The notes beneath the pieces are model-generated. The model was not told where the DNA came from, ran no database searches, and worked only from the letters and a program-made list of their open reading frames with translations. From positions 1-57,153 of the forward strand of contig JANWYO010000061.1 in assembly GCA_025055215.1 (NCBI GenBank): a stretch of DNA of 57,153 nt, read 5' to 3'. Of this stretch, positions 1 to 57,153 are shown piece after piece. Made by a program: the position numbers and the translations under genes. The DNA is from Gemmataceae bacterium (GTDB lineage Bacteria; Planctomycetota; Planctomycetia; Gemmatales; Gemmataceae). The first letter of the stretch is position 1; each line of letters begins with the position of its first letter.

Positions 1-790
1 AGCTGATGTCGAAGTCGGGGTTGGTGCCGGGCTTAATGCGGTGACGCTGCCGCATCAGGGCTTCGACTTTGTCCTTGACCTTGTCCACGTCGGCCTCGGT
101 CTTGGCCCCGATCAGGATCATGGTGATTTTTTCGTCGCCGACGATCTTGCGCGACACCGTGGTGATCGGCACGAAGATCTGATCGTCTTGGTCGGCCCCG
201 GTGAGGGCGCGACCTTTTTCACCAAGGATGCCGATGATCCGCAGCTGCACGTGCCCGACGCGGATGGTGCGGCCGATGGGGTCCTCTTTGGGGTCGGGAA
301 AGAGTTTACGCTGCACCGTCAGGCCGATGAGGCAGACCGGGGCCTGGTGGCGGATTTCGTCGTCGGTGAAGAAGCGGCCACGCTCAATTTTCCAGTGCCG
401 CACCGGGATGATTTCCGGCGTGGTGCCAACGATGGCGGTCGGCCAGTGGCCGTTGCGCGACGTGGCGACGCGCTGCGTGAACTGGCATTCCGCCACGCCA
501 GACAGCAGCGGGCCAAGTTGCTTGCGGATGGCGGCCGCGTCGTCGCGGGTCAGCGGAGTGAAGTCAGCCAAGGCGCCCTGCTGCGTCCGGCCCCCGGGCC
601 GCAACAGGATCATCGTCTTACCAAAGTTGTCGAGGTAGCCGTCCAGCTTATGCTCCGCTCCCGCCCCCGCCGACACCATGGCAATGACCGCACTGATACC
701 AATGACGATCCCCAGGCTCGTCAAGGCGGAGCGCCCTTTGTTGATCAGCAGGGCGGCCAATGCCACCCGAATCGCCGACAGAAAGCTCAT
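1..790 (-). CDS. MacB-like ABC transporter permease (N-terminal part)
   Basis: Inner-membrane permease of a tripartite exporter, cut by the left edge of the window, so only about 263 N-terminal residues are visible. After a short cytoplasmic start there is one membrane segment at about residues 22-45, followed by a long extracytoplasmic region with the look of the MacB periplasmic core domain (motifs PLTRDDAAAI, ERGRFFTDDEI, VGHVQLRIIGILG). The three remaining membrane helices expected in this family lie outside the window. The start is 24 bp downstream of the ATPase stop on the same strand, and the adaptor lies upstream of both, so this is the last visible gene of an adaptor-ATPase-permease operon. 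The substrate cannot be told from the sequence. Confidence 0.9.
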   Translation of the reverse strand, partial: MSFLSAIRVALAALLINKGRSALTSLGIVIGISAVIAMVSAGAGAEHKLDGYLDNFGKTMILLRPGGRTQQGALADFTPLTRDDAAAIRKQLGPLLSGVAECQFTQRVATSRNGHWPTAIVGTTPEIIPVRHWKIERGRFFTDDEIRHQAPVCLIGLTVQRKLFPDPKEDPIGRTIRVGHVQLRIIGILGEKGRALTGADQDDQIFVPITTVSRKIVGDEKITMILIGAKTEADVDKVKDKVEALMRQRHRIKPGTNPDFDIS

Positions 791-814
791 ACTGCCTGCC
801 CCGTGGCCGGCGCC

Positions 815-1603
815 TTACGACGCGGCAATCGTCACCGGCTTGGGCGGGGTTTGGCTCGTGACCACCGTTACCCGCTGCACCGGCAGGTGCGTCAGGATGG
901 AATCAGCCTCCGGCTCGACGGCGACATCGCTGGCGATGTAGCCATCGCTCACCGTCACGATGCGATCGGCATGCCGCGCTATCGACGGATCGTGCGTCAC
1001 CAGCACGATCGTCTGGCCCCGCTCCCGGTTGAGGCGTTGGAACTCCGCCAGGATTTCCGCGCCGTTCTTGCTATCGAGGTTGCCCGTCGGCTCGTCGGCC
1101 AACAGGACGTGCGGTTTGTTGACCAATGCCCGGGCGATGGCTACGCGCTGCTGCTGACCACCGGACAACTTGTTCGGCGGATGCTCGGCCCGCGCCTCCA
1201 GGCCGACGAGCCGGAGCATCTCTAAGGCCCGCGCGCGCCGCTCCCGGGCCGGGACACCGGCGTACAGCAGCGGCAGCTGCACATTCTCCAAGGCGCTGTG
1301 CCGCTTCAGCAGGTTGAAACCCTGGAAGACGAAGCCAAGCTTCTGGTTCCGAATCCGGGCCAGCGACTTTCGGTCGAGCTGGCTGACATCCTGGCCGTCA
1401 AAGCGGTAGGTGCCACTCGTCGGCCGATCGAGACAGCCAATGATGTTCATCAGGGTGGATTTGCCGGAACCGCTCGCCCCCATGATGGCGACGAATTCGC
1501 CTTCGCGGACGATCAGCGACACGCCGCGCAGGGCGTGGACCTTCACTTCCCCGCTGTCGTAAATCTTGTGAACGTCAGTCAGTTCGATGATGACCTTGTT
1601 CAT
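815..1603 (-). CDS. ABC transporter ATP-binding protein, MacB/LolD type
   Basis: A 262-residue ATPase that would power the adjacent FtsX/MacB-type permease. Walker A (GASGSGKS, 42-49), Q-loop at 94, signature LSGGQQQR (146-153), Walker B with catalytic Glu (VLLADEPTGNLDS, from 166) and H-loop (VTHD, His about 204) are all present, so it should be active. I chose the Met that begins MNKVIIEL because everything upstream in the same frame is arginine- and proline-rich with no homology and overlaps the adaptor gene. It sits 53 bp after the adaptor and 24 bp before the permease on the same strand. Confidence 0.95.
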   Translation of the reverse strand: MNKVIIELTDVHKIYDSGEVKVHALRGVSLIVREGEFVAIMGASGSGKSTLMNIIGCLDRPTSGTYRFDGQDVSQLDRKSLARIRNQKLGFVFQGFNLLKRHSALENVQLPLLYAGVPARERRARALEMLRLVGLEARAEHPPNKLSGGQQQRVAIARALVNKPHVLLADEPTGNLDSKNGAEILAEFQRLNRERGQTIVLVTHDPSIARHADRIVTVSDGYIASDVAVEPEADSILTHLPVQRVTVVTSQTPPKPVTIAAS

Positions 1604-1656
1604 CCCGGCATCTACCCTGTGACCTTCGGGGTACTGGGTCCTCGGCCGAAGCGCGG

Positions 1657-3021
1657 TCAGAGGATTTTCGGCATCTTGGGGATCTCGATCAGGCTTCGCT
1701 TCGGCGGCGGCGGAGCGTCGGTGATGACCTCGGGCCAGGAGGTGGGCTGCCGGCTGTCGAGCTTCAGACGCGGGTCGCCATCCCACTCCAGAACCTCCTG
1801 GAAATCGCCCCCTCGGCCATCCTCCCCGCCCTTGATCCCCGGCTCGCCTTGGGCGTTGGTGCCACCGACGCGGACGTAGATGGGCCAAGGACGGTGGTTC
1901 TCGTCGAGTATCCACGCGCGTTTCCATTCCCGGCGTTGACCGGATGCTTCCAGCCGGGCCTCCCAGGTGTCAATTTTCTGACGGGCCTCGGCGGTGACGT
2001 AGTACTCGTCGAGCTGAAAATCGAGGCCGTCGCTCGGCATCATCCACGTGTTGACGTGCTCTCGCCGGATCAAGTCGGTGGAGACGGTCATTCCGGGACG
2101 GAGGAGCCAGCTGTTCGACTCGCGGTCCCAGCGGTTGTCAACGTCGAGGACAACCGTGTAATAGACAACGCCTTGGACATTGCTCGGCATGGGGCGGATT
2201 TGCGTTACCCGGGCCTCGAAACGGCTGGCTTGGTCGTCGCCCGGGTCGTCGAATTCCGCTCGGCTGTTGGCCTGGAAGGTGGCGCGCTGTCCGAGGCGGA
2301 CCTTGCCGATGTCGCCTTCGGCAACCGCCGCGACGACCTGCATTTTTTTCAGGTCGCCGGCTATGGTAAACAGCGGCGTGGCGTGCAGCGGCGAGATCGC
2401 CTGCCCGAGGACGACCTGCCGATCCACAATAACGCCGCTGATGGGGGCGCGAATGATCGTCAGTTCCAACCCCAGCTGGGCCTGCTGCGACACGACTTCC
2501 GCTTCATCCTTGCGTGCCTGGGCGAGCCGGACGGCTGCTTCGGCAGCTTGCAGTTCCATCCGGGCCTTGTCGACGTCTTTCTGAAACCCCACCCCTTTGT
2601 CCCGCAGCTCGAGTTGCTTCTCATAGGCCAGATGGGCGGCGTCACGCAGTGCCTCGGCCCGCAGGATGTCCGTCTCGGCCAGCTGCACCGCCAGGCGCGC
2701 CTGGTCAACTTTGCGCTGGGCCAAGCGGTCGTCGAGCTTGATCAGCGGATCGCCTTTCTCGACCTTGGCGTTGAAGTCGGCATACGGATAGATTTCGACC
2801 ACTTTGCCGGCCACCTCGGCGGCCACGACCGCCACGTCCACGGGCTGAACCCGGCCGGTGGCATTAACCACCTCGGCAATGCGGCCAAAGCGAACGGGCA
2901 TGGTCTTGTAGGCGTCTCGCGCCGGCCAGACGATGCCGTTCCGTTGCCGGGATTCATACCACGACACGGCCGCGGCAATGCCGACACCACAGAGCACCAA
3001 GGTGACCAAGAGCTTTTTCAC
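1657..3021 (-). CDS. HlyD/MacA-like periplasmic adaptor subunit
   Basis: A 454-residue membrane-fusion protein linking the inner-membrane ABC pump to the outer membrane. It has one N-terminal membrane anchor (about 3-19), a lipoyl/barrel-sandwich half (VAAEVAGKVVEIYP), a long alpha-hairpin rich in Ala, Glu and Gln (about 90-190), the second lipoyl half (IRAPISGVIVDRQV) and a beta-barrel region. The start is a GTG with AAGGTG about 9 nt upstream. It is the first gene of the export operon with the ATPase and permease. The last 100 or so residues, rich in Trp and Pro, extend beyond the usual MacA fold and their role is unclear. Confidence 0.93.
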   Translation of the reverse strand: MKKLLVTLVLCGVGIAAAVSWYESRQRNGIVWPARDAYKTMPVRFGRIAEVVNATGRVQPVDVAVVAAEVAGKVVEIYPYADFNAKVEKGDPLIKLDDRLAQRKVDQARLAVQLAETDILRAEALRDAAHLAYEKQLELRDKGVGFQKDVDKARMELQAAEAAVRLAQARKDEAEVVSQQAQLGLELTIIRAPISGVIVDRQVVLGQAISPLHATPLFTIAGDLKKMQVVAAVAEGDIGKVRLGQRATFQANSRAEFDDPGDDQASRFEARVTQIRPMPSNVQGVVYYTVVLDVDNRWDRESNSWLLRPGMTVSTDLIRREHVNTWMMPSDGLDFQLDEYYVTAEARQKIDTWEARLEASGQRREWKRAWILDENHRPWPIYVRVGGTNAQGEPGIKGGEDGRGGDFQEVLEWDGDPRLKLDSRQPTSWPEVITDAPPPPKRSLIEIPKMPKIL

Positions 3022-3291
3022 CGGGATTCACCTTGAAACCGGGCTAGATGGGAAAGCCTGCCAAAACCGGGCGATTGTTCCTGATCTTTGGTTATTTTCC
3101 CAAATTTTTCCCCCTCCGCCAAGCCTGACGCCCATCTTTCCGGCACCCGTTCGCCGAGCCGATCTTGCCCCAGCCGTCTACTTGTTCGCATTCGCTGCCT
3201 ACGGATTACTCCATCCGTCCAGCCTGGCCCGCAGGGGTGTTCCGATCCATATATTCTTCAAGGTCTTCCGAAATCGAGGGAGAACGAAAAC
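3022..3291. other. Divergent intergenic region, no clear element
   Basis: About 270 bp separate the export operon (minus) from the dimethylformamidase-like gene (plus), so it must carry both promoters. There is an AT-rich stretch around 3085-3110 and a TATATT-like hexamer near 3250, but no spaced -35/-10 pair that I would call. A GAGGGAG ribosome-binding site lies just before 3292. Confidence 0.4.
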
Positions 3292-4854
3292 ATGCTGATC
3301 GGCTACGTCAGCGACGAGAATTACCAAGCCTTGGCCGATGTGGCCGTGGAATTCCGCGGGCCGACGGGCCTTCGTTGCCGGGTTCGCTCCGGGGCTTCGG
3401 GGTCCATCGACGCCGACCTGCCGCCTGGTCCGTACGAAATCTGCCTGGCACACCCCGGCTACGGCGCCAAGCGGACGCACGCCGACGTTGGTGGACCGCC
3501 GGTTCATTTTCGCCTGTTGTCCGACCGGCTGCTGGGTTACGCCTGGCCCAAATGGTGCCGCGGCGGCGACGTCGTACAGTTCCGGCTGCACTCCGTCGAA
3601 CCGTGCAAGGTCCTCCTTTGGCGCTACGGCATCCGCAAGGAGCTTGTTCGCAACATCGGCTGGTACGACAATCACGGCCCACGCGCGTTCACCCAAACGC
3701 TCCCGGACGGGTTCTTCGTGGAAAGCGGCGTCCGGTGGGACGATGGCTTCGGTCTGCACCGGCAACGCATCCGCGCCCCGGAGCGATCCGGTCTGTATTA
3801 CTTCCATGCCAAGGGCGAATCGGGCGCCTTTTTCTCTTTCCCGCTCGTCGTCGCTCCCCCTCGGCCGCAGGCCCCCATCGCTGTCCTCGCTTCAACCAAC
3901 ACCTGGAACGCCTACAACCCATTCGGCGGCCGCAGCAATTACATCCTCGCCGCTCGAATGATCGATACGCCGGTGGTGCACGCCAAGACCGACCTGCCAC
4001 GCTATCGCTTGGCCAATTACGGCGAATGGCGCAGCAGCCAGGAGTTCGATCCATTGTCGTTTGACCGGCCGGAGCCGGTCAATCTCGTTCCGGAACACGT
4101 CCAGTGCACCGATGCCATCGAAGGGCGGCAGGCCTGTCATCTCGCCCCCGCCGAGTGGCGCCTCCTCGGCTGGCTGGAGCGCCAAGGGTATGCCTACGAC
4201 CTTTATGCCGACTATCAGCTGCACAACGGTGTGCTCAATCTCGACGCCTACCGCGTCCTGGTGTTGAGCACCCATCCCGAATACTGGTCGGAGGAGATGT
4301 ACCGGGCCGTGAAGCGCTGGGTCCATGAGCGGGGCGGAAGGCTCATGTACCTCGGCGGCAACGGGTTAAACTGCAAGGTCGAGTTTCTCGACGACGGCGC
4401 CCACATGCGCTGCCTCAACTCGTGGCCAGAGGGGTTCGAAAGCCGATTTCATGCCCACGTCGAGTCGGAAGCGTGCTTATTGGGGGTCGTCTACTCCGAC
4501 CCCGGGGCGATGACGGTGGCCCCGTACGCCACCGTGGCCGCCGACCATTGGATTTTCCGCGGCACGGGGCTGCAGCCAGGCGACGTGTTCGGCCTCCGCA
4601 CCCTGCACGCGCGCTACGGCGATGGCGCCTCGGGGCACGAAACGGACAAGATCAGTCCGCACTCGCCCTCAAACGTCGTCTTGTTGGCCAAGGGATTGAA
4701 CCCGGACGACGGCGGGGCGCACATGGTTTACTACGAAACCAGCTCGGGCGGGGCCGTCTTCTCCGTCGGTTCGATCACCTACCCTTCCGCATTGCTGGTC
4801 GATCCGCCGACGTCACGGATCACGGAGAATGTCCTGACGGCTTTTCTTCGATGA
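3292..4854 (+). CDS. N,N-dimethylformamidase beta-subunit-like protein
   Basis: A 520-residue protein. Residues 1 to about 75 look like a carboxypeptidase-regulatory-like beta domain (GYVSDENYQALADVAVEF, then SIDADLPPGPYEICL). The rest matches the large-subunit-like domain of N,N-dimethylformamidase, which has a glutamine-amidotransferase-like core: NTWNAYNPFGGRSNY, a conserved STHPEYWS, and RLMYLGGNGLNCKVEF. In true DMFase the beta subunit carries the catalytic centre and needs a small alpha subunit; none is encoded nearby, so DMF hydrolysis should not be assumed. No signal peptide is seen. The Met at 3292 was chosen because a GAGGGAG Shine-Dalgarno precedes it; the longer frame adds 68 unrelated residues. 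Confidence 0.8.
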   Translation: MLIGYVSDENYQALADVAVEFRGPTGLRCRVRSGASGSIDADLPPGPYEICLAHPGYGAKRTHADVGGPPVHFRLLSDRLLGYAWPKWCRGGDVVQFRLHSVEPCKVLLWRYGIRKELVRNIGWYDNHGPRAFTQTLPDGFFVESGVRWDDGFGLHRQRIRAPERSGLYYFHAKGESGAFFSFPLVVAPPRPQAPIAVLASTNTWNAYNPFGGRSNYILAARMIDTPVVHAKTDLPRYRLANYGEWRSSQEFDPLSFDRPEPVNLVPEHVQCTDAIEGRQACHLAPAEWRLLGWLERQGYAYDLYADYQLHNGVLNLDAYRVLVLSTHPEYWSEEMYRAVKRWVHERGGRLMYLGGNGLNCKVEFLDDGAHMRCLNSWPEGFESRFHAHVESEACLLGVVYSDPGAMTVAPYATVAADHWIFRGTGLQPGDVFGLRTLHARYGDGASGHETDKISPHSPSNVVLLAKGLNPDDGGAHMVYYETSSGGAVFSVGSITYPSALLVDPPTSRITENVLTAFLR

Positions 4855-4879
4855 AGAGCGGCTCGGGACAGACCGGCCG

Positions 4880-6190
4880 TTACAGGTTGCGAAGGACCAG
4901 CAGGACCTGAAGGCTTTCCGGTCGCCGGTCGCCGCGGGAATCGAGGAATTGCTTGACGACCTCTCGCGCGGGTGCCCCCGAACGGCTGGGGGTGTAGCTG
5001 ACGACCAGCATGGCGCGTTCGGGCTTTCGGCTGGCCGGGCTCATGGCCGAGGACCGTGCCAATTGGCCGACTGGCACTCCCAGTAGGGCGGCCAGTTCCC
5101 TGCGGTCGGTGTCGGAAAGGGGATTAAGCACCGCTTTGCCGAACTGCCCGTCCGTGGGGCGGCGGGCAGCGGCCTTTTTGTCCTCGCTGGCGAGGTGGCG
5201 CAAAACGGCGGCCAACTCCGTGGCCGTGAGGTCTTCGGTGTAGAAGACGTAGTCCACCTTCGCTTTCTGCCGCACCTTGGCCTGGGCGTCCGGGTCGAAG
5301 ACCAAGCGCACCCCCTGGCCCTGAAGCGCCGCCTGGATTCGCTCAAAGGCCTTCCCGCTATCCAGGCAGAACAGTTCCAGACGGAGGGCGTCGGTCCGGG
5401 CGAGGTCGTCGGTCAGCTGCTTCTGGACCTCCGGAAGGTCGAGTTCACGAACGGCCAAGATGTTCAAGCGCGGGGGGGTGACTTGGAGTGGGTCGGGCCT
5501 CGGCTCGACCGACCGCGGCGTCGTCAGTTCGTCCTGCGAGGTTGAAGGCCCCGGCTTGGACGGTTCAGGCTTCGGCTGGTTGTTGACCACCGTCGGCGGC
5601 TTCGGCGGCTGGGTTTCCGACTGGTTGTTAACAACCGCTGGTGGCTCCGGGAGTTGCGGCTTGGGGGTGTCCGCGACCGGCGAAGGAGTCGTCGGCGTGA
5701 CCGGCTGGTCGGGCCGCTTCTCGGAGGGCGCCGAGGCCTGCTGGTTCCCGGCCGGAGTCGCTGACGTGGAGCGATTGTCACCGGGACGGGCGAGTTTGTT
5801 TTCTTTCTGGACGACCACCCGTCGGTTATCCCACCGCTCGGCGGTGTCGAAATAGAGAAACGAAGCCGTCCCGATCATCAGCAGCACGCTGGCGGCAACG
5901 GCGTACGCCAGCCACGGCGACAGCAGCCGCCATCGCGGTGCCGCCCGCCGCGGCGGCGGCACCCGCAGGCCACGCAGGGCGATCGCCTGCAACACCGACT
6001 GCGACAGATCCTGCCGCATCGGCCGTGCCGGCAGCGAGCGGATCAGGGCGGAGTCTCCCCGCAACTCGGCCAGAAGCCGGCGCGCTTCCGGCGACCGCTG
6101 CAACAGGCGCTGCACCGCCCTCCGCTGCCGGGCCGTCAGCTCGCCGTCGATGTAGCTCGTCAGCAGTCTGGCTAAGCGATCGGGAAGCAT
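4880..6190 (-). CDS. Membrane-anchored anti-sigma factor, partner of the ECF sigma
   Basis: A 436-residue protein. The N-terminal 60 residues resemble the short helical anti-sigma domain (LTSYIDGELTARQRRAVQRLL) but lack the HxxxCxxC zinc residues. A single membrane helix lies at about 92-114. Then comes a Pro/Gln-rich linker in which a PPAVVNNQ-type phrase is repeated, and a 200-residue extracytoplasmic domain without a family I recognise. It is 44 bp downstream of the ECF sigma gene on the same strand, the normal arrangement for a sigma/anti-sigma pair, so it probably holds that sigma factor at the membrane until an envelope signal arrives. The role is inferred from domain order and context. 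Confidence 0.75.
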   Translation of the reverse strand: MLPDRLARLLTSYIDGELTARQRRAVQRLLQRSPEARRLLAELRGDSALIRSLPARPMRQDLSQSVLQAIALRGLRVPPPRRAAPRWRLLSPWLAYAVAASVLLMIGTASFLYFDTAERWDNRRVVVQKENKLARPGDNRSTSATPAGNQQASAPSEKRPDQPVTPTTPSPVADTPKPQLPEPPAVVNNQSETQPPKPPTVVNNQPKPEPSKPGPSTSQDELTTPRSVEPRPDPLQVTPPRLNILAVRELDLPEVQKQLTDDLARTDALRLELFCLDSGKAFERIQAALQGQGVRLVFDPDAQAKVRQKAKVDYVFYTEDLTATELAAVLRHLASEDKKAAARRPTDGQFGKAVLNPLSDTDRRELAALLGVPVGQLARSSAMSPASRKPERAMLVVSYTPSRSGAPAREVVKQFLDSRGDRRPESLQVLLVLRNL

Positions 6191-6234
6191 GGCTCACTCA
6201 TTTCGTAAACTGGCGGCCCTTTTCCAGCCGACGC

Positions 6235-6804
6235 TCAACCCTTGTCCAACTGTTTGAGGAGTTCGCGCAACTCCATGCGGGCCCGATGCAACCGGCTGCG
6301 GATCGTACCCACGGGAACACCCAGGATGTCCGCCATCGTCTCGTACTTCTGTCCCTCGATGTCCTTCAGGATCAAGACCGCTCGATGCTCCGGTGACAAG
6401 CGGTTGAGGATACTTTGGATCCTTCGCTCTTCTTCGGCCCGCTCCAACGCCAAGCCGGGCTGACTATCCTCGGAGTTGTCCGAGGGTTCCAATTCTTCGT
6501 CGTTGAGCCGGGCCTTGATCCGCTGGGCGACCAGTCGTCGGCTCCGTCGCTTCAAAGAAAGCGCCGTATTGACCGCGATCCGGTACAGCCATGTGAAAAA
6601 TAACGACTCTCCCTTGAAGCTGTCCAGCGACAAGTAAGCGTTCAGGAACGTCTCTTGAACGATGTCCTGCGCGTCCTCGGCGTTGCCGGTGAGCCGATAT
6701 ACGGTGTTATAAAGACGATCCTGATACCGACGGACCAACTCACCGAAGGCCTCGGTCCGGCCTTGGAGGCATTCTGTGATGAGCCGGTTGTCGTCGGAAA
6801 ACAC
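6235..6804 (-). CDS. ECF-family RNA polymerase sigma factor (RpoE-like)
   Basis: A 189-residue sigma-70 family protein of normal ECF length. Region 2 spans about 22-88 (YQDRLYNTVYRLTGNAEDAQDIVQETFLNAY, quoted here as separate pieces YQDRLYNTVYRLTG and DAQDIVQETFL). Region 4 spans about 132-184, with the helix-turn-helix YETMADILGVPVGTIRSRLH. There is no extra C-terminal domain. The downstream anti-sigma-like gene is very likely its regulator, so this pair should answer to an envelope or stress signal. Confidence 0.95.
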   Translation of the reverse strand: MFSDDNRLITECLQGRTEAFGELVRRYQDRLYNTVYRLTGNAEDAQDIVQETFLNAYLSLDSFKGESLFFTWLYRIAVNTALSLKRRSRRLVAQRIKARLNDEELEPSDNSEDSQPGLALERAEEERRIQSILNRLSPEHRAVLILKDIEGQKYETMADILGVPVGTIRSRLHRARMELRELLKQLDKG

Positions 6805-6941
6805 GGTCCACCGATTTTTGGACGCGGCGACTGTCGCAAAGGTTCCCGAAACACGACCCGGGGCCGCTCGCCGACGGAAGGGCAGTCAATGTGTCATGAT
6901 GCCACAGGAAGATCCGGGAGTCAAAGAGCCGGTCCATCGAG

Positions 6942-7175
6942 GGTGCACCGATCGTTTGGGACGGGGTTACGCGCTCCAGGCGGCGGTTTTTCCCCACTCC
7001 GCGCTGGGCCGATTTATCGTCTGGTGTTCGCGGCGTGCCCACGTTCGCGAAACGATGGAACTTCCCTGCGTGCCAGCACGGGTCTCCCACCTCGCGCGAG
7101 CGCCAACCGATTGATCCCTCTCTGCCGCTGCACTTTCGCCCCGCGGAAATCCAAAGGGATATCCTCGCCGACCGC
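6942..7175 (+). repeat. Dispersed intergenic repeat, copy A
   Basis: First of six related intergenic sequences in the window. In order it contains a GTGCACCGATCGTTTGG-type start, GCGGCGGTTTTTCC, one short CGATTTATCGT unit, CCCTGCGTGCC followed by AGCACGGGTCTCCC, a CTCGCGCGAG palindrome, ACCGATTGATCC, CCGCTGCAC and an AAATCCAAAGGGA end. It occupies most of the 411 bp between the divergent ECF sigma and AMP nucleosidase-like genes. The reading frames through it are not protein-like. Confidence 0.75.
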
Positions 7176-7215
7176 TTGCCGTTGTAATCCCGCGAGCTGC
7201 TGTGAGGTGCCTGAG

Positions 7216-7986
7216 ATGATCAGTAAGGCGGAAATCGTCAAGGACTGGCTTCCCCGCTACACCGGCCGACCGCTCAGCGGATTTGGCTCGTACATTCTGC
7301 TGAGCAACTTCGTCCACTATGTGGAACTCTTCGCCGAGCGCTTCCAGGTCGAGGTCCTGGGGCGCGACCGGCCGATGCAGTCGGCCACCGCCGAGGACAT
7401 CACCATCCTCAACTTCGGCATGGGCAGCGCCATGGCCGCCACCGTCATGGATCTTTTGTCGGCCGTCACCCCTAAAGCGGTGCTGTTCCTCGGCAAGTGT
7501 GGTGGCCTGAAGAAGACGAAGGTGGGCGACTTCATCCTGCCCATCGCCGCCATCCGTGGCGAGGGGACCAGCAACGACTACTTGCCTCCGGAAGTTCCCG
7601 CCCTGCCGTCGTTCCGGCTCCAGAAGGCCGTTTCCGCCATGATCGTCCGCCACGGGTTGGATTATTGGACCGGGACCGTCTACACGACCAACCGGCGCGT
7701 GTGGGAGCACGACCCCAAGTTTCGGGAGTATCTCCAGGCCACGCGGGTGTCGGCCATCGACATGGAGACGGCGACGATCTTTGTCGTGGGCTTTGTCAAC
7801 CACATTCCCAAGGGGGCGTTGCTGCTGGTTTCCGATAACCCGATGACGCCGGAGGGGGTCAAGACGTCTCGCAGCGATCGGGCCGTCACCGAGCGCTATG
7901 TCCGCAAGCACCTGGAGATCGGCATCGATTCGATGATCGAGCTGCGCGATTCGGGCGAATCGGTCAAGCACCTGCGCTTTGAGTGA
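7216..7986 (+). CDS. AMP nucleosidase-like nucleoside phosphorylase-fold protein
   Basis: A 256-residue member of the PNP/UDP phosphorylase fold, close to the short AMP nucleosidase-like group found in Bacteroidetes and Chlamydiae. Family members hydrolyse AMP to adenine and ribose 5-phosphate. LNFGMGSAMAATVMDLL and LFLGKCGGLK match the phosphate and ribose loops, VSAIDMETATIF supplies the ribose-binding Glu, and LLVSDNPMTPEG the catalytic Asp. It lacks the separate N-terminal domain of the 480-residue E. coli Amn. The start is the ATG at 7216, preceded by TGAGGTGCCTGAG. No partner gene lies beside it, although IMP dehydrogenase, another purine enzyme, is 1 kb away on the other strand. Confidence 0.85.
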   Translation: MISKAEIVKDWLPRYTGRPLSGFGSYILLSNFVHYVELFAERFQVEVLGRDRPMQSATAEDITILNFGMGSAMAATVMDLLSAVTPKAVLFLGKCGGLKKTKVGDFILPIAAIRGEGTSNDYLPPEVPALPSFRLQKAVSAMIVRHGLDYWTGTVYTTNRRVWEHDPKFREYLQATRVSAIDMETATIFVVGFVNHIPKGALLLVSDNPMTPEGVKTSRSDRAVTERYVRKHLEIGIDSMIELRDSGESVKHLRFE

Positions 7987-8010
7987 GCGGCGGCAGCGGG
8001 CCGCCGCTCA
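7984..8010. terminator. Hairpin at the end of the AMP nucleosidase-like gene
   Basis: A perfect 11-bp inverted repeat (TGAGCGGCGGC / GCCGCCGCTCA) with a 5-nt loop starts on the stop codon itself. It lies between two convergent genes and could act in both directions. There is no T-run after it, so intrinsic termination is likely but unproven. Confidence 0.6.
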
Positions 8011-8054
8011 CCCGCGCAGCTGGGTCGGCCGTCCAGCGGCGGTCGGCTTGTGCC

Positions 8055-10758
<2,704 letters not shown>

Positions 10759-10785
10759 TCAAGCGATTCTCCGGATGGTGAACCC

Positions 10786-12195
10786 ATGCGCGTCTCCTTG
10801 ACGATGATCGTCCGCAACGAGGAAGCGAACCTGGTCGATTGCCTACGGTCAGTGGCGGGGCTGGTTGACGAAATCGTGGTGGTGGACACCGGCTCCAGCG
10901 ATCGCACCCGCGAGGTCGCCGCCAGCTTTGGGGCCGCCGTCTGGGAGTTCCCCTGGTGCGACGACTTTGCGGCCGCCCGCAACGAAAGCCTCCGCCGCGC
11001 CACCGGCGACTGGGTCTTCTGGATGGATGCCGATGACCGGCTCGACGCCGACAACCGCGACCGTTTCCGCCGCCTGCGGGGTGAGCTAGTGGCGGGGACC
11101 GCTTATGTGATGAAGTGCGTTTCACCAATTTCGGGCGGTGACGCCGCCGAGCAGAACCATGTCCGTCTGTTCCAGAAGCGCCCGGGGCTGACGTGGGAAT
11201 TCCGTGTCCACGAACAAATCCTCCCCGGGCTCCGCCGACTCGGTGATCGGATCCAACTCACGGACGTCATCATCACCCACCTCGGCTATGAGGGTGGTGG
11301 CCGTTCTCCCGAAAAACTCGAGCGCAACCTCCGCCTTCTGCTCCGCGACCTCGACGATCATCCCGAGCATCCCTTCGTCCTCGACAATCTGGGGCGGACC
11401 TGCTTCGCCCTCGGCCGGTTACCGGAGGCCATCGCTTACCTCCGGCGGGCCTTGCGCGTCCATCCCGACCCGGCGACAGCGGTGGAAATCGTCGGCTTCC
11501 TGCTAAGGGCACATCGAGCCTTGGGCGAGTTGCCGGCGGCCCAAGCCCTCTGCCAAGCCGCTCGGCAGCGATTCCCCGCGTCGGCCGAATTGCAGCTGCA
11601 AGAGGGCATCCTGGCACTGGAAGCCGGCAACCTGAGCCGGGCCGAGGTGTGTCTTCGGTCGCTGGCCGCCGACGCCGGGCCGGGCCGGACGCCCGGCCAG
11701 CGGGAAACGGCATGGCTATACTGGGCCCGTCTGGAGCGACGTCGCGGCCGCTTCGCCGAAGCCGAGGCCTGGCTGCGCAGCCTGGTGAGCGTCCGCCCTG
11801 AATGGTCCGACGCCTGGATGGAATTGGCCGACCTCTGGCTCGGCCTTGGTCGCCCAGCGGAGCTGGAAACGGCGGCCCGGCAGCTGGAATCGTCACCCCG
11901 AACGCTGCCGCTGGCTTTCGTGCTGCGGGCCCGGCTGCACTTGCAGCGGGGCGATTGGGCGGCGGCCCGCCAATTGGCCAGCGATGCGATCGCCTTGGCG
12001 CCGCGGGCCCTCTTGCCGCGGATCGTCCTCAGCCATGCGCTGCTTTTGGAAGGGAAGGATTTCGCTGCCGCCGAGCAGGCCTTGCGCGACATTTTGGCGA
12101 TCGATCCGCTGAACGCCGCTGCCCGGCACAACCTGGCGGAACTCCTCAAACCTCTCAGTCCGTCCGATCCGGGAACGGTTTCCCATGCCCCGTGA
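10786..12195 (+). CDS. Family 2 glycosyltransferase with C-terminal TPR-like repeats
   Basis: A 469-residue protein. Residues 1 to about 180 are a GT-A glycosyltransferase of the SunS/WaaE-like group: SLTMIVRNEEANLVDCL, EIVVVDTGSSDRT, and the metal-binding FWMDADDRLD (DxD at about 81-84). From about 190 to the end the sequence is a run of helical TPR-like repeats with Ala, Leu and Glu-rich 34-residue spacing (LGRTCFALGRLPEAIAYLRRAL is a clear unit, quoted in pieces as LGRTCFALG and LPEAIAYLRRAL). The acceptor is unknown. No other glycan gene is adjacent. It starts at an ATG 300 bp from guaB. Confidence 0.88.
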   Translation: MRVSLTMIVRNEEANLVDCLRSVAGLVDEIVVVDTGSSDRTREVAASFGAAVWEFPWCDDFAAARNESLRRATGDWVFWMDADDRLDADNRDRFRRLRGELVAGTAYVMKCVSPISGGDAAEQNHVRLFQKRPGLTWEFRVHEQILPGLRRLGDRIQLTDVIITHLGYEGGGRSPEKLERNLRLLLRDLDDHPEHPFVLDNLGRTCFALGRLPEAIAYLRRALRVHPDPATAVEIVGFLLRAHRALGELPAAQALCQAARQRFPASAELQLQEGILALEAGNLSRAEVCLRSLAADAGPGRTPGQRETAWLYWARLERRRGRFAEAEAWLRSLVSVRPEWSDAWMELADLWLGLGRPAELETAARQLESSPRTLPLAFVLRARLHLQRGDWAAARQLASDAIALAPRALLPRIVLSHALLLEGKDFAAAEQALRDILAIDPLNAAARHNLAELLKPLSPSDPGTVSHAP

Positions 12196-12222
12196 GGACC
12201 CGCTGTTTTTCGAGACGGCGGC

Positions 12223-13236
12223 TTAACGAGTTCGCTCCTTCAACAGGGGACGACCCAAGACCGGGTCACGCTCGGTGAACGGCCCTGGAGCGACGTCGCG
12301 ACTCAGGCAGCGGACGTACATTTCCAGCTTGGCATCCAGGTCGTCGGCGTGGTGGAGGATCAGACACTCCGGGACTAGCGGCAGACGCGCGGAACCCCAC
12401 TCCGGCAGGTTCAAATGCGCGACGATCATGTGCTCTAGAAGCAGGAGCAATTCGGGGTCTATGTCAACAATTTCGCGGGCCGTGTCGCGGACCAGGTCCC
12501 GACCGAGAAAGAGATGTCCCAAAAGCCGGCCCGGCACGGTCGGCTGCGGCGAACCCACGTCGTCGCTGAATTCGAGCACCCGGCCGATGTCGTGCAAGAC
12601 GGCGGCCGCGACGATCAGGTCGCGGTTCAGTGGCGGCCTCAGGTCCGGGTACTGCTGACGATATTTGTCGGCCAACAGCAGACAATTGCGGACGACCGAG
12701 AGGGTATGCTCCAGCAAGCCGCCGGCAAATGGAAAAAACTTGTTCGTGGTGGCCGGACGCTGGCGAAGGGCGTCGCCGTGGCGGTCGAGGATCATCAGGA
12801 CGAGGCGACGGAGCGGCTCGTCCGCAATCTCGGTGGTCACCAGCGTCCGCAGCTCGGCTGCCATGACCTCAGGATCGTGCCGAGATCGCTCCACGAGGCT
12901 GAGGGGGTCGAACCCATCCTCATGGTCAGCGGCGACCACGGCACGGATGTTCTCGATGTCGATCTGGGGGCCATAGCGCTCGTGCTCCAGGTAGGTGCCG
13001 CGGATTTTGTAGAAGCCACCCTCGCGCCACTCGGTTTCGCAGCGCTCGAACCAGGCACCATCGGACCAGGCCACGAAGGTGGCGGTCCGGTGGAGGTCTC
13101 GGAAACGGCAGGTGTAGTAGGGCTTGCCGTCGCGAGTGGCGCTGCGAGTGCGTTCCGCGAGCAGGGCGAAGAAATCGCCGTGCTGTCCGGGGGTCAGTTC
13201 GCACAGGCGGACCGGCTTCGGCTTGGCACGGGCCAT
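12223..13236 (-). CDS. YhaM-like 3'-5' exoribonuclease (OB fold plus HD domain)
   Basis: A 337-residue protein with the arrangement of Bacillus YhaM: an N-terminal OB-fold nucleic-acid-binding domain (YYTCRFRDLHRTATFVAW, about 40-100) and a C-terminal HD phosphohydrolase domain. The HD residues are visible as GGLLEHTLSVVRN, AAVLHDIGRVLEFS, and a later LEHMIVAH and ILHHADDLDAK. YhaM degrades single-stranded RNA and DNA from the 3' end. It is convergent with the glycosyltransferase and divergent from the DUF3616 gene, so it is likely transcribed alone. Confidence 0.88.
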   Translation of the reverse strand: MARAKPKPVRLCELTPGQHGDFFALLAERTRSATRDGKPYYTCRFRDLHRTATFVAWSDGAWFERCETEWREGGFYKIRGTYLEHERYGPQIDIENIRAVVAADHEDGFDPLSLVERSRHDPEVMAAELRTLVTTEIADEPLRRLVLMILDRHGDALRQRPATTNKFFPFAGGLLEHTLSVVRNCLLLADKYRQQYPDLRPPLNRDLIVAAAVLHDIGRVLEFSDDVGSPQPTVPGRLLGHLFLGRDLVRDTAREIVDIDPELLLLLEHMIVAHLNLPEWGSARLPLVPECLILHHADDLDAKLEMYVRCLSRDVAPGPFTERDPVLGRPLLKERTR

Positions 13237-13320
13237 CGGCAGACCTTTTCATTCACGGGAGGCACGCTGCCCCCAGGATACCCGGCAGTGACGCGATTCC
13301 TAGAAAAAACCGCCAACGGG

Positions 13321-13351
13321 CTGGGCAGCCCGGCCCCGCCGGGCCGCCCAG
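13321..13351. other. Imperfect 14-bp palindrome between divergent genes
   Basis: Arms CTGGGCAGCCCGGC and GCCGGGCCGCCCAG pair with one mismatch around a CCC loop. Like the palindrome at 10569 it is placed between two genes that start away from each other, so it is not a simple terminator. Confidence 0.55.
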
Positions 13352-13485
13352 TGGCGCCCGGCACGTTCGCCGCTCCTGCCCACGGGCGGGCGAGCCTGCC
13401 TGGCCTCGAGTGACCGGCATCGATGCGCCGCGACGGAAGGGGTCGTGGCACGGCTCATTAACATCCTGCCTTACCGAAGGACGTC

Positions 13486-14481
13486 ATGATGAACCAGACA
13501 GCATGGTCGGTGGCCATCTGCGGTTTGGCGCTGGGTCTGGGAGTTGCCTGCGACGCAAACATGGGCGACGTGCAGCGCTACGTGGAGATGTGCGACGCCT
13601 CAGCAGCCGTGGCCCTCAGCAACGACCTGTTCGTGGTGGCCAACGATGAGGACAACGTCTTGCGCGTCTACTCCCGTTCGCAGCCGGGCAAGCCGCTGAG
13701 CCATTTCGACCTCTCGTCCTTTCTAGGGGTCAAAACGAGCCAGGAAGCGGACATCGAAGGCGGCACGCGCCTTGGCGACCATTGTTGGTGGGTCACGTCC
13801 CATGCCCGGAACAGCGAGGGTGCGGATCGGCCGACGCGGCGCTTCCTCCTCGCCACTCGGGCCCATGTCGAGGAACAACGGGTCGTCCTGGCCGGGGCCG
13901 GGCGGCCTTATCCCCACCTGCTTCGCGATCTGCTGGCGCATCCACCCCTGAAACGGTATCGGCTCGCCGAGGCGGCGCAACTCGGCTCCAGGGAGGAGGG
14001 AGCCCTGAATATCGAAGGTCTGGCGGCGACGCCCGAGGGCACCCTCCTGATCGGCTTTCGCGCGCCCGTAGCGGCCGGCAAGGCCCTGCTGGTGCCGCTG
14101 CACAATCCCGGCGACCTTCTTCAGGCCGGAGGATCCGCTCGGCTCGGCGAGCCGATCGAACTCGATCTCGGCGGCCTGGGGATTCGCGGACTTGAGTATT
14201 GGCCCAATCGCCGACAGTACGTCATCCTGGCGGGGCCGGCCGGAGTCGAAGGCCCTTTCCGCCTTTATTTATGGAGTGGAAAAGCGACGGAGGTCGCCAT
14301 CCATGTCCGAGGCGTCGACTTTCGAGGGTGTCATCCTGAAACCGCCCTCGTTTTCCCGGGGTCCGACGCGCACGGGGTGTACATTTTGAGCGATGACGGC
14401 AGCCGGACCAAAGACGGTCGGCCGTGTAAAGACTTGCCGCTCGAACTGCGGAGCTTTCGCGGCTTCTGGGTGAAGCCCTGA
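13486..14481 (+). CDS. DUF3616 domain protein, exported
   Basis: A 331-residue protein with a hydrophobic N-terminal export signal (AICGLALGLGVACDAN, about 8-23); the Cys there is not in a strict lipobox. The mature part matches DUF3616, a beta-propeller-like family of unknown function that is frequent in planctomycetes: NDLFVVANDEDNVLRVYSR, EADIEGGTRLGDHCWWVTSH, LNIEGLAATPEGTLLIGFR. Starts at an ATG preceded by GAAGGACGTC. It is convergent with the following kinase gene. Confidence 0.85.
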   Translation: MMNQTAWSVAICGLALGLGVACDANMGDVQRYVEMCDASAAVALSNDLFVVANDEDNVLRVYSRSQPGKPLSHFDLSSFLGVKTSQEADIEGGTRLGDHCWWVTSHARNSEGADRPTRRFLLATRAHVEEQRVVLAGAGRPYPHLLRDLLAHPPLKRYRLAEAAQLGSREEGALNIEGLAATPEGTLLIGFRAPVAAGKALLVPLHNPGDLLQAGGSARLGEPIELDLGGLGIRGLEYWPNRRQYVILAGPAGVEGPFRLYLWSGKATEVAIHVRGVDFRGCHPETALVFPGSDAHGVYILSDDGSRTKDGRPCKDLPLELRSFRGFWVKP

Positions 14482-14520
14482 AGACTGACAGCTACGGAAA
14501 TCGGCCGCGGTGATCCCTGA

Positions 14521-14556
14521 GCGGCGGCGACGGCCTCGCGGGGCCGTCGCCGCCGC
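14521..14556. terminator. Bidirectional hairpin between convergent genes
   Basis: A perfect 15-bp inverted repeat (GCGGCGGCGACGGCC / GGCCGTCGCCGCCGC) with a 6-nt loop lies 40 bp after the DUF3616 gene and 28 bp after the kinase gene on the other strand. Position and strength suit a shared terminator. There is no T-run. Confidence 0.65.
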
Positions 14557-14583
14557 CACAGCGCGTGCCCGTCTCCCAACCCT

Positions 14584-17208
14584 TTACCGACCATCGACCG
14601 GCGGCGGCGCTCCGACGGGGGTGTTCCCTGGGCCGAGCCGGGCCAACATGCTCTGCCGCGAGTACCGGAGGAACGTGGCGTCGTTTTCCGTGTTTTCAGA
14701 GAGGTAGTCGAAGTCCATCGGCATGGCCAACAGATACGGGAGGCCGCGCTCACCCGTGTTGGGTCGCGTCACGTTCCCTTCAAATAGCGGAAACAGCGGT
14801 CTGACTCGCTCCTCCGGCGCTGGAACGTCGGCGCTGACAATGGCCGTCGTGCCGATGAAGAGGTTATTTCGGAACTCGATGTGGCTGCTGCCATCGGTCG
14901 GCGGCAGGCCCGCCAGGCGCAAGCCGTCGGCGAAGCGGAGGAACGTGTTCGACGAAATGGTGATCCGCAGCGGGCTGGGCGTGGCCGCGGGACGGTAGAG
15001 AAACGCCGGCCCCAGACGGTACTCGGACGATTTCATGGTGTACAGCCGATTGCGCTGAAAGGCCACGTCAAGGAGCGAGCCTTCCAGGACCACGGCCGCT
15101 TGGTGCAGCCCCTCGAAGCGGCAGTCCACCACGGCGATGTGCTGCGACGCCCCCGCGGCATCGGGGCCCAGCGGAGGCCCGATCCGCAGGGCCGACTCTC
15201 GCTGCTTCTTCTTGCCCGTGGTGATCCGCAGTTGACTCAGGACCACCGGCCGATCAGCCGTTCCGGTCACGCCGTGAAGCACGATGCCGGTTGACTTGTA
15301 TTGCCGCAGGACGAGGTTTTCCAGCCGCAACCCTGGACACGCGCCCGAAACCGTGACCAGGACTTCGGCCCGCTCATCATCCCCGTCAAACGTGAAGTTC
15401 TTGAGGACCAATCCATCCACATTAGCCACGTCCACCAGTGGCCGGCCTTTGTCGAAGTTTGGGGGTGTCCGCCAGATGACGCTCCCGGACGGCCCCCATC
15501 CTTCGATGGTGACGCCACGACCGAGTTTGCCATCCGCCAGGGCCAGTTGCTCTTCGACGGAATCATCCGCGACCACGATTCGGTCGCCCGGCCGGCACTG
15601 CTGCAAGGCCTGGAGGACCGTGGCAAATACCCTCCCCTGTGATTGCAACTCGGGGAGCGGGCTGCGGCTGACGACCTTGTCGGACCCGGACAGCGCGGGG
15701 AGCCGAACCTCTGGTGGCGCGACGGTGTTGTTCCCCGGCTGGGTCGCTGGAGTGCGCTGACTCCAAATCACATAACCGCCACCTACCGCCGCGAGCACCA
15801 AGACAACCGCCGTTCCCGCGAGGATCATCGGCCAACGTTGTTTCCGGGGAGGCGATTCCGTCACCTGGGACGCCGTCGTCGGCGGCGTCAGCGACGGCTG
15901 AAAGCGCCGCGAACTCACCGGGCGGATGGTGTCATCGTTGCGCAAGGAAGAGATAGGGAGCTTGAGAGACGGGTTGCTCCGGCGCGGCAGGCTGCTGCCG
16001 GAACTCGCCGGCGGCGATGGCGCCTCGGCCGAGGCGCTGCCGGCCACCGCTCCGGCCAAGGCCGGTACCCGCCGGCGCACGTTGGGCGACGCCGGCCCCA
16101 CTTCCCCAGAGCACAAGCGAGCGACCGCCGGGCTGTGCTTGGGAAAAAGCTCCGGCGGCGGTGGTGGCAAGGTCGAGGGCGTGAACGGCGCCAAGGCGTC
16201 GATGACCTCGCTCGGCGTCGCATAGCGCCGGTCGCGGTCCTTCGCCATCATGGTTTCGATGACGGCGATCAGGCCCTCTGGCACGTCGGAACGGAACTCC
16301 TGGATCGGTGTCGGCGCCCGCATCTGGTGCCAGATCAGCTTTTGAGCCACCGTTCCCTCCTCGAACGGCGCTCGCCCTGTCAAGCAGAAGTAAAAAGTTG
16401 CGCCCAAGCTGTAAATGTCGGCCCGGATGTCCACGTTGTGGCTGTTGACGGCCTGCTCGGGGGCGACATAGTCGGCCGTACCCAAGACGCTCTTGTCGTC
16501 GAATCGCTGGGTAATGGTGTCCTTATCATCGTGGAACAGCCGTGCCAACCCCATGTCGAGGACTTTGATGACGCCGGAGCGGTCGAGCAGGATGTTACCC
16601 GGCTTAATGTCGCGGTGGACCCAGCCGGCTTCGTGTGCATGCTGCAAACCGTGGGCAGCTTGCGTGATGTAATGGCACGCCTGGGGGACTTCCAACGGGC
16701 CGTGGGTCTTGACGATATACTGCAAGCTGGCGCCATCGACGTATTCCATGACCAGGAAATGCAGCTGATCTTCCTGGTCAACGTCGTGAGCGCGGACGAT
16801 GTTGGGATGATCAAGGGCAGCCACTGCCCGGGCTTCCCGGTAGAACCGTTCGACGGCAGAGCCATCGCCGACGGCGTCGCGCGGCAAGACTTTGAGCGCC
16901 ACCAGCCGCCGTAAGTGGATGTGTTCACAAAGGAAGACCTTGCCCATGCCGCCGGCGCCGAGGGTCTCCAAGAGCTTGTATTTGCCCATCAGGATGAAAC
17001 GCTTCCAGCGCCCCATGATGAGTTGGTTGGCTTGGAAGACGGTGAGCAGCCCATCGCGGACCATCATGGCCGCGAGGGCCTGCGGTTCGGTGGGCAACGG
17101 TTTGACGGCTGCCTGCTGCCGCAAATACTCTTCGAGACGGTCGGCCTCGACGACGCCGCTTTTGCGGACTACCTCAAGAAATTCTTCGTTCGTTCGCAGG
17201 GCAGGCAT
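14584..17208 (-). CDS. Ser/Thr protein kinase with membrane helix and beta-helix-like sensor domain
   Basis: An 874-residue Hanks-type kinase. Residues 1-72 form a helical module that also begins the kinase at 40589. The kinase domain follows at about 75-340: glycine loop GAGGMG (85-90), Lys106, HRDIKPGN (198-205), APEQ (249). The usual DFG is DMG (218-220), which keeps the metal-binding Asp, so it is probably active. A low-complexity Ser/Pro-rich linker leads to one membrane helix (about 460-482). The C-terminal 380 residues outside the membrane look like a right-handed parallel beta-helix (VTIEGWG, LVLKNFTFDG, LRLENLVLRQYKSTGIVL, SHIEFRNNLFIG). This could bind a carbohydrate or other envelope ligand; that is inference. 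Confidence 0.9.
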   Translation of the reverse strand: MPALRTNEEFLEVVRKSGVVEADRLEEYLRQQAAVKPLPTEPQALAAMMVRDGLLTVFQANQLIMGRWKRFILMGKYKLLETLGAGGMGKVFLCEHIHLRRLVALKVLPRDAVGDGSAVERFYREARAVAALDHPNIVRAHDVDQEDQLHFLVMEYVDGASLQYIVKTHGPLEVPQACHYITQAAHGLQHAHEAGWVHRDIKPGNILLDRSGVIKVLDMGLARLFHDDKDTITQRFDDKSVLGTADYVAPEQAVNSHNVDIRADIYSLGATFYFCLTGRAPFEEGTVAQKLIWHQMRAPTPIQEFRSDVPEGLIAVIETMMAKDRDRRYATPSEVIDALAPFTPSTLPPPPPELFPKHSPAVARLCSGEVGPASPNVRRRVPALAGAVAGSASAEAPSPPASSGSSLPRRSNPSLKLPISSLRNDDTIRPVSSRRFQPSLTPPTTASQVTESPPRKQRWPMILAGTAVVLVLAAVGGGYVIWSQRTPATQPGNNTVAPPEVRLPALSGSDKVVSRSPLPELQSQGRVFATVLQALQQCRPGDRIVVADDSVEEQLALADGKLGRGVTIEGWGPSGSVIWRTPPNFDKGRPLVDVANVDGLVLKNFTFDGDDERAEVLVTVSGACPGLRLENLVLRQYKSTGIVLHGVTGTADRPVVLSQLRITTGKKKQRESALRIGPPLGPDAAGASQHIAVVDCRFEGLHQAAVVLEGSLLDVAFQRNRLYTMKSSEYRLGPAFLYRPAATPSPLRITISSNTFLRFADGLRLAGLPPTDGSSHIEFRNNLFIGTTAIVSADVPAPEERVRPLFPLFEGNVTRPNTGERGLPYLLAMPMDFDYLSENTENDATFLRYSRQSMLARLGPGNTPVGAPPPVDGR

Positions 17209-17363
17209 GGCTTCCTCGGGGTAGGAATTCTGCGTTGCCTTGGGCCGCCCAGGCGAATAGTATGGTGGCTTTTCTCCGAAGCTCTTCGCAAGACGATCAC
17301 AGGCCTTTTCAGCAGACTTTCACAAATCCTACACGAGTCACCAAGGACACCCGGAGGTCAGAC

Positions 17364-17391
17364 TGGGCGAGCGGCTTTCGCCGCTCGCCCA
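17364..17391 (-). terminator. Hairpin downstream of the PQQ-like propeller gene
   Basis: A perfect stem (TGGGCGAGCGGC / GCCGCTCGCCCA, 12 bp) with a TTTC loop lies about 40 bp past the stop of the minus-strand gene that ends at 17432. The remainder of the gap up to the kinase start at 17208 shows nothing else. Confidence 0.6.
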
Positions 17392-17431
17392 AGGGCCCGT
17401 TGCCTCGACGGCTCGGTGACGAAATGGTGCC

Positions 17432-18697
17432 TCAATGCCCGCCGATGCAGTAAAGGAACCGGTTGGAACGCAGCAGGAGCCGACGGCCGGCAACGGCCGG
17501 ACTGGCGTTGAACGTACTGCCGTCCTGAAGGTCGTTGACTGCCAGCAGCTGGAATTGAGGTTTTGCCGGAAGCACAAAAGTTTTGCCGCTGCGCGAAACA
17601 TAATAGAGCTTGCCATCTGCCAGGAGGGCCGAGGCGTAGAATTGTCCGCCGCGATCCAGGCGTTCCGCGTAAACCAGCTCTCCGGTCTCGGCTTTGGCAC
17701 AGTGAGCGACCCCGAGGTTGTCGTTGACCCAGAACAGGTGCCCATCGTAAACGACGGGCGACGAGACATTGGAGCCATGCCGCCCTGTCCACAGCCGGTG
17801 CGATTGGGTGACGTCACCCATGCCGCCGGCCCGGACCGCCAAGGCTGCCACCCCTGAGCGTCCCCCGATGGCCCAGATCGTCCCCTGATGAGCGACCACG
17901 CTCGGCACCATGTACCACCCGATGTCGGTATCGCACGACCACAGCCGCTTCCCTGTCGCGGGATCGAACGCCAGCAACTGCCTCGGGATGGCTACCACCA
18001 GTTCGGTCTTGCCCTTACCTGCGGGAACCAGCACGGGCGTGTTCCAGGCTTCCTGAATACCTCGTGCCCGCCAGACCTCGGCCCCCGTCTTGCGGTTCAA
18101 GGCGACGAGGCTTTCGCTCTCCACACTGGCATTGACGATCACCAGCTCACCGAAGATCACCGGCGAGGCGGCCGAGCCCCAACCATTCAAGCCGCCGCCG
18201 ACGTCAGCGTGCCACAGCGGCTTCCCCGCGAGGTCGAAGGCGAAGACCCCCGATTTTCCGAAAAAAGCGTAAATCCGCTGGCCATCGGAGACCGGCGTGC
18301 TCGACGCGTAGCCATGCTCCTCTCGGATCCGATCCTGCTCCGGGAGCTTGGGCTTCAACTCTTGAGACCAAAGCTGGCTGCCGTCACTGCTCCGATAGCA
18401 CACCACATGCAGCCGCAAGTCTTCCATGCGGCCTCGCTGTCCAGGGACGTTAAAGCCGGTGTAACAGGTCAAAATGATCTTGTCACCGACGACGATAGGG
18501 CTGGAGGTGCCCGGTCCGGGCGGGGCGACTTTCCAAGCCAGATTTTCGTTGGGGCCCCACTTTACCGGAAGGCCCTGGGCCGTGCTCACTCCCATGCCCG
18601 TGGGCCCACGGAACTGCGGCCAATCGGCCTGTTGGGCGGCCAGGAACCCGGGGACCAGCCCCACCGCGACGACCCCAACGGCAACGGACCGGCGCAT
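17432..18697 (-). CDS. Exported PQQ-like beta-propeller protein
   Basis: A 421-residue protein with an N-terminal signal peptide (RRSVAVGVVAVGLVPGFLAAQ, cleavage near 22). The mature start DWPQFRGPTGMG is the hallmark of the planctomycete PQQ-binding-like propeller proteins. Repeated blades carry the Trp-docking pattern (GSQLWSQEL, GKPLWHADVGG, GAEVWRARG, GKRLWSCD). Many family members have no bound PQQ and no known enzyme activity, so this should be read as a propeller of unknown ligand. GGGAGG precedes the ATG. Confidence 0.85.
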   Translation of the reverse strand: MRRSVAVGVVAVGLVPGFLAAQQADWPQFRGPTGMGVSTAQGLPVKWGPNENLAWKVAPPGPGTSSPIVVGDKIILTCYTGFNVPGQRGRMEDLRLHVVCYRSSDGSQLWSQELKPKLPEQDRIREEHGYASSTPVSDGQRIYAFFGKSGVFAFDLAGKPLWHADVGGGLNGWGSAASPVIFGELVIVNASVESESLVALNRKTGAEVWRARGIQEAWNTPVLVPAGKGKTELVVAIPRQLLAFDPATGKRLWSCDTDIGWYMVPSVVAHQGTIWAIGGRSGVAALAVRAGGMGDVTQSHRLWTGRHGSNVSSPVVYDGHLFWVNDNLGVAHCAKAETGELVYAERLDRGGQFYASALLADGKLYYVSRSGKTFVLPAKPQFQLLAVNDLQDGSTFNASPAVAGRRLLLRSNRFLYCIGGH

Positions 18698-19185
18698 GAC
18701 ATCAACCTCCCGTGTGGGTATGACGACTCACCTGGAACAGACGTTGGGCGACACTTTAACCGATGCAACAGGGAGCCACAACGTCCCCGGTGAGCAAGTC
18801 GCGCCAACACCTCATGTCACCCCTGGGCATCAACCGCACGAGGGCTCTGCCCCTCCTGTGCTCGCCACGCTGGCGCGTGTCCGCTCACCGGCAAGCTTCA
18901 GGGGGAATTGGGTACGGGCGCTCCCCGCGACCGAGCCGAGGCCTCGCCAAACTGCCGTTACGCCGAAACCGCAGCCGTTCAATCAAATCGAAATCCTTGA
19001 GTGACTCAGACAGTCGATAGGCTCGATAGAGTTGTGGCGGCCCGGTGTAAGGCGGGTGATAATACGAAGAGACGCGAGGCTGTTGCGGGCCGCGGCGCCG
19101 GGCTTCAGTCGGGCGACGGCGGCCGAGCAGGCGGGGAGTGCCGAGATTGCCCCGAGCTTGGAACCGGCCAGAGGGACATGCAGCC
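18698..19185. other. 488-bp divergent gap, no gene recognised
   Basis: This region separates the propeller gene (minus) from the sulfatase gene (plus). Open frames through it are short and Arg/Pro-rich, with no start preceded by a ribosome-binding site. A GATAAT-like hexamer near 19060 might serve the sulfatase gene but has no -35 at proper spacing. I see no repeat or hairpin of note. Confidence 0.4.
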
Positions 19186-20973
19186 ATGCTCACCTGCCAC
19201 CGACTGTCGCTGATGATAGGGCTTGGGTCGCTGCTCAGCCCCATGCTGGCCCCTACGGCGGCGGCCGGGCCGCCGGCCCGGCTGCCGAACATCGTCGTCT
19301 TCCTGGCCGACGACCAGGGCTGGGGGGACCTGAGCATTCACGGCAACAGCAACCTCGCCACTCCTCACATCGACTCCCTCGGCCGCGACGGCGCGCTCTT
19401 CGAACGCTTTTTCGTCTGTCCCGTTTGCTCTCCCACCCGTGCCGAATTCCTCACCGGGCGCTACCACCCCCGTACGGGTGTTTGGAACGTCACCACCGGC
19501 GGTGAGCGACTCAACCTCGACGAAAAGACCATCGCCGACGCCTTCAAAGCCGCCGGCTACGCCACCGGCGCCTTCGGCAAGTGGCATAACGGCTCGCAAT
19601 ACCCCTACCATCCGAGGGGCCGCGGTTTCGACGAGTTCTACGGTTTCTGCTCCGGGCATTGGGGGGAGTACTTCGACCCACCACTGGAACACAATGGCCA
19701 ACTGGTCCGCGGCAAGGGTTACATCACCGACGACCTCACCGACCGCGCCCTGGCCTTCATCGCCAAGCACCGCGACCGCCCCTTCTTCTGCTATCTGGCC
19801 TACAATACGCCCCATTCGCCCATGCAGGTCCCTGACCGCTTTTATGCCAGGTTCCGCGATGCCGACCTGAAACGACGCGCCCACGGGCCCCAGGTCGAAG
19901 ACCTTGCCTTCACCCGCGCCGCCCTCGCCATGTGCGAAAACATCGACCACAACGTCGGTCGGGTGCTCCGCCAACTCGACGAGCTGGGCCTGAGCCAGCA
20001 GACGATGGTGCTCTATTTCAGCGACAATGGCCCCAACAGCTGGCGCTGGAACGGTGGCATGAAGGGGCGTAAAGGATCCACCGACGAAGGCGGGGTGCGC
20101 TCGCCGTTGTTGCTGCGTTGGCCGGGGATGATCCGACCTGGGACGCGGGTGACGGCCATCGCCGCAGCGATCGACTTGTTGCCGACGTTGGCCGACTTGG
20201 CCGGCGTGCCCCTGGTGGGGCACCCGCCGCTCGATGGCCGCAGCCTGGCCCCGCTGCTGCGGGGCCAGGCCGACTCCTGGCCCGACGACCGCCTGATCTT
20301 CTCTCATTGGGGCGGCCAAGTCAGCGTCCGCTCGCAGCAATATCGCCTCGACAATCGCGGCCAACTCTTCGACATGATCGCCGATCCCGGCCAGCAGCAC
20401 GACCGGGCGAACGACCGGCCCGAGGTCGCGGAACGCCTCCGTCAAGCCGTCGCCCGGTGGAAGCGCGACGTGCTCAGCGAATTGACCAAGGACCAGCGGC
20501 CGTTTCCCGTTGGCTATCATGATTTTCCCGTGACCTACCTTCCGGCGCGCGATGGGGTGCCTCACGGCCAGGTCCGCCGTAGTGCCAAGGCCCCCAATTG
20601 CTCCTTTTTCACCAACTGGACAGCGTTGGACGACCGCATGACCTGGGACATTGAAGTAGCCACCACCGGCACCTACGAAGCGGTCATCTACTACACCTGC
20701 CCCGCGGCGGACGTCGGTGCCACGATCGAACTGAGCTTCGGCGACCGTCGGGTTCAGGCGCAGGTCAAGGAACCCCACGATCCCCCACTCCGTGGGGCGG
20801 AGCACGACCGCGTGCCGCGGCAGGGTGAGTCTTACGTCAAGGACTTCCGTCCCCTGTCCTTGGGCACGATGAACCTGTCGCAAGGACGCGGCCCCCTGAC
20901 GCTTCGCGCGTTGCGCATTCCCGGTAAACAGGTGATGGACCTGCGCCTGGTCGTGCTCACCTTGCGCGACTGA
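19186..20973 (+). CDS. Exported sulfatase with C-terminal accessory domain
   Basis: A 595-residue sulfatase of the arylsulfatase family. An N-terminal signal peptide (about 1-28) is followed by [14 protein letters not shown], which supplies the metal-binding Asp pair (42-43), and by [13 protein letters not shown], where Cys81 in CxPxR is the residue converted to formylglycine. GKWHNG and FSDNGPN complete the active site. Residues from about 450 form an extra beta-rich domain ([19 protein letters not shown]) that is not part of the catalytic fold and may bind substrate. GAGGGA lies 9 nt before the chosen ATG; an in-frame Met 16 codons upstream lacks this. The sulfated substrate is unknown. The maturase gene is not in the window. 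Confidence 0.93.
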
Positions 20974-20976
20974 GGC

Positions 20977-21414
20977 TCACTCGCGGCTGAAGACACCCGC
21001 TTCAAGGATGATGGCGTTCTTGCCGGATTGCAGCTTGCCCGTCCGGTCGTAGAACGCCATGTGGACGCCGTCATCCTGAAGGGCCAAGCCAGTGCGCAGG
21101 CGTTTCCGCGGGTTGAAGTAGCGAATCGTCAACCCGGTGTTTCCCGTCGCCACGCGAACCACTTCGGCCTGTTGGGCGTCAAGGAAGCGCATCACCGGGC
21201 CATACTCACTCATCTCGAGGCGCCAGCGCGGCCGTCCCTCGGCATCGACGAGTACGAACGTCTGCGCCTCGAGCGTCTTGGGCCGCTCCGAGTCTGCGCC
21301 CAGCAGCAACAACAACCCCACGACGCCCACCAACCCTGCCGCTGCTCGTTGTAGCCACCGGTTGGAACGCTCCAACCGCGCCACCCGCTCCACCAGCCGT
21401 TCCAGGTCTGTCAT
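20977..21414 (-). CDS. Small membrane-anchored protein of unknown function
   Basis: A 145-residue protein that I do not recognise. It begins with a short coiled coil (LERLVERVARLERSNRWLQR), has one membrane helix (about 24-40, AAAGLVGVVGLLLLLGA) and then a beta-rich exported part (FVLVDAEGRPRWRLEM, TGLALQDDGVHMAFYDRTGK). The Met of MTDLERL follows GAGGG; the longer frame adds 16 residues without support. It ends 3 bp from the end of the sulfatase gene in convergent orientation. Confidence 0.7.
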   Translation of the reverse strand: MTDLERLVERVARLERSNRWLQRAAAGLVGVVGLLLLLGADSERPKTLEAQTFVLVDAEGRPRWRLEMSEYGPVMRFLDAQQAEVVRVATGNTGLTIRYFNPRKRLRTGLALQDDGVHMAFYDRTGKLQSGKNAIILEAGVFSRE

Positions 21415-21678
21415 GGGGAGGCCCTCTTGAAGGTGGGATGGGAATCTACCGGCTACCTTCACGCGCCACCATCGGTAAACCCATTTCCCCTCTCATTTCC
21501 CCTTTTGTTCGCTGATTCGCTCAGATCGTTACAGACAGGCCGCTGTGGTCGCTCAGCCTGGAGAAACAGGCAAGATGCGCGTGAGTCGATACGTGGCGCT
21601 AATTATACTCGAAAACCGTCGGTGCGTTGCCACGGCAAGCCCGACGATCCTCTCTCAGCGGAACACAAGAGGTAGCTT

Positions 21679-22167
21679 ATGCGGGTGGCGGATTTTCTGA
21701 CCGATCAGCAAATAGAGTTCGAGAGCATCGTCCATCCGCCGGCGTATACGTCCCAGAAGCGGGCACGGTTTCTGAGGATTTCCGGCCGGCGGGTGGCCAA
21801 GGGAGTGTTGCTCCGGGGGCCGGCCGGTTATTTGCTCGCGGTCCTGCCCGCGACTCATCACGTCGATACCGCGCTGCTGGCTCGAATGTTAGGCGGGCCG
21901 GTCCGTCTGGCGGAGCCACGGGAACTGGCCCAGGTCTTCAACGATTGCGAATGGGGTACCGTGCCCCCCTTCGGCCCGTTGTATGGCCTGCCGACGCTCA
22001 TCGACGAGTCGCTTGAGCCGGGCGCTGCCATCGTCCTGGAAGCCAACTCCCACGCCGAGGCCGTCCGCATGAATTACGCCGACTTCGAGCGGCTGACCCA
22101 GGGGCGTCGGCTGCGGTTCGCCCGCGGCCCGCGCGGCCGCGGCGAACCTTGTGCGGCTGAAGGCTGA
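21679..22167 (+). CDS. YbaK/ProX-like aminoacyl-tRNA deacylase domain protein
   Basis: A 162-residue stand-alone editing domain of the YbaK/ProX family, which hydrolyses misacylated tRNAs such as Cys- or Ala-tRNA(Pro). The fold signature is present: FESIVHPPAYTSQ at the N-terminus, AKGVLLRGPAGYLLAVLPATHHVD with the conserved Lys, WGTVPPFGPLYGLPTLID, and a final LEANSHAEAVRMNYADF. The specific misacylated tRNA cannot be read from the sequence. A TATACT hexamer lies about 70 bp upstream. Its 3' flank is occupied by repeat copy B. Confidence 0.85.
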   Translation: MRVADFLTDQQIEFESIVHPPAYTSQKRARFLRISGRRVAKGVLLRGPAGYLLAVLPATHHVDTALLARMLGGPVRLAEPRELAQVFNDCEWGTVPPFGPLYGLPTLIDESLEPGAAIVLEANSHAEAVRMNYADFERLTQGRRLRFARGPRGRGEPCAAEG

Positions 22168-22180
22168 CTTCGGGCGCGGG

Positions 22181-22379
22181 GGATGCAGCTATCCTTTGAA
22201 GCAGGGTTGAACGGTCGAGGCGGCGGTTTTTTCCCCGCCCCTGCCTCGTTTCGCGGACACCGTTGATCATTTGGCGATCCCTGCGTGGCCAGCGCGTGTG
22301 TCATCCTCGCGCGAGCGCGAATTGATTGGTCTCTTTCCGCCGCTGGACGCTCACCCCCAAAATCCAAAGGGACATCCGG
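22181..22379 (+). repeat. Dispersed intergenic repeat, copy B
   Basis: Same order of blocks as copy A: GCGGCGGTTTTTTCCCC, CGTTTCGCGG, ATCCCTGCGTGGCCAGC, CCTCGCGCGAGCGCGAA, TTGATTGGTC, CCGCCGCTGGACGCTC and AAATCCAAAGGGACATCC. It lies between convergent genes. Confidence 0.7.
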
Positions 22380-22460
22380 CGTGGTAGTGCGCACTACCTG
22401 GCCTCGTTCTTCGCCCGGGGAACATTGAGGGCGTGGCGTTGATGTCGGTGGGCGACTTCT

Positions 22461-23318
22461 TCACGCCGCCTGACCGGCTTGCTCCCATTTCTGCTTCATG
22501 AAGCGTAGACCTTGGGTGTAAACTTCTTCCGGGTTCGGAAACAAGTCCCGCCAGACACGCGTTGCCGCCGCCAACGCGGGTAGCGCCCGGCCGAAGGCTT
22601 CGATCGTCAGCCAACCGTCGTAGTTTACCTTCCGCAAGGCCCGAAAGGTCTCGTCCCAGTGGACGTGCCCCGTGCCGGGCGTGCCGCGATCATTCTCGCT
22701 AATGTGGACGTGGATGAAGCTGCCGGCGAAGCTCTCAATGGTTCGGGAGATGTTCTTTTCCTCGATATTGGCGTGGAAGGTGTCGTACATCGACGAAAAC
22801 CACGGATGGTTGACCTGGCGAACCAATTCCTGGGCGTCGGCGGCCGTGGTCAGGAAGTAGCACTCAAACCGGTTGAGGTACTCGATGGCGAGCTTGACCC
22901 GCGCCTGCTCGGCGATGTCGGCCGCCTGCCGGAGGACCTCGGCGGCCCGCTGCTTTTCGTCGCGCGTTGGACCTTGGCCGGTGAACACCGCCAAGGGCGA
23001 ATGAAACGGTCCCGCCATGATTTCGGCGCCGAGCGTGGCCGACATGTCGATGGCCCAGCGGAGCCGCTCGAGTGCGGCCCGGCGCACGGCCGCGTCGGGA
23101 CTGATGGGATTGGCCTCGGGGCCAACGACCGTCACCGTAGTGCAGCGCAGCCCCAGGTTGTCGAGTTCCCGGCGGATCATCTGGTAATGTCGCGCATCTC
23201 CCTCGAAGACCGGGACCTCCACACCATCGAAACCCGTCTCCTTCAGACGGGCAAGAATCGGAAAGTGTTCCTGGGTGACGTGGGTGGTCCACAGTAAGAG
23301 ATTCATGCCGTACTTCAT
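22461..23318 (-). CDS. Sugar-phosphate isomerase/epimerase (xylose isomerase-like TIM barrel)
   Basis: A 285-residue TIM barrel of the sugar phosphate isomerase/epimerase superfamily, similar in pattern to D-tagatose/D-psicose 3-epimerases. Metal-ligand positions fit: IEYLNRFECY, SMYDTFHANIEE, IHVHISENDRGTPG and WLTIEAFG supply Glu, Asp, His and Glu. No signal peptide is seen, so it is cytoplasmic. It is the last gene of a run with an aldehyde dehydrogenase, an aminotransferase and an M50 protease on the same strand. Exact substrate unknown. GGAG lies 9 nt upstream of the ATG. Confidence 0.85.
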   Translation of the reverse strand: MKYGMNLLLWTTHVTQEHFPILARLKETGFDGVEVPVFEGDARHYQMIRRELDNLGLRCTTVTVVGPEANPISPDAAVRRAALERLRWAIDMSATLGAEIMAGPFHSPLAVFTGQGPTRDEKQRAAEVLRQAADIAEQARVKLAIEYLNRFECYFLTTAADAQELVRQVNHPWFSSMYDTFHANIEEKNISRTIESFAGSFIHVHISENDRGTPGTGHVHWDETFRALRKVNYDGWLTIEAFGRALPALAAATRVWRDLFPNPEEVYTQGLRFMKQKWEQAGQAA

Positions 23319-23405
23319 CGCGCTGCATCTCCGTGAGGGTGACTGAAGCGGGCAGACGCTACGGTAGAGGGCGCGAGAGAAAAAATCAATCGCCGACCCG
23401 GCAGG

Positions 23406-24146
23406 TCACTCCCAAGGAGGGCGTTGGCGATACGTCCACGGGCCATCGTCGGAGCTGGGCGGGGGCGGTGCATGTTGCAACATCTGGAAGCTGTCGTAAG
23501 CCAACAGGCCAAAAAAGAGGAGCATGAAGACGCTACCCAGATAGCGCCACGCCGCCAGGCCAACAAGGATGGCCAACACCAGGGAAACCGCCAGCGAGAC
23601 GCGGAGTCCCGACCACGGCATCAGCCAAGTGCAGAGTTCGCGGCTGATCTGGCCGCCGTCGAGCGGCCAGATCGGTAGCAGGTTCATGGCCGCCCAGAAG
23701 AGATTGACGATGAACAGGTAGGCCATCGCCATCTGCCACCACTCGGCCGCGGCGCTGGCGGCCGGTGGCCCCAGCAGGCCGTCGCCGGTTAGCACCAAGG
23801 CAAACAAGGCGAACTGAGCCGCCGGCCCGGCCAGGTAAACCGTCAGCCGCTGCCAGCGATCCGGCAGCTTGCTACTGCCGATCGCGAAGCCTCCAAACCC
23901 GTACATGACAATGTGGCCGAAGGCGCCAAATGCTCGGCCGACCAAGACGTGCCCCATTTCGTGGACCAGGATGGAGACAAACACGCACCCGATCCACAAC
24001 ACCCACGAGCCGAACCCGTGTTGTTCAAAGGCCCTCCAACCCAGGATCGCTGTCACCAGCCAGAACGTAGGATGCACGCGGACGGGGACGTCGAACAGGC
24101 GGAAGCGGAGGTCGTATGGGGTAGCGTCAGGGTCGAGAAATTGCAT
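23406..24146 (-). CDS. Site-2 protease family (M50) membrane metalloprotease
   Basis: A 246-residue polytopic membrane protein of the rhomboid-unrelated M50 family. The zinc-binding HEMGH is at 62-66 within a membrane helix, and the third ligand lies in MNLLPIWPLDGGQ (LDG at about 162). Five or six hydrophobic segments are visible. No PDZ or CBS domain is attached. Family members cleave membrane-bound substrates such as anti-sigma factors, but here it sits between metabolic genes (57 bp after the aminotransferase gene), so its substrate is unknown. GAGG is about 10 nt upstream of the ATG. Confidence 0.9.
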   Translation of the reverse strand: MQFLDPDATPYDLRFRLFDVPVRVHPTFWLVTAILGWRAFEQHGFGSWVLWIGCVFVSILVHEMGHVLVGRAFGAFGHIVMYGFGGFAIGSSKLPDRWQRLTVYLAGPAAQFALFALVLTGDGLLGPPAASAAAEWWQMAMAYLFIVNLFWAAMNLLPIWPLDGGQISRELCTWLMPWSGLRVSLAVSLVLAILVGLAAWRYLGSVFMLLFFGLLAYDSFQMLQHAPPPPSSDDGPWTYRQRPPWE

Positions 24147-24202
24147 CGGCGCAGCCTCATGGAGGAACGGGCGAGGTTGTCACGCGCCCCAGCCGGCCGG
24201 GG

Positions 24203-25549
24203 CTAGACGGCCATCGGCACCGAAGCTCGCTCGGCCAGCACGTTGCCCAGGATGTCGAGCGCGGTGTCCACCTGGGCCGCATTGATGCATAGCGGCGGGC
24301 AGAAGCGGATCGCGCTTTCGCCGCAACCCAGAAGCAGCAAGCCGCGGTGAAAGGCGGCCTGCACGATGGCGTCGCGTCGCGCCGGGTCGAGGTCGTGCGG
24401 CGCGTGCGGTTGGCAGATGTCCATCGCCATCATCAGCCCCAGGCCGCGCACCTCTCCGATCTCCGGGAAACGCCGCTGAAGGGCCATCAGGCCGCGCCGA
24501 AGCTGTTCTCCCCGCTGGGCCGCATTCGCAATATATTCCCGTTCCAGCAACTCCAACGTCGCCAACGCTGCCCGACAACTGACGGGATTGCCCCCGTAGG
24601 TGCTGGCATGACTGCCCGGAGGCCAGTCCATCACCTCTTCCCGGGCAATGATCGCGCCCAAAGGCATGCCACTGGCGATCCCCTTGGCGGAGCAAACAAT
24701 GTCCGGCTCGACCCCCCAATGATCGACCGCCCAGAGCTTGCCGGTGCGGCCCATACCGGTCTGCACCTCGTCGGCGACCAGGAGAATGCCGTGCTTGTCG
24801 CACAGCTGCCGCAGGGCGGGCAGGAAACCTGGGGGCGGGACGTGGTAGCCCCCTTCCCCCTGAATCGGCTCGACGAAGATCGCCGCGACTTCGTCGGGCG
24901 GGGCGGTCCGCTTGAAGAGCGTCTCCTCGATCTGCCGCACGCACGAGCAGCCAGCGGCGTCGCGGCAGCCTTGGCAGCCCCGCGGAAACGGGACGTGATG
25001 GATGTCCGGCACCAGGGGCGAAAAGCCGCGGCGATGGACGATCTTGGAGCCAGACAACGACATGGCGCCGTACGTCCGGCCATGAAACGCCCCGAGAAAC
25101 GCCACGGCCCGCGATCTCCCCGTGTGCCACCGGGCCAGTTTCAAGGCCGCTTCCAACGCCTCGGCCCCACTGTTCGTGAAGAAAACGCGCTTCGCCGACT
25201 TTCCCGGCGCCAGCTCGGCCAGCCGTTGCGCCAGGTCGATCTGCGGCGCGTAGTAGAAGTCGGTCCCCGACATGTGCAGCAGCTTGTCGGCCTGATCGCG
25301 GATTGCCGCCGTGACAGAAGGATGACAATGCCCCGTGGAGGTGACGGCGATACCGGCGGTGAAATCGAGGAACAGGTTGCCGTCCACGTCCTCGATCACC
25401 GCTCCGCTGCCGCGTGCCACCACCAGCGGGTACATCCGCGTGTAGGACGGCGACATGTACTTCTGGTCGCGTTCCAGTAACTCCCGGGCGCGCGGCCCCG
25501 GCAAGGGTGTCTGAACGTGCGGCACCTTGCAATGATCGAACAGCCACAT
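24203..25549 (-). CDS. Class III aminotransferase (acetylornithine/4-aminobutyrate type)
   Basis: A 448-residue PLP enzyme. The fold motifs are intact: GNLFLDFTAGIAVTSTGHCHP, FFTNSGAEALEAALKLAR, FVEPIQGEGGYHVPPPGF, LVADEVQTGMGRTGKLW and SAKGIASGMPLGA with the PLP Lys at about 289. A four-cysteine loop at 192-203 (CQGCRDAAGCSC) resembles the Cys-rich loop seen in archaeal enzymes of this group. With the aldehyde dehydrogenase 36 bp upstream, a pathway that turns a terminal amine (GABA, lysine or a diamine) into an acid via the aldehyde is likely. The substrate is inferred, not shown. Confidence 0.88.
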   Translation of the reverse strand: MWLFDHCKVPHVQTPLPGPRARELLERDQKYMSPSYTRMYPLVVARGSGAVIEDVDGNLFLDFTAGIAVTSTGHCHPSVTAAIRDQADKLLHMSGTDFYYAPQIDLAQRLAELAPGKSAKRVFFTNSGAEALEAALKLARWHTGRSRAVAFLGAFHGRTYGAMSLSGSKIVHRRGFSPLVPDIHHVPFPRGCQGCRDAAGCSCVRQIEETLFKRTAPPDEVAAIFVEPIQGEGGYHVPPPGFLPALRQLCDKHGILLVADEVQTGMGRTGKLWAVDHWGVEPDIVCSAKGIASGMPLGAIIAREEVMDWPPGSHASTYGGNPVSCRAALATLELLEREYIANAAQRGEQLRRGLMALQRRFPEIGEVRGLGLMMAMDICQPHAPHDLDPARRDAIVQAAFHRGLLLLGCGESAIRFCPPLCINAAQVDTALDILGNVLAERASVPMAV

Positions 25550-25585
25550 GCGGGGATCCTCCCTCGGTTGGGCGCGGCAGGGGTC

Positions 25586-27103
25586 TCAGCCCTCGTCCAT
25601 CGTCGTCGTCAGTCCCTGAGCCATCCTGACCTCGGTGCCGTAGTTGATGGTCCAGGCAACCTTGTGCGTCACCGTTTCGATGAGGCCGGCAGCCGAGGGA
25701 TGGCCGTTGCCACTCTTCTTGACGCCGCCAAACGGTAGATGGACCTCGGCCCCGATGCACGGCAGATTGACGTAGCCCATGCCGAAGTCACACTCCTCCC
25801 GGAAGCGGCGCATGCTCCGGTAGTTCTCCGTGATGATGGCCAGGGACAAGCCATAGTCCGTATCGTTGTAAATGCGGATGGCGTCATCTTCCGTGCGGAA
25901 GGGGATCAAGGCGACGTGAGGCCCGAAGACCTCTTCACGGATGCAGCGAATGCCGGGGCGATGTTCGATGCGGTAAACGAAGGGCGCCAGGTAGCAACCA
26001 TCGGCCAAGTCGCCCCCGAGCCGGCCACCTGAGAGCAGGACGTCGGCGCCTTCGGTACGGGCCAGGGCGTTGTAGCTTTCGATCTTCTCCACCGCCTGGG
26101 GGCTGATGACCGGCCCGGTGAAGTTGGCGGCATCAAGCGGCTCGCCGACGCGCAGCCGCTTCACCTGGGCCACAAACCGCTGCACAAAAGCGTCGAAGAT
26201 CGCCTCAGCCACCAGGATGCGCCCGGCCGAGACGCAGCGCTGGCCGCTGGTCTTGAAGGCGCTGACCACAGCGCAGGTGACGGCGAGGTCCAAGCGCGCG
26301 TCCGCACAGACGATGACGGCGCTTTTGCTCCCCATCTCGCAGGCCGTGATGCGGTCGTGGTGCTCCGCCGACAGCTGCTGGATGCGCCGGCCGACGTCGT
26401 AGCTCCCCGTGAACAGCACGATGTTGACCCCGGGGTGTCTCACCAGCGCCTCGCCGGTTTCCCCGTCGCCGTGCACCAGGCTGACGACGCCCGGCGGGAA
26501 CCCCGCTTCATCGAACAATTCGACGAGCCGCTGACCGATGGCCGGCGTGTCCTCCGAGGGCTTGAAGATGGCGGTGTTCCCCTCCAGAAGGCTCGGCCCG
26601 AGCATCCAGAGGGGCACGGCAAAGGGAAAGTTCCACGGGGTGATGACCGCCGCCACCCCCCAGGGCTTGCGGCGGACATACGCGTCTTTCTCGGCGATCT
26701 CCGAGGCCAACACCTCCCCCATCGGCATGCGGCCGGTACCGAAGACGTATTGAATCATGTGCAGGCCTTCGATGACCTCGGCCCGGCATTCGGTGATGAC
26801 CTTGCCGCATTCCCGGGCCATGAGCTGAGCCAGGGCGTCGGTGTCGCGCTTGACCAATTGAGCGAGTTGGTCAAAAAGCTCGGCCCGGCGGATACGGCTG
26901 GTCCGCCGCCACTCCGGAAAAGCGGCCCGGGCCGTGGCCACGGCCCGCTCTACCTCGGCCGCCGTCCCCCGGGGAAAGACCCCGATCACCTCCGACCAGT
27001 GGGCAGGATTGCGGCTTTCGAAGGTGGCACCGGCCCCCGCCAGCCAACGGCCTTCGATCCGGTGCCGGCCAGTGATGGGTTGCTGGGCGTGTGTCGATAC
27101 CAT
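25586..27103 (-). CDS. NAD(P)-dependent aldehyde dehydrogenase
   Basis: A 505-residue ALDH superfamily protein of normal length. It has the oxyanion Asn in ITPWNFPFAVPLWM (about 158), cofactor residues in TAIFKPSEDTP and NIVLFTGSYDVGRRI, the general base Glu256 in ACEMGSKS, and the nucleophile Cys290 in KTSGQRCVSAGR. The Met of MVSTHAQQ was chosen because GGAGG precedes it. It leads the run with the class III aminotransferase, fitting oxidation of a semialdehyde made by transamination (succinate or aminoadipate semialdehyde are options). A near-consensus promoter lies about 100 bp upstream. Confidence 0.93.
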   Translation of the reverse strand: MVSTHAQQPITGRHRIEGRWLAGAGATFESRNPAHWSEVIGVFPRGTAAEVERAVATARAAFPEWRRTSRIRRAELFDQLAQLVKRDTDALAQLMARECGKVITECRAEVIEGLHMIQYVFGTGRMPMGEVLASEIAEKDAYVRRKPWGVAAVITPWNFPFAVPLWMLGPSLLEGNTAIFKPSEDTPAIGQRLVELFDEAGFPPGVVSLVHGDGETGEALVRHPGVNIVLFTGSYDVGRRIQQLSAEHHDRITACEMGSKSAVIVCADARLDLAVTCAVVSAFKTSGQRCVSAGRILVAEAIFDAFVQRFVAQVKRLRVGEPLDAANFTGPVISPQAVEKIESYNALARTEGADVLLSGGRLGGDLADGCYLAPFVYRIEHRPGIRCIREEVFGPHVALIPFRTEDDAIRIYNDTDYGLSLAIITENYRSMRRFREECDFGMGYVNLPCIGAEVHLPFGGVKKSGNGHPSAAGLIETVTHKVAWTINYGTEVRMAQGLTTTMDEG

Positions 27104-27199
27104 GGGACACCTCCGCATTCGCGACAGGACACGCAGCGGCGACAGCCGGCGGCACGATGAACTGACGGGCCCCTCTCCAGATGCCGGCGGAGCCGCTGC

Positions 27200-27229
27200 A
27201 TTATAAACGGCCTGCGCGGCGGGTAACAA
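27200..27229 (-). promoter_or_regulatory. Sigma-70-like promoter for the aldehyde dehydrogenase operon
   Basis: On the minus strand, TTGTTA (27224-27229) and a perfect TATAAT (27200-27205) are 18 bp apart. Transcription would start near 27193, giving a leader of about 90 nt. A hairpin directly upstream (27240-27264) separates it from the preceding gene, consistent with a new transcription unit here. Confidence 0.6.
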
Positions 27230-27239
27230 TGCGAAGGGT

Positions 27240-27264
27240 CCGGCCGGCCCCATCGGCCGGCCGG
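27240..27264 (-). terminator. Hairpin after the Tat-exported isomerase gene
   Basis: A perfect 10-bp stem (CCGGCCGGCC / GGCCGGCCGG) with a 5-nt loop begins 5 bp past the stop codon of the minus-strand isomerase gene. The aldehyde dehydrogenase promoter follows, so a terminator function fits. Confidence 0.6.
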
Positions 27265-27268
27265 CGAT

Positions 27269-28216
27269 TCAGACATCGCACCACGCCACCGCCTGCCGTA
27301 GCCCCGCCAGCGGATCGCGCGTGGGAATGAACTCCTGGCCGACGTAGCCGGTGTAGCCAATCGCCAGCAGCTTCCGCATCACCGCTGGATAGTAGATCTC
27401 CTGAGTTTCGTCCAACTCACCCCGCCCCGGATTGCCGGCGGTATGCACGTGGCCGATCAAGTCCTTGTTCTCTTCGATCCGGCGGATGACGTCGCCGTGC
27501 ATGACCTGCACGTGGTAGATGTCGAACAGGAGCTTCAGCCGGGGCGAGCCGACCTTGCGGACGATGGCGGCCACCTCATCGAGGTTGTCGCCTTGGTAGC
27601 CGGGGTGGCCTTTCATCGGGTGCGAGCCGTCGCGGGTGTTGAGGTGTTCCAGGCAGACGGTGACGCCTTTTTGCTCGGCGTATCCGACCAGCTTCTTCAG
27701 CCCCTGGACGCAGTTCGACAGGCCTTCGTCGCGGCTGATGACGCCGCTGGTCGGGTCGTCGGCGTCGCGCCACTGGTAGCCGACAAAAGCGATGACGTTG
27801 GGCACCCCGGCGTCGGCACAGGCGTCGATGGTTTTCTTCGTCCGGGCAATGATCTCGTCGTGGTAGCGCGGGTTGTTGAATCCCCTCATGAAGGGAGCGC
27901 CCGGCATTCCGTTCGGGGCGATGGCACAGGTCAAGCCATGCTTCTGAAGTGTGCCCCAGTGCGATGGATCGACCAGTTCCACCGACCGGCAGCCGAGCGC
28001 CTTGGCGTGTCGGCAGGTGGTATCGAGGTCCCACTTCTCGCCGGCAGTATGGAAGCACCAGAAAACGACGGACTGTTTGATGCGGCCGTGACGAACGGCG
28101 GGACCGGCATCGGCCCCCGCTTGTTGCGGCCGCGAGCCCCAGGCCGCGACCGCTCCCGCCGCCAAGCTGCTCCGCAACCATTGACGTCGATCAATCCCCA
28201 TTCTGTGTTCTGCCAT
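27269..28216 (-). CDS. Tat-exported hydroxypyruvate isomerase-like TIM barrel protein
   Basis: A 315-residue protein. The N-terminus has a twin-arginine signal (DRRQWLRSSLAAGAVAAWG, about 9-27), so it is exported folded. The mature part is a xylose-isomerase-like barrel closest in pattern to hydroxypyruvate isomerase: VCLEHLNTRDG (Glu), LLFDIYHVQVMHGDV (Asp, His), GHVHTAGNPGRGELDE (His) and YVGQEFIPTRDP (Glu). Planctomycetes often carry such exported isomerase-like proteins whose substrates are unknown. It is divergent from hutI. GAGGTG precedes the ATG. Confidence 0.85.
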   Translation of the reverse strand: MAEHRMGIDRRQWLRSSLAAGAVAAWGSRPQQAGADAGPAVRHGRIKQSVVFWCFHTAGEKWDLDTTCRHAKALGCRSVELVDPSHWGTLQKHGLTCAIAPNGMPGAPFMRGFNNPRYHDEIIARTKKTIDACADAGVPNVIAFVGYQWRDADDPTSGVISRDEGLSNCVQGLKKLVGYAEQKGVTVCLEHLNTRDGSHPMKGHPGYQGDNLDEVAAIVRKVGSPRLKLLFDIYHVQVMHGDVIRRIEENKDLIGHVHTAGNPGRGELDETQEIYYPAVMRKLLAIGYTGYVGQEFIPTRDPLAGLRQAVAWCDV

Positions 28217-28461
28217 CGCGCACCTCGCTTGACCACAGCAACGGCTTGACCCGATCCGATCATCCTACACCAAGCGCTGCCCTCATCCACTGGCAATGAG
28301 GAGCTTGGGTATACTACGCTGACTGGAAGGCGTGCCAGCGCCAAGGAACTCGTCGGCCTGCCGGCCGTGCCACCGCAAAGCACCCATGCAACGCGTTCCA
28401 GCGGTGGCGTGCGGCGGTGCGTCGGCCGACGGGCCGGCGGCCGCCGGCGAAAGGGAAGTCC

Positions 28462-29748
28462 ATGACCCTTTGCATCCGCAATGCCGCGCAGCTAGTCACC
28501 GTCGCCCAAAGTGGTGAGCGGGTTAAACGCGGCGCGGCACTCCGTAATGCGGGAGTCATCGAAAACGGTGCGCTCGTCATCGAAGGCGAGCGGATCACCT
28601 GGGTCGGTCGGACGTCGGAGTTGCCGGGGCTGCCGCGCGACGCTCAAGTCCTCGACGCCACCGGCAAAGTCGTGCTACCTGGATTCATCGACAGTCACAC
28701 CCACTTGATCTTCGCTGGCCTTCGGGTGGACGAATTTGAGCAACGGCTTTTGGGGCGAACGTATCAGGAAATCGCCGCGGGCGGCGGCGGCATTCAGGCC
28801 ACCGTGCGGCTGGTCCGGCAAGCGACGCGGCACGAGCTGAAGCAACTGGCACGCCGTCGCCTTGGCCGATTCCTGGAATTCGGCGTCACCACGGTCGAGA
28901 TCAAGAGCGGCTATGGGTTGTCTGTGGCCGACGAGATCAAGTCCCTGGAAGTCATCGCCGAATTGAATGCCGAGGGACCGCTGGAGTTGGTGCCGACCTT
29001 TCTCGGAGCCCATGCTGTCCCGGCTGAATTCCGCAACGACCGGGAAGGCTACCTGCATCTGTTACTCGACGAGATGTTGCCGGAGGTGGCCCGCCGGGGC
29101 TTGGCGGAGTTTTGTGACGTGTTCTGCGAGACCGGGGTCTTTTCTCTGCAAGAGTCGCGCCGAATCCTGAGGCGGGCAAGTGAGCTGGGTCTTCGCCCGA
29201 AACTGCACGCCGACGAATTGACGCCCTTGGGCGGGGCGGAGTTGGCCGCCGAGCTGAGGGCCGTCTCCGCGGACCACTTGCTGTGCGTCAGCGAGGCCGG
29301 CATCTCGGCCTTGGCCGAGGCCGGCGTGGTCGCCACCCTGTTGCCGGGCACGGCGTTTTTTCTGGGATTGGCCTACGCCCCCGCCCGAAAGCTGATCGAC
29401 GGCGGCGCGGTGGTCGCCCTGGCCAGCGATTGCAATCCCGGAACCTGTCCCACTGAAAACCTGCCGCTCATCGGAGCAATGGCATGTGCCCAAATGAAGA
29501 TGTTGCCGGCCGAGACCATTACCGCCCTCACCCTGCACGCCGCCGCGGCCCTCGGCCGGGCGGATCGGCTCGGGTCGCTGGAACCGGGAAAGCAGGCGGA
29601 CGTCATCATGTGCGACATTCCCGACTATCGGCTCCTGTTCTACCACTTTGGGGTCAATCATGTCGAACGAGTCGTTAAGCGCGGCCGAGTGGTCCACGTG
29701 GCTGGAGCCGGCACCGCGGCCGGAGCCATCGGCTGCGGGGAGGGATGA
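28462..29748 (+). CDS. hutI: Imidazolonepropionase
   Basis: Third step of histidine degradation: opens 4-imidazolone-5-propanoate to N-formimino-L-glutamate. The 428-residue amidohydrolase has the metal motif DSHTHLIFAG (His79, His81), the substrate-binding TVEIKSGYGLS, a third metal His in LHADELTPLGGAELA, the catalytic-site VSADHLL, and ASDCNPGTCP with the metal Asp. AAGGGAAGTCC precedes the ATG at 28462. The hutG gene overlaps its 3' end. Histidase and urocanase are not in the window. Confidence 0.95.
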   Translation: MTLCIRNAAQLVTVAQSGERVKRGAALRNAGVIENGALVIEGERITWVGRTSELPGLPRDAQVLDATGKVVLPGFIDSHTHLIFAGLRVDEFEQRLLGRTYQEIAAGGGGIQATVRLVRQATRHELKQLARRRLGRFLEFGVTTVEIKSGYGLSVADEIKSLEVIAELNAEGPLELVPTFLGAHAVPAEFRNDREGYLHLLLDEMLPEVARRGLAEFCDVFCETGVFSLQESRRILRRASELGLRPKLHADELTPLGGAELAAELRAVSADHLLCVSEAGISALAEAGVVATLLPGTAFFLGLAYAPARKLIDGGAVVALASDCNPGTCPTENLPLIGAMACAQMKMLPAETITALTLHAAAALGRADRLGSLEPGKQADVIMCDIPDYRLLFYHFGVNHVERVVKRGRVVHVAGAGTAAGAIGCGEG

Positions 29749-30667
29749 CCCGCGGCTTGGGGACGTGGTCACCTTCTGGCGGGGGAGCAAGGCGCAGCTG
29801 GTTGCGGGGCGTGCGGTGCTGGTCGGCTTTCCCCAAGACGAAGGCGTGCGACGAAACGGCGGCCGGCCGGGGGCGGCGGCCGCTCCCAACGAGATCCGCC
29901 GCTGGCTCTATCGCCTGACGGCGGCGGACGCCGCCGCCGATATCGACTTGGCCCTCCGGCCGCCTGTAGACCTCGGCAATCTCCGCATTCGTGGAAGTCT
30001 GGAGGAAACACAGAAGGCGCTGGGTCAAGTGGTCGCTGCCCTCCTGGACCGCGGCGCGATTCCGATCGTCCTCGGCGGCGGTCACGAGACGGCGTTCGGC
30101 CATTACCTGGGCTACGCTCATCAGCGACGGAGTGTCGGCATTATCAACATAGACGCCCATCTCGATGTTCGACCCTTGCGAGAGGGCTTTGGGCACAGCG
30201 GGTCGCCGTTTCGGCAGGCGATGGAACATGCCGAACACCCATTGCCTGGCTCGCGGTACGCCTGCTTGGCGGCTCAGCCGCACGGTGTCAGCCGGCAGCA
30301 TCGGGACTTTGTCCAGCAACGGGGTGGGGTCATTCGCTGGCGCACCGAGCCGGGATTTCACTTGTTGTCAGCCTGGGAAGAGGAACACGACCGGCTGGCG
30401 CGGCAGGGGATTCCCATTATGCAAACCATTGATGCTGATGCGGTTTGCGTCGCTGACGTGCCAGGGGTTAGTGCCCCGAACCCAGCGGGAATTCCAGGCT
30501 GCGCCGTGCTGGCGTGTGCCCGTCGAGCAGGCGAGTCGCCCGCGGTCGCCAGCCTGGACTTGGTCGAAGTCAACCCGGATTTTGACCTGGATGGCCGAAG
30601 TGCCCGTTGGGCGGCGTTGGTCATCTGGCAATTCCTCGTCGGCTTGCAGGTACGCCCCGGTATCTGA
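29660..30667 (+). CDS. hutG: Formimidoylglutamase-like arginase family hydrolase
   Basis: Hydrolyses N-formimino-L-glutamate to glutamate and formamide, the step after HutI. This 335-residue ureohydrolase shows the binuclear Mn ligands: GGGHETAFGH, NIDAHLDVRPL and QTIDADAVCVADVPG. Starting at MSNESLS it overlaps hutI by 89 bp. A GTG at 29765 would remove the overlap, but the DDPRLGDVV phrase before it looks conserved in related proteins, so I kept the ATG. Context with hutI makes the assignment secure within the arginase family. Confidence 0.88.
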   Translation: MSNESLSAAEWSTWLEPAPRPEPSAAGRDDPRLGDVVTFWRGSKAQLVAGRAVLVGFPQDEGVRRNGGRPGAAAAPNEIRRWLYRLTAADAAADIDLALRPPVDLGNLRIRGSLEETQKALGQVVAALLDRGAIPIVLGGGHETAFGHYLGYAHQRRSVGIINIDAHLDVRPLREGFGHSGSPFRQAMEHAEHPLPGSRYACLAAQPHGVSRQHRDFVQQRGGVIRWRTEPGFHLLSAWEEEHDRLARQGIPIMQTIDADAVCVADVPGVSAPNPAGIPGCAVLACARRAGESPAVASLDLVEVNPDFDLDGRSARWAALVIWQFLVGLQVRPGI

Positions 30668-30749
30668 GACTGGTGTGCTCGCAGACCGAGTGTCTACGCG
30701 CCGAGCAAGACCGGCGGCTGCACCGATCTACCGATAACCAGATGACCTT

Positions 30750-30820
30750 GCTCCAGTCGGCGGTCTTCGCGGGTAGGCTTTCTTAAGCTCCAGTCGGTCA
30801 TCCTGTTGCGCGAAGACCGC
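30750..30820. repeat. Interleaved direct and inverted repeats upstream of csrA
   Basis: Within the 314-bp gap before csrA, GCTCCAGTCGG occurs twice as a direct repeat (30750-30760 and 30787-30797). A 12-bp inverted pair, GCGGTCTTCGCG (30760-30771) and CGCGAAGACCGC (30809-30820), spans them. GATGACC and GGTCATC also pair inside it. It could fold in a leader RNA or be a regulator site. The rest of the gap shows only a TACAAT-like hexamer near 30940. Confidence 0.55.
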
Positions 30821-30981
30821 TTCGGATTGTCGTGTCGGCCCTGTGCGTCGTGACGACGGTGCGGCCGACCGACGCGCAACTTTTCGGCCGAAAAACAAGC
30901 TTCGCGCAGTCAGCAGTCGAAATTGTAGCGTACAATTCCGCAGGATGCCCAGCGCGACGGCGCCTGCCGGAGGATCGGGAG

Positions 30982-31182
30982 ATGTTGGTGCTGAGCCGTA
31001 AGCTTGGTGAAAAGATTTACATCGGGGAAAACATCTCGATCACCGTGGTTGACATCGACCGGGGCAAAATCCGCCTGGGAATCGAAGCTCCCCGCCACGT
31101 GCCGATCTTCCGCCAGGAGCTTCTCCCTCCCCACAACAAGCCAGCTGAACCAGCCGACCCGTCCGTCATTACAACGAAATGA
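30982..31182 (+). CDS. csrA: Carbon storage regulator CsrA
   Basis: A 66-residue RNA-binding regulator that blocks or stabilises target mRNAs at GGA motifs. The canonical start MLVLSRKLGEKIYIGENISI and the RNA-binding segment IRLGIEAPRHVPIFRQEL are intact, including the conserved Arg-His-Val stretch. The tail is somewhat longer and Pro-rich. CGGAGGATCGGGAG precedes the ATG. It stands alone, without the flagellar genes (fliW, flgK) that often accompany csrA. Confidence 0.96.
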   Translation: MLVLSRKLGEKIYIGENISITVVDIDRGKIRLGIEAPRHVPIFRQELLPPHNKPAEPADPSVITTK

Positions 31183-31211
31183 TCGGTTTTTCACTCTGTA
31201 CGAAAGACAGT

Positions 31212-31306
31212 CGCGGCGTGGGTGAGAGTACCAGAGAACATTTCGGTCCCTTCCGAGCGTTTCAAGACGCTGACTGAACCAACTCCCGGCCCAGTCCACG
31301 CCGCGG
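31212..31306. other. Long-range inverted repeat after csrA
   Basis: CGCGGCGTGG (31212-31221) and CCACGCCGCG (31297-31306) bracket 75 bp that contain a second small stem (AGCGT / ACGCT, about 31256-31271). It lies between the convergent csrA and nuclease-like genes. It may be a terminator or a small structured RNA. I see no promoter that would decide this. Confidence 0.4.
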
Positions 31307-31348
31307 TCTAGGCTCAGGAAACGCGCGCAGAAAGGGCGATCAGTTGGC

Positions 31349-32155
31349 CTATTCCCCATTGCCATTTTCTTTCAGCCGACGTGCCAGTGCTCTGAGGACA
31401 TCGGGTGGCAGGGCTTTAGCAACCTCGTCGGCACTAAGCCCCCGAAGCCGCTCTTCGGGCGGCAATCCTTTGAGCCGCTCTTCGGGCGGCAGGCTTTGCA
31501 AAATCTCGTCGATGGTCTGGCGGACAAACTCCTTGAGTTGGTCCGGCATGGTCGGCTCCTCGCAATAGGCCCGAAACAGATTGTACAACAGCGAGCTGGT
31601 GTCTGGCGAATGAGGCCGATAGTGGGCTTGGCCGAAGCGGAGCAATTCCTCCTTGGCACTGAACAGGTGAAGCATGGCGTTGTGTTCCGCCGACGGCAGC
31701 TGGCTGGCCACCACGACACGGATCGGCAGTCCAAAGCCCGACGCCTGGTAGACACCTGGACCCAAGGGGGCAAGCGGGATCCGGCCCGAGAGGTTGTGTG
31801 GAAACCGCGCACACACAGCGATTAATCGGTAATCTTCCTCCGGGCTCAAGTCCTGAAGCGAAGGGCTGGACTGCTTGCGGTAGTTGACGAAGTGCCCGAT
31901 CAGTTCCCACAGCGCCCAGGCGTCGAGTGCCCCTCGGTGAGACTTGAAGGTCACCAAGTTGTGGGCCGCCAAATCGTCGAATCCGTCCGGCAAGCGCCGC
32001 GGGATCGGCTCATTGCTGTTGCGGATGATGACCAAGTCGATGAACTGCTGCTTGAGCGAGAGGTCCAGCTCGATCTCCACCGTCACCGACGTGCCCTGAA
32101 AAAAATCCATCCAGGACAAGCCGAACAGGCGGTGGAACGGCTGCGGCTCTCTCAT
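31349..32155 (-). CDS. Rpn/PD-(D/E)XK-like protein with LPPEERL repeats
   Basis: A 268-residue protein related to the transposase-like/Rpn group of PD-(D/E)XK proteins that are multicopy in planctomycetes and cyanobacteria. The N-terminal half has FIDLVIIRNS, then LVTFKSHRGALDAWALWELIGHF, the positions of the acidic and Lys residues of the nuclease core, although the E-x-K is replaced by FKS. The C-terminus carries tandem degenerate units LPPEERLKG, LPPEERLRG, LSADEVAKA, LPPDVLRA. Rpn proteins promote recombination in E. coli; activity here is unproven. It ends 29 bp from the HEAT-repeat gene on the same strand. Confidence 0.75.
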   Translation of the reverse strand: MREPQPFHRLFGLSWMDFFQGTSVTVEIELDLSLKQQFIDLVIIRNSNEPIPRRLPDGFDDLAAHNLVTFKSHRGALDAWALWELIGHFVNYRKQSSPSLQDLSPEEDYRLIAVCARFPHNLSGRIPLAPLGPGVYQASGFGLPIRVVVASQLPSAEHNAMLHLFSAKEELLRFGQAHYRPHSPDTSSLLYNLFRAYCEEPTMPDQLKEFVRQTIDEILQSLPPEERLKGLPPEERLRGLSADEVAKALPPDVLRALARRLKENGNGE

Positions 32156-32184
32156 CGACTTTCGGCACCGCCCGCCATGTCGGG

Positions 32185-33477
32185 CTACTTCATGGCCGGC
32201 AATTTCATGGGCACCCCCTTGACCGTGAGTTCGATCTTGGTGTGGGCCTTTTCGGCGGAGGTGCGGACCATCTCGTCCTTGTGCTTGGTCAGTTCTTTCA
32301 GGATCGGCAAGGCCGTGTCGGCAGCCTCGGGCATTTCAGCCAAGGCCAAGGCAGACGCGGCGACGATGGCCGGGTCGGGATCGGCCAACATGGCGATCAG
32401 CTGCGGCACATGGGCCTTGGCCCGGGGGCCCAGAGCCGCCAGCGCCTGGACGGCGTAAAACCGAATATGCGCCTCCTTCGCCTGCAACCCGCTGGCAATT
32501 TCAATGATATGCGAGTCGGTGATCGCGTCCTTCATAGCGACCAGCGCCGTGATGGCCGTCCCCGCGGCGGCGCTTTCCTTGTCCCTGGTCATGCGGATGA
32601 GATTCGGAATCTGCGACTGGGCCCGGACCCCGAGAAGCCCCAACGCCCGGGCGGCGTGACAGCGCGCCTCCAGCTGCGGATTGGTCAATTCTTTGCCGAT
32701 CGCCACGATGTTGACGTCGTTGATGTACGACGGATCCAGCTGCATCAGCAGCAGCCGGGCGTAGAGCCGGACACGGGCATCCTTCTTGTCGTACAGGGCG
32801 TTCTCCAGACAGAGTTTCAGCTGGTTGATCTCGCGGGTTCCCTTCGGCGCCCCGATCTCGCTCAGGGCCATGATGGCCTCCAGGCGCACCTGGACGGCAC
32901 TGTCGGGGCTGTTGCCATAGAAGGTGCTGGTGAGCGCCTGAAGCACGACCGGCTCGGGACCGTTAGGAGAATTCTTGGCCAAGTTGCCGATAGCGAACGC
33001 GGCCGCCTTCCGAATCTCCCAAGACGTCTGGTCCTTGATCGTGTACTGGCACAGATAAGGGAGGGCCGCCCGGGCCGCTGTCCCAAGCCGGCCCAGGGCC
33101 ATGGCCGCCTGATACCGCACGATCCCTTGCGGATCTTTCAAGGCGGCTTGCAAGGCAGCCACCGCCTTGTCCATGTCCCTGGGGTCCACACCGATCACGC
33201 CCACGGCGATGGCCGCATTCACCCGCACGCTGGCGTCCGGCGAACCGAGACCGAGCGGACCAATCAGGATCGGGATGGCCCGCTTGGCCCCATCGCCGTA
33301 TTGGACGATGGTCTGAATGGCAGTCACGCGCACGCTGACGTCGCGGTCCTCCAGGTCCTTGATCCAGGCGTTGAGCGTCTTGCCGTTGATCTCCGAATCC
33401 TTGAGTTGGCCAGGACCGGCGGGGGTGAAAAGCAGCGCGCTGGCCAGCGCGGCCACAAACATGAACGTCCGGCGCAT
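32185..33477 (-). CDS. Exported HEAT-repeat protein
   Basis: A 430-residue protein with an N-terminal signal peptide (MRRTFMFVAALASALLF) and about nine HEAT/PBS-like helical repeats in the mature part (for example VRVNAAIAVGVIG, VRYQAAMALGRLG, RCHAARALGLLG, IRFYAVQALAALG, IVAASALALAEM). Such arrays bind other proteins; no catalytic residues are seen. The Met of MRRTFMF was chosen since GAGGAG lies 7 nt before it. It may share a transcript with the downstream nuclease-like gene. Confidence 0.85.
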   Translation of the reverse strand: MRRTFMFVAALASALLFTPAGPGQLKDSEINGKTLNAWIKDLEDRDVSVRVTAIQTIVQYGDGAKRAIPILIGPLGLGSPDASVRVNAAIAVGVIGVDPRDMDKAVAALQAALKDPQGIVRYQAAMALGRLGTAARAALPYLCQYTIKDQTSWEIRKAAAFAIGNLAKNSPNGPEPVVLQALTSTFYGNSPDSAVQVRLEAIMALSEIGAPKGTREINQLKLCLENALYDKKDARVRLYARLLLMQLDPSYINDVNIVAIGKELTNPQLEARCHAARALGLLGVRAQSQIPNLIRMTRDKESAAAGTAITALVAMKDAITDSHIIEIASGLQAKEAHIRFYAVQALAALGPRAKAHVPQLIAMLADPDPAIVAASALALAEMPEAADTALPILKELTKHKDEMVRTSAEKAHTKIELTVKGVPMKLPAMK

Positions 33478-33565
33478 GAAGCAACTCCTCAGAGAAGCGG
33501 GCTCTTCCCCCAAACATTCAGCATATCACTGCGGAACGCCCGGCCGCAACCGCCTTTGCGAGTTG

Positions 33566-33764
33566 GGCGCACATTTCGTGTGGGGCGGGGTAGGACGCTC
33601 CGGTGCGGCGGTTTTTCCTACGCTTTCTAGTTTCGCGTTCAGAATTTGTCGTCTCGCGCTCCCTACGTGCCCAGCACGGGTCTCCCTTCGCTTGCGCGAG
33701 CGCGGACCAATCAATCCCCTGCGCCGCTGCACCCTCGCCCCGCCGAAATCCCATATGACACCCT
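33566..33764 (+). repeat. Dispersed intergenic repeat, copy C
   Basis: Blocks in order: GGGCGCAC, TGGGGCGGGGTAGGACGCTC, GCGGCGGTTTTTCC, ATTTGTCGTCTCGCGCTCC, CTACGTGCCCAGCACGGG, a GCTTGCGCGAGC palindrome, ACCAATCAATCCC, GCCGCTGCACCCTCGCCCC and GCCGAAATCC. It separates two minus-strand genes. This copy and copy A are the most alike. Confidence 0.75.
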
Positions 33765-33770
33765 GCGACC

Positions 33771-34766
33771 TCAAGCGGGCGGCTTCGCCGGCCTGGGAAG
33801 AGAGAACCACAGCTGGTTGCAGGCGTCGCACTCTTCGGCATCCAAAGTCATATCGACCGCCTTCAGGGATTCGTCCAGCTGTTCCGGCCGGCTGGCCCCG
33901 ACAATCGCCGATGTGATGCCGGGTTGCGCGAGGACCCAGGCCACGGCCACCGGAACGATCGATTTACCCCGCGGTTCGAGAAATCGCCGCAGGAACTGAA
34001 CTGCCTCCAGCTGCGCCTGATGCCAGTAGCGATCCCGATAAAGCTCCCCCGTCTTTCCCAGGCTGAAGCGAGTGCCTGGGACGGGCGTCTCCAGACTCTG
34101 GTACTTGCCGGTGAGGAAGCCGCCCGCCAGCGGGTTGTAGGCGATTACCCCCAGCCCCTGGTCACGGCACAAGGGCAGCAATTCGCTCTCGATTTCGCGG
34201 TACAAAAGGTTGTAGCGGGGCTGGACGCAATCCCAACGCGCCCAGCCGTGGCGTTCGCAGATGCCTAACGCCAAGGCCACCTGCCAGGCGGGGTAGTTGG
34301 AACAGCCGACGTAACGTACCTTGCCTTGGCGAACCAGGTCGTCAAAGGCCCGCAGGGTTTCCTCCAACGGCGTCTCGGGATCGGGGGAATGACATTGATA
34401 GAGGTCGATATAGTCGGTGCGGAGCCGACGCAGGCTGTCCTCCACCGCCTTCAGGATGTGCCGCCGCGACAAGCCTTCGTCGTTGGGGCCGTGGCCGACC
34501 CGTGCCCGGCACTTGGTCGCCAGCACAAAGCGGTCGCGTCGTCCTTGGAGCCAAGCGCCCACGATTTCCTCCGTCCGCCCCGCTGTATCCGGGCTGGGCG
34601 GCACCGGGTAGACGTCTGCGGTGTCGATGAAGTTGACGCCGTGATCCACCGCCTTGTCGAGGATGGCAAACGACGTCGCCTCATCACATTGATGTCCAAA
34701 GGTCATTGTCCCCAGGCAAATTTCGGAGACTTTCAGACCGGTCCGGCCCATGCGACGTATCTTCAT
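33771..34766 (-). CDS. Aldo/keto reductase
   Basis: A 331-residue NADPH-dependent oxidoreductase of the AKR superfamily. The catalytic tetrad is visible: Asp in NFIDTADVYP, Tyr in the same motif, Lys in FVLATKCRARVG and His in LYQCHSPDPETP. The cofactor-binding tail ITSAIVGASRPEQLDESL is intact. The start codon overlaps the stop of the upstream kinase gene as ATGA, so the two are translationally coupled. The longer frame upstream is only the kinase gene in another frame. Substrate unknown. Confidence 0.92.
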   Translation of the reverse strand: MKIRRMGRTGLKVSEICLGTMTFGHQCDEATSFAILDKAVDHGVNFIDTADVYPVPPSPDTAGRTEEIVGAWLQGRRDRFVLATKCRARVGHGPNDEGLSRRHILKAVEDSLRRLRTDYIDLYQCHSPDPETPLEETLRAFDDLVRQGKVRYVGCSNYPAWQVALALGICERHGWARWDCVQPRYNLLYREIESELLPLCRDQGLGVIAYNPLAGGFLTGKYQSLETPVPGTRFSLGKTGELYRDRYWHQAQLEAVQFLRRFLEPRGKSIVPVAVAWVLAQPGITSAIVGASRPEQLDESLKAVDMTLDAEECDACNQLWFSLPRPAKPPA

Positions 34767-36349
34767 GATCGCCCCTCGCGGCTGACGCCTCGGGCCCACG
34801 CCCCGGCCGGCGATCCGCCTGGGCCGGCGGACTCGCCCGCTTTGCCCGCCAGCCGATGAACGTGCCGGCCGAGGGCGGCGAGCACCAGACTCCACCACAG
34901 ACCGAACCCGAGCGTTCCCCACTCGAGGTTCAATGGCATCAGGCCCGCCAACAGGAAGAAACCAAGGCCGAAGGCGTAACACCAACCCCAGTAGTTGGCG
35001 CCCATCGTGAAGAACCCTAGGCCGCTGAGGATCGCCCAGTAGGGATAGTGACCCAACACGGCCCCCAAGGCGTCCGGGCCTTCGTTCGGTTCGACGAGAT
35101 AGACGGTGAAACAGGCGATGATGTAGCCGATCCACGTCGCCCACAGTTGCCGCTCGGCCGCACTCGTCGGCAGGAGCATGCGCCGTCGCTTCCACCAGAA
35201 GATGACCCCCATGCTGAGGAAGAGCAGGATGCGGGCAGTCACGGCCATCCGCCGGCTAAGAGGCGAGTGGCGCTGGACATAGAGAAAAACCAGCAGGTGT
35301 TCCAGAAACACGATCAGGGCGAAGCTGTAAAGCATCGTGCCCCAGCCATGAAACTCGTCGATGGGGTGAGTGCGTCCCAAGGCCCGCGCCAGCCGCTCGA
35401 ACAGGTTCAGGCTTCCTGCCCGGATCGCGTCGCCCCGGAGGTAGCGCTCCAGGTCGGCGGCCAGCTCGGCCGCCGACGGATACCGATCGCCGGGCTCTTT
35501 TTCCAGGCACTTCAGGCAGATCGTTTCCAGGTCATCGTCGATGTCGGGATTCAGAAGTTTGGGTGGGGCAGGCTCGCGGTCGAGGACCAGACGTACCGTC
35601 TCCAGCGGGGTGTCCGCCAGAAACGGCGGTTGGCCCGTGATCAACTCGTACAAGACCGCCCCCAAGCCATAAACGTCGCACGCCGGCCCCAAGCTCCGGA
35701 CCCGGCCGGAGGCCTGCTCGGGGGCCATGTAGCTGGGCGTGCCCAGCAGCGCGCCCGACCGGGTCTGTGCCGCGTCGCCTCCCAGGTGCTTGGCCAGGCC
35801 GAAATCGGCCACGTGCGGTTGATCGTCGGCATCGAGCAGGATGTTGGAGGGCTTTAAGTCGCGGTGCAGAACGCCGCGCTGGTGAGCGTGATGGATGGCG
35901 CGGGCGATGTGCAGCAGGTAATGCGCCGCCTGCCGGCCAGGGAGTGGCCCGGCGGCCACCCGCTGGGCCAGACTCGGGCCTTCGATCAACTCCATGGTGT
36001 AAAAGTATTGGCCGTCAACCTCGCCTACCTCGTGGACCGTGACGATGTTGGGATGGCGCAACCGCGCCGCCGCGGCCGCTTCGGCCTTGAACCGTTGCAC
36101 CTCCTCCTCGCTGACGAATCGGCCCGTCAACACCATCTTCAGGGCCACGGTCCGGTTCAGGCTGAGTTGCCGGGCCTTGTAGACCACCCCCATTCCTCCG
36201 CGGCCCAATTCCTCCAGCAGCTCGTACCCCGCAAAGACCGTGTTCCTGGGCAGCGACTCGCCCCCACCGGCTGGATGGGCCAGCGTCGGTTGGTCGTGCG
36301 GTGTCCCCTCATCCGGTGCTGGCGACAGCGACTCCACCCAATCGGCCAT
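34763..36349 (-). CDS. Ser/Thr protein kinase with six C-terminal membrane helices
   Basis: A 528-residue Hanks-type kinase. The domain spans about 42-305: GRGGMG (49-54), catalytic Lys71, HRDLKPSN (162-169), DFGLAK (182-187), APEQ (209). All key residues are present. After it come six hydrophobic segments at about 338-358, 372-388, 402-420, 435-452, 455-472 and 478-494, so the C-terminal third is an integral membrane domain of a kind I do not recognise; it could be a sensor. There is no extracellular domain of any size. It overlaps the aldo/keto reductase gene by 4 bp. Confidence 0.93.
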   Translation of the reverse strand: MADWVESLSPAPDEGTPHDQPTLAHPAGGGESLPRNTVFAGYELLEELGRGGMGVVYKARQLSLNRTVALKMVLTGRFVSEEEVQRFKAEAAAAARLRHPNIVTVHEVGEVDGQYFYTMELIEGPSLAQRVAAGPLPGRQAAHYLLHIARAIHHAHQRGVLHRDLKPSNILLDADDQPHVADFGLAKHLGGDAAQTRSGALLGTPSYMAPEQASGRVRSLGPACDVYGLGAVLYELITGQPPFLADTPLETVRLVLDREPAPPKLLNPDIDDDLETICLKCLEKEPGDRYPSAAELAADLERYLRGDAIRAGSLNLFERLARALGRTHPIDEFHGWGTMLYSFALIVFLEHLLVFLYVQRHSPLSRRMAVTARILLFLSMGVIFWWKRRRMLLPTSAAERQLWATWIGYIIACFTVYLVEPNEGPDALGAVLGHYPYWAILSGLGFFTMGANYWGWCYAFGLGFFLLAGLMPLNLEWGTLGFGLWWSLVLAALGRHVHRLAGKAGESAGPGGSPAGAWARGVSREGRS

Positions 36350-36440
36350 CGGTGCCTGCGCCTCCGAACATGTGCTCCGCAGGCCGGTGTTCGCCGCGCA
36401 CGCCTGCGGCCCGGCGCGTCACCCCGAACAGCTATTCGTC

Positions 36441-36467
36441 GGTCGGGCCGGTTCCTTGGCCCCGACC
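36441..36467 (-). terminator. Possible hairpin after the lactonase gene
   Basis: GGTCGGGCC and GGCCCCGACC pair with one bulged base around an 8-nt loop, about 20 bp past the lactonase stop codon. It is weaker than the other hairpins and has no T-run. Confidence 0.35.
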
Positions 36468-36485
36468 CCGGGGGACGCACCGGCC

Positions 36486-37637
36486 TCAGCGCTTATAGAA
36501 CTTCACGCACATCGGCGTGGGCACGGCAGCGCTCTCGCCGGTCGACTCCAGGGCGCCACTCTCCGGGTGGATGCGAAAAACCACGAGGCTGTCAGCATCC
36601 TGATTGGCCACGATGAGCCAGCGGCCGGTGGGGTCGAGGTTGAAATTCCGCGGCGTCTTGATGTTGTGCGCTTGATGCCCCACGAGCGTCAGCTTACCCG
36701 TGGTCCCATCGATGGCAAACACCACGATGCTGTTGTGCCCGCGATTCGACCCGTAGACCCATTTTCCCGACGGATGCACCACGACCTCCGCGGGGTAATT
36801 GGTGCCGGTGAAATCCTTCGGCAAGGTCGATTCGGTTTGCACCTTCGTCAGCGTGCCTGTGGCGGCATCATAGCTCATGGCAGTCAGCGTAGAATCGAGT
36901 TCGTTGATGGCATAGGCCCACTTCCCGTTGGGATGAAAGGCAAAGTGCCGTGGACCCGCTCCTGGTGCCATCGCGACATGCGGCGGCGTGTTTGCCACAA
37001 GCGATCCTCTGTCTGGATCAAACCGATAAATCAGCACCTGGTCGAGTCCCAGGTCGGCGACGAAGGCGAAGCGATTGGCCGGATCGAGGTTGATGCAGTG
37101 GGCGTGGGGCGCCTCCTGGCGGCGGGGGTTGACGCTCTTGCCGACATGCTGCACGAACGCCGTGGCGGGGCCGAGGCTGCCATCGGGGCGGATGGGAAGC
37201 ACGCTGGCGCTGCCGCCGCCGTAGTTGGCCACCAGGACATGTTTGCCGGCCTGATCGACGACGACGTGGCATGGTCCGTTGCCGCCGGATGGCTGTTGAT
37301 TCAGGAAGGTCAGCTTGCCCGTGGTTGGATCGATGCCGAAGGCGTTGACCGCGCCCCCCTTCGGGCCGTCGAGTTCCCCGACGGCGTAGAGGAATTTCTG
37401 AGAGGGATGGATGGCCAGGAACGTCGGCCGAGACGTTTCCGCCGCCAGCTCGGCCGGCCCGAGCTGGCCCGTCGTTGCGTCGAATTCGAGGCGGTAGATT
37501 CCCTTGCTCTTCTTCCCGGTGCTGGTGCCGACGAAGACCCAGAACCGGCCGGCGGAGGTGTCCGCCAACGCCCATCCCGCGGCTGCCAAGGCCAGCGCGA
37601 CCCATCCGAGGCGAAACCAGGAAAGCGCCGTCAGCAT
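36486..37637 (-). CDS. Exported lactonase family beta-propeller (YkgE/Pgl-like)
   Basis: A 383-residue seven-bladed propeller of the lactonase family that contains E. coli 6-phosphogluconolactonase Pgl and muconate cycloisomerases. A signal peptide is visible (FRLGWVALALAAAGWALA, about 8-26), so it acts outside the cytoplasm, unlike Pgl. Family phrases: FVGTSTGKKSKGIYRLEFD, HVLVANYGGGSASVLPI, APHAHCINLDP, GPRHFAFHPNGKWAYAINEL, PRNFNLDPTGRWLIVANQD. GGGAGAG precedes the chosen ATG. The substrate is not evident. Confidence 0.87.
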   Translation of the reverse strand: MLTALSWFRLGWVALALAAAGWALADTSAGRFWVFVGTSTGKKSKGIYRLEFDATTGQLGPAELAAETSRPTFLAIHPSQKFLYAVGELDGPKGGAVNAFGIDPTTGKLTFLNQQPSGGNGPCHVVVDQAGKHVLVANYGGGSASVLPIRPDGSLGPATAFVQHVGKSVNPRRQEAPHAHCINLDPANRFAFVADLGLDQVLIYRFDPDRGSLVANTPPHVAMAPGAGPRHFAFHPNGKWAYAINELDSTLTAMSYDAATGTLTKVQTESTLPKDFTGTNYPAEVVVHPSGKWVYGSNRGHNSIVVFAIDGTTGKLTLVGHQAHNIKTPRNFNLDPTGRWLIVANQDADSLVVFRIHPESGALESTGESAAVPTPMCVKFYKR

Positions 37638-37867
37638 GATGACTCTCCCATGTCCTGAAGCCCAAGCAACTCGCCGTCTCCCGGTCCCGCCAGCCGGCGA
37701 CATCGGCCACGCTCACCTGCTCGACCTTCTGCGCTCCTTAACGGCCTTGCCTGACCCGCCGTGGACCGAGCGACCTTCGATTCTAACGGGTCCGGTCTCC
37801 GGAGCAATCAACGACTCGCCCCCGCCCGGGCCGTCAAATCACTGCCGACCTCGAACCTGAAGAGAAG

Positions 37868-39670
37868 TCAACGGTCCCAGGGAAACGAAAGGGTCGGTTG
37901 CTGAACGTAGCGTTGCATGGTGAACACCAACCGGGCACCCGCTCCCGGGGCCAAACGCACCGTGCAGGTGGGCCCTTGCAACGGCACCTCCTGGTCGTTG
38001 AGCCGCAAGCCAGTGAAACGGTGCTCGGCATAGGCCCCCGCTTGAATGATGACGGTGCGCGGCTCGGCCGCGTTGACGTTCACCAACGTCACCGCCGTCT
38101 GATCGGCGGTGAGGCGGTCGAGGAGCGCCGCCACGTCGTCCGGCAGGCCGGCTCGGCGGCGTTCCGGGTCGAAATAACGCAGCCGACAGAACAAGACCGA
38201 ACCGCTCCGCCCCGGTGGCAATCCTCCCAGCATCAGTTCGATCAGGGAGGTGACACTCGCCGGGTTCAGACGCATCGAATCGTCGGAGAGGCGCGTATCG
38301 GGTGTACTCGTGTCGCGGCGAATGGCTTCGACCTGCCGTCGCAAATGGTCAAGGTCGCGGCGCAAGGCCTGTTCCGGATAATCGGGATTCTTCCCTTCCA
38401 GGTAGTCCAACCAGGGATCCGGCCCGCATCGGGCCCGATCGTCGGCCTTCATCGAGAGGTAGTAAATCTCCTTGGCATTCTTGTCATATTTCTGCGGAGT
38501 GAAATGATACCACCCCTGCGCGCCGTACATATCGGGATACTGTTCCCGGCCATCGATGGTCTTTTTCTGAGCGTTGATGGTGTCGATCTGCCGACGCCAG
38601 GGTTCGAGGTAGCGATCGTCGCCGGTCAGGAGGTAGGCATTCATGAAGCCCTGGAAGCCGCGAGCGGTGAGATTCAGATGGGCGATCTGGCCGGTGTGCG
38701 ACATCTTGACCGAAAAGCCCCAGCCGTAGACACCGCCCCACCACCTGCCGCCAACCGCCCCCCCGATAGTGCCATCCAGGCCGATGTTGCTGGGAATGAT
38801 GTTGTTGTTGGCGATCATCCGCTCGCGCCAGGCATCCACGTATTCCAGGATCCATTTTCGATACTTGTCTTCGTGGTCCAGCATGTAGGCGTTCAACGCC
38901 AATGTCGTGGTGCGGAGGTTGAGGGGATGGTCGCCAATGATGTCGGTGTACTCTTGGAAATGCGCCAACATCTCCTGGTAACTCGTTTCCCCATGCTGGG
39001 GCTTGAAGCGGTTGGCGACCTCAATCGGGTCGCCCGCCCAGTCAAGGGCCGTCGCTTTGCGCAGGAGCGGACCACGGCTGCCGTTGAACAGGCTCTTGAT
39101 GAGGCGGTGTTTTGGGTCGTAATTGGGGGCGCCTGGGTCTTCGTTCAGATAAAAGCCCGCATAGCGGCGAGCGCGCTGGTGGAAGCGCGGGTCGTTCGGG
39201 TCGGAAAGGCCCCAGAGGTTGAAAACGACCAGCCCCTCCGCATTGTGCAGCCAGTCGAACATGACGGGGAATTCCTTGTAGTACATGCCGTCGTGGGCGA
39301 GGGGCACTTGGACGGTGCGGGCCTTGGTGTATTGCACCAGGTGCCCCTCCCAGGCCTTGCGGTACATCTGCCGAATCGAGTCGCAGGCCCCCAGGGCATG
39401 GAGGATGGGCCAATCCATGAGGTTTTCGATGGCGTCATCGGGGCCGTCGTCCCCACCCCAGCGCTCGACGCATTGAAGCCAGCCGCGATCGTCGAAGTAG
39501 CGCTGGTAAAACTCCCGACATGCTGGAACGTGCGCCCGCAACAATTCCCGTTGCAGCAAGGCCCAGGTCGGCGGGCTGAGCGGCGTGCCAATCTCGAGCG
39601 GCTTGTCGGCCCAGGCAGCGGAAGCGGTCGCCCAAGTCAGGATCACGACGAGCATCTCGCGGCGGTGCAT
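37868..39670 (-). CDS. Large exported protein, probably an alpha/alpha-toroid
   Basis: A 600-residue protein with a signal peptide (MLVVILTWATASAAWA, about 6-21). Most of the chain (about 40-480) is helical with regularly spaced Trp, Tyr and Gly (DWPILHALGACDSIRQMY, EVANRFKPQHGETSYQEML, HLNLTARGFQGFMNAYLLTG), a pattern like the (alpha/alpha)6 barrels of polysaccharide lyases and glycosidases. The last 110 residues look like a beta domain (VTLVNVNAAEPRTVIIQAG). I cannot name the family or catalytic residues. GAGGAG lies 8 nt before the start. It is likely monocistronic. Confidence 0.75.
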   Translation of the reverse strand: MHRREMLVVILTWATASAAWADKPLEIGTPLSPPTWALLQRELLRAHVPACREFYQRYFDDRGWLQCVERWGGDDGPDDAIENLMDWPILHALGACDSIRQMYRKAWEGHLVQYTKARTVQVPLAHDGMYYKEFPVMFDWLHNAEGLVVFNLWGLSDPNDPRFHQRARRYAGFYLNEDPGAPNYDPKHRLIKSLFNGSRGPLLRKATALDWAGDPIEVANRFKPQHGETSYQEMLAHFQEYTDIIGDHPLNLRTTTLALNAYMLDHEDKYRKWILEYVDAWRERMIANNNIIPSNIGLDGTIGGAVGGRWWGGVYGWGFSVKMSHTGQIAHLNLTARGFQGFMNAYLLTGDDRYLEPWRRQIDTINAQKKTIDGREQYPDMYGAQGWYHFTPQKYDKNAKEIYYLSMKADDRARCGPDPWLDYLEGKNPDYPEQALRRDLDHLRRQVEAIRRDTSTPDTRLSDDSMRLNPASVTSLIELMLGGLPPGRSGSVLFCRLRYFDPERRRAGLPDDVAALLDRLTADQTAVTLVNVNAAEPRTVIIQAGAYAEHRFTGLRLNDQEVPLQGPTCTVRLAPGAGARLVFTMQRYVQQPTLSFPWDR

Positions 39671-39816
39671 CAGCGTACTCCTCGGAGGGGACAAAGGCGG
39701 GGTCCAAGCGTAGTTATTATGGCAACACGGCCTGGGGGAACACGGCTGCCCGGATGGGAGTCGCCGGCTGTAGCGCCTTATGGTTGGGGTCGTCGGATCG
39801 CTGACGGCTGAGGTTC

Positions 39817-40578
39817 ATGCTCATGCGTCCCGTGCTTGTCGCCGGTAATTGGAAGATGCACACGACGGTCAAGTCGGCCGTCGAACTAGCCGCCAGCGTG
39901 GTCCGCGGGCTGGAGGCCGACCCGCGGCTCAGGGTGGCGGTCTGTCCGCCGTTTCCGTACCTCCTGCCGGTGGCGGAAGTGCTGCGTGGCAGTCCAGTCG
40001 GCCTGGGTGCCCAGAACCTCTACCCTAAGCCGGAAGGGGCCTTCACCGGCGAAGTCAGCCCGGCGATGCTCCGCGACTGCGGCTGTCAATACGTCATCGT
40101 CGGGCACAGCGAGCGTCGGCACGTGCTGGGCGAAAGCGACGCCTTTATCAACGAGAAAGTCCTGGCGGGCTTGGCGGCAGGCCTCACCGTGATTTTCTGC
40201 ATCGGCGAGACGCTGGCCGAACGCGACGCGGGGCTGACGCATGCGGTGCTGGACCGGCAGCTGACCAACGGCCTAGCCGGCGTGGCCGACGACGCCTGGT
40301 CGCGATTGGTGATCGCCTACGAGCCGGTCTGGGCCATCGGCACGGGGCGGAACGCCACGCCGGACCAGGCGCAAGACGCTCAGGCCTTTGTTCGGCGGCG
40401 GGTGGCCCAGCTGGCCAGCGCCGCCGTGGCCGATAACCTCATCATCCAATACGGCGGCAGCGTCAAGCCGGACAATGCGGCGTCACTTCTCAGTCAGCCG
40501 GATGTGGACGGCGCCCTCGTGGGCGGGGCCAGCCTGAAGGCCGACCAGTTCCTGGCCATCGTCCGGGCAGCGGTTTGA
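39817..40578 (+). CDS. tpiA: Triosephosphate isomerase
   Basis: Interconverts dihydroxyacetone phosphate and glyceraldehyde 3-phosphate. The 253-residue protein has AGNWKMH with the catalytic Lys, VIVGHSERR with the electrophilic His, AYEPVWAIGTGR with the catalytic Glu, and the phosphate loop LIIQYGGSV and LVGGASLK. It starts at the ATG at 39817 or the one two codons later; GAGG is upstream. The gene ends 10 bp from the convergent kinase gene, leaving no room for a separate terminator. Confidence 0.98.
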   Translation: MLMRPVLVAGNWKMHTTVKSAVELAASVVRGLEADPRLRVAVCPPFPYLLPVAEVLRGSPVGLGAQNLYPKPEGAFTGEVSPAMLRDCGCQYVIVGHSERRHVLGESDAFINEKVLAGLAAGLTVIFCIGETLAERDAGLTHAVLDRQLTNGLAGVADDAWSRLVIAYEPVWAIGTGRNATPDQAQDAQAFVRRRVAQLASAAVADNLIIQYGGSVKPDNAASLLSQPDVDGALVGGASLKADQFLAIVRAAV

Positions 40579-40588
40579 GCCATGCTTC

Positions 40589-42679
40589 TCATCCCTCTGG
40601 CAGCTGCGTCAGCGGCTTGAGGAGAATGTTGCGGAAGAAAATCTCGGTCCCCTCGGACTTTAGCTGAATCCGCCCTTTCTGAAACGGTTCAGCCTTCAAA
40701 CCGAGCCATCGCTGGGTGTTGGTGACAACCAGGTTGACCTTGCCGTTGACGCGGTGCATCGAGGCGCCGTGGCAGGTGAGGATTTCCAGCGTGTTCCATT
40801 GGCCGGCGGGAAACTCGTAGTCCGCCTCGCGAATGACCTGCGGCGGCACGCCCAGCGGGATGCTGAACTTCTGGCCCAACGACCGATATTGCACGTACGG
40901 CGCCCAAGCACTCGGTCCGTGGACGGCGAACAGGTGGCCTTCGGTATCGACTGACAGGTTCAGCTCGCGGGCCAGCACCAGCGTCCCGGTCTGGCCCTCG
41001 GCAATGCGGCACTCCAGCCCGGCCAGCCAAGCCCCCGCTCCAGCTGGGGCGCTTTCCACCGCATGGTAAATCAAGCCGCAGCGTCGATCCCCCAAATCAT
41101 AGGGGGGCCACTTCTTCCTGCCCCACTTAAATTCCAGGCGGAGGTGAAAGTTCTCGAACGATGACCGGCTGGTGAGGGCGCCGGGTACCTCGCCCGAGAC
41201 GCGAATGGCGGGCTGGCCGTCTTCCTCAACCACGCGAAACACCTGTTTGGGGTCGTGTTCTTTGACGACCCGTACGCGGCCGTTGCTCTCTTCCGTGAAC
41301 CAAGGCTCCCAGCCGGCAAGGTTCACGCCGTTGAACAGGGGGGTCCAGTGGCCGGAGGACCGGGTCGGTGCTAGGGGAGCGGCCTCGGCCGGCCCGCCGG
41401 CAGGGTCGGCCACCGAGGGAACGGGCTCTGATTCCTCGACGTTGTCTACCGGGGTCGGTCGCCTCCAGATTTGGCCGCCGACGAAAAAGGCGACCACGGC
41501 GTCGACCAGCGGCGCGACGAGGGCGACCCGCCGGCGGTTGGGGCGTTGGCGGGGGGCCGGCCGACCCGCCGCCAAGGGTTGGCCCCGGAGATACGCCTCT
41601 AACGCGTTGGCCACGTCGGCCGGTGTCTGAAAGCGATCGGCAGGTTTCTTGGCCATCATGCGCCGCACCATCGCCGCCAGGCTCGGCGGCACTTCCCGCC
41701 GCAGCGACTCGACCGGGTTGGGCTCCGACAGCTGGTGCCAGATTAGCTTTTGGGCCAATGACCCCTCCGGGAATGGCGGCTGGCCCGTCAGCAGAAAGTA
41801 GAAGGTACAGCCCAGGCTGTAGATGTCGGCTCGAATGTCCACCCGATGCGAATCCATCGCCTGCTCGGGAGCGATATAGTCGGCGGTGCCGAGGAGTTCC
41901 CCCTTCTGCGTCAGCTCGATGTCGCTGCCGAGGCCTTGCGTCAGCCGGTTGCTGAGCGCCAGGCCGAAGTCCAGGATTTTGATGGTGCCGGGGACGGTGG
42001 GCAAGCCGCCGGTTGGGGCCGGCCCGCGGAGCCGGCCGGCCCCAAGGCGGTCGGCCCCAGTCAGCAACAGGTTCGCCGGCTTGATGTCGCGGTGGATCAG
42101 ACCCAGCTGATGCGCGTGCTCCAGCCCCAGGGCCGCTTGCCGAATGTATTCGCACGCGGCCGGCAGCGGCAGCGGCCCTTCGGTCTCCACCAGCTGAGCC
42201 AGTGTCACCCCCTCGACAAATTCCATCGCCAGGTAGTGGATGCCATCAGCTTGACCCGCCTCGTACAGCGTGACGATGTGGGGATGGGACAGTTGGGCCG
42301 TCGCCTCTGCCTCCCGCTCGAAGCGACGCGTGACCCGTGCGTCGTGCGACGGATCGGGGTCGAGAACCTTCAAGGCGACAATGCGACGCAGGCGCCGATG
42401 CCGTGCCTTGTACACCTGCCCCATGCCGCCGCTGCCAAGACGGTCGAGAACCTCGTACGGGCCGACGACCAGGAGCCCGATCGGCTGGCGACTGGCTTGC
42501 TCGATCTGGTAGCGGGTGAGCCAGCCCCGCCGCAGTAGTTCCTCGCGCAACTCGGCGACCGTGCGAAACGCGACGGACGGCGGATTACCAAGCTCAGCCC
42601 ACTGCTCGGGGGTGAGCAGTTCGGCTTGCCGAAGAGCGTCGCACAGCGCCGCGACCGAATCCTTGACCATGACTCCCAC
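40589..42679 (-). CDS. Ser/Thr protein kinase fused to a DUF1080 (3-keto-disaccharide hydrolase-like) domain
   Basis: A 696-residue fusion. Residues 1-72 form the same helical module as the kinase at 14584. The kinase domain (about 74-365) has GSGGMG (82-87), Lys104, HRDIKPAN (196-203), DFGLAL (237-242) and APEQ (270). Between the catalytic loop and DFG there is an extra stretch of about 18 residues (GADRLGAGRLRGPAPTGG) encoded by a palindrome. A hydrophobic segment lies near 385-402. Residues 445-690 are a DUF1080/concanavalin-like domain: LFNGVNLAGWEPWF, RLEFKWGRKKWPP, VNLVVTN, GRIQLKSEGTEIFFRNI. That domain can bind or cleave sugars. The start is GTG at 42679 or ATG at 42670. Confidence 0.9.
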   Translation of the reverse strand: MGVMVKDSVAALCDALRQAELLTPEQWAELGNPPSVAFRTVAELREELLRRGWLTRYQIEQASRQPIGLLVVGPYEVLDRLGSGGMGQVYKARHRRLRRIVALKVLDPDPSHDARVTRRFEREAEATAQLSHPHIVTLYEAGQADGIHYLAMEFVEGVTLAQLVETEGPLPLPAACEYIRQAALGLEHAHQLGLIHRDIKPANLLLTGADRLGAGRLRGPAPTGGLPTVPGTIKILDFGLALSNRLTQGLGSDIELTQKGELLGTADYIAPEQAMDSHRVDIRADIYSLGCTFYFLLTGQPPFPEGSLAQKLIWHQLSEPNPVESLRREVPPSLAAMVRRMMAKKPADRFQTPADVANALEAYLRGQPLAAGRPAPRQRPNRRRVALVAPLVDAVVAFFVGGQIWRRPTPVDNVEESEPVPSVADPAGGPAEAAPLAPTRSSGHWTPLFNGVNLAGWEPWFTEESNGRVRVVKEHDPKQVFRVVEEDGQPAIRVSGEVPGALTSRSSFENFHLRLEFKWGRKKWPPYDLGDRRCGLIYHAVESAPAGAGAWLAGLECRIAEGQTGTLVLARELNLSVDTEGHLFAVHGPSAWAPYVQYRSLGQKFSIPLGVPPQVIREADYEFPAGQWNTLEILTCHGASMHRVNGKVNLVVTNTQRWLGLKAEPFQKGRIQLKSEGTEIFFRNILLKPLTQLPEG
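42013..42045. repeat. Palindrome inside the kinase-DUF1080 reading frame
   Basis: TTGGGGCCGGC (42013-42023) and GCCGGCCCCAA (42035-42045) form a perfect 11-bp inverted repeat with an 11-nt spacer. It encodes the extra residues in the kinase loop and keeps the frame. It resembles the intergenic hairpins in composition and may be a small palindromic element that has inserted. Confidence 0.6.
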
Positions 42680-42774
42680 CGGCTGGTGGACGCCGTTGAT
42701 CCATCAACGCGCGAACGAGCCGCAGATTTTACAAGATGCGGCCCTGAGGAGTCCACTGCAGCTCGCGGAGGGCG

Positions 42775-42977
42775 GTCCCTCTCGCTTTCGGCCGGGCGAG
42801 GGTGCAGCATCGGAGAAGGCTTGATCGGCTCGGGCTCAAGCAAGGATGGCCGAGGTGTGCCGGGCACGCAGGGAGTGGGAAACGATCAATCGTCAGCGCG
42901 GAACGCCCAATCGCCTGGGTAGAACGGAAGACCGCCGCTTGGGGTGCTCCACTCCGCCTCAAACGATAGGTGTCTCC
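42775..42977 (-). repeat. Dispersed intergenic repeat, copy D
   Basis: On the minus strand it reads in the same block order as copies A-C: ACACCTATCGTTTGAGGCGG, GCGGCGGTCTTCCG, TGACGATTGATCGTTTCCC, ACTCCCTGCGTGCCCGGCAC, ACCTCGGCCATCC, GCTTGAGCCCGAGCCGATC, GATGCTGCACCCTCGCCC and GGCCGAAAGCGAGAGGGA. It fills much of the 379-bp gap between two minus-strand genes. Confidence 0.7.
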
Positions 42978-42990
42978 TCAGGGAGGCCCG

Positions 42991-43016
42991 CGCCGCCGGC
43001 CTATTGGCCGGCGGCG
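42991..43016 (-). terminator. Hairpin downstream of the small secreted protein gene
   Basis: A perfect 11-bp stem (CGCCGCCGGCC / GGCCGGCGGCG) with a TATT loop lies about 43 bp past the minus-strand stop at 43059. Confidence 0.6.
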
Positions 43017-43058
43017 GCAGGCGTTCAGAGGCGCCTCCATGCATGCATTAAGGCAAGG

Positions 43059-43379
43059 TCAGAACCGCCGCAAAGGCACCACCACCGGACCATACGCCGG
43101 AATGACGATCGGGGAATAAGCAGGGACGACAATCGGGGTGTACACCGGGACCGGATAGGGGCGGACGACGGCCGGCATGCCGAAGCCGACGCTGATCGAA
43201 ACCTGGGGACGCGCCCGCACCACCGGGACTGGTGCCGCGACGACCGGGGCCGGCGCTACGACCACGGGACCAGGCACCGCCGGGACCACCGGCCGACGCC
43301 GACAATCGCACGCTCGCGCCGGCATGGTCGCCGCCAAGCCCGCTACCAGGACTCCTGCCACTACCGCCAGGGTTCGCAT
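43059..43379 (-). CDS. Small exported Val/Pro-rich repeat protein
   Basis: A 106-residue protein of unknown function. A signal peptide (MRTLAVVAGVLVAGLAATMPARA) is followed by CDCRRR and a chain of short repeats: first Pro/Val/Ala units (VVPAVPGPVVVAPAPVV), then Tyr-Pro units VPVYTPIV, VPAYSPIV, IPAYGPVV. Such chains are seen in structural or surface proteins. GAGGAG lies before the ATG, and the base pattern suggests that it is a real gene despite its simple composition. Confidence 0.7.
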   Translation of the reverse strand: MRTLAVVAGVLVAGLAATMPARACDCRRRPVVPAVPGPVVVAPAPVVAAPVPVVRARPQVSISVGFGMPAVVRPYPVPVYTPIVVPAYSPIVIPAYGPVVVPLRRF

Positions 43380-43492
43380 GGCACTCTCCTCTGTCAACAC
43401 CGAGGACCGATTTTCCACCTTCTAAACACCGCTGCTCCACCCTCGGGAAAACGCCTCTCCCCCGCCAACTTGCGCGGCCGCCCGCAAACGCG

Positions 43493-44653
43493 TCACCGCA
43501 TCTCGGGAGAGGCAGCAACCGCCGTCACGTGACGCCGAAGCGTGGCGACCAAATATTCGATCTCGTCTTCCTGGTTGTAACCGTGCGGGCTGACACGGAT
43601 GCGCCCCGCGCGATGGTTGATGGCGATCCCCTGGCCGCGGCAGGCGCGGACGACGGCTCGGGGGTTGACCCCTGGGACGACCAGGGACACGATCCCCGAG
43701 CGGTCCCCGGGCTGCCGACTGCTCCAAATCTGTAGCCCTGCCCGAGCGGCGCTTTCGCAGAGCAGGTCGGTGAGATAAAGCACCCGCTGCTCGATGGCTT
43801 TCAGACCGACAGACAACAACAATTCAATGCTGGCGCCCAGGGCGCTGATGCCGCCGACGTTGAGCGTACCGCTTTCCCAGCGGCCCGCATGCGGCTTCAG
43901 AGTGAAGTCGATGCGGCAGAAATCGCGGCTCCCGACCACGCTGTTCCAGCCGATGCCTACCGGATGCAGCCGCTCTACCAGTTCGCGGCGAATCCAAAAA
44001 ATACCGGCCCCCTCCGGCCCAAGCAGCCACTTGTGCCCATCGGCTGCCAGGAAATCAACCGGCGAGGCACGCACGTCCAGCGGCAAGACGCCCAGCCCTT
44101 GAATGGCGTCGACGAAAAACAGGATGCCGCGCTCGCGGCACAGGCTGCCGATGCGGTCAATATCGTTGCGGAAACCGCTGGCAAACTCGACGAAGCTGAG
44201 GCTGACGAGCCGCGTTCGCCGGTCGAGCGCAGCTGCCAAGTCATCAATGTGCAGGCGATTTCCTCGACTCGCGACGCGCCGGACCTCGACGCCGCGATGC
44301 GCCAGGTTCATCCACGGGTACACGTTCGCCGGGTACTCTTCCTCAGCGATGACGACGTTGTCCCCCGCATGCCAGTCGAGGCCCTCGGCCACAATGCCGA
44401 TCCCCTCGCTGGTGTTTTTGACGAAAGCCACGTCCAACGGGTCGGCATTGAGAAGGCGAGCGACCAGTCGGCGGACCCGTTCGATTTCCTCCTCCCAACG
44501 AGCCACATGGACCCCGCCGTGTTCGGCCACGTCGGCCGCATACGAGGTCAAGGCTCGTTGGGCCAGAGCGCTGATCGGGGCCACCGCGGCGTGATCGAGA
44601 AACACCCAATGGCGGGTCACCGGCATCTGGGCCCGCCACGCTTGCCAGTCCAT
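43493..44653 (-). CDS. Class V aminotransferase (cysteine desulfurase-like)
   Basis: A 386-residue PLP fold-type I protein. VFLDHAAVAPIS near the N-terminus, FVKNTSEGIGIVAEGL for the phosphate, FFVDAIQGLGVLPLDV with the cofactor Asp, DFLAADGHKWLLGPEGAGIFW with the PLP Lys, and RWESGTLNVGGISALGASI are all visible. No conserved Cys follows in the loop where group I or II desulfurases carry it, so sulfur mobilisation is uncertain; isopenicillin N epimerase-like or kynureninase-like activities are alternatives. GGAG is upstream of the chosen Met. It follows the XRE regulator gene on the same strand with a hairpin between them. Confidence 0.85.
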   Translation of the reverse strand: MDWQAWRAQMPVTRHWVFLDHAAVAPISALAQRALTSYAADVAEHGGVHVARWEEEIERVRRLVARLLNADPLDVAFVKNTSEGIGIVAEGLDWHAGDNVVIAEEEYPANVYPWMNLAHRGVEVRRVASRGNRLHIDDLAAALDRRTRLVSLSFVEFASGFRNDIDRIGSLCRERGILFFVDAIQGLGVLPLDVRASPVDFLAADGHKWLLGPEGAGIFWIRRELVERLHPVGIGWNSVVGSRDFCRIDFTLKPHAGRWESGTLNVGGISALGASIELLLSVGLKAIEQRVLYLTDLLCESAARAGLQIWSSRQPGDRSGIVSLVVPGVNPRAVVRACRGQGIAINHRAGRIRVSPHGYNQEDEIEYLVATLRRHVTAVAASPEMR

Positions 44654-44728
44654 GTCCGCTCCATTGCTGAGGGATGATCGAGGTAGGTACCCCGGCGTCG
44701 TCCCCACGGCCGTGCCGGGATCGTTTGA

Positions 44729-44758
44729 GCGCGGCGACGTCGGTCGATTTCGCCGCGC
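44729..44758 (-). terminator. Hairpin after the XRE regulator gene
   Basis: GCGCGGCGA and TCGCCGCGC form a perfect 9-bp stem with a 12-nt loop, just past the stop of the minus-strand regulator gene at 44763. Confidence 0.5.
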
Positions 44759-44762
44759 CGGC

Positions 44763-45335
44763 TCAGCGCCGGTCGGCGTACGGTTGCACCTTTTCGTGGA
44801 TCAGGCCGACCAGCTTTTCCAACAACTCGAAAAACTCGGTGCCGGCAATGCTTTGAATCTGTTCGATGAGCCGTCGCTTCCGCTCGATGAGGGTGACGTA
44901 ATGCTCGACGCCGTGGCGGGTGAGCGGCCCCCCCGTCCCCTGGAGTGATAGCAACTCGTCGATTTCCGCGGGCGTCAGCTGGGCGGCACGCTCCGGATTG
45001 CGTTCCAGCCACGCCAACAGCTCCGGTTGCGTCGCTTGCTCGTAGAGCCGGCGAACCGGCTTGTCCGCCGCGGCTGCTTGGCCGTTGATCCGCGACAGCA
45101 GCCTTTCCAGCGGTTGGGTTCGCAGGTCATTAACGTGTAAGCCCAGTGCTTTGGCGCAGCGGCAGATGGTCGCATTCCGCAGACGCCGCCGGCCGTGTAG
45201 CAGAATCTGTCGCACCGTCTGCCGATTCAGGTCGGTGTAGCGCGCAAAATCCTCTTGGTTCCAGCCCCGTTCCTCAACGAGGCGGGCAATTTTCTCCGCT
45301 AACTCGATTTGTTCCGGAGAAGGAGGCCCACGCAT
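44763..45335 (-). CDS. XRE-type helix-turn-helix regulator
   Basis: A 190-residue protein. Residues about 8-62 form a Cro/C1-type HTH (IARLVEERGWNQEDFARYTD, then LNRQTVRQILLHGRRRLRN). The C-terminal 110 residues are helical and contain LTPAEIDELLSLQGTGG and a Lys/Glu-rich segment, probably for dimerisation. The ATG sits directly after AAAGGAG, too close for a normal ribosome-binding site, so the true start or leader may differ; no better Met is available. It has no toxin partner next to it. Target unknown. Confidence 0.82.
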   Translation of the reverse strand: MRGPPSPEQIELAEKIARLVEERGWNQEDFARYTDLNRQTVRQILLHGRRRLRNATICRCAKALGLHVNDLRTQPLERLLSRINGQAAAADKPVRRLYEQATQPELLAWLERNPERAAQLTPAEIDELLSLQGTGGPLTRHGVEHYVTLIERKRRLIEQIQSIAGTEFFELLEKLVGLIHEKVQPYADRR

Positions 45336-45529
45336 CTCCTTTATCCTACCGCTTCCGCCCGCTCCCGAGCAAGCGCCGTTGCCCACCCGCCGGCACGATG
45401 GCAACTCCGTGGCTCACCGCAGCGAGCGATTGGAGCGGTATTGCATCCTCACCAGATGTTTGGGGCGGGTACTCCAGGCCAAAGCGTTCGCAGGTGTCGA
45501 TCGGGTGGCACGAGCCGGATCCACTTTCT

Positions 45530-45763
45530 CGACTTGTCGGTTTGTGCTCGCGTGAGGGTGTCAGAGGCTCGGTGGGGACGCAGCGAGCGCGAACGATAAA
45601 TCGGGAGCGCGGGAGGATGAATCGGAGGTGCGAAACGATGACTCGGGAGGGGTGGAGCGAGCGCGAAACGATGAATCGTCAGTAACGAAACGATGAATCG
45701 GTGGCGGGGGGACAGGTCTTCGCCCGGAGTGCTCAACCCCGCCCTAAACCGACAGGTGCGCCT
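45530..45763 (-). repeat. Dispersed intergenic repeat, copy E, expanded
   Basis: On the minus strand it begins GGCGCACCTGTCGGTTTAGG, then GCGGGGTTGAGCACTCCGG, and ends with CGCTCGCTGCGTCCCC, CACGCGAGC and AACCGACAAGTC. The middle is enlarged by tandem short units (separate entry). It lies in the 565-bp gap between the divergent XRE regulator and glpK genes; the remaining sequence (45336-45529 and 45764-45900) shows nothing I can name. Confidence 0.7.
45588..45702 (+). repeat. Five tandem units of about 20 bp within repeat copy E
   Basis: Five degenerate units share the pattern GCGAAACGATGAATCGG: GCGAACGATAAATCGGGA, GCGGGAGGATGAATCGGA, GCGAAACGATGACTCGGGA, GCGAAACGATGAATCGTC and ACGAAACGATGAATCGGT. 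Spacers of 2-14 bp vary. The other family copies carry only one or two such units. Confidence 0.75.
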
Positions 45764-45900
45764 GGGCCCACCGGTCGCCGGGTTGTTGGCTTGTTGCGAT
45801 GCGGGAAATCCGCTCTAATGACCCGCGCTGGGAGGGTGCGCTCTTGCGGGAGACGCTGCCGGCAGGGATGCTTGCGACGTCGCCCATCCGAGGTTCGCTG

Positions 45901-47412
45901 ATGACGCCAAGCCACGTCCTCGCCATCGACCAGGGCACCACCGGCACCCGCGCCGTGGTCTACGATCGCCAGGCACGGGTGGCCGGCAGCGCTGCCATCG
46001 AGTTAACGCAGCACTATCCCCAGCCGGGATGGGTGGAGCACGACGGGGAAGAGATCTGGCAGTCAGTGGCGACGGTCGTGCCGCGGGCGTTGGCGGCAGC
46101 CGGCATCGACGGCCGCGACTTGGCGGCCGTCGGTCTGACCAATCAGCGGGAAACGACGCTGGTGTGGGAGCGGGCCACCGGTCGGCCGGTGGCCCGCGCC
46201 ATCGTCTGGCAGGACCGGCGCACCATCGACTTCTGCCGGTCGCATCACCGCGACGAGGTCTGGCTGCACGCCAAGACGGGATTGGTGCTCGATCCGTATT
46301 TTTCGGCCACCAAGCTGCGCTGGCTCCTGGAGCACGACCCCGACATTCGGGCCAACGCCGCAGCCGGGCGCCTGGCGTTCGGGACCGTGGACAGTTTTCT
46401 TATCCATCGGCTGACGGGCGGCGCCGTCCACGCCACCGACGCCAGCAATGCCTCGCGGACGCTCCTGCTGAACCTGGACACCGCTCGCTGGGACGACGAC
46501 TTGTGCCGGTATTTCGCCGTGCCGCCGGTGCTCTTGCCGGAGGTGCGGCCAAGTTCGGCTGACTTCGGCGTTACCCGCGGGCTGGATTTTCTGCCCGACG
46601 GGCTGCCGATCACCGGGGTGGCCGGCGACCAGCAGGCGGCGTTGTTCGGGCAAGGTGCCTTCGAAGCAGGCCAAGCGAAATGCACCTACGGCACGGGGGC
46701 GTTTTTCCTGATGCATGTCGGCACGACGCCGCGACGGTCGCGGAACAAGCTGCTGACGACCCTGGCTGCGACCCTCGACGCCAAGCCGCAGTACGCTTTG
46801 GAAGGAAGCGTGTTTGTCGCCGGCGCCGCCGTGCAATGGCTGCGGGATGGTTTGCGGTTGTTTTCCGAGGCGTCGGCGGTCGAAGGGTTGGCGGCCCGAT
46901 CGGACCCTTTGGAGCCGATTGTGTTTGTGCCGGCCTTCGTGGGGTTGGGAACGCCGTATTGGAAGCCGGAGGTGCAAGGCGCCGTTTTCGGCTTGACGCG
47001 GAGCACCAGCGCCGCCGACCTGGCGCGGGCGGCATTGGAAGGCGTGGCATTTCAAGTGGTCGATCTGGTCGAGGCGGCCAGCGACGACGCCGGCCGGCCG
47101 CTCGGGGAGCTTCGGGTGGATGGGGGCATGTCGCGCAACACCTGGTTTCTCCAATGCCAAGCCGATCTGCTCGGGATTCCCGTGTTGGCCTCGCCGCACG
47201 TCGAAGCCACGGCCTTGGGCGCGGCTTTTCTGGCGGGGCTGCGGGTGGGTTTCTGGTCGGACCTCGACCAGCTGCGTCGGCTGAGCGGTGAAGCCCGCCG
47301 CTGTACCCCGCGCCTCACGCCGGCGGAGCGCCAGCGACGTCTCGCCCGATGGCGGCGAGCCGTGCAAGCCGTCATTAGCTACCATGGCGCCGACTCGGAA
47401 CAGCCGTCATGA
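45901..47412 (+). CDS. glpK: Glycerol kinase
   Basis: Phosphorylates glycerol to sn-glycerol 3-phosphate with ATP. The 503-residue FGGY-family protein is of normal length. IDQGTTGTRAVVYD is the phosphate-1 motif; AVGLTNQRETTLVWER and AIVWQDRRT contact glycerol; DSFLIHRLTGG, GVAGDQQAALFGQ, YGTGAFFLMHVG and LRVDGGMSRN complete the ATP and FGGY signatures. A Met 11 codons upstream is possible, but the chosen ATG gives the usual N-terminus. The stop overlaps the DUF58 start as ATGA. There is no glpF or glpD next to it. Confidence 0.96.
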   Translation: MTPSHVLAIDQGTTGTRAVVYDRQARVAGSAAIELTQHYPQPGWVEHDGEEIWQSVATVVPRALAAAGIDGRDLAAVGLTNQRETTLVWERATGRPVARAIVWQDRRTIDFCRSHHRDEVWLHAKTGLVLDPYFSATKLRWLLEHDPDIRANAAAGRLAFGTVDSFLIHRLTGGAVHATDASNASRTLLLNLDTARWDDDLCRYFAVPPVLLPEVRPSSADFGVTRGLDFLPDGLPITGVAGDQQAALFGQGAFEAGQAKCTYGTGAFFLMHVGTTPRRSRNKLLTTLAATLDAKPQYALEGSVFVAGAAVQWLRDGLRLFSEASAVEGLAARSDPLEPIVFVPAFVGLGTPYWKPEVQGAVFGLTRSTSAADLARAALEGVAFQVVDLVEAASDDAGRPLGELRVDGGMSRNTWFLQCQADLLGIPVLASPHVEATALGAAFLAGLRVGFWSDLDQLRRLSGEARRCTPRLTPAERQRRLARWRRAVQAVISYHGADSEQPS

Positions 47413-48293
47413 TTCCGCCCGAAATTCGCCGGCAGATTCGCCATCTCCACCTGCGTGCCCGCCATGCCGTGCAGGACCTGCTCGGCGGAGAGTATCACAG
47501 CGTCTTTCGGGGCACGGGCCTTGCCTTCGAGGAGGTCCGCGAGTATCAGCCCGGCGATGACGTCCGCAGCATCGACTGGAACGTCACTGCCCGTATGGGA
47601 CATCCTTACATCAAGCGCTACGTCGAGGAGCGCGAGCTGACGGTGATTCTGCTGGTGGACCACAGCGGCAGTCTGCAATTCGGCACGCAGCGGCAATCGA
47701 AGCGGGCCGTCGCCGGGGAATTGGCCGCCCTGATCGCGTTCGCCGCCATCGCCAACAATGATAAGGTCGGCCTCATTTGCTGTAGCGACCGGGTGGAGCG
47801 TTTTGTCCCGCCGCGCAAGGGGACGCGCCATGCCTTGCGCCTCATCCGGGACGTGCTCTGTTTCCAGGCGGAGCATCGCGGCACCCGCCTAGCCGAGGGG
47901 CTGGATTATCTCAATCGGGTCATCCACCGACGGGCCATTGTTTTTCTCCTCAGCGACTTCCTCGACCAGGGCTACGAGGCGGCCCTTCGCCGGACCGGCC
48001 GCCGCCACGACCTGATCGCCATTCGCATCATTGACCCGTGGGAGATGTCGCTTCCCGCGGTGGGGCTGCTGGAGGTCGAGGATGCCGAGACTGGCCAGCG
48101 CCGGCTGATCGACACCGCCTTAACGTCGCTGCGTCATGCCTACGCCGCGGCCGCCCAGGCCCGCGGCGACGCCCTGCGGCGCGTGGCCCGCTCCTGCCGC
48201 ATCGATCTCATCGAGGTGACGACCGATGGTGGCCACCTCGACGCCTTGGTGGAGTTTTTCCGGCTGCGCGAGCGGCGGCTGCGGAGGACGTGA
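47409..48293 (+). CDS. DUF58 protein with von Willebrand A-like fold
   Basis: A 294-residue DUF58 family protein: LLGGEYHSVFRGTGLAFEEV, REYQPGDDVRSIDWNVTAR, then a vWA-like metal site VILLVDHSGSL and LLSDFLDQGY. DUF58 proteins usually sit in operons with a MoxR AAA+ ATPase and further vWA and DUF4381 genes, where they are thought to help metalloprotein or complex assembly. Here the gene is translationally coupled to glpK by an ATGA overlap and is followed 3 bp later by a DUF4381-like gene. No moxR is present. Confidence 0.9.
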   Translation: MIPPEIRRQIRHLHLRARHAVQDLLGGEYHSVFRGTGLAFEEVREYQPGDDVRSIDWNVTARMGHPYIKRYVEERELTVILLVDHSGSLQFGTQRQSKRAVAGELAALIAFAAIANNDKVGLICCSDRVERFVPPRKGTRHALRLIRDVLCFQAEHRGTRLAEGLDYLNRVIHRRAIVFLLSDFLDQGYEAALRRTGRRHDLIAIRIIDPWEMSLPAVGLLEVEDAETGQRRLIDTALTSLRHAYAAAAQARGDALRRVARSCRIDLIEVTTDGGHLDALVEFFRLRERRLRRT

Positions 48294-48296
48294 ACC

Positions 48297-48827
48297 GTGC
48301 CTCCGGAGCTGAGCGGCCTGCGCGACATCACCGGTCTGGAGTCGTTGCCCCCCGAACCTGCCGGGAGCGGCTGGGCGATCGCCCTGGGGCTTGGCGGCGG
48401 GTTGCTGGCGACTTTGTTCCTGGTGGTCGCTAGCCGTCGGTTCCGCCACCACCCGGCGCCGCCTCCCTCCCCCGAAACCTGGGCGTGCCGCGAGCTTGAG
48501 CGCCTGCTGGCGCAACAGCCCCCACCTCCGAGCGACCAGTTTCACGTCTGCCTGGCGGACATCGTGCGCCAATTCCTCGAACGCCGCTTTTCCCTCCCTG
48601 CCTCCACTCGTACCACTCGTGAATTCCTTGAGGAGATCGCTCGGTCGCCAACCTGGGGCCTCCCGCAGCGCGAGCAATTGGCCGCCATCTTGGAGCGCTG
48701 CGACTGGGCGAAATTCTCCGGCTTGGCGCTCGATGGCGAGGCGTGTCGTCGGAGTGCCGAACTGGTCCGCGAATTCATCCGCCAGTGGGAGTGTCTGCCA
48801 GGGCCGACATCAGCCCCTCCGAAGTGA
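48297..48827 (+). CDS. DUF4381-like single-pass membrane protein
   Basis: A 176-residue protein with a short N-terminal segment containing PPELSGLRDITGLE, one membrane helix at about 25-46 (WAIALGLGGGLLATLFLVVA) and a cytoplasmic helical domain (FHVCLADIVRQFLERRFSL, TREFLEEIARSP, CDWAKFSGL). This matches DUF4381, which accompanies DUF58 in MoxR-type operons. It starts with GTG, 3 bp after the DUF58 stop, so co-translation is likely. It is convergent with the ATP-grasp-like gene. Confidence 0.8.
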   Translation: MPPELSGLRDITGLESLPPEPAGSGWAIALGLGGGLLATLFLVVASRRFRHHPAPPPSPETWACRELERLLAQQPPPPSDQFHVCLADIVRQFLERRFSLPASTRTTREFLEEIARSPTWGLPQREQLAAILERCDWAKFSGLALDGEACRRSAELVREFIRQWECLPGPTSAPPK

Positions 48828-48858
48828 CGGTGCCGCCACCACCGTCGCCAGCGGGGCG

Positions 48859-50043
48859 TCAGGCCGCTCGCCGCAGCGGCACCGGGGTGGCCTGCGGCGT
48901 CCGGCGCTGCCGGGCCGCCGCCTCGGCAAAGCGCTCCGCGACGTAGCGCACCAACACATCAGGCGGCGCCCCCGGCCACCGGCTCTGCACGTCCACGTCG
49001 CATTGGTCGTTGAGGTAGTCGATGGCCACCACCGGCCAACGGCGCGGCGGCTCCCGCCGTCCCGTCCAGCCCACGGTCTCCCACACCACATGTCGGCTTG
49101 GTTCATTCCCGGTGCTCAGGCACACCTCGGTGGAAAACCACTCCAAGCCCGAAAGGGCCGCCAAGTCCCTGACGAATTGCAGCATCGGCTCCAGGTGACA
49201 CCGGCGGATTTCCCGCGCGGTCACCAGGCGGTAGCTGGGCCGATTGGGGGCGTGCTCCGGGGTCCACCAGCAGGGAAGTGCCTCCCCCAGGCACCAGAGC
49301 ACGCGCCAGTATGCCGGTCGCTCCACGCCGTCGTCGTCGCGGAGCGTGGGGCAGCGGACCTCCCGCTGAATCAGAATGGCATCGTGGCGGTCGTGCTGCC
49401 GCACGGCCGCCACGGCACGGGCGATGGCCTCAGGGGCGGTCGATTCCGTCCGTACGACGCCGCGGCCCCCAAAGCCATTGGCCGGCTTCACGTAGACCCT
49501 TGCCCCTGGTTCGTCCAAGCGGAGGAAGGCCCGTTCGGCAGGGGTCAGCGGCCGCTCGGCCGCCCACGGGCGGATGAGGATCGTGGGTGGCACGCCCAGT
49601 CCGTGCCGCAGCAACTCGGCGTGGGCCGCCGCCTTGTCGGTGAACATCCGCGACCGGACCGGGGGATTGACCGGTCGGCCGCCGGCATCCTGGACCGCTT
49701 GGGCCAGGCGGGCATAAGGGTCGTCCGCAACATGCCAGAGTGCGAAATAATCGAGGTGAAAGCCGATCGTCAGCCGACCGCTGGCCAGCCGTTGGATCGC
49801 GTCGTGGACCACGCCGTCGTGCAGCAAGGCACAAGTCAAACCCCGTCGCGCCGCTGCCTGGGCCAGCCATTGCTCGAATGCCCGAAAGGGCACGCAATCG
49901 ATCGCCGGATGACTCAGCGTCAGGTCGTAATGTTCGGCCAGGTCGGCGGGATGGCGTGGCACCAACAAGGTTGACGAAACAGCCGCGGAGAGGTCTCGAA
50001 GCGCATTCACCACACCCTGGGAGCCCGCGCGCTGGCGATCCAT
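48859..50043 (-). CDS. ATP-grasp-like protein of unknown function
   Basis: A 394-residue protein. The middle and C-terminal parts resemble an ATP-grasp ligase: ARVYVKPANGFGGRGVVRTES for the ATP-binding Lys and Gly loop (quoted in part as VYVKPANGFGGRGVVRT), DAILIQREV for the hinge, and WFSTEVCLSTG and VVAIDYLNDQCDVD for the metal residues. The N-terminal 110 residues (HYDLTLSHPAIDCVPFRAFE, CALLHDGVVHDAIQRLASG) may be the pre-ATP-grasp domain. Product unknown; peptide or glycan ligation would fit the fold. GGAGGAG precedes the ATG, and the longer upstream frame only runs through repeat copy F. Confidence 0.75.
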   Translation of the reverse strand: MDRQRAGSQGVVNALRDLSAAVSSTLLVPRHPADLAEHYDLTLSHPAIDCVPFRAFEQWLAQAAARRGLTCALLHDGVVHDAIQRLASGRLTIGFHLDYFALWHVADDPYARLAQAVQDAGGRPVNPPVRSRMFTDKAAAHAELLRHGLGVPPTILIRPWAAERPLTPAERAFLRLDEPGARVYVKPANGFGGRGVVRTESTAPEAIARAVAAVRQHDRHDAILIQREVRCPTLRDDDGVERPAYWRVLWCLGEALPCWWTPEHAPNRPSYRLVTAREIRRCHLEPMLQFVRDLAALSGLEWFSTEVCLSTGNEPSRHVVWETVGWTGRREPPRRWPVVAIDYLNDQCDVDVQSRWPGAPPDVLVRYVAERFAEAAARQRRTPQATPVPLRRAA

Positions 50044-50159
50044 GACTCCTCCACTCCCTGCGCGAAACGAGGGCGATCGGCCATTGGGGCTGGCCGTAAT
50101 GTGATGGTTTCGGGAAGGCGGTGCTATAGGCACCGCCTTGGGACGGGTCAAGGCGATTT

Positions 50160-50280
50160 CGGCAAGGATGGATCGGTTCGCGCTGGCGCGAAGATGGGAG
50201 ACGTCCGCTAGGCACGCAGCGAGCGGGAAACGAGGAATCCGGCGCGCGATACGAGCGCTCGGCGCGGCAGGGGTGGAGCG
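50160..50280 (-). repeat. Dispersed intergenic repeat, copy F, truncated
   Basis: On the minus strand it holds the middle blocks only: CGGATTCCTCGTTTCCCGC, TCGCTGCGTGCCTAGC, GGACGTCTCCCATC, a perfect TTCGCGC / GCGCGAA stem, and ACCGATCCATCCTTGCCG. It lies in the 348-bp divergent gap between the ATP-grasp-like and rfbB genes; nothing else was recognised there apart from an AAAGGA ribosome-binding site before rfbB. Confidence 0.65.
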
Positions 50281-50391
50281 GCACCCGGCTTGACTCGAGT
50301 CGGCGGTCGGGAGTATCTTCCCACAGGCATTTACGCTCCGGCACGGAAAACGGTCCTGACGCCCGGCCCGGTGCTTTCGGAAAGGACATCC

Positions 50392-51408
50392 ATGGATCCC
50401 GTCCTCGTGACCGGCGGTTGCGGCTTCATCGGCAGCAACTTCATCCGCTACCTGCTCACCACGGATCCGGAAATCAGTGTCATCAATTTCGACCAACTGA
50501 CTTACGCGGGCAACCTGGCGAACCTGGCGGACCTCGCGGACCATCCGCGCTATCGCTTCGTCCACGGCGATATCGCGGATCGAACTGCCGTCCGCCGCGT
50601 GGTGAGCGCGGGCGTTCGAGCCATTCTCAACTTTGCCGCCGAGAGCCACGTGGACCGCAGCATCCACGATTCCAGCCCGTTCATCCGCACGAACGTGCTC
50701 GGCACCCAGGTGCTGCTTGATGCGGCCCGTGAGTTTGGGGTCCCTCGGTTTTTGCAGGTGAGCACCGACGAGGTCTACGGCAGCCTGGGAGAGACCGGCT
50801 TATTCACCGAGGAAACGCCGCTGGCCCCGAACAGCCCTTACTCGGCGAGCAAGGCAGCCGGTGACCTGCTCGTGCGCAGCTACGTGCATACCTTCAAGTT
50901 GCCGGCGGTCATCACCCGCTGCTCCAATAATTACGGTCCGTACCAGTTCCCGGAAAAACTCATCCCGCTCTTCATCACCAACCTCCTGGCCGACCAGCCG
51001 GTGCCGGTGTACGGCGATGGGCTGAACGTCCGTGACTGGATCCATGTCCGGGACCATTGTGCCGCGTTGGACCTGGTCTGGCGGCATGGGCGGGTGGGCG
51101 AAGTTTACAACATCGGCGGCCGCTGTGAAAAAACCAACCTGGAACTGACCTACACCTTGCTCGACATCCTCAACAAGCCCCGGTCGCTGATCCGCTTCGT
51201 CAAAGACCGACCCGGCCACGACCGTCGCTATGCCATCGACTGTAGCAAAATCGAGCGGGAACTCGGTTGGCGGCCGCGCATCCCCTTCATTGAAGGTCTG
51301 CGGGAAACGGTGCAGTGGTACATCGACCATCCCGAGTGGGTGGCGTCGATCCGCACCGGGGAGTACCTGCGGTACTACGAGAAGCAGTATGGTCGGCTGG
51401 CATGCTGA
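50392..51408 (+). CDS. rfbB: dTDP-glucose 4,6-dehydratase
   Basis: Second step of dTDP-L-rhamnose and related sugar synthesis. The 338-residue extended SDR has the NAD loop VTGGCGFIGSNFIR, AAESHVDRSI, the catalytic VSTDEVYGSL (Thr, Asp, Glu) and the YSASKAAGDLL Tyr/Lys pair, followed by TRCSNNYGPYQFPEKLIP and DWIHVRDH. The start ATG at 50392 follows GGAAAGGACATCC. It is 30 bp upstream of rfbA on the same strand. The remaining rhamnose genes rfbC and rfbD are not in the window. Confidence 0.96.
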   Translation: MDPVLVTGGCGFIGSNFIRYLLTTDPEISVINFDQLTYAGNLANLADLADHPRYRFVHGDIADRTAVRRVVSAGVRAILNFAAESHVDRSIHDSSPFIRTNVLGTQVLLDAAREFGVPRFLQVSTDEVYGSLGETGLFTEETPLAPNSPYSASKAAGDLLVRSYVHTFKLPAVITRCSNNYGPYQFPEKLIPLFITNLLADQPVPVYGDGLNVRDWIHVRDHCAALDLVWRHGRVGEVYNIGGRCEKTNLELTYTLLDILNKPRSLIRFVKDRPGHDRRYAIDCSKIERELGWRPRIPFIEGLRETVQWYIDHPEWVASIRTGEYLRYYEKQYGRLAC

Positions 51409-51438
51409 GGACGGCCCGGGCCTGGTGGGGAGACATTC

Positions 51439-52167
51439 ATGAACATGCGCGGCGTGATCCTGGCGGGCGGCAAGGGAACGCGCCTCGGGGAATTGACCCG
51501 GGTGACGAACAAACACCTCCTGCCGGTCGGGCCGTACCCGATGGTCTACCACCCTCTCAAGAAACTGGTGGGCGCTGGCCTGCGTGACATCCTGCTCGTC
51601 TCCGGCACCGAGCACATGGGCGACTTCGTGGAGTTGCTCGGCTCGGGCCGGGAACACCAGTGCAGCCTGACCTACCGCGTGCAAGACGAGGCGGGGGGCA
51701 TCGCGCAGGCCCTGGGACTGGCGGAGTTGTTCTGCGCCAACGTCCGTTGTGCCGTCATCCTTGGGGACAACATTTTCCTTGACCCGCTGGCCCCTCTCTT
51801 GGAGGAAGCGAACCGCCACCCGGATTTCGCCTGGGTAGCCCTCAAGCGCGTTCCCGACCCGGGACGCTACGGCGTCGCCGAGGTCGTGGGCAACCGCATC
51901 GTCAGCATCGAGGAGAAGCCGGCGCAGCCCAAGAGCGACTTGGCTGTGGCCGGGATTTATGTCTATCCGCCGGACGTCTTCCAGATCATCCACACCCTCA
52001 AGCCCAGCCGTCGGGGCGAGTTGGAAATCACGGATGTCAATCGCTGGTATCTAGAGCGGGGCCGGCTCGGCTGGAGCTTTCTGCACGGGTATTGGACCGA
52101 CGCCGGCACGCCCGAATCGCTGGCGTTGGCCAACCGGCTGGTCATGGAGCTGCCCCCGCGCTATTGA
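51439..52167 (+). CDS. rfbA: Glucose-1-phosphate thymidylyltransferase
   Basis: Makes dTDP-glucose from dTTP and glucose 1-phosphate, feeding RfbB. GVILAGGKGTRLGELTRVTN is the nucleotidyltransferase signature, KHLLPVGPYPMVYHPL supplies the second lysine motif, and LGDNIF, VEEKP-like SIEEKPAQPKSDLAVAGIY and GYWTDAGTPESL complete the site. At 242 residues it lacks the C-terminal helical extension of the 290-residue E. coli-type enzyme, so it belongs to the short class. GGGGAGACATTC precedes the ATG; a second Met lies two codons on. Confidence 0.93.
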   Translation: MNMRGVILAGGKGTRLGELTRVTNKHLLPVGPYPMVYHPLKKLVGAGLRDILLVSGTEHMGDFVELLGSGREHQCSLTYRVQDEAGGIAQALGLAELFCANVRCAVILGDNIFLDPLAPLLEEANRHPDFAWVALKRVPDPGRYGVAEVVGNRIVSIEEKPAQPKSDLAVAGIYVYPPDVFQIIHTLKPSRRGELEITDVNRWYLERGRLGWSFLHGYWTDAGTPESLALANRLVMELPPRY

Positions 52168-52195
52168 CCGGTCCCGGCCTGTGGGCTGGGACCGG
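52168..52195. terminator. Hairpin between convergent rfbA and the FecR gene
   Basis: CCGGTCCCGGCC pairs with GGGCTGGGACCGG over 12 bp with one G-T pair and a 4-nt loop. It starts right after the rfbA stop codon and ends just before the stop of the minus-strand gene, so it can serve both. Confidence 0.65.
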
Positions 52196-52199
52196 GCCT

Positions 52200-53606
52200 T
52201 CAATCGCAGGGCACGGCCGTGACCTTCAGGGTTGGTGGCGGCAGGCTGGGGTGGCGCTTGTTCGCGAAGCCGTGCACCAGGTCGCCGCGGCCGCTGCCGA
52301 CGGTATTGCGGACGAGGATGAACGTCGCCAAGCCGTTGGTGTCCGCTTTCAGGAAGTTGACCAGGGCCGGGCCGCCGATGCTCCGCGTTCCGCCCTGCAC
52401 TCCCTGGGCCACCTCGAACGTTCCCAGCAGCACCACCTTTGCCATATCCACGCCCGCCCCGCCGGGGCCGTTCGCCGGAGCGTTGGACCAGCGGAGGGTA
52501 CGCTCCTCCCAATCGTCCAGCGATTCGTCGGTCAGGCCGTAAACGGAAAAGATGGCGTCCGGGACTTCGGAGGCGAACCCCATCCCCGTCGGCACGACGG
52601 TGAACGACAGCTGGGCGTCGAGGATGGTCATGCCGGCCAGGGGGGTCAGGTCGAGGCCGATGTAGGCTTTGCGGTTGTAGTCGGACCTGGGGGGAACGGT
52701 GTTCTTGACCAGCAGCAGGATGTCGGAGCTGTTCACCGAGGGGAACAGGGGCTGGACGTAGGCGTCCTTGCCTCGGCCGGTCGCGGTGGAGATCTGCACG
52801 ACGCGGGCTTGCTCGGTGTCGGGGGGCAGGGGGAGGCGCGGAGGGTTTTCCGCTTGCGGGTCGAAGTCGGCAGCGGTGGCGACGCCGAAGCGGCGGTTCC
52901 GGCCGCTCGTCAGCGACTCACTTCGGCCAGTGGTGCGGTGCTCCACGTCCACACGCCCCTCGAACACTTGCAGATCGGCCGTCTGAGCATCGCGGACATA
53001 GACGCCGAATTCCGTCCCCAAGTCGCGCATGACGGCGGTCGGGGTGTCCACCACAAAGCCCCGGGCGCGAGGCGGCACCTTGGCGACCAGACGGCCGGCA
53101 TGCAGGCGGCAGCGCCGCGCGGACACGATTTCCAGGTCGGCAGGAGCTTCCAGGGTCACGTCGGCACCGTCGTCGAAAACGATCCGGGCGATCCCCTCGG
53201 CCAAGCGAAGTCGGCCCGGACCGAGGCGGGCGCCCAGCTCGGTTGGCAACGTCCCCGCGTCCCATTTGCACGACTTGCCGCCGGCGAGGGTGGCCACCGG
53301 CGGCGCCATCATGGCCTGGGCGTACCAGGCGATGACAGCCAGCGTGAGGGAGGCGGCCAAGGCGGTCGCCCCGGCGAGCAGCCAACGGCGCGGTCGACTC
53401 GGTCGGGCGACCACCGCCCGGCCGACGGGTTCCTCGTCCCACTCCGCCGCTGACCACGCCAACACCGCATGCTGATGCACATACTCGACGTACTGCCGCC
53501 GTGCCTCAGGGTCTTCCTTCACCCGCTGCTCCAACCGAAGCCGCTGTTCCTCGGTCAGTCGGTCCTCGATCACCGCTTCGCACAGCTGCCAAAGTTCGTT
53601 ATTCAT
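52200..53606 (-). CDS. FecR-domain membrane protein with C-terminal DNRLRE-like domain
   Basis: A 468-residue protein. A short N-terminal helical anti-sigma-like region (LCEAVIEDRLTEEQRLRLEQ) faces the cytoplasm, then one membrane helix (about 75-96). A FecR domain spans about 130-235 (GRLRLAEGIARIVFDDGADV, VVDTPTAVMRDLGTEFGVYV, VFEGRVDVEHRT). From about 300 to the end it matches the DNRLRE family (AYIGLDLTPLAGMTILDAQL, LDDWEERTLRWSNAPA, LATFILV), where planctomycete homologues more often have a LamG domain. It overlaps the ECF sigma gene by ATGA, so it is very likely that sigma factor's anti-sigma or signal receiver. Confidence 0.88.
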   Translation of the reverse strand: MNNELWQLCEAVIEDRLTEEQRLRLEQRVKEDPEARRQYVEYVHQHAVLAWSAAEWDEEPVGRAVVARPSRPRRWLLAGATALAASLTLAVIAWYAQAMMAPPVATLAGGKSCKWDAGTLPTELGARLGPGRLRLAEGIARIVFDDGADVTLEAPADLEIVSARRCRLHAGRLVAKVPPRARGFVVDTPTAVMRDLGTEFGVYVRDAQTADLQVFEGRVDVEHRTTGRSESLTSGRNRRFGVATAADFDPQAENPPRLPLPPDTEQARVVQISTATGRGKDAYVQPLFPSVNSSDILLLVKNTVPPRSDYNRKAYIGLDLTPLAGMTILDAQLSFTVVPTGMGFASEVPDAIFSVYGLTDESLDDWEERTLRWSNAPANGPGGAGVDMAKVVLLGTFEVAQGVQGGTRSIGGPALVNFLKADTNGLATFILVRNTVGSGRGDLVHGFANKRHPSLPPPTLKVTAVPCD

Positions 53607-54157
53607 GGCCGGGCTTGCCTTTGCAGCGACTGAGTGACACATGCGTGCAGGGCGCGTCGGATGCGGCTGAGGGCGCGGTAAACGGCATCGACGGTACGTT
53701 GCAGCTGCTGGGCGATGGCTTCGACGGACAAGCCGTCGCTATAGCGGAGCCTCAGTAGAGTGCGGTGGTCGGGCGGCAGCTTGGCGATGCACCCTGCCAG
53801 CGCTTGGGCCCGATCGTCCAACTCGTCGCCGCGGGCAATTGCTTCCTCCGCGACCGACTCCAGGAACTCGGGGCTGAGTTCCAGCCGGTCGCGTTGGCGG
53901 CGCTTTCGCCAAGCCAGCACTTGATGGAAGGCGATTTTGCAGGCCCAGGCAGCGAAATTGGTGCCGGGTTGAAATCGCCCAAACTCCCGCCACAGCACCA
54001 GGTTGGTCTCCTGAACGATCTCCTCGGCGTCGTCCCAGCGCGGCACGAGGCTGAGGACATAGAGGAAAATCCGACGCTGATGCTGCCCCAGCAGGCGAAC
54101 AAACGCCTCCACCTGCTCGGAAGAAAGACCAGCGTCCGGCGGGGTCGGAGAAGCCAT
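53603..54157 (-). CDS. ECF-family sigma factor (planctomycete/Rhodopirellula type)
   Basis: A 184-residue sigma factor. Region 2 lies at about 14-85 (FVRLLGQHQRRIFLYVLSLV, WDDAEEIVQETNLVLWREFG, AWACKIAFHQVLAWRKRR); region 4 at about 122-175 (LPPDHRTLLRLRYSDGLSVE and IAQQLQRTVDAVYRALSRIR). The Met of MASPTPP was chosen; the 48 extra residues of the long frame are not sigma-like and cross the dyad upstream. It is translationally coupled to the FecR gene and divergent from the cytochrome-type gene, a known planctomycete arrangement. Confidence 0.93.
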   Translation of the reverse strand: MASPTPPDAGLSSEQVEAFVRLLGQHQRRIFLYVLSLVPRWDDAEEIVQETNLVLWREFGRFQPGTNFAAWACKIAFHQVLAWRKRRQRDRLELSPEFLESVAEEAIARGDELDDRAQALAGCIAKLPPDHRTLLRLRYSDGLSVEAIAQQLQRTVDAVYRALSRIRRALHACVTQSLQRQARP

Positions 54158-54242
54158 GCGCGGACCGTCGTGCGCTGCCACGTCCGGGCCGCCGCCAGCG
54201 TCGGCGGCGGCCACCAAAAGAAATAAAGCCCGAAGCGGTCCC

Positions 54243-54266
54243 TTTTGGACAAATTTGTGTCCAAAA
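54243..54266. promoter_or_regulatory. AT-rich dyad between the ECF sigma and PSCyt/PSD1 genes
   Basis: TTTTGGACA (54243-54251) and TGTCCAAAA (54258-54266) are perfect inverted copies, 6 bp apart, with the inner palindrome ACAAATTTGT across the centre. It is 85 bp from the sigma start and 79 bp from the PSCyt/PSD1 start, in the middle of a 188-bp divergent region that is otherwise GC-rich. It looks like an operator or a shared control site. Confidence 0.6.
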
Positions 54267-54345
54267 CTGGCCGCATCGGCTCTTTTACGGATAGACTCCA
54301 TCTTGACCCGCCTGGTTTCTGCCCGCCGCGAGAGGATTTGCCATC

Positions 54346-57153
54346 ATGCCTAACGTGGGACACTGGGTCGGGGGCGCAGCGGTGCTGTGGCTGGCATCCG
54401 TCGCAGCGGCGACCTCCCCCGATCGGGCCGGGGTTGAGTTTTTCGAGCAGAAAATCCGGCCTGTCCTTGTCAAGCATTGTTACTCCTGCCATTCCGCTGA
54501 GGCGAAAAAGGTCAAAGGCGGTCTGCTACTCGATACGCGGGCCGGCATGCTCAAGGGAGGGGACACAGGCCCGGCCGTCGTCCCCTTTAAGGTTGAAGAG
54601 AGCCTGGTGATTAAAGCTCTCCGGCACGATGAGTTGGCGATGCCCCCCTCGACGAAGTTGCCGGATGACGTCATCGGCGATTTTGAGCGCTGGATCCGCC
54701 TGGGGGCCCCCGACCCGCGCGACGGGCAGCTGGCGGTCAGCAAGCCGGCCATCGACCTCGAAGCCGGTCGGAAGTTCTGGTCCTTCCAGCCCCTGCGGGC
54801 GACGCCGCCGCCGACGGTGCGCGACACGGCCTGGCCTTGGACCGACATCGACCGCTTCCTCTTGGCCGCTCTGGAGGCCCGGGGCTTGAAGCCAACCCGC
54901 GACGCTGACCGGGAAACACTCGTCCGCCGCGTGACGATCGCCCTGACCGGCCTGCCGCCCACCCCCGACGAGCTGGACGAGGTGTGTCACGACCCATCGC
55001 CGGCGTGGTTCGAGCGCCTGGTGGATCGCCTCCTGGCATCGCCGCACTTCGGCGAGCGCTGGGGCCGGCATTGGCTGGACGTGGCCCGGTACGCCGACTC
55101 CAACGGCAAGGACGAAAACCTCACCTTTCACGAGGCGTTTCGCTACCGCGATTATGTGATCCAGGCCTTCAACACGGACAAGCCGTTCGACCGGTTCTTG
55201 ATCGAGCAGCTGGCGGGCGACCTTCTTCCCGCCGACTCCCCGCAGCAACGCGACGAGCAATTGACGGCCACGGGCTTCCTGGTCGTGGGGCCAAAGGTCC
55301 TCGCCGACCGCGATGTCGTCAAGCGGCGCGCCGATGTCATCGACGAGCAGCTCGACACGATGGGCCGGGCGTTTCTCGGCATGACGCTGGGTTGCGCTCG
55401 CTGCCACGACCACAAGTTCGACCCCATCCCGAGCAGCGACTATTACGCCCTGGCGGGGATCTTCGGCAGCACCCGCACCCTCGACGGCATCAAGGCCGGC
55501 AACGCCGTTATCTCGGGTTGGATGCTTCGGCCCCTCGGACCGGATGGCGAGGCCCGCTGGGCCGCGCACAAAGAGCACCAGAAGAAGCTGGCAGCTCTGG
55601 CTGGCCAGATCAAGAAACTCCGCGACGAACTCAAAGGGCACGAGGACAAGGCCACGATGCGCGTGCCCTCCCGGCTCATCGGCTTCACCGTGGACGACAA
55701 GGAGGCACAACTGATCGGCACCTGGAAGCCATCCACCTTCAGCCGGCCGTACGTGGGCGACGGCTACATCCACGACGACAAGTCGGGGAAGGGGGAAAAG
55801 TCGGCGACCTTCACCCCCAAGCTCCCCAAGGCTGGCGAGTACGAGGTGTTCCTCGCGTACACGCCGGGCAAAGGCCGAGCGACCAATGTCCCCGTCACCA
55901 TCCGACACGCCAGCGGTGAAACTACCGTGCGGGTCAACCAGGAAGAAAGGCCCCCGCTCGACAATTTGTTCCGCTCGGTGGGCACCTTCCGCTTTGAGGC
56001 CGGCAGCAGCGGCTCGGTGACCATCAGCAACCAGGGGACGATCGGCTACGTCATCGTCGATGCCGTGCGCTTTGTGCCAACCGGGGCGTTGGGCAAAGAC
56101 CCCGAGATGGCGATGGGCGTTCCCGCCGAGGTGAAGGAAAAGATTGCCGACGTGCAGGCCCGGCTGAAAGCCCTGGAGGCCGAGGAGCGTGCCCTGAAGG
56201 CGGCGAGCCCGCCCGAGCCGGAGCTGGTGATGGCGGTCCGCGACGAGGACACCATCGAAGACATGCGCATCCACCTGCGAGGCAATCCCCATGCCCTCGG
56301 CGACGTCGTGCCGCGCGGCTTCTTGTCGGTGCTGAGCGTCGGCCCACGGCCGACGCTCCCCCCGAATCAGTCGGGGCGGGTCGAACTGGCCCAGTGGCTC
56401 GTCGGCCCCGCCCAGCCTCTCACCAGTCGCGTCTTCGTCAACCGCGTCTGGAAGCACCTGTTTGGCGAGGGCCTGGTGCGGACCGTCGATAACTTCGGCA
56501 CCCAGGGGGAGCCACCAACCCATCCGGAACTGCTCGACGAACTGGCGCGGCGTTTCATCGCCGACGGCTGGTCGGTCAAGAAACTCATCCGCGCCATCCT
56601 GCTGAGTCACGCTTATCGGTTGAGCGCGGACGCGGAGCCGGCTTTGGTGCGTGCGGACCCGGACAATCGACTCTTCGGACGAGCTTGTCGTCGGCGGGTC
56701 GAAGCCGAGGTCATTCGCGACAGCATCCTGGCCGTCGCCGGCACCCTCGACCGCACGATGGGTGGCTCATCCGTGACGAACCTCGGCGAGCGGGCCATCG
56801 ACAACAGCTCGCAAGGCGGTTTGCAGGCCCAGATGGAGAGCAGCGTTCGCCGGAGCGTCTATCTGCCGATCATCCGCAATGAGCTGCCCAAGGTCTTCGA
56901 GGTGTTCGATTTTGCCGACGCCGACGTCAGCACCGGCCGACGGGATACCACCACGGTGCCGACGCAAGCGCTCTACCTGCTGAATAGCCCGTTTGTGCTC
57001 GCCCAGGCCCAGCAAACCGCCCGCCGACTGCTGGCCCTGCCCACGGACGACGCCGGCCGGCTCACGGACCTTTACCGCCGGGCGCTCGGCCGCCGGCCGA
57101 GCGCCCCGGAACGGGCCGCGGCCCCGCGGCGACGCGACCACCGCCGCCCCACC
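54346..57153 (+). CDS. PSCyt1-DUF1549-DUF1553 cytochrome-type protein (3' end cut)
   Basis: At least 936 residues, running off the right edge without a stop. A signal peptide (about 1-23) is followed by the PSCyt1 heme-binding-like domain with CYSCH (45-49). DUF1549 comes next (FGERWGRHWLDVARYADSNG) and holds a second CxxCH, CARCH at 350-354. A coiled segment (about 405-436) precedes a golvesin/Xly-like beta domain (about 458-578; PKAGEYEVFLAYTPG, YVIVDAVRFVP) and a second coil. DUF1553 starts near 679 (LTSRVFVNRVWKHLFGEG, TQALYLLNSPFV). Such proteins are secreted, of unknown enzymatic role, and linked to polysaccharide use. AGAGGA precedes the ATG. The final dozen residues, rich in Arg, look unlike the family. 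Confidence 0.93.
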   Translation, partial: MPNVGHWVGGAAVLWLASVAAATSPDRAGVEFFEQKIRPVLVKHCYSCHSAEAKKVKGGLLLDTRAGMLKGGDTGPAVVPFKVEESLVIKALRHDELAMPPSTKLPDDVIGDFERWIRLGAPDPRDGQLAVSKPAIDLEAGRKFWSFQPLRATPPPTVRDTAWPWTDIDRFLLAALEARGLKPTRDADRETLVRRVTIALTGLPPTPDELDEVCHDPSPAWFERLVDRLLASPHFGERWGRHWLDVARYADSNGKDENLTFHEAFRYRDYVIQAFNTDKPFDRFLIEQLAGDLLPADSPQQRDEQLTATGFLVVGPKVLADRDVVKRRADVIDEQLDTMGRAFLGMTLGCARCHDHKFDPIPSSDYYALAGIFGSTRTLDGIKAGNAVISGWMLRPLGPDGEARWAAHKEHQKKLAALAGQIKKLRDELKGHEDKATMRVPSRLIGFTVDDKEAQLIGTWKPSTFSRPYVGDGYIHDDKSGKGEKSATFTPKLPKAGEYEVFLAYTPGKGRATNVPVTIRHASGETTVRVNQEERPPLDNLFRSVGTFRFEAGSSGSVTISNQGTIGYVIVDAVRFVPTGALGKDPEMAMGVPAEVKEKIADVQARLKALEAEERALKAASPPEPELVMAVRDEDTIEDMRIHLRGNPHALGDVVPRGFLSVLSVGPRPTLPPNQSGRVELAQWLVGPAQPLTSRVFVNRVWKHLFGEGLVRTVDNFGTQGEPPTHPELLDELARRFIADGWSVKKLIRAILLSHAYRLSADAEPALVRADPDNRLFGRACRRRVEAEVIRDSILAVAGTLDRTMGGSSVTNLGERAIDNSSQGGLQAQMESSVRRSVYLPIIRNELPKVFEVFDFADADVSTGRRDTTTVPTQALYLLNSPFVLAQAQQTARRLLALPTDDAGRLTDLYRRALGRRPSAPERAAAPRRRDHRRPT

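Follow-up and report, generated by a model that had tools for sequence, protein, structure and literature searches.

Organization of the locus and its inverted repeat

The window, a 57,153-nucleotide stretch of DNA from a Gemmataceae bacterium (contig JANWYO010000061.1), carries two divergent sets of genes close to one end. On the minus strand lies a gene for an ECF sigma factor of 184 aa (53603..54157, ATG at 54157), which scores 184.2 bits against the TIGR02989 (Sig-70_gvs1) model, above the cut-off of 124.55, and belongs to this ECF family; its Pfam domains are Sigma70_r2 and r4_2. The next gene (52200..53606, minus strand) encodes a putative anti-sigma factor that has a FecR domain and, at its C-terminus, a DNRLRE/CBM96-like part. 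The ATG of this gene (53606), read from the sequence, overlaps the sigma stop codon (ATGA), while the ORF tool places the start at 53642; the FecR domain (PF04773) is recognised with 40.2 bits, and a FecR partner therefore follows the sigma gene, as in FecI-FecR systems. The predicted target gene occupies 54346..57153 of the plus strand (ATG at 54346), runs off the contig end and encodes a PSCyt1-PSCyt2-Golvesin_C-PSD1 protein. The Golvesin_C domain of this protein, residues 451-577, is situated between PSCyt2 and PSD1.

An inverted repeat, TTTTGGACA-AATTTG-TGTCCAAAA, is visible in the sequence at 54243..54266, between the two sets. A sequence-only reading had described it as a perfect 9-bp inverted repeat with an inner 10-bp palindrome, almost equidistant from the divergent starts. 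Indeed, the 9-bp repeat is present at exactly these positions, the inner palindrome ACAAATTTGT occupies 54249-54258, one base off the outer centre, and the dyad lies 85 nt from the sigma start (54157) and 79 nt from the PSCyt start (54346). The exact dyad pattern occurs a single time in the 4.58-Mb genome, where the nearest other match within 3 mismatches is one 3-mismatch hit on a different contig. As a bare inverted repeat, the dyad is only mildly unusual. Of 2000 Markov-shuffled versions of the 188-nt gap, 27 contained a perfect 9-bp repeat whose loop was 10 or shorter, and of 20 shuffled whole windows, 4 contained such a repeat with AT-rich arms. The inner 10-bp palindrome is probably fortuitous.

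The symmetry extends beyond what had been described. A repeat search revealed an extended imperfect inverted repeat at 54230..54279, with 22-nt arms that are 82% complementary, which is explained by two whole, similar predicted promoters facing apart. Counting overlaps, the window contains 59 perfect inverted repeats with arms of 9 or more and loops no longer than 10, against a shuffle mean of 5.35, and the dyad is the only one of them with AT-rich arms. The repeat search also returned a GC-rich perfect 10-bp inverted repeat at 54187..54212, in the predicted sigma mRNA leader (minus strand). The fold of the corresponding hairpin does not stand out from shuffles (z -1.15), and the repeat is probably incidental; an Rfam scan of 53900-54600 gave no match.

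Two divergent ECF-type promoters predicted at the dyad

Read outward from the arms, the sequences TGTCCAAAACTGGCCGCATCGGCTCTTTT (+) and TGTCCAAAAGGGACCGCTTCGGGCTTTAT (-) are identical at 20 of the first 28 bases. The consensus of each predicted promoter is [T/C]GTCC[A/G]A-N13-GGCTCT, with one site per gene direction. The site facing the PSCyt/PSD1 gene spans 54258..54283 on the plus strand (-35 TGTCCAA, 54258-54264; -10 GGCTCT, 54278-54283), and transcription would be expected to start near 54290 (+). Its counterpart facing the sigma-FecR operon spans 54226..54251 on the minus strand (-35 TGTCCAA, 54251-54245; -10 GGGCTT, 54231-54226), with an expected start near 54218 (-). In both, the -10-like element begins 20 nt from the first T of the -35, and the dyad corresponds to the two -35 elements, which lie back to back and 6 bp apart. 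The plus-strand site is an exact match to the consensus, the sole one in the genome; the sigma-side -10 (GGGCTT) departs from it, and the strict pattern TGTCCRA-N13-SGCTCT is matched on the plus strand only. The same TGTCCAA...GGCTCT arrangement precedes the sigma gene in the closest sigma orthologues.

These sites were then scored with a matrix learned elsewhere. One scan yielded 80 sigma loci, and a 28-position matrix was iterated on the 26 nearest, with 24 sites kept; training used only sigma-gene promoters of other genomes, and the window was excluded. The null consisted of 1040 Markov-simulated upstream regions, whose best score was 16.6 and 99% point 12.0. Against this simulated maximum, the window sites score 29.3 on the PSCyt side and 18.6 on the sigma side, so that a predicted site lies ahead of both the PSCyt target and the sigma operon.

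The motif at sigma genes of relatives and the residues that probably recognise it

Of the 26 nearest loci (of 80), 21 have a site ahead of the sigma gene; in 16 of them it is strictly significant, with p<0.01 on the sigma side in leave-one-out scoring. Weaker sigma-side sites, below the 99% point of the null, are seen in L034, L038, L042 and L057 (p 0.02-0.08), and that of L052 is recognisable only if the spacer is shortened by one base. The remaining 54 of the 80 sigma loci all stay below the 99% point. The -10 end comes as close as 18-21 nt to the start codon, as a promoter allows. A sigma orthologue match at E<=1e-45 was present in only 11 of 102 genomes of the order, mostly at loci already among those compared.

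On a tree of 81 rows, the 22 motif rows all fall inside a single sigma clade of 31 rows (100/99). Each of the 22 carries R161 and S164 in the sigma4 recognition helix, a pair found in only 2 of the 58 scorable rows without a called motif, the corresponding residues of the outside clade being Q and G; L046 and L059 keep both residues, yet have no recognised site. When the recognition-helix positions of the window sigma factor are aligned with those of E. coli sigmaE, R161 and S164 correspond to S172 and F175, which are described in PMC6713349 as touching -35 bases. Among tree-independent pairs, three agree on an association of R161/S164 with the motif, none opposes it and one is undecided (p 0.25). 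Coevolution of these residues with the motif is therefore suggestive in these sequences and, with so few independent pairs, not significant; R161 and S164 are probable recognition residues. The sigma factor of L044 (JAIXLE010000044.1), a sequence labelled as Bacteroidales bacterium, groups with Gemmataceae rows, and the entry is probably a mislabelled MAG.

Genomes of the window's family are rich in ECF paralogues, with 14 matches in the window's own genome. With so many candidates at hand, the sites could be real, conserved promoters that are read by another sigma factor, either a paralogue or the housekeeping one, while the linked ECF factor has other targets. However, the motif occurs solely at loci from a single sigma clade (0 of the 54 others) and follows the recognition-helix residues (22 of 22), and a search of 54100-54400 for a housekeeping-type (sigma-70-type) promoter found none. 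We therefore consider reading by another sigma factor to be highly improbable.

The motif at PSCyt target genes

In 18 genomes we looked for PSCyt orthologues, whose upstream regions were absent from the training of the matrix. Five of the six orthologues adjacent to the sigma gene score above the 99% point, as do six of 12 second PSCyt copies. Among the 12 orthologues that are not direct neighbours of the sigma gene, eight pass: both of those separated from it by one gene, and six of the 10 located elsewhere in the genome. On the other hand, none of 40 PSCyt paralogues taken as controls from these genomes had a site, and 500 column-permuted matrices recovered at most 2 of the 12 non-adjacent orthologues. 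The antisense strand gave no site for the 12 non-adjacent orthologues and none for the 40 controls, with four for the second copies; three of these four (L153, L154 and L155) are convincing divergent sites and that of L152 is weak. The site is absent in four of the 12 non-adjacent 'best' PSCyt orthologues; in G069, one of the genomes concerned, a second copy has it.

In the window's own genome, a search allowing 2 mismatches returned 28 sites vs 39 for the reversed control, and nothing outside the locus therefore stands out. When 19 genomes were searched with the strict pattern, 38 sites were obtained vs 19 in the control, an excess compatible with a regulon that would comprise a few genes per genome.

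Half-sites follow gene direction, and their spacing varies

An opposite-strand site accompanies the sigma-side motif in 15 of the 22 motif loci, window included: 14 are above the 99% point and that of L034 is weaker. Cultured relatives with this paired layout include Singulisphaera acidiphila DSM 18658 (L038) and the Pan216 isolate (L034). Wherever a directly divergent PSCyt gene (7 loci) or DUF1559 gene is visible, such an opposite site is present. The divergent DUF1559 gene, which is pseudopilin-like, was confirmed with Pfam in the four loci tested (L036, L047, L048 and L052) and identified by eye in L054 and, across an interval of about 0.9 kb, in L038. In L057, the ORF that the opposite site faces has no Pfam match, and in L058 the contig end truncates the locus. 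The seven motif loci without an opposite site have no directly divergent PSCyt gene and carry the half-site alone; the nearest case among them is L049, in which PSCyt-like matches start about 1.8 kb away. Since opposite sites track divergent targets, the half-sites follow gene direction, as promoters do. In the six loci with the DUF1559 gene, PSCyt lies behind it wherever the contig shows it, which suggests that the pseudopilin and PSCyt proteins are regulated together as a set.

In 13 relatives, the two -35 elements are separated by 27, 37, 37, 37, 47, 52, 65, 66, 75, 77, 90, 98 and 109 bp, against 6 bp in the window. The symmetry is thus not conserved: the sequence-only reading had named conservation of the dyad itself as a check, and the symmetric 24-bp dyad is absent from all 13 of these other divergent loci. 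Instead, the conserved unit is a single arm plus a -10-like element, set at a constant distance from it and oriented towards a gene. Since the gap varies among relatives, the palindrome appears as a by-product of an unusually small one.

The sequence-only reading had also proposed that the dyad may bind a repressor. More generally, it could be an operator through which a symmetric (dimeric) repressor or activator controls both genes, as its perfect 9-bp symmetry, its position between divergent genes and its uniqueness in the genome would lead one to expect. However, half-sites lie 27-109 bp apart in the 13 divergent relatives, where neither spacing nor symmetry is kept, and stand alone at the 7 non-divergent loci, and on these two grounds the repressor operator was rejected. 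Furthermore, every half-site has a -10-like element at a fixed distance, and its occurrence follows the sigma clade; in a non-systematic look through the window, the sigma factor was the only transcription-factor gene seen beside the dyad. An operator of either kind is thus hardly tenable. A functionless chance repeat in an AT-richer intergenic patch, for which the gap shuffles and the probably incidental inner palindrome might speak, is practically negligible, since both arms fit a motif learned elsewhere better than any of the 1040 simulations.

Proposed function of the two predicted promoters

Collectively, these data argue that the dyad represents the -35 elements of two divergent ECF promoters, which would both be read by the adjacent sigma factor and would activate the sigma-FecR operon and the PSCyt gene; we assign this interpretation a probability of about 0.87. 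As far as sequence comparison goes, the predicted site is shown to be bipartite, of fixed geometry, directional and present at both genes in relatives as well as ahead of distant target orthologues. The suggestion made earlier, that the dyad overlaps a promoter used by the sigma factor itself, is accordingly well supported for a predicted promoter, in both directions, by the matrix scores and by conservation among orthologues. That the sigma factor is the protein that binds these sites is what we infer from this pattern.

In the proposed mechanism, the FecR-like protein most likely restrains the sigma factor, and a signal would free the sigma factor from this anti-sigma partner. The freed factor would transcribe its own sigma-fecR operon, thereby creating a positive feedback, and also the divergent PSCyt/PSD1 gene. 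RNA polymerase bound at one promoter would extend upstream beyond its -35. With only 6 bp between the -35 elements, two polymerases would thus probably exclude each other, leaving a single promoter in use at any moment.

It is possible, though rather doubtful, that the tight back-to-back layout is itself a selected switch, which couples sigma/anti-sigma output to target output. If only 6-10 bp separate the -35 elements, a pair of ECF holoenzymes might be unable to co-bind, or might bind cooperatively, and the two outputs would therefore be coupled. A compact layout like that of the window was found in three related genomes at the second PSCyt copy. These back-to-back ECF-type sites, with gaps of 10, 10 and 9 bp in L153, L154 and L155, are located about 100-200 nt upstream of that copy and face a divergent gene, which in L153, the tested one of the three, belongs to the ThuA family (Pfam). 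No sigma gene match was found within the fetched 1.5-kb flanks of these loci. Compact pairs thus appear to recur, but the three genomes are close relatives and may represent few events.

The predicted arrangement resembles autoregulated ECF promoters of the E. coli sigmaE and B. subtilis SigW type, which likewise have bipartite -35/-10 elements at fixed spacing and serve the sigma operon and a target. It differs in the -35, AAC-bearing there and TGTCCAA here, and in having two sites back to back, 6 bp apart; AAC/CGT is given as the usual ECF -35/-10 type in the account of PMC8103513. As in FecI-FecR signalling, an ECF sigma gene is followed by an overlapping FecR-domain gene. However, FecI-like factors are named as exceptions to autoregulation in the same account (PMC8103513), whereas the window sigma factor is predicted to be autoregulated and its predicted target here is a PSCyt/PSD1 gene. 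No TonB-dependent receptor gene was noticed among its neighbours.

The closest precedent is RB10049/RB10051 of Rhodopirellula baltica, where an ECF factor was likewise proposed to regulate a PSCyt2/PSD1 gene, a proposal of Studholme et al. as related in PMC2754498. That account, in its passages on this proposal, differs in giving no promoter sequence; it counts 41 PSCyt/PSD1 genes per domain in R. baltica (PMC2754498). Our literature search found no report of the present promoter; the ECF reclassification (10.1093/nar/gkaa1229), which lay outside this search, may list a group motif. ECF control of PSCyt/PSD1 genes has thus already been proposed, and this promoter is unreported in the literature searched.

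The locus illustrates that two promoters, instead of an operator, can underlie a striking palindrome between divergent genes. Furthermore, PSCyt/PSD1 genes exist in dozens of copies in planctomycetes. Since both promoters are probably read by the adjacent sigma factor, they hint at how the PSCyt family is switched on, and a promoter code for one ECF clade, combined with its probable recognition residues, could help to predict which PSCyt copy is paired with which sigma factor.
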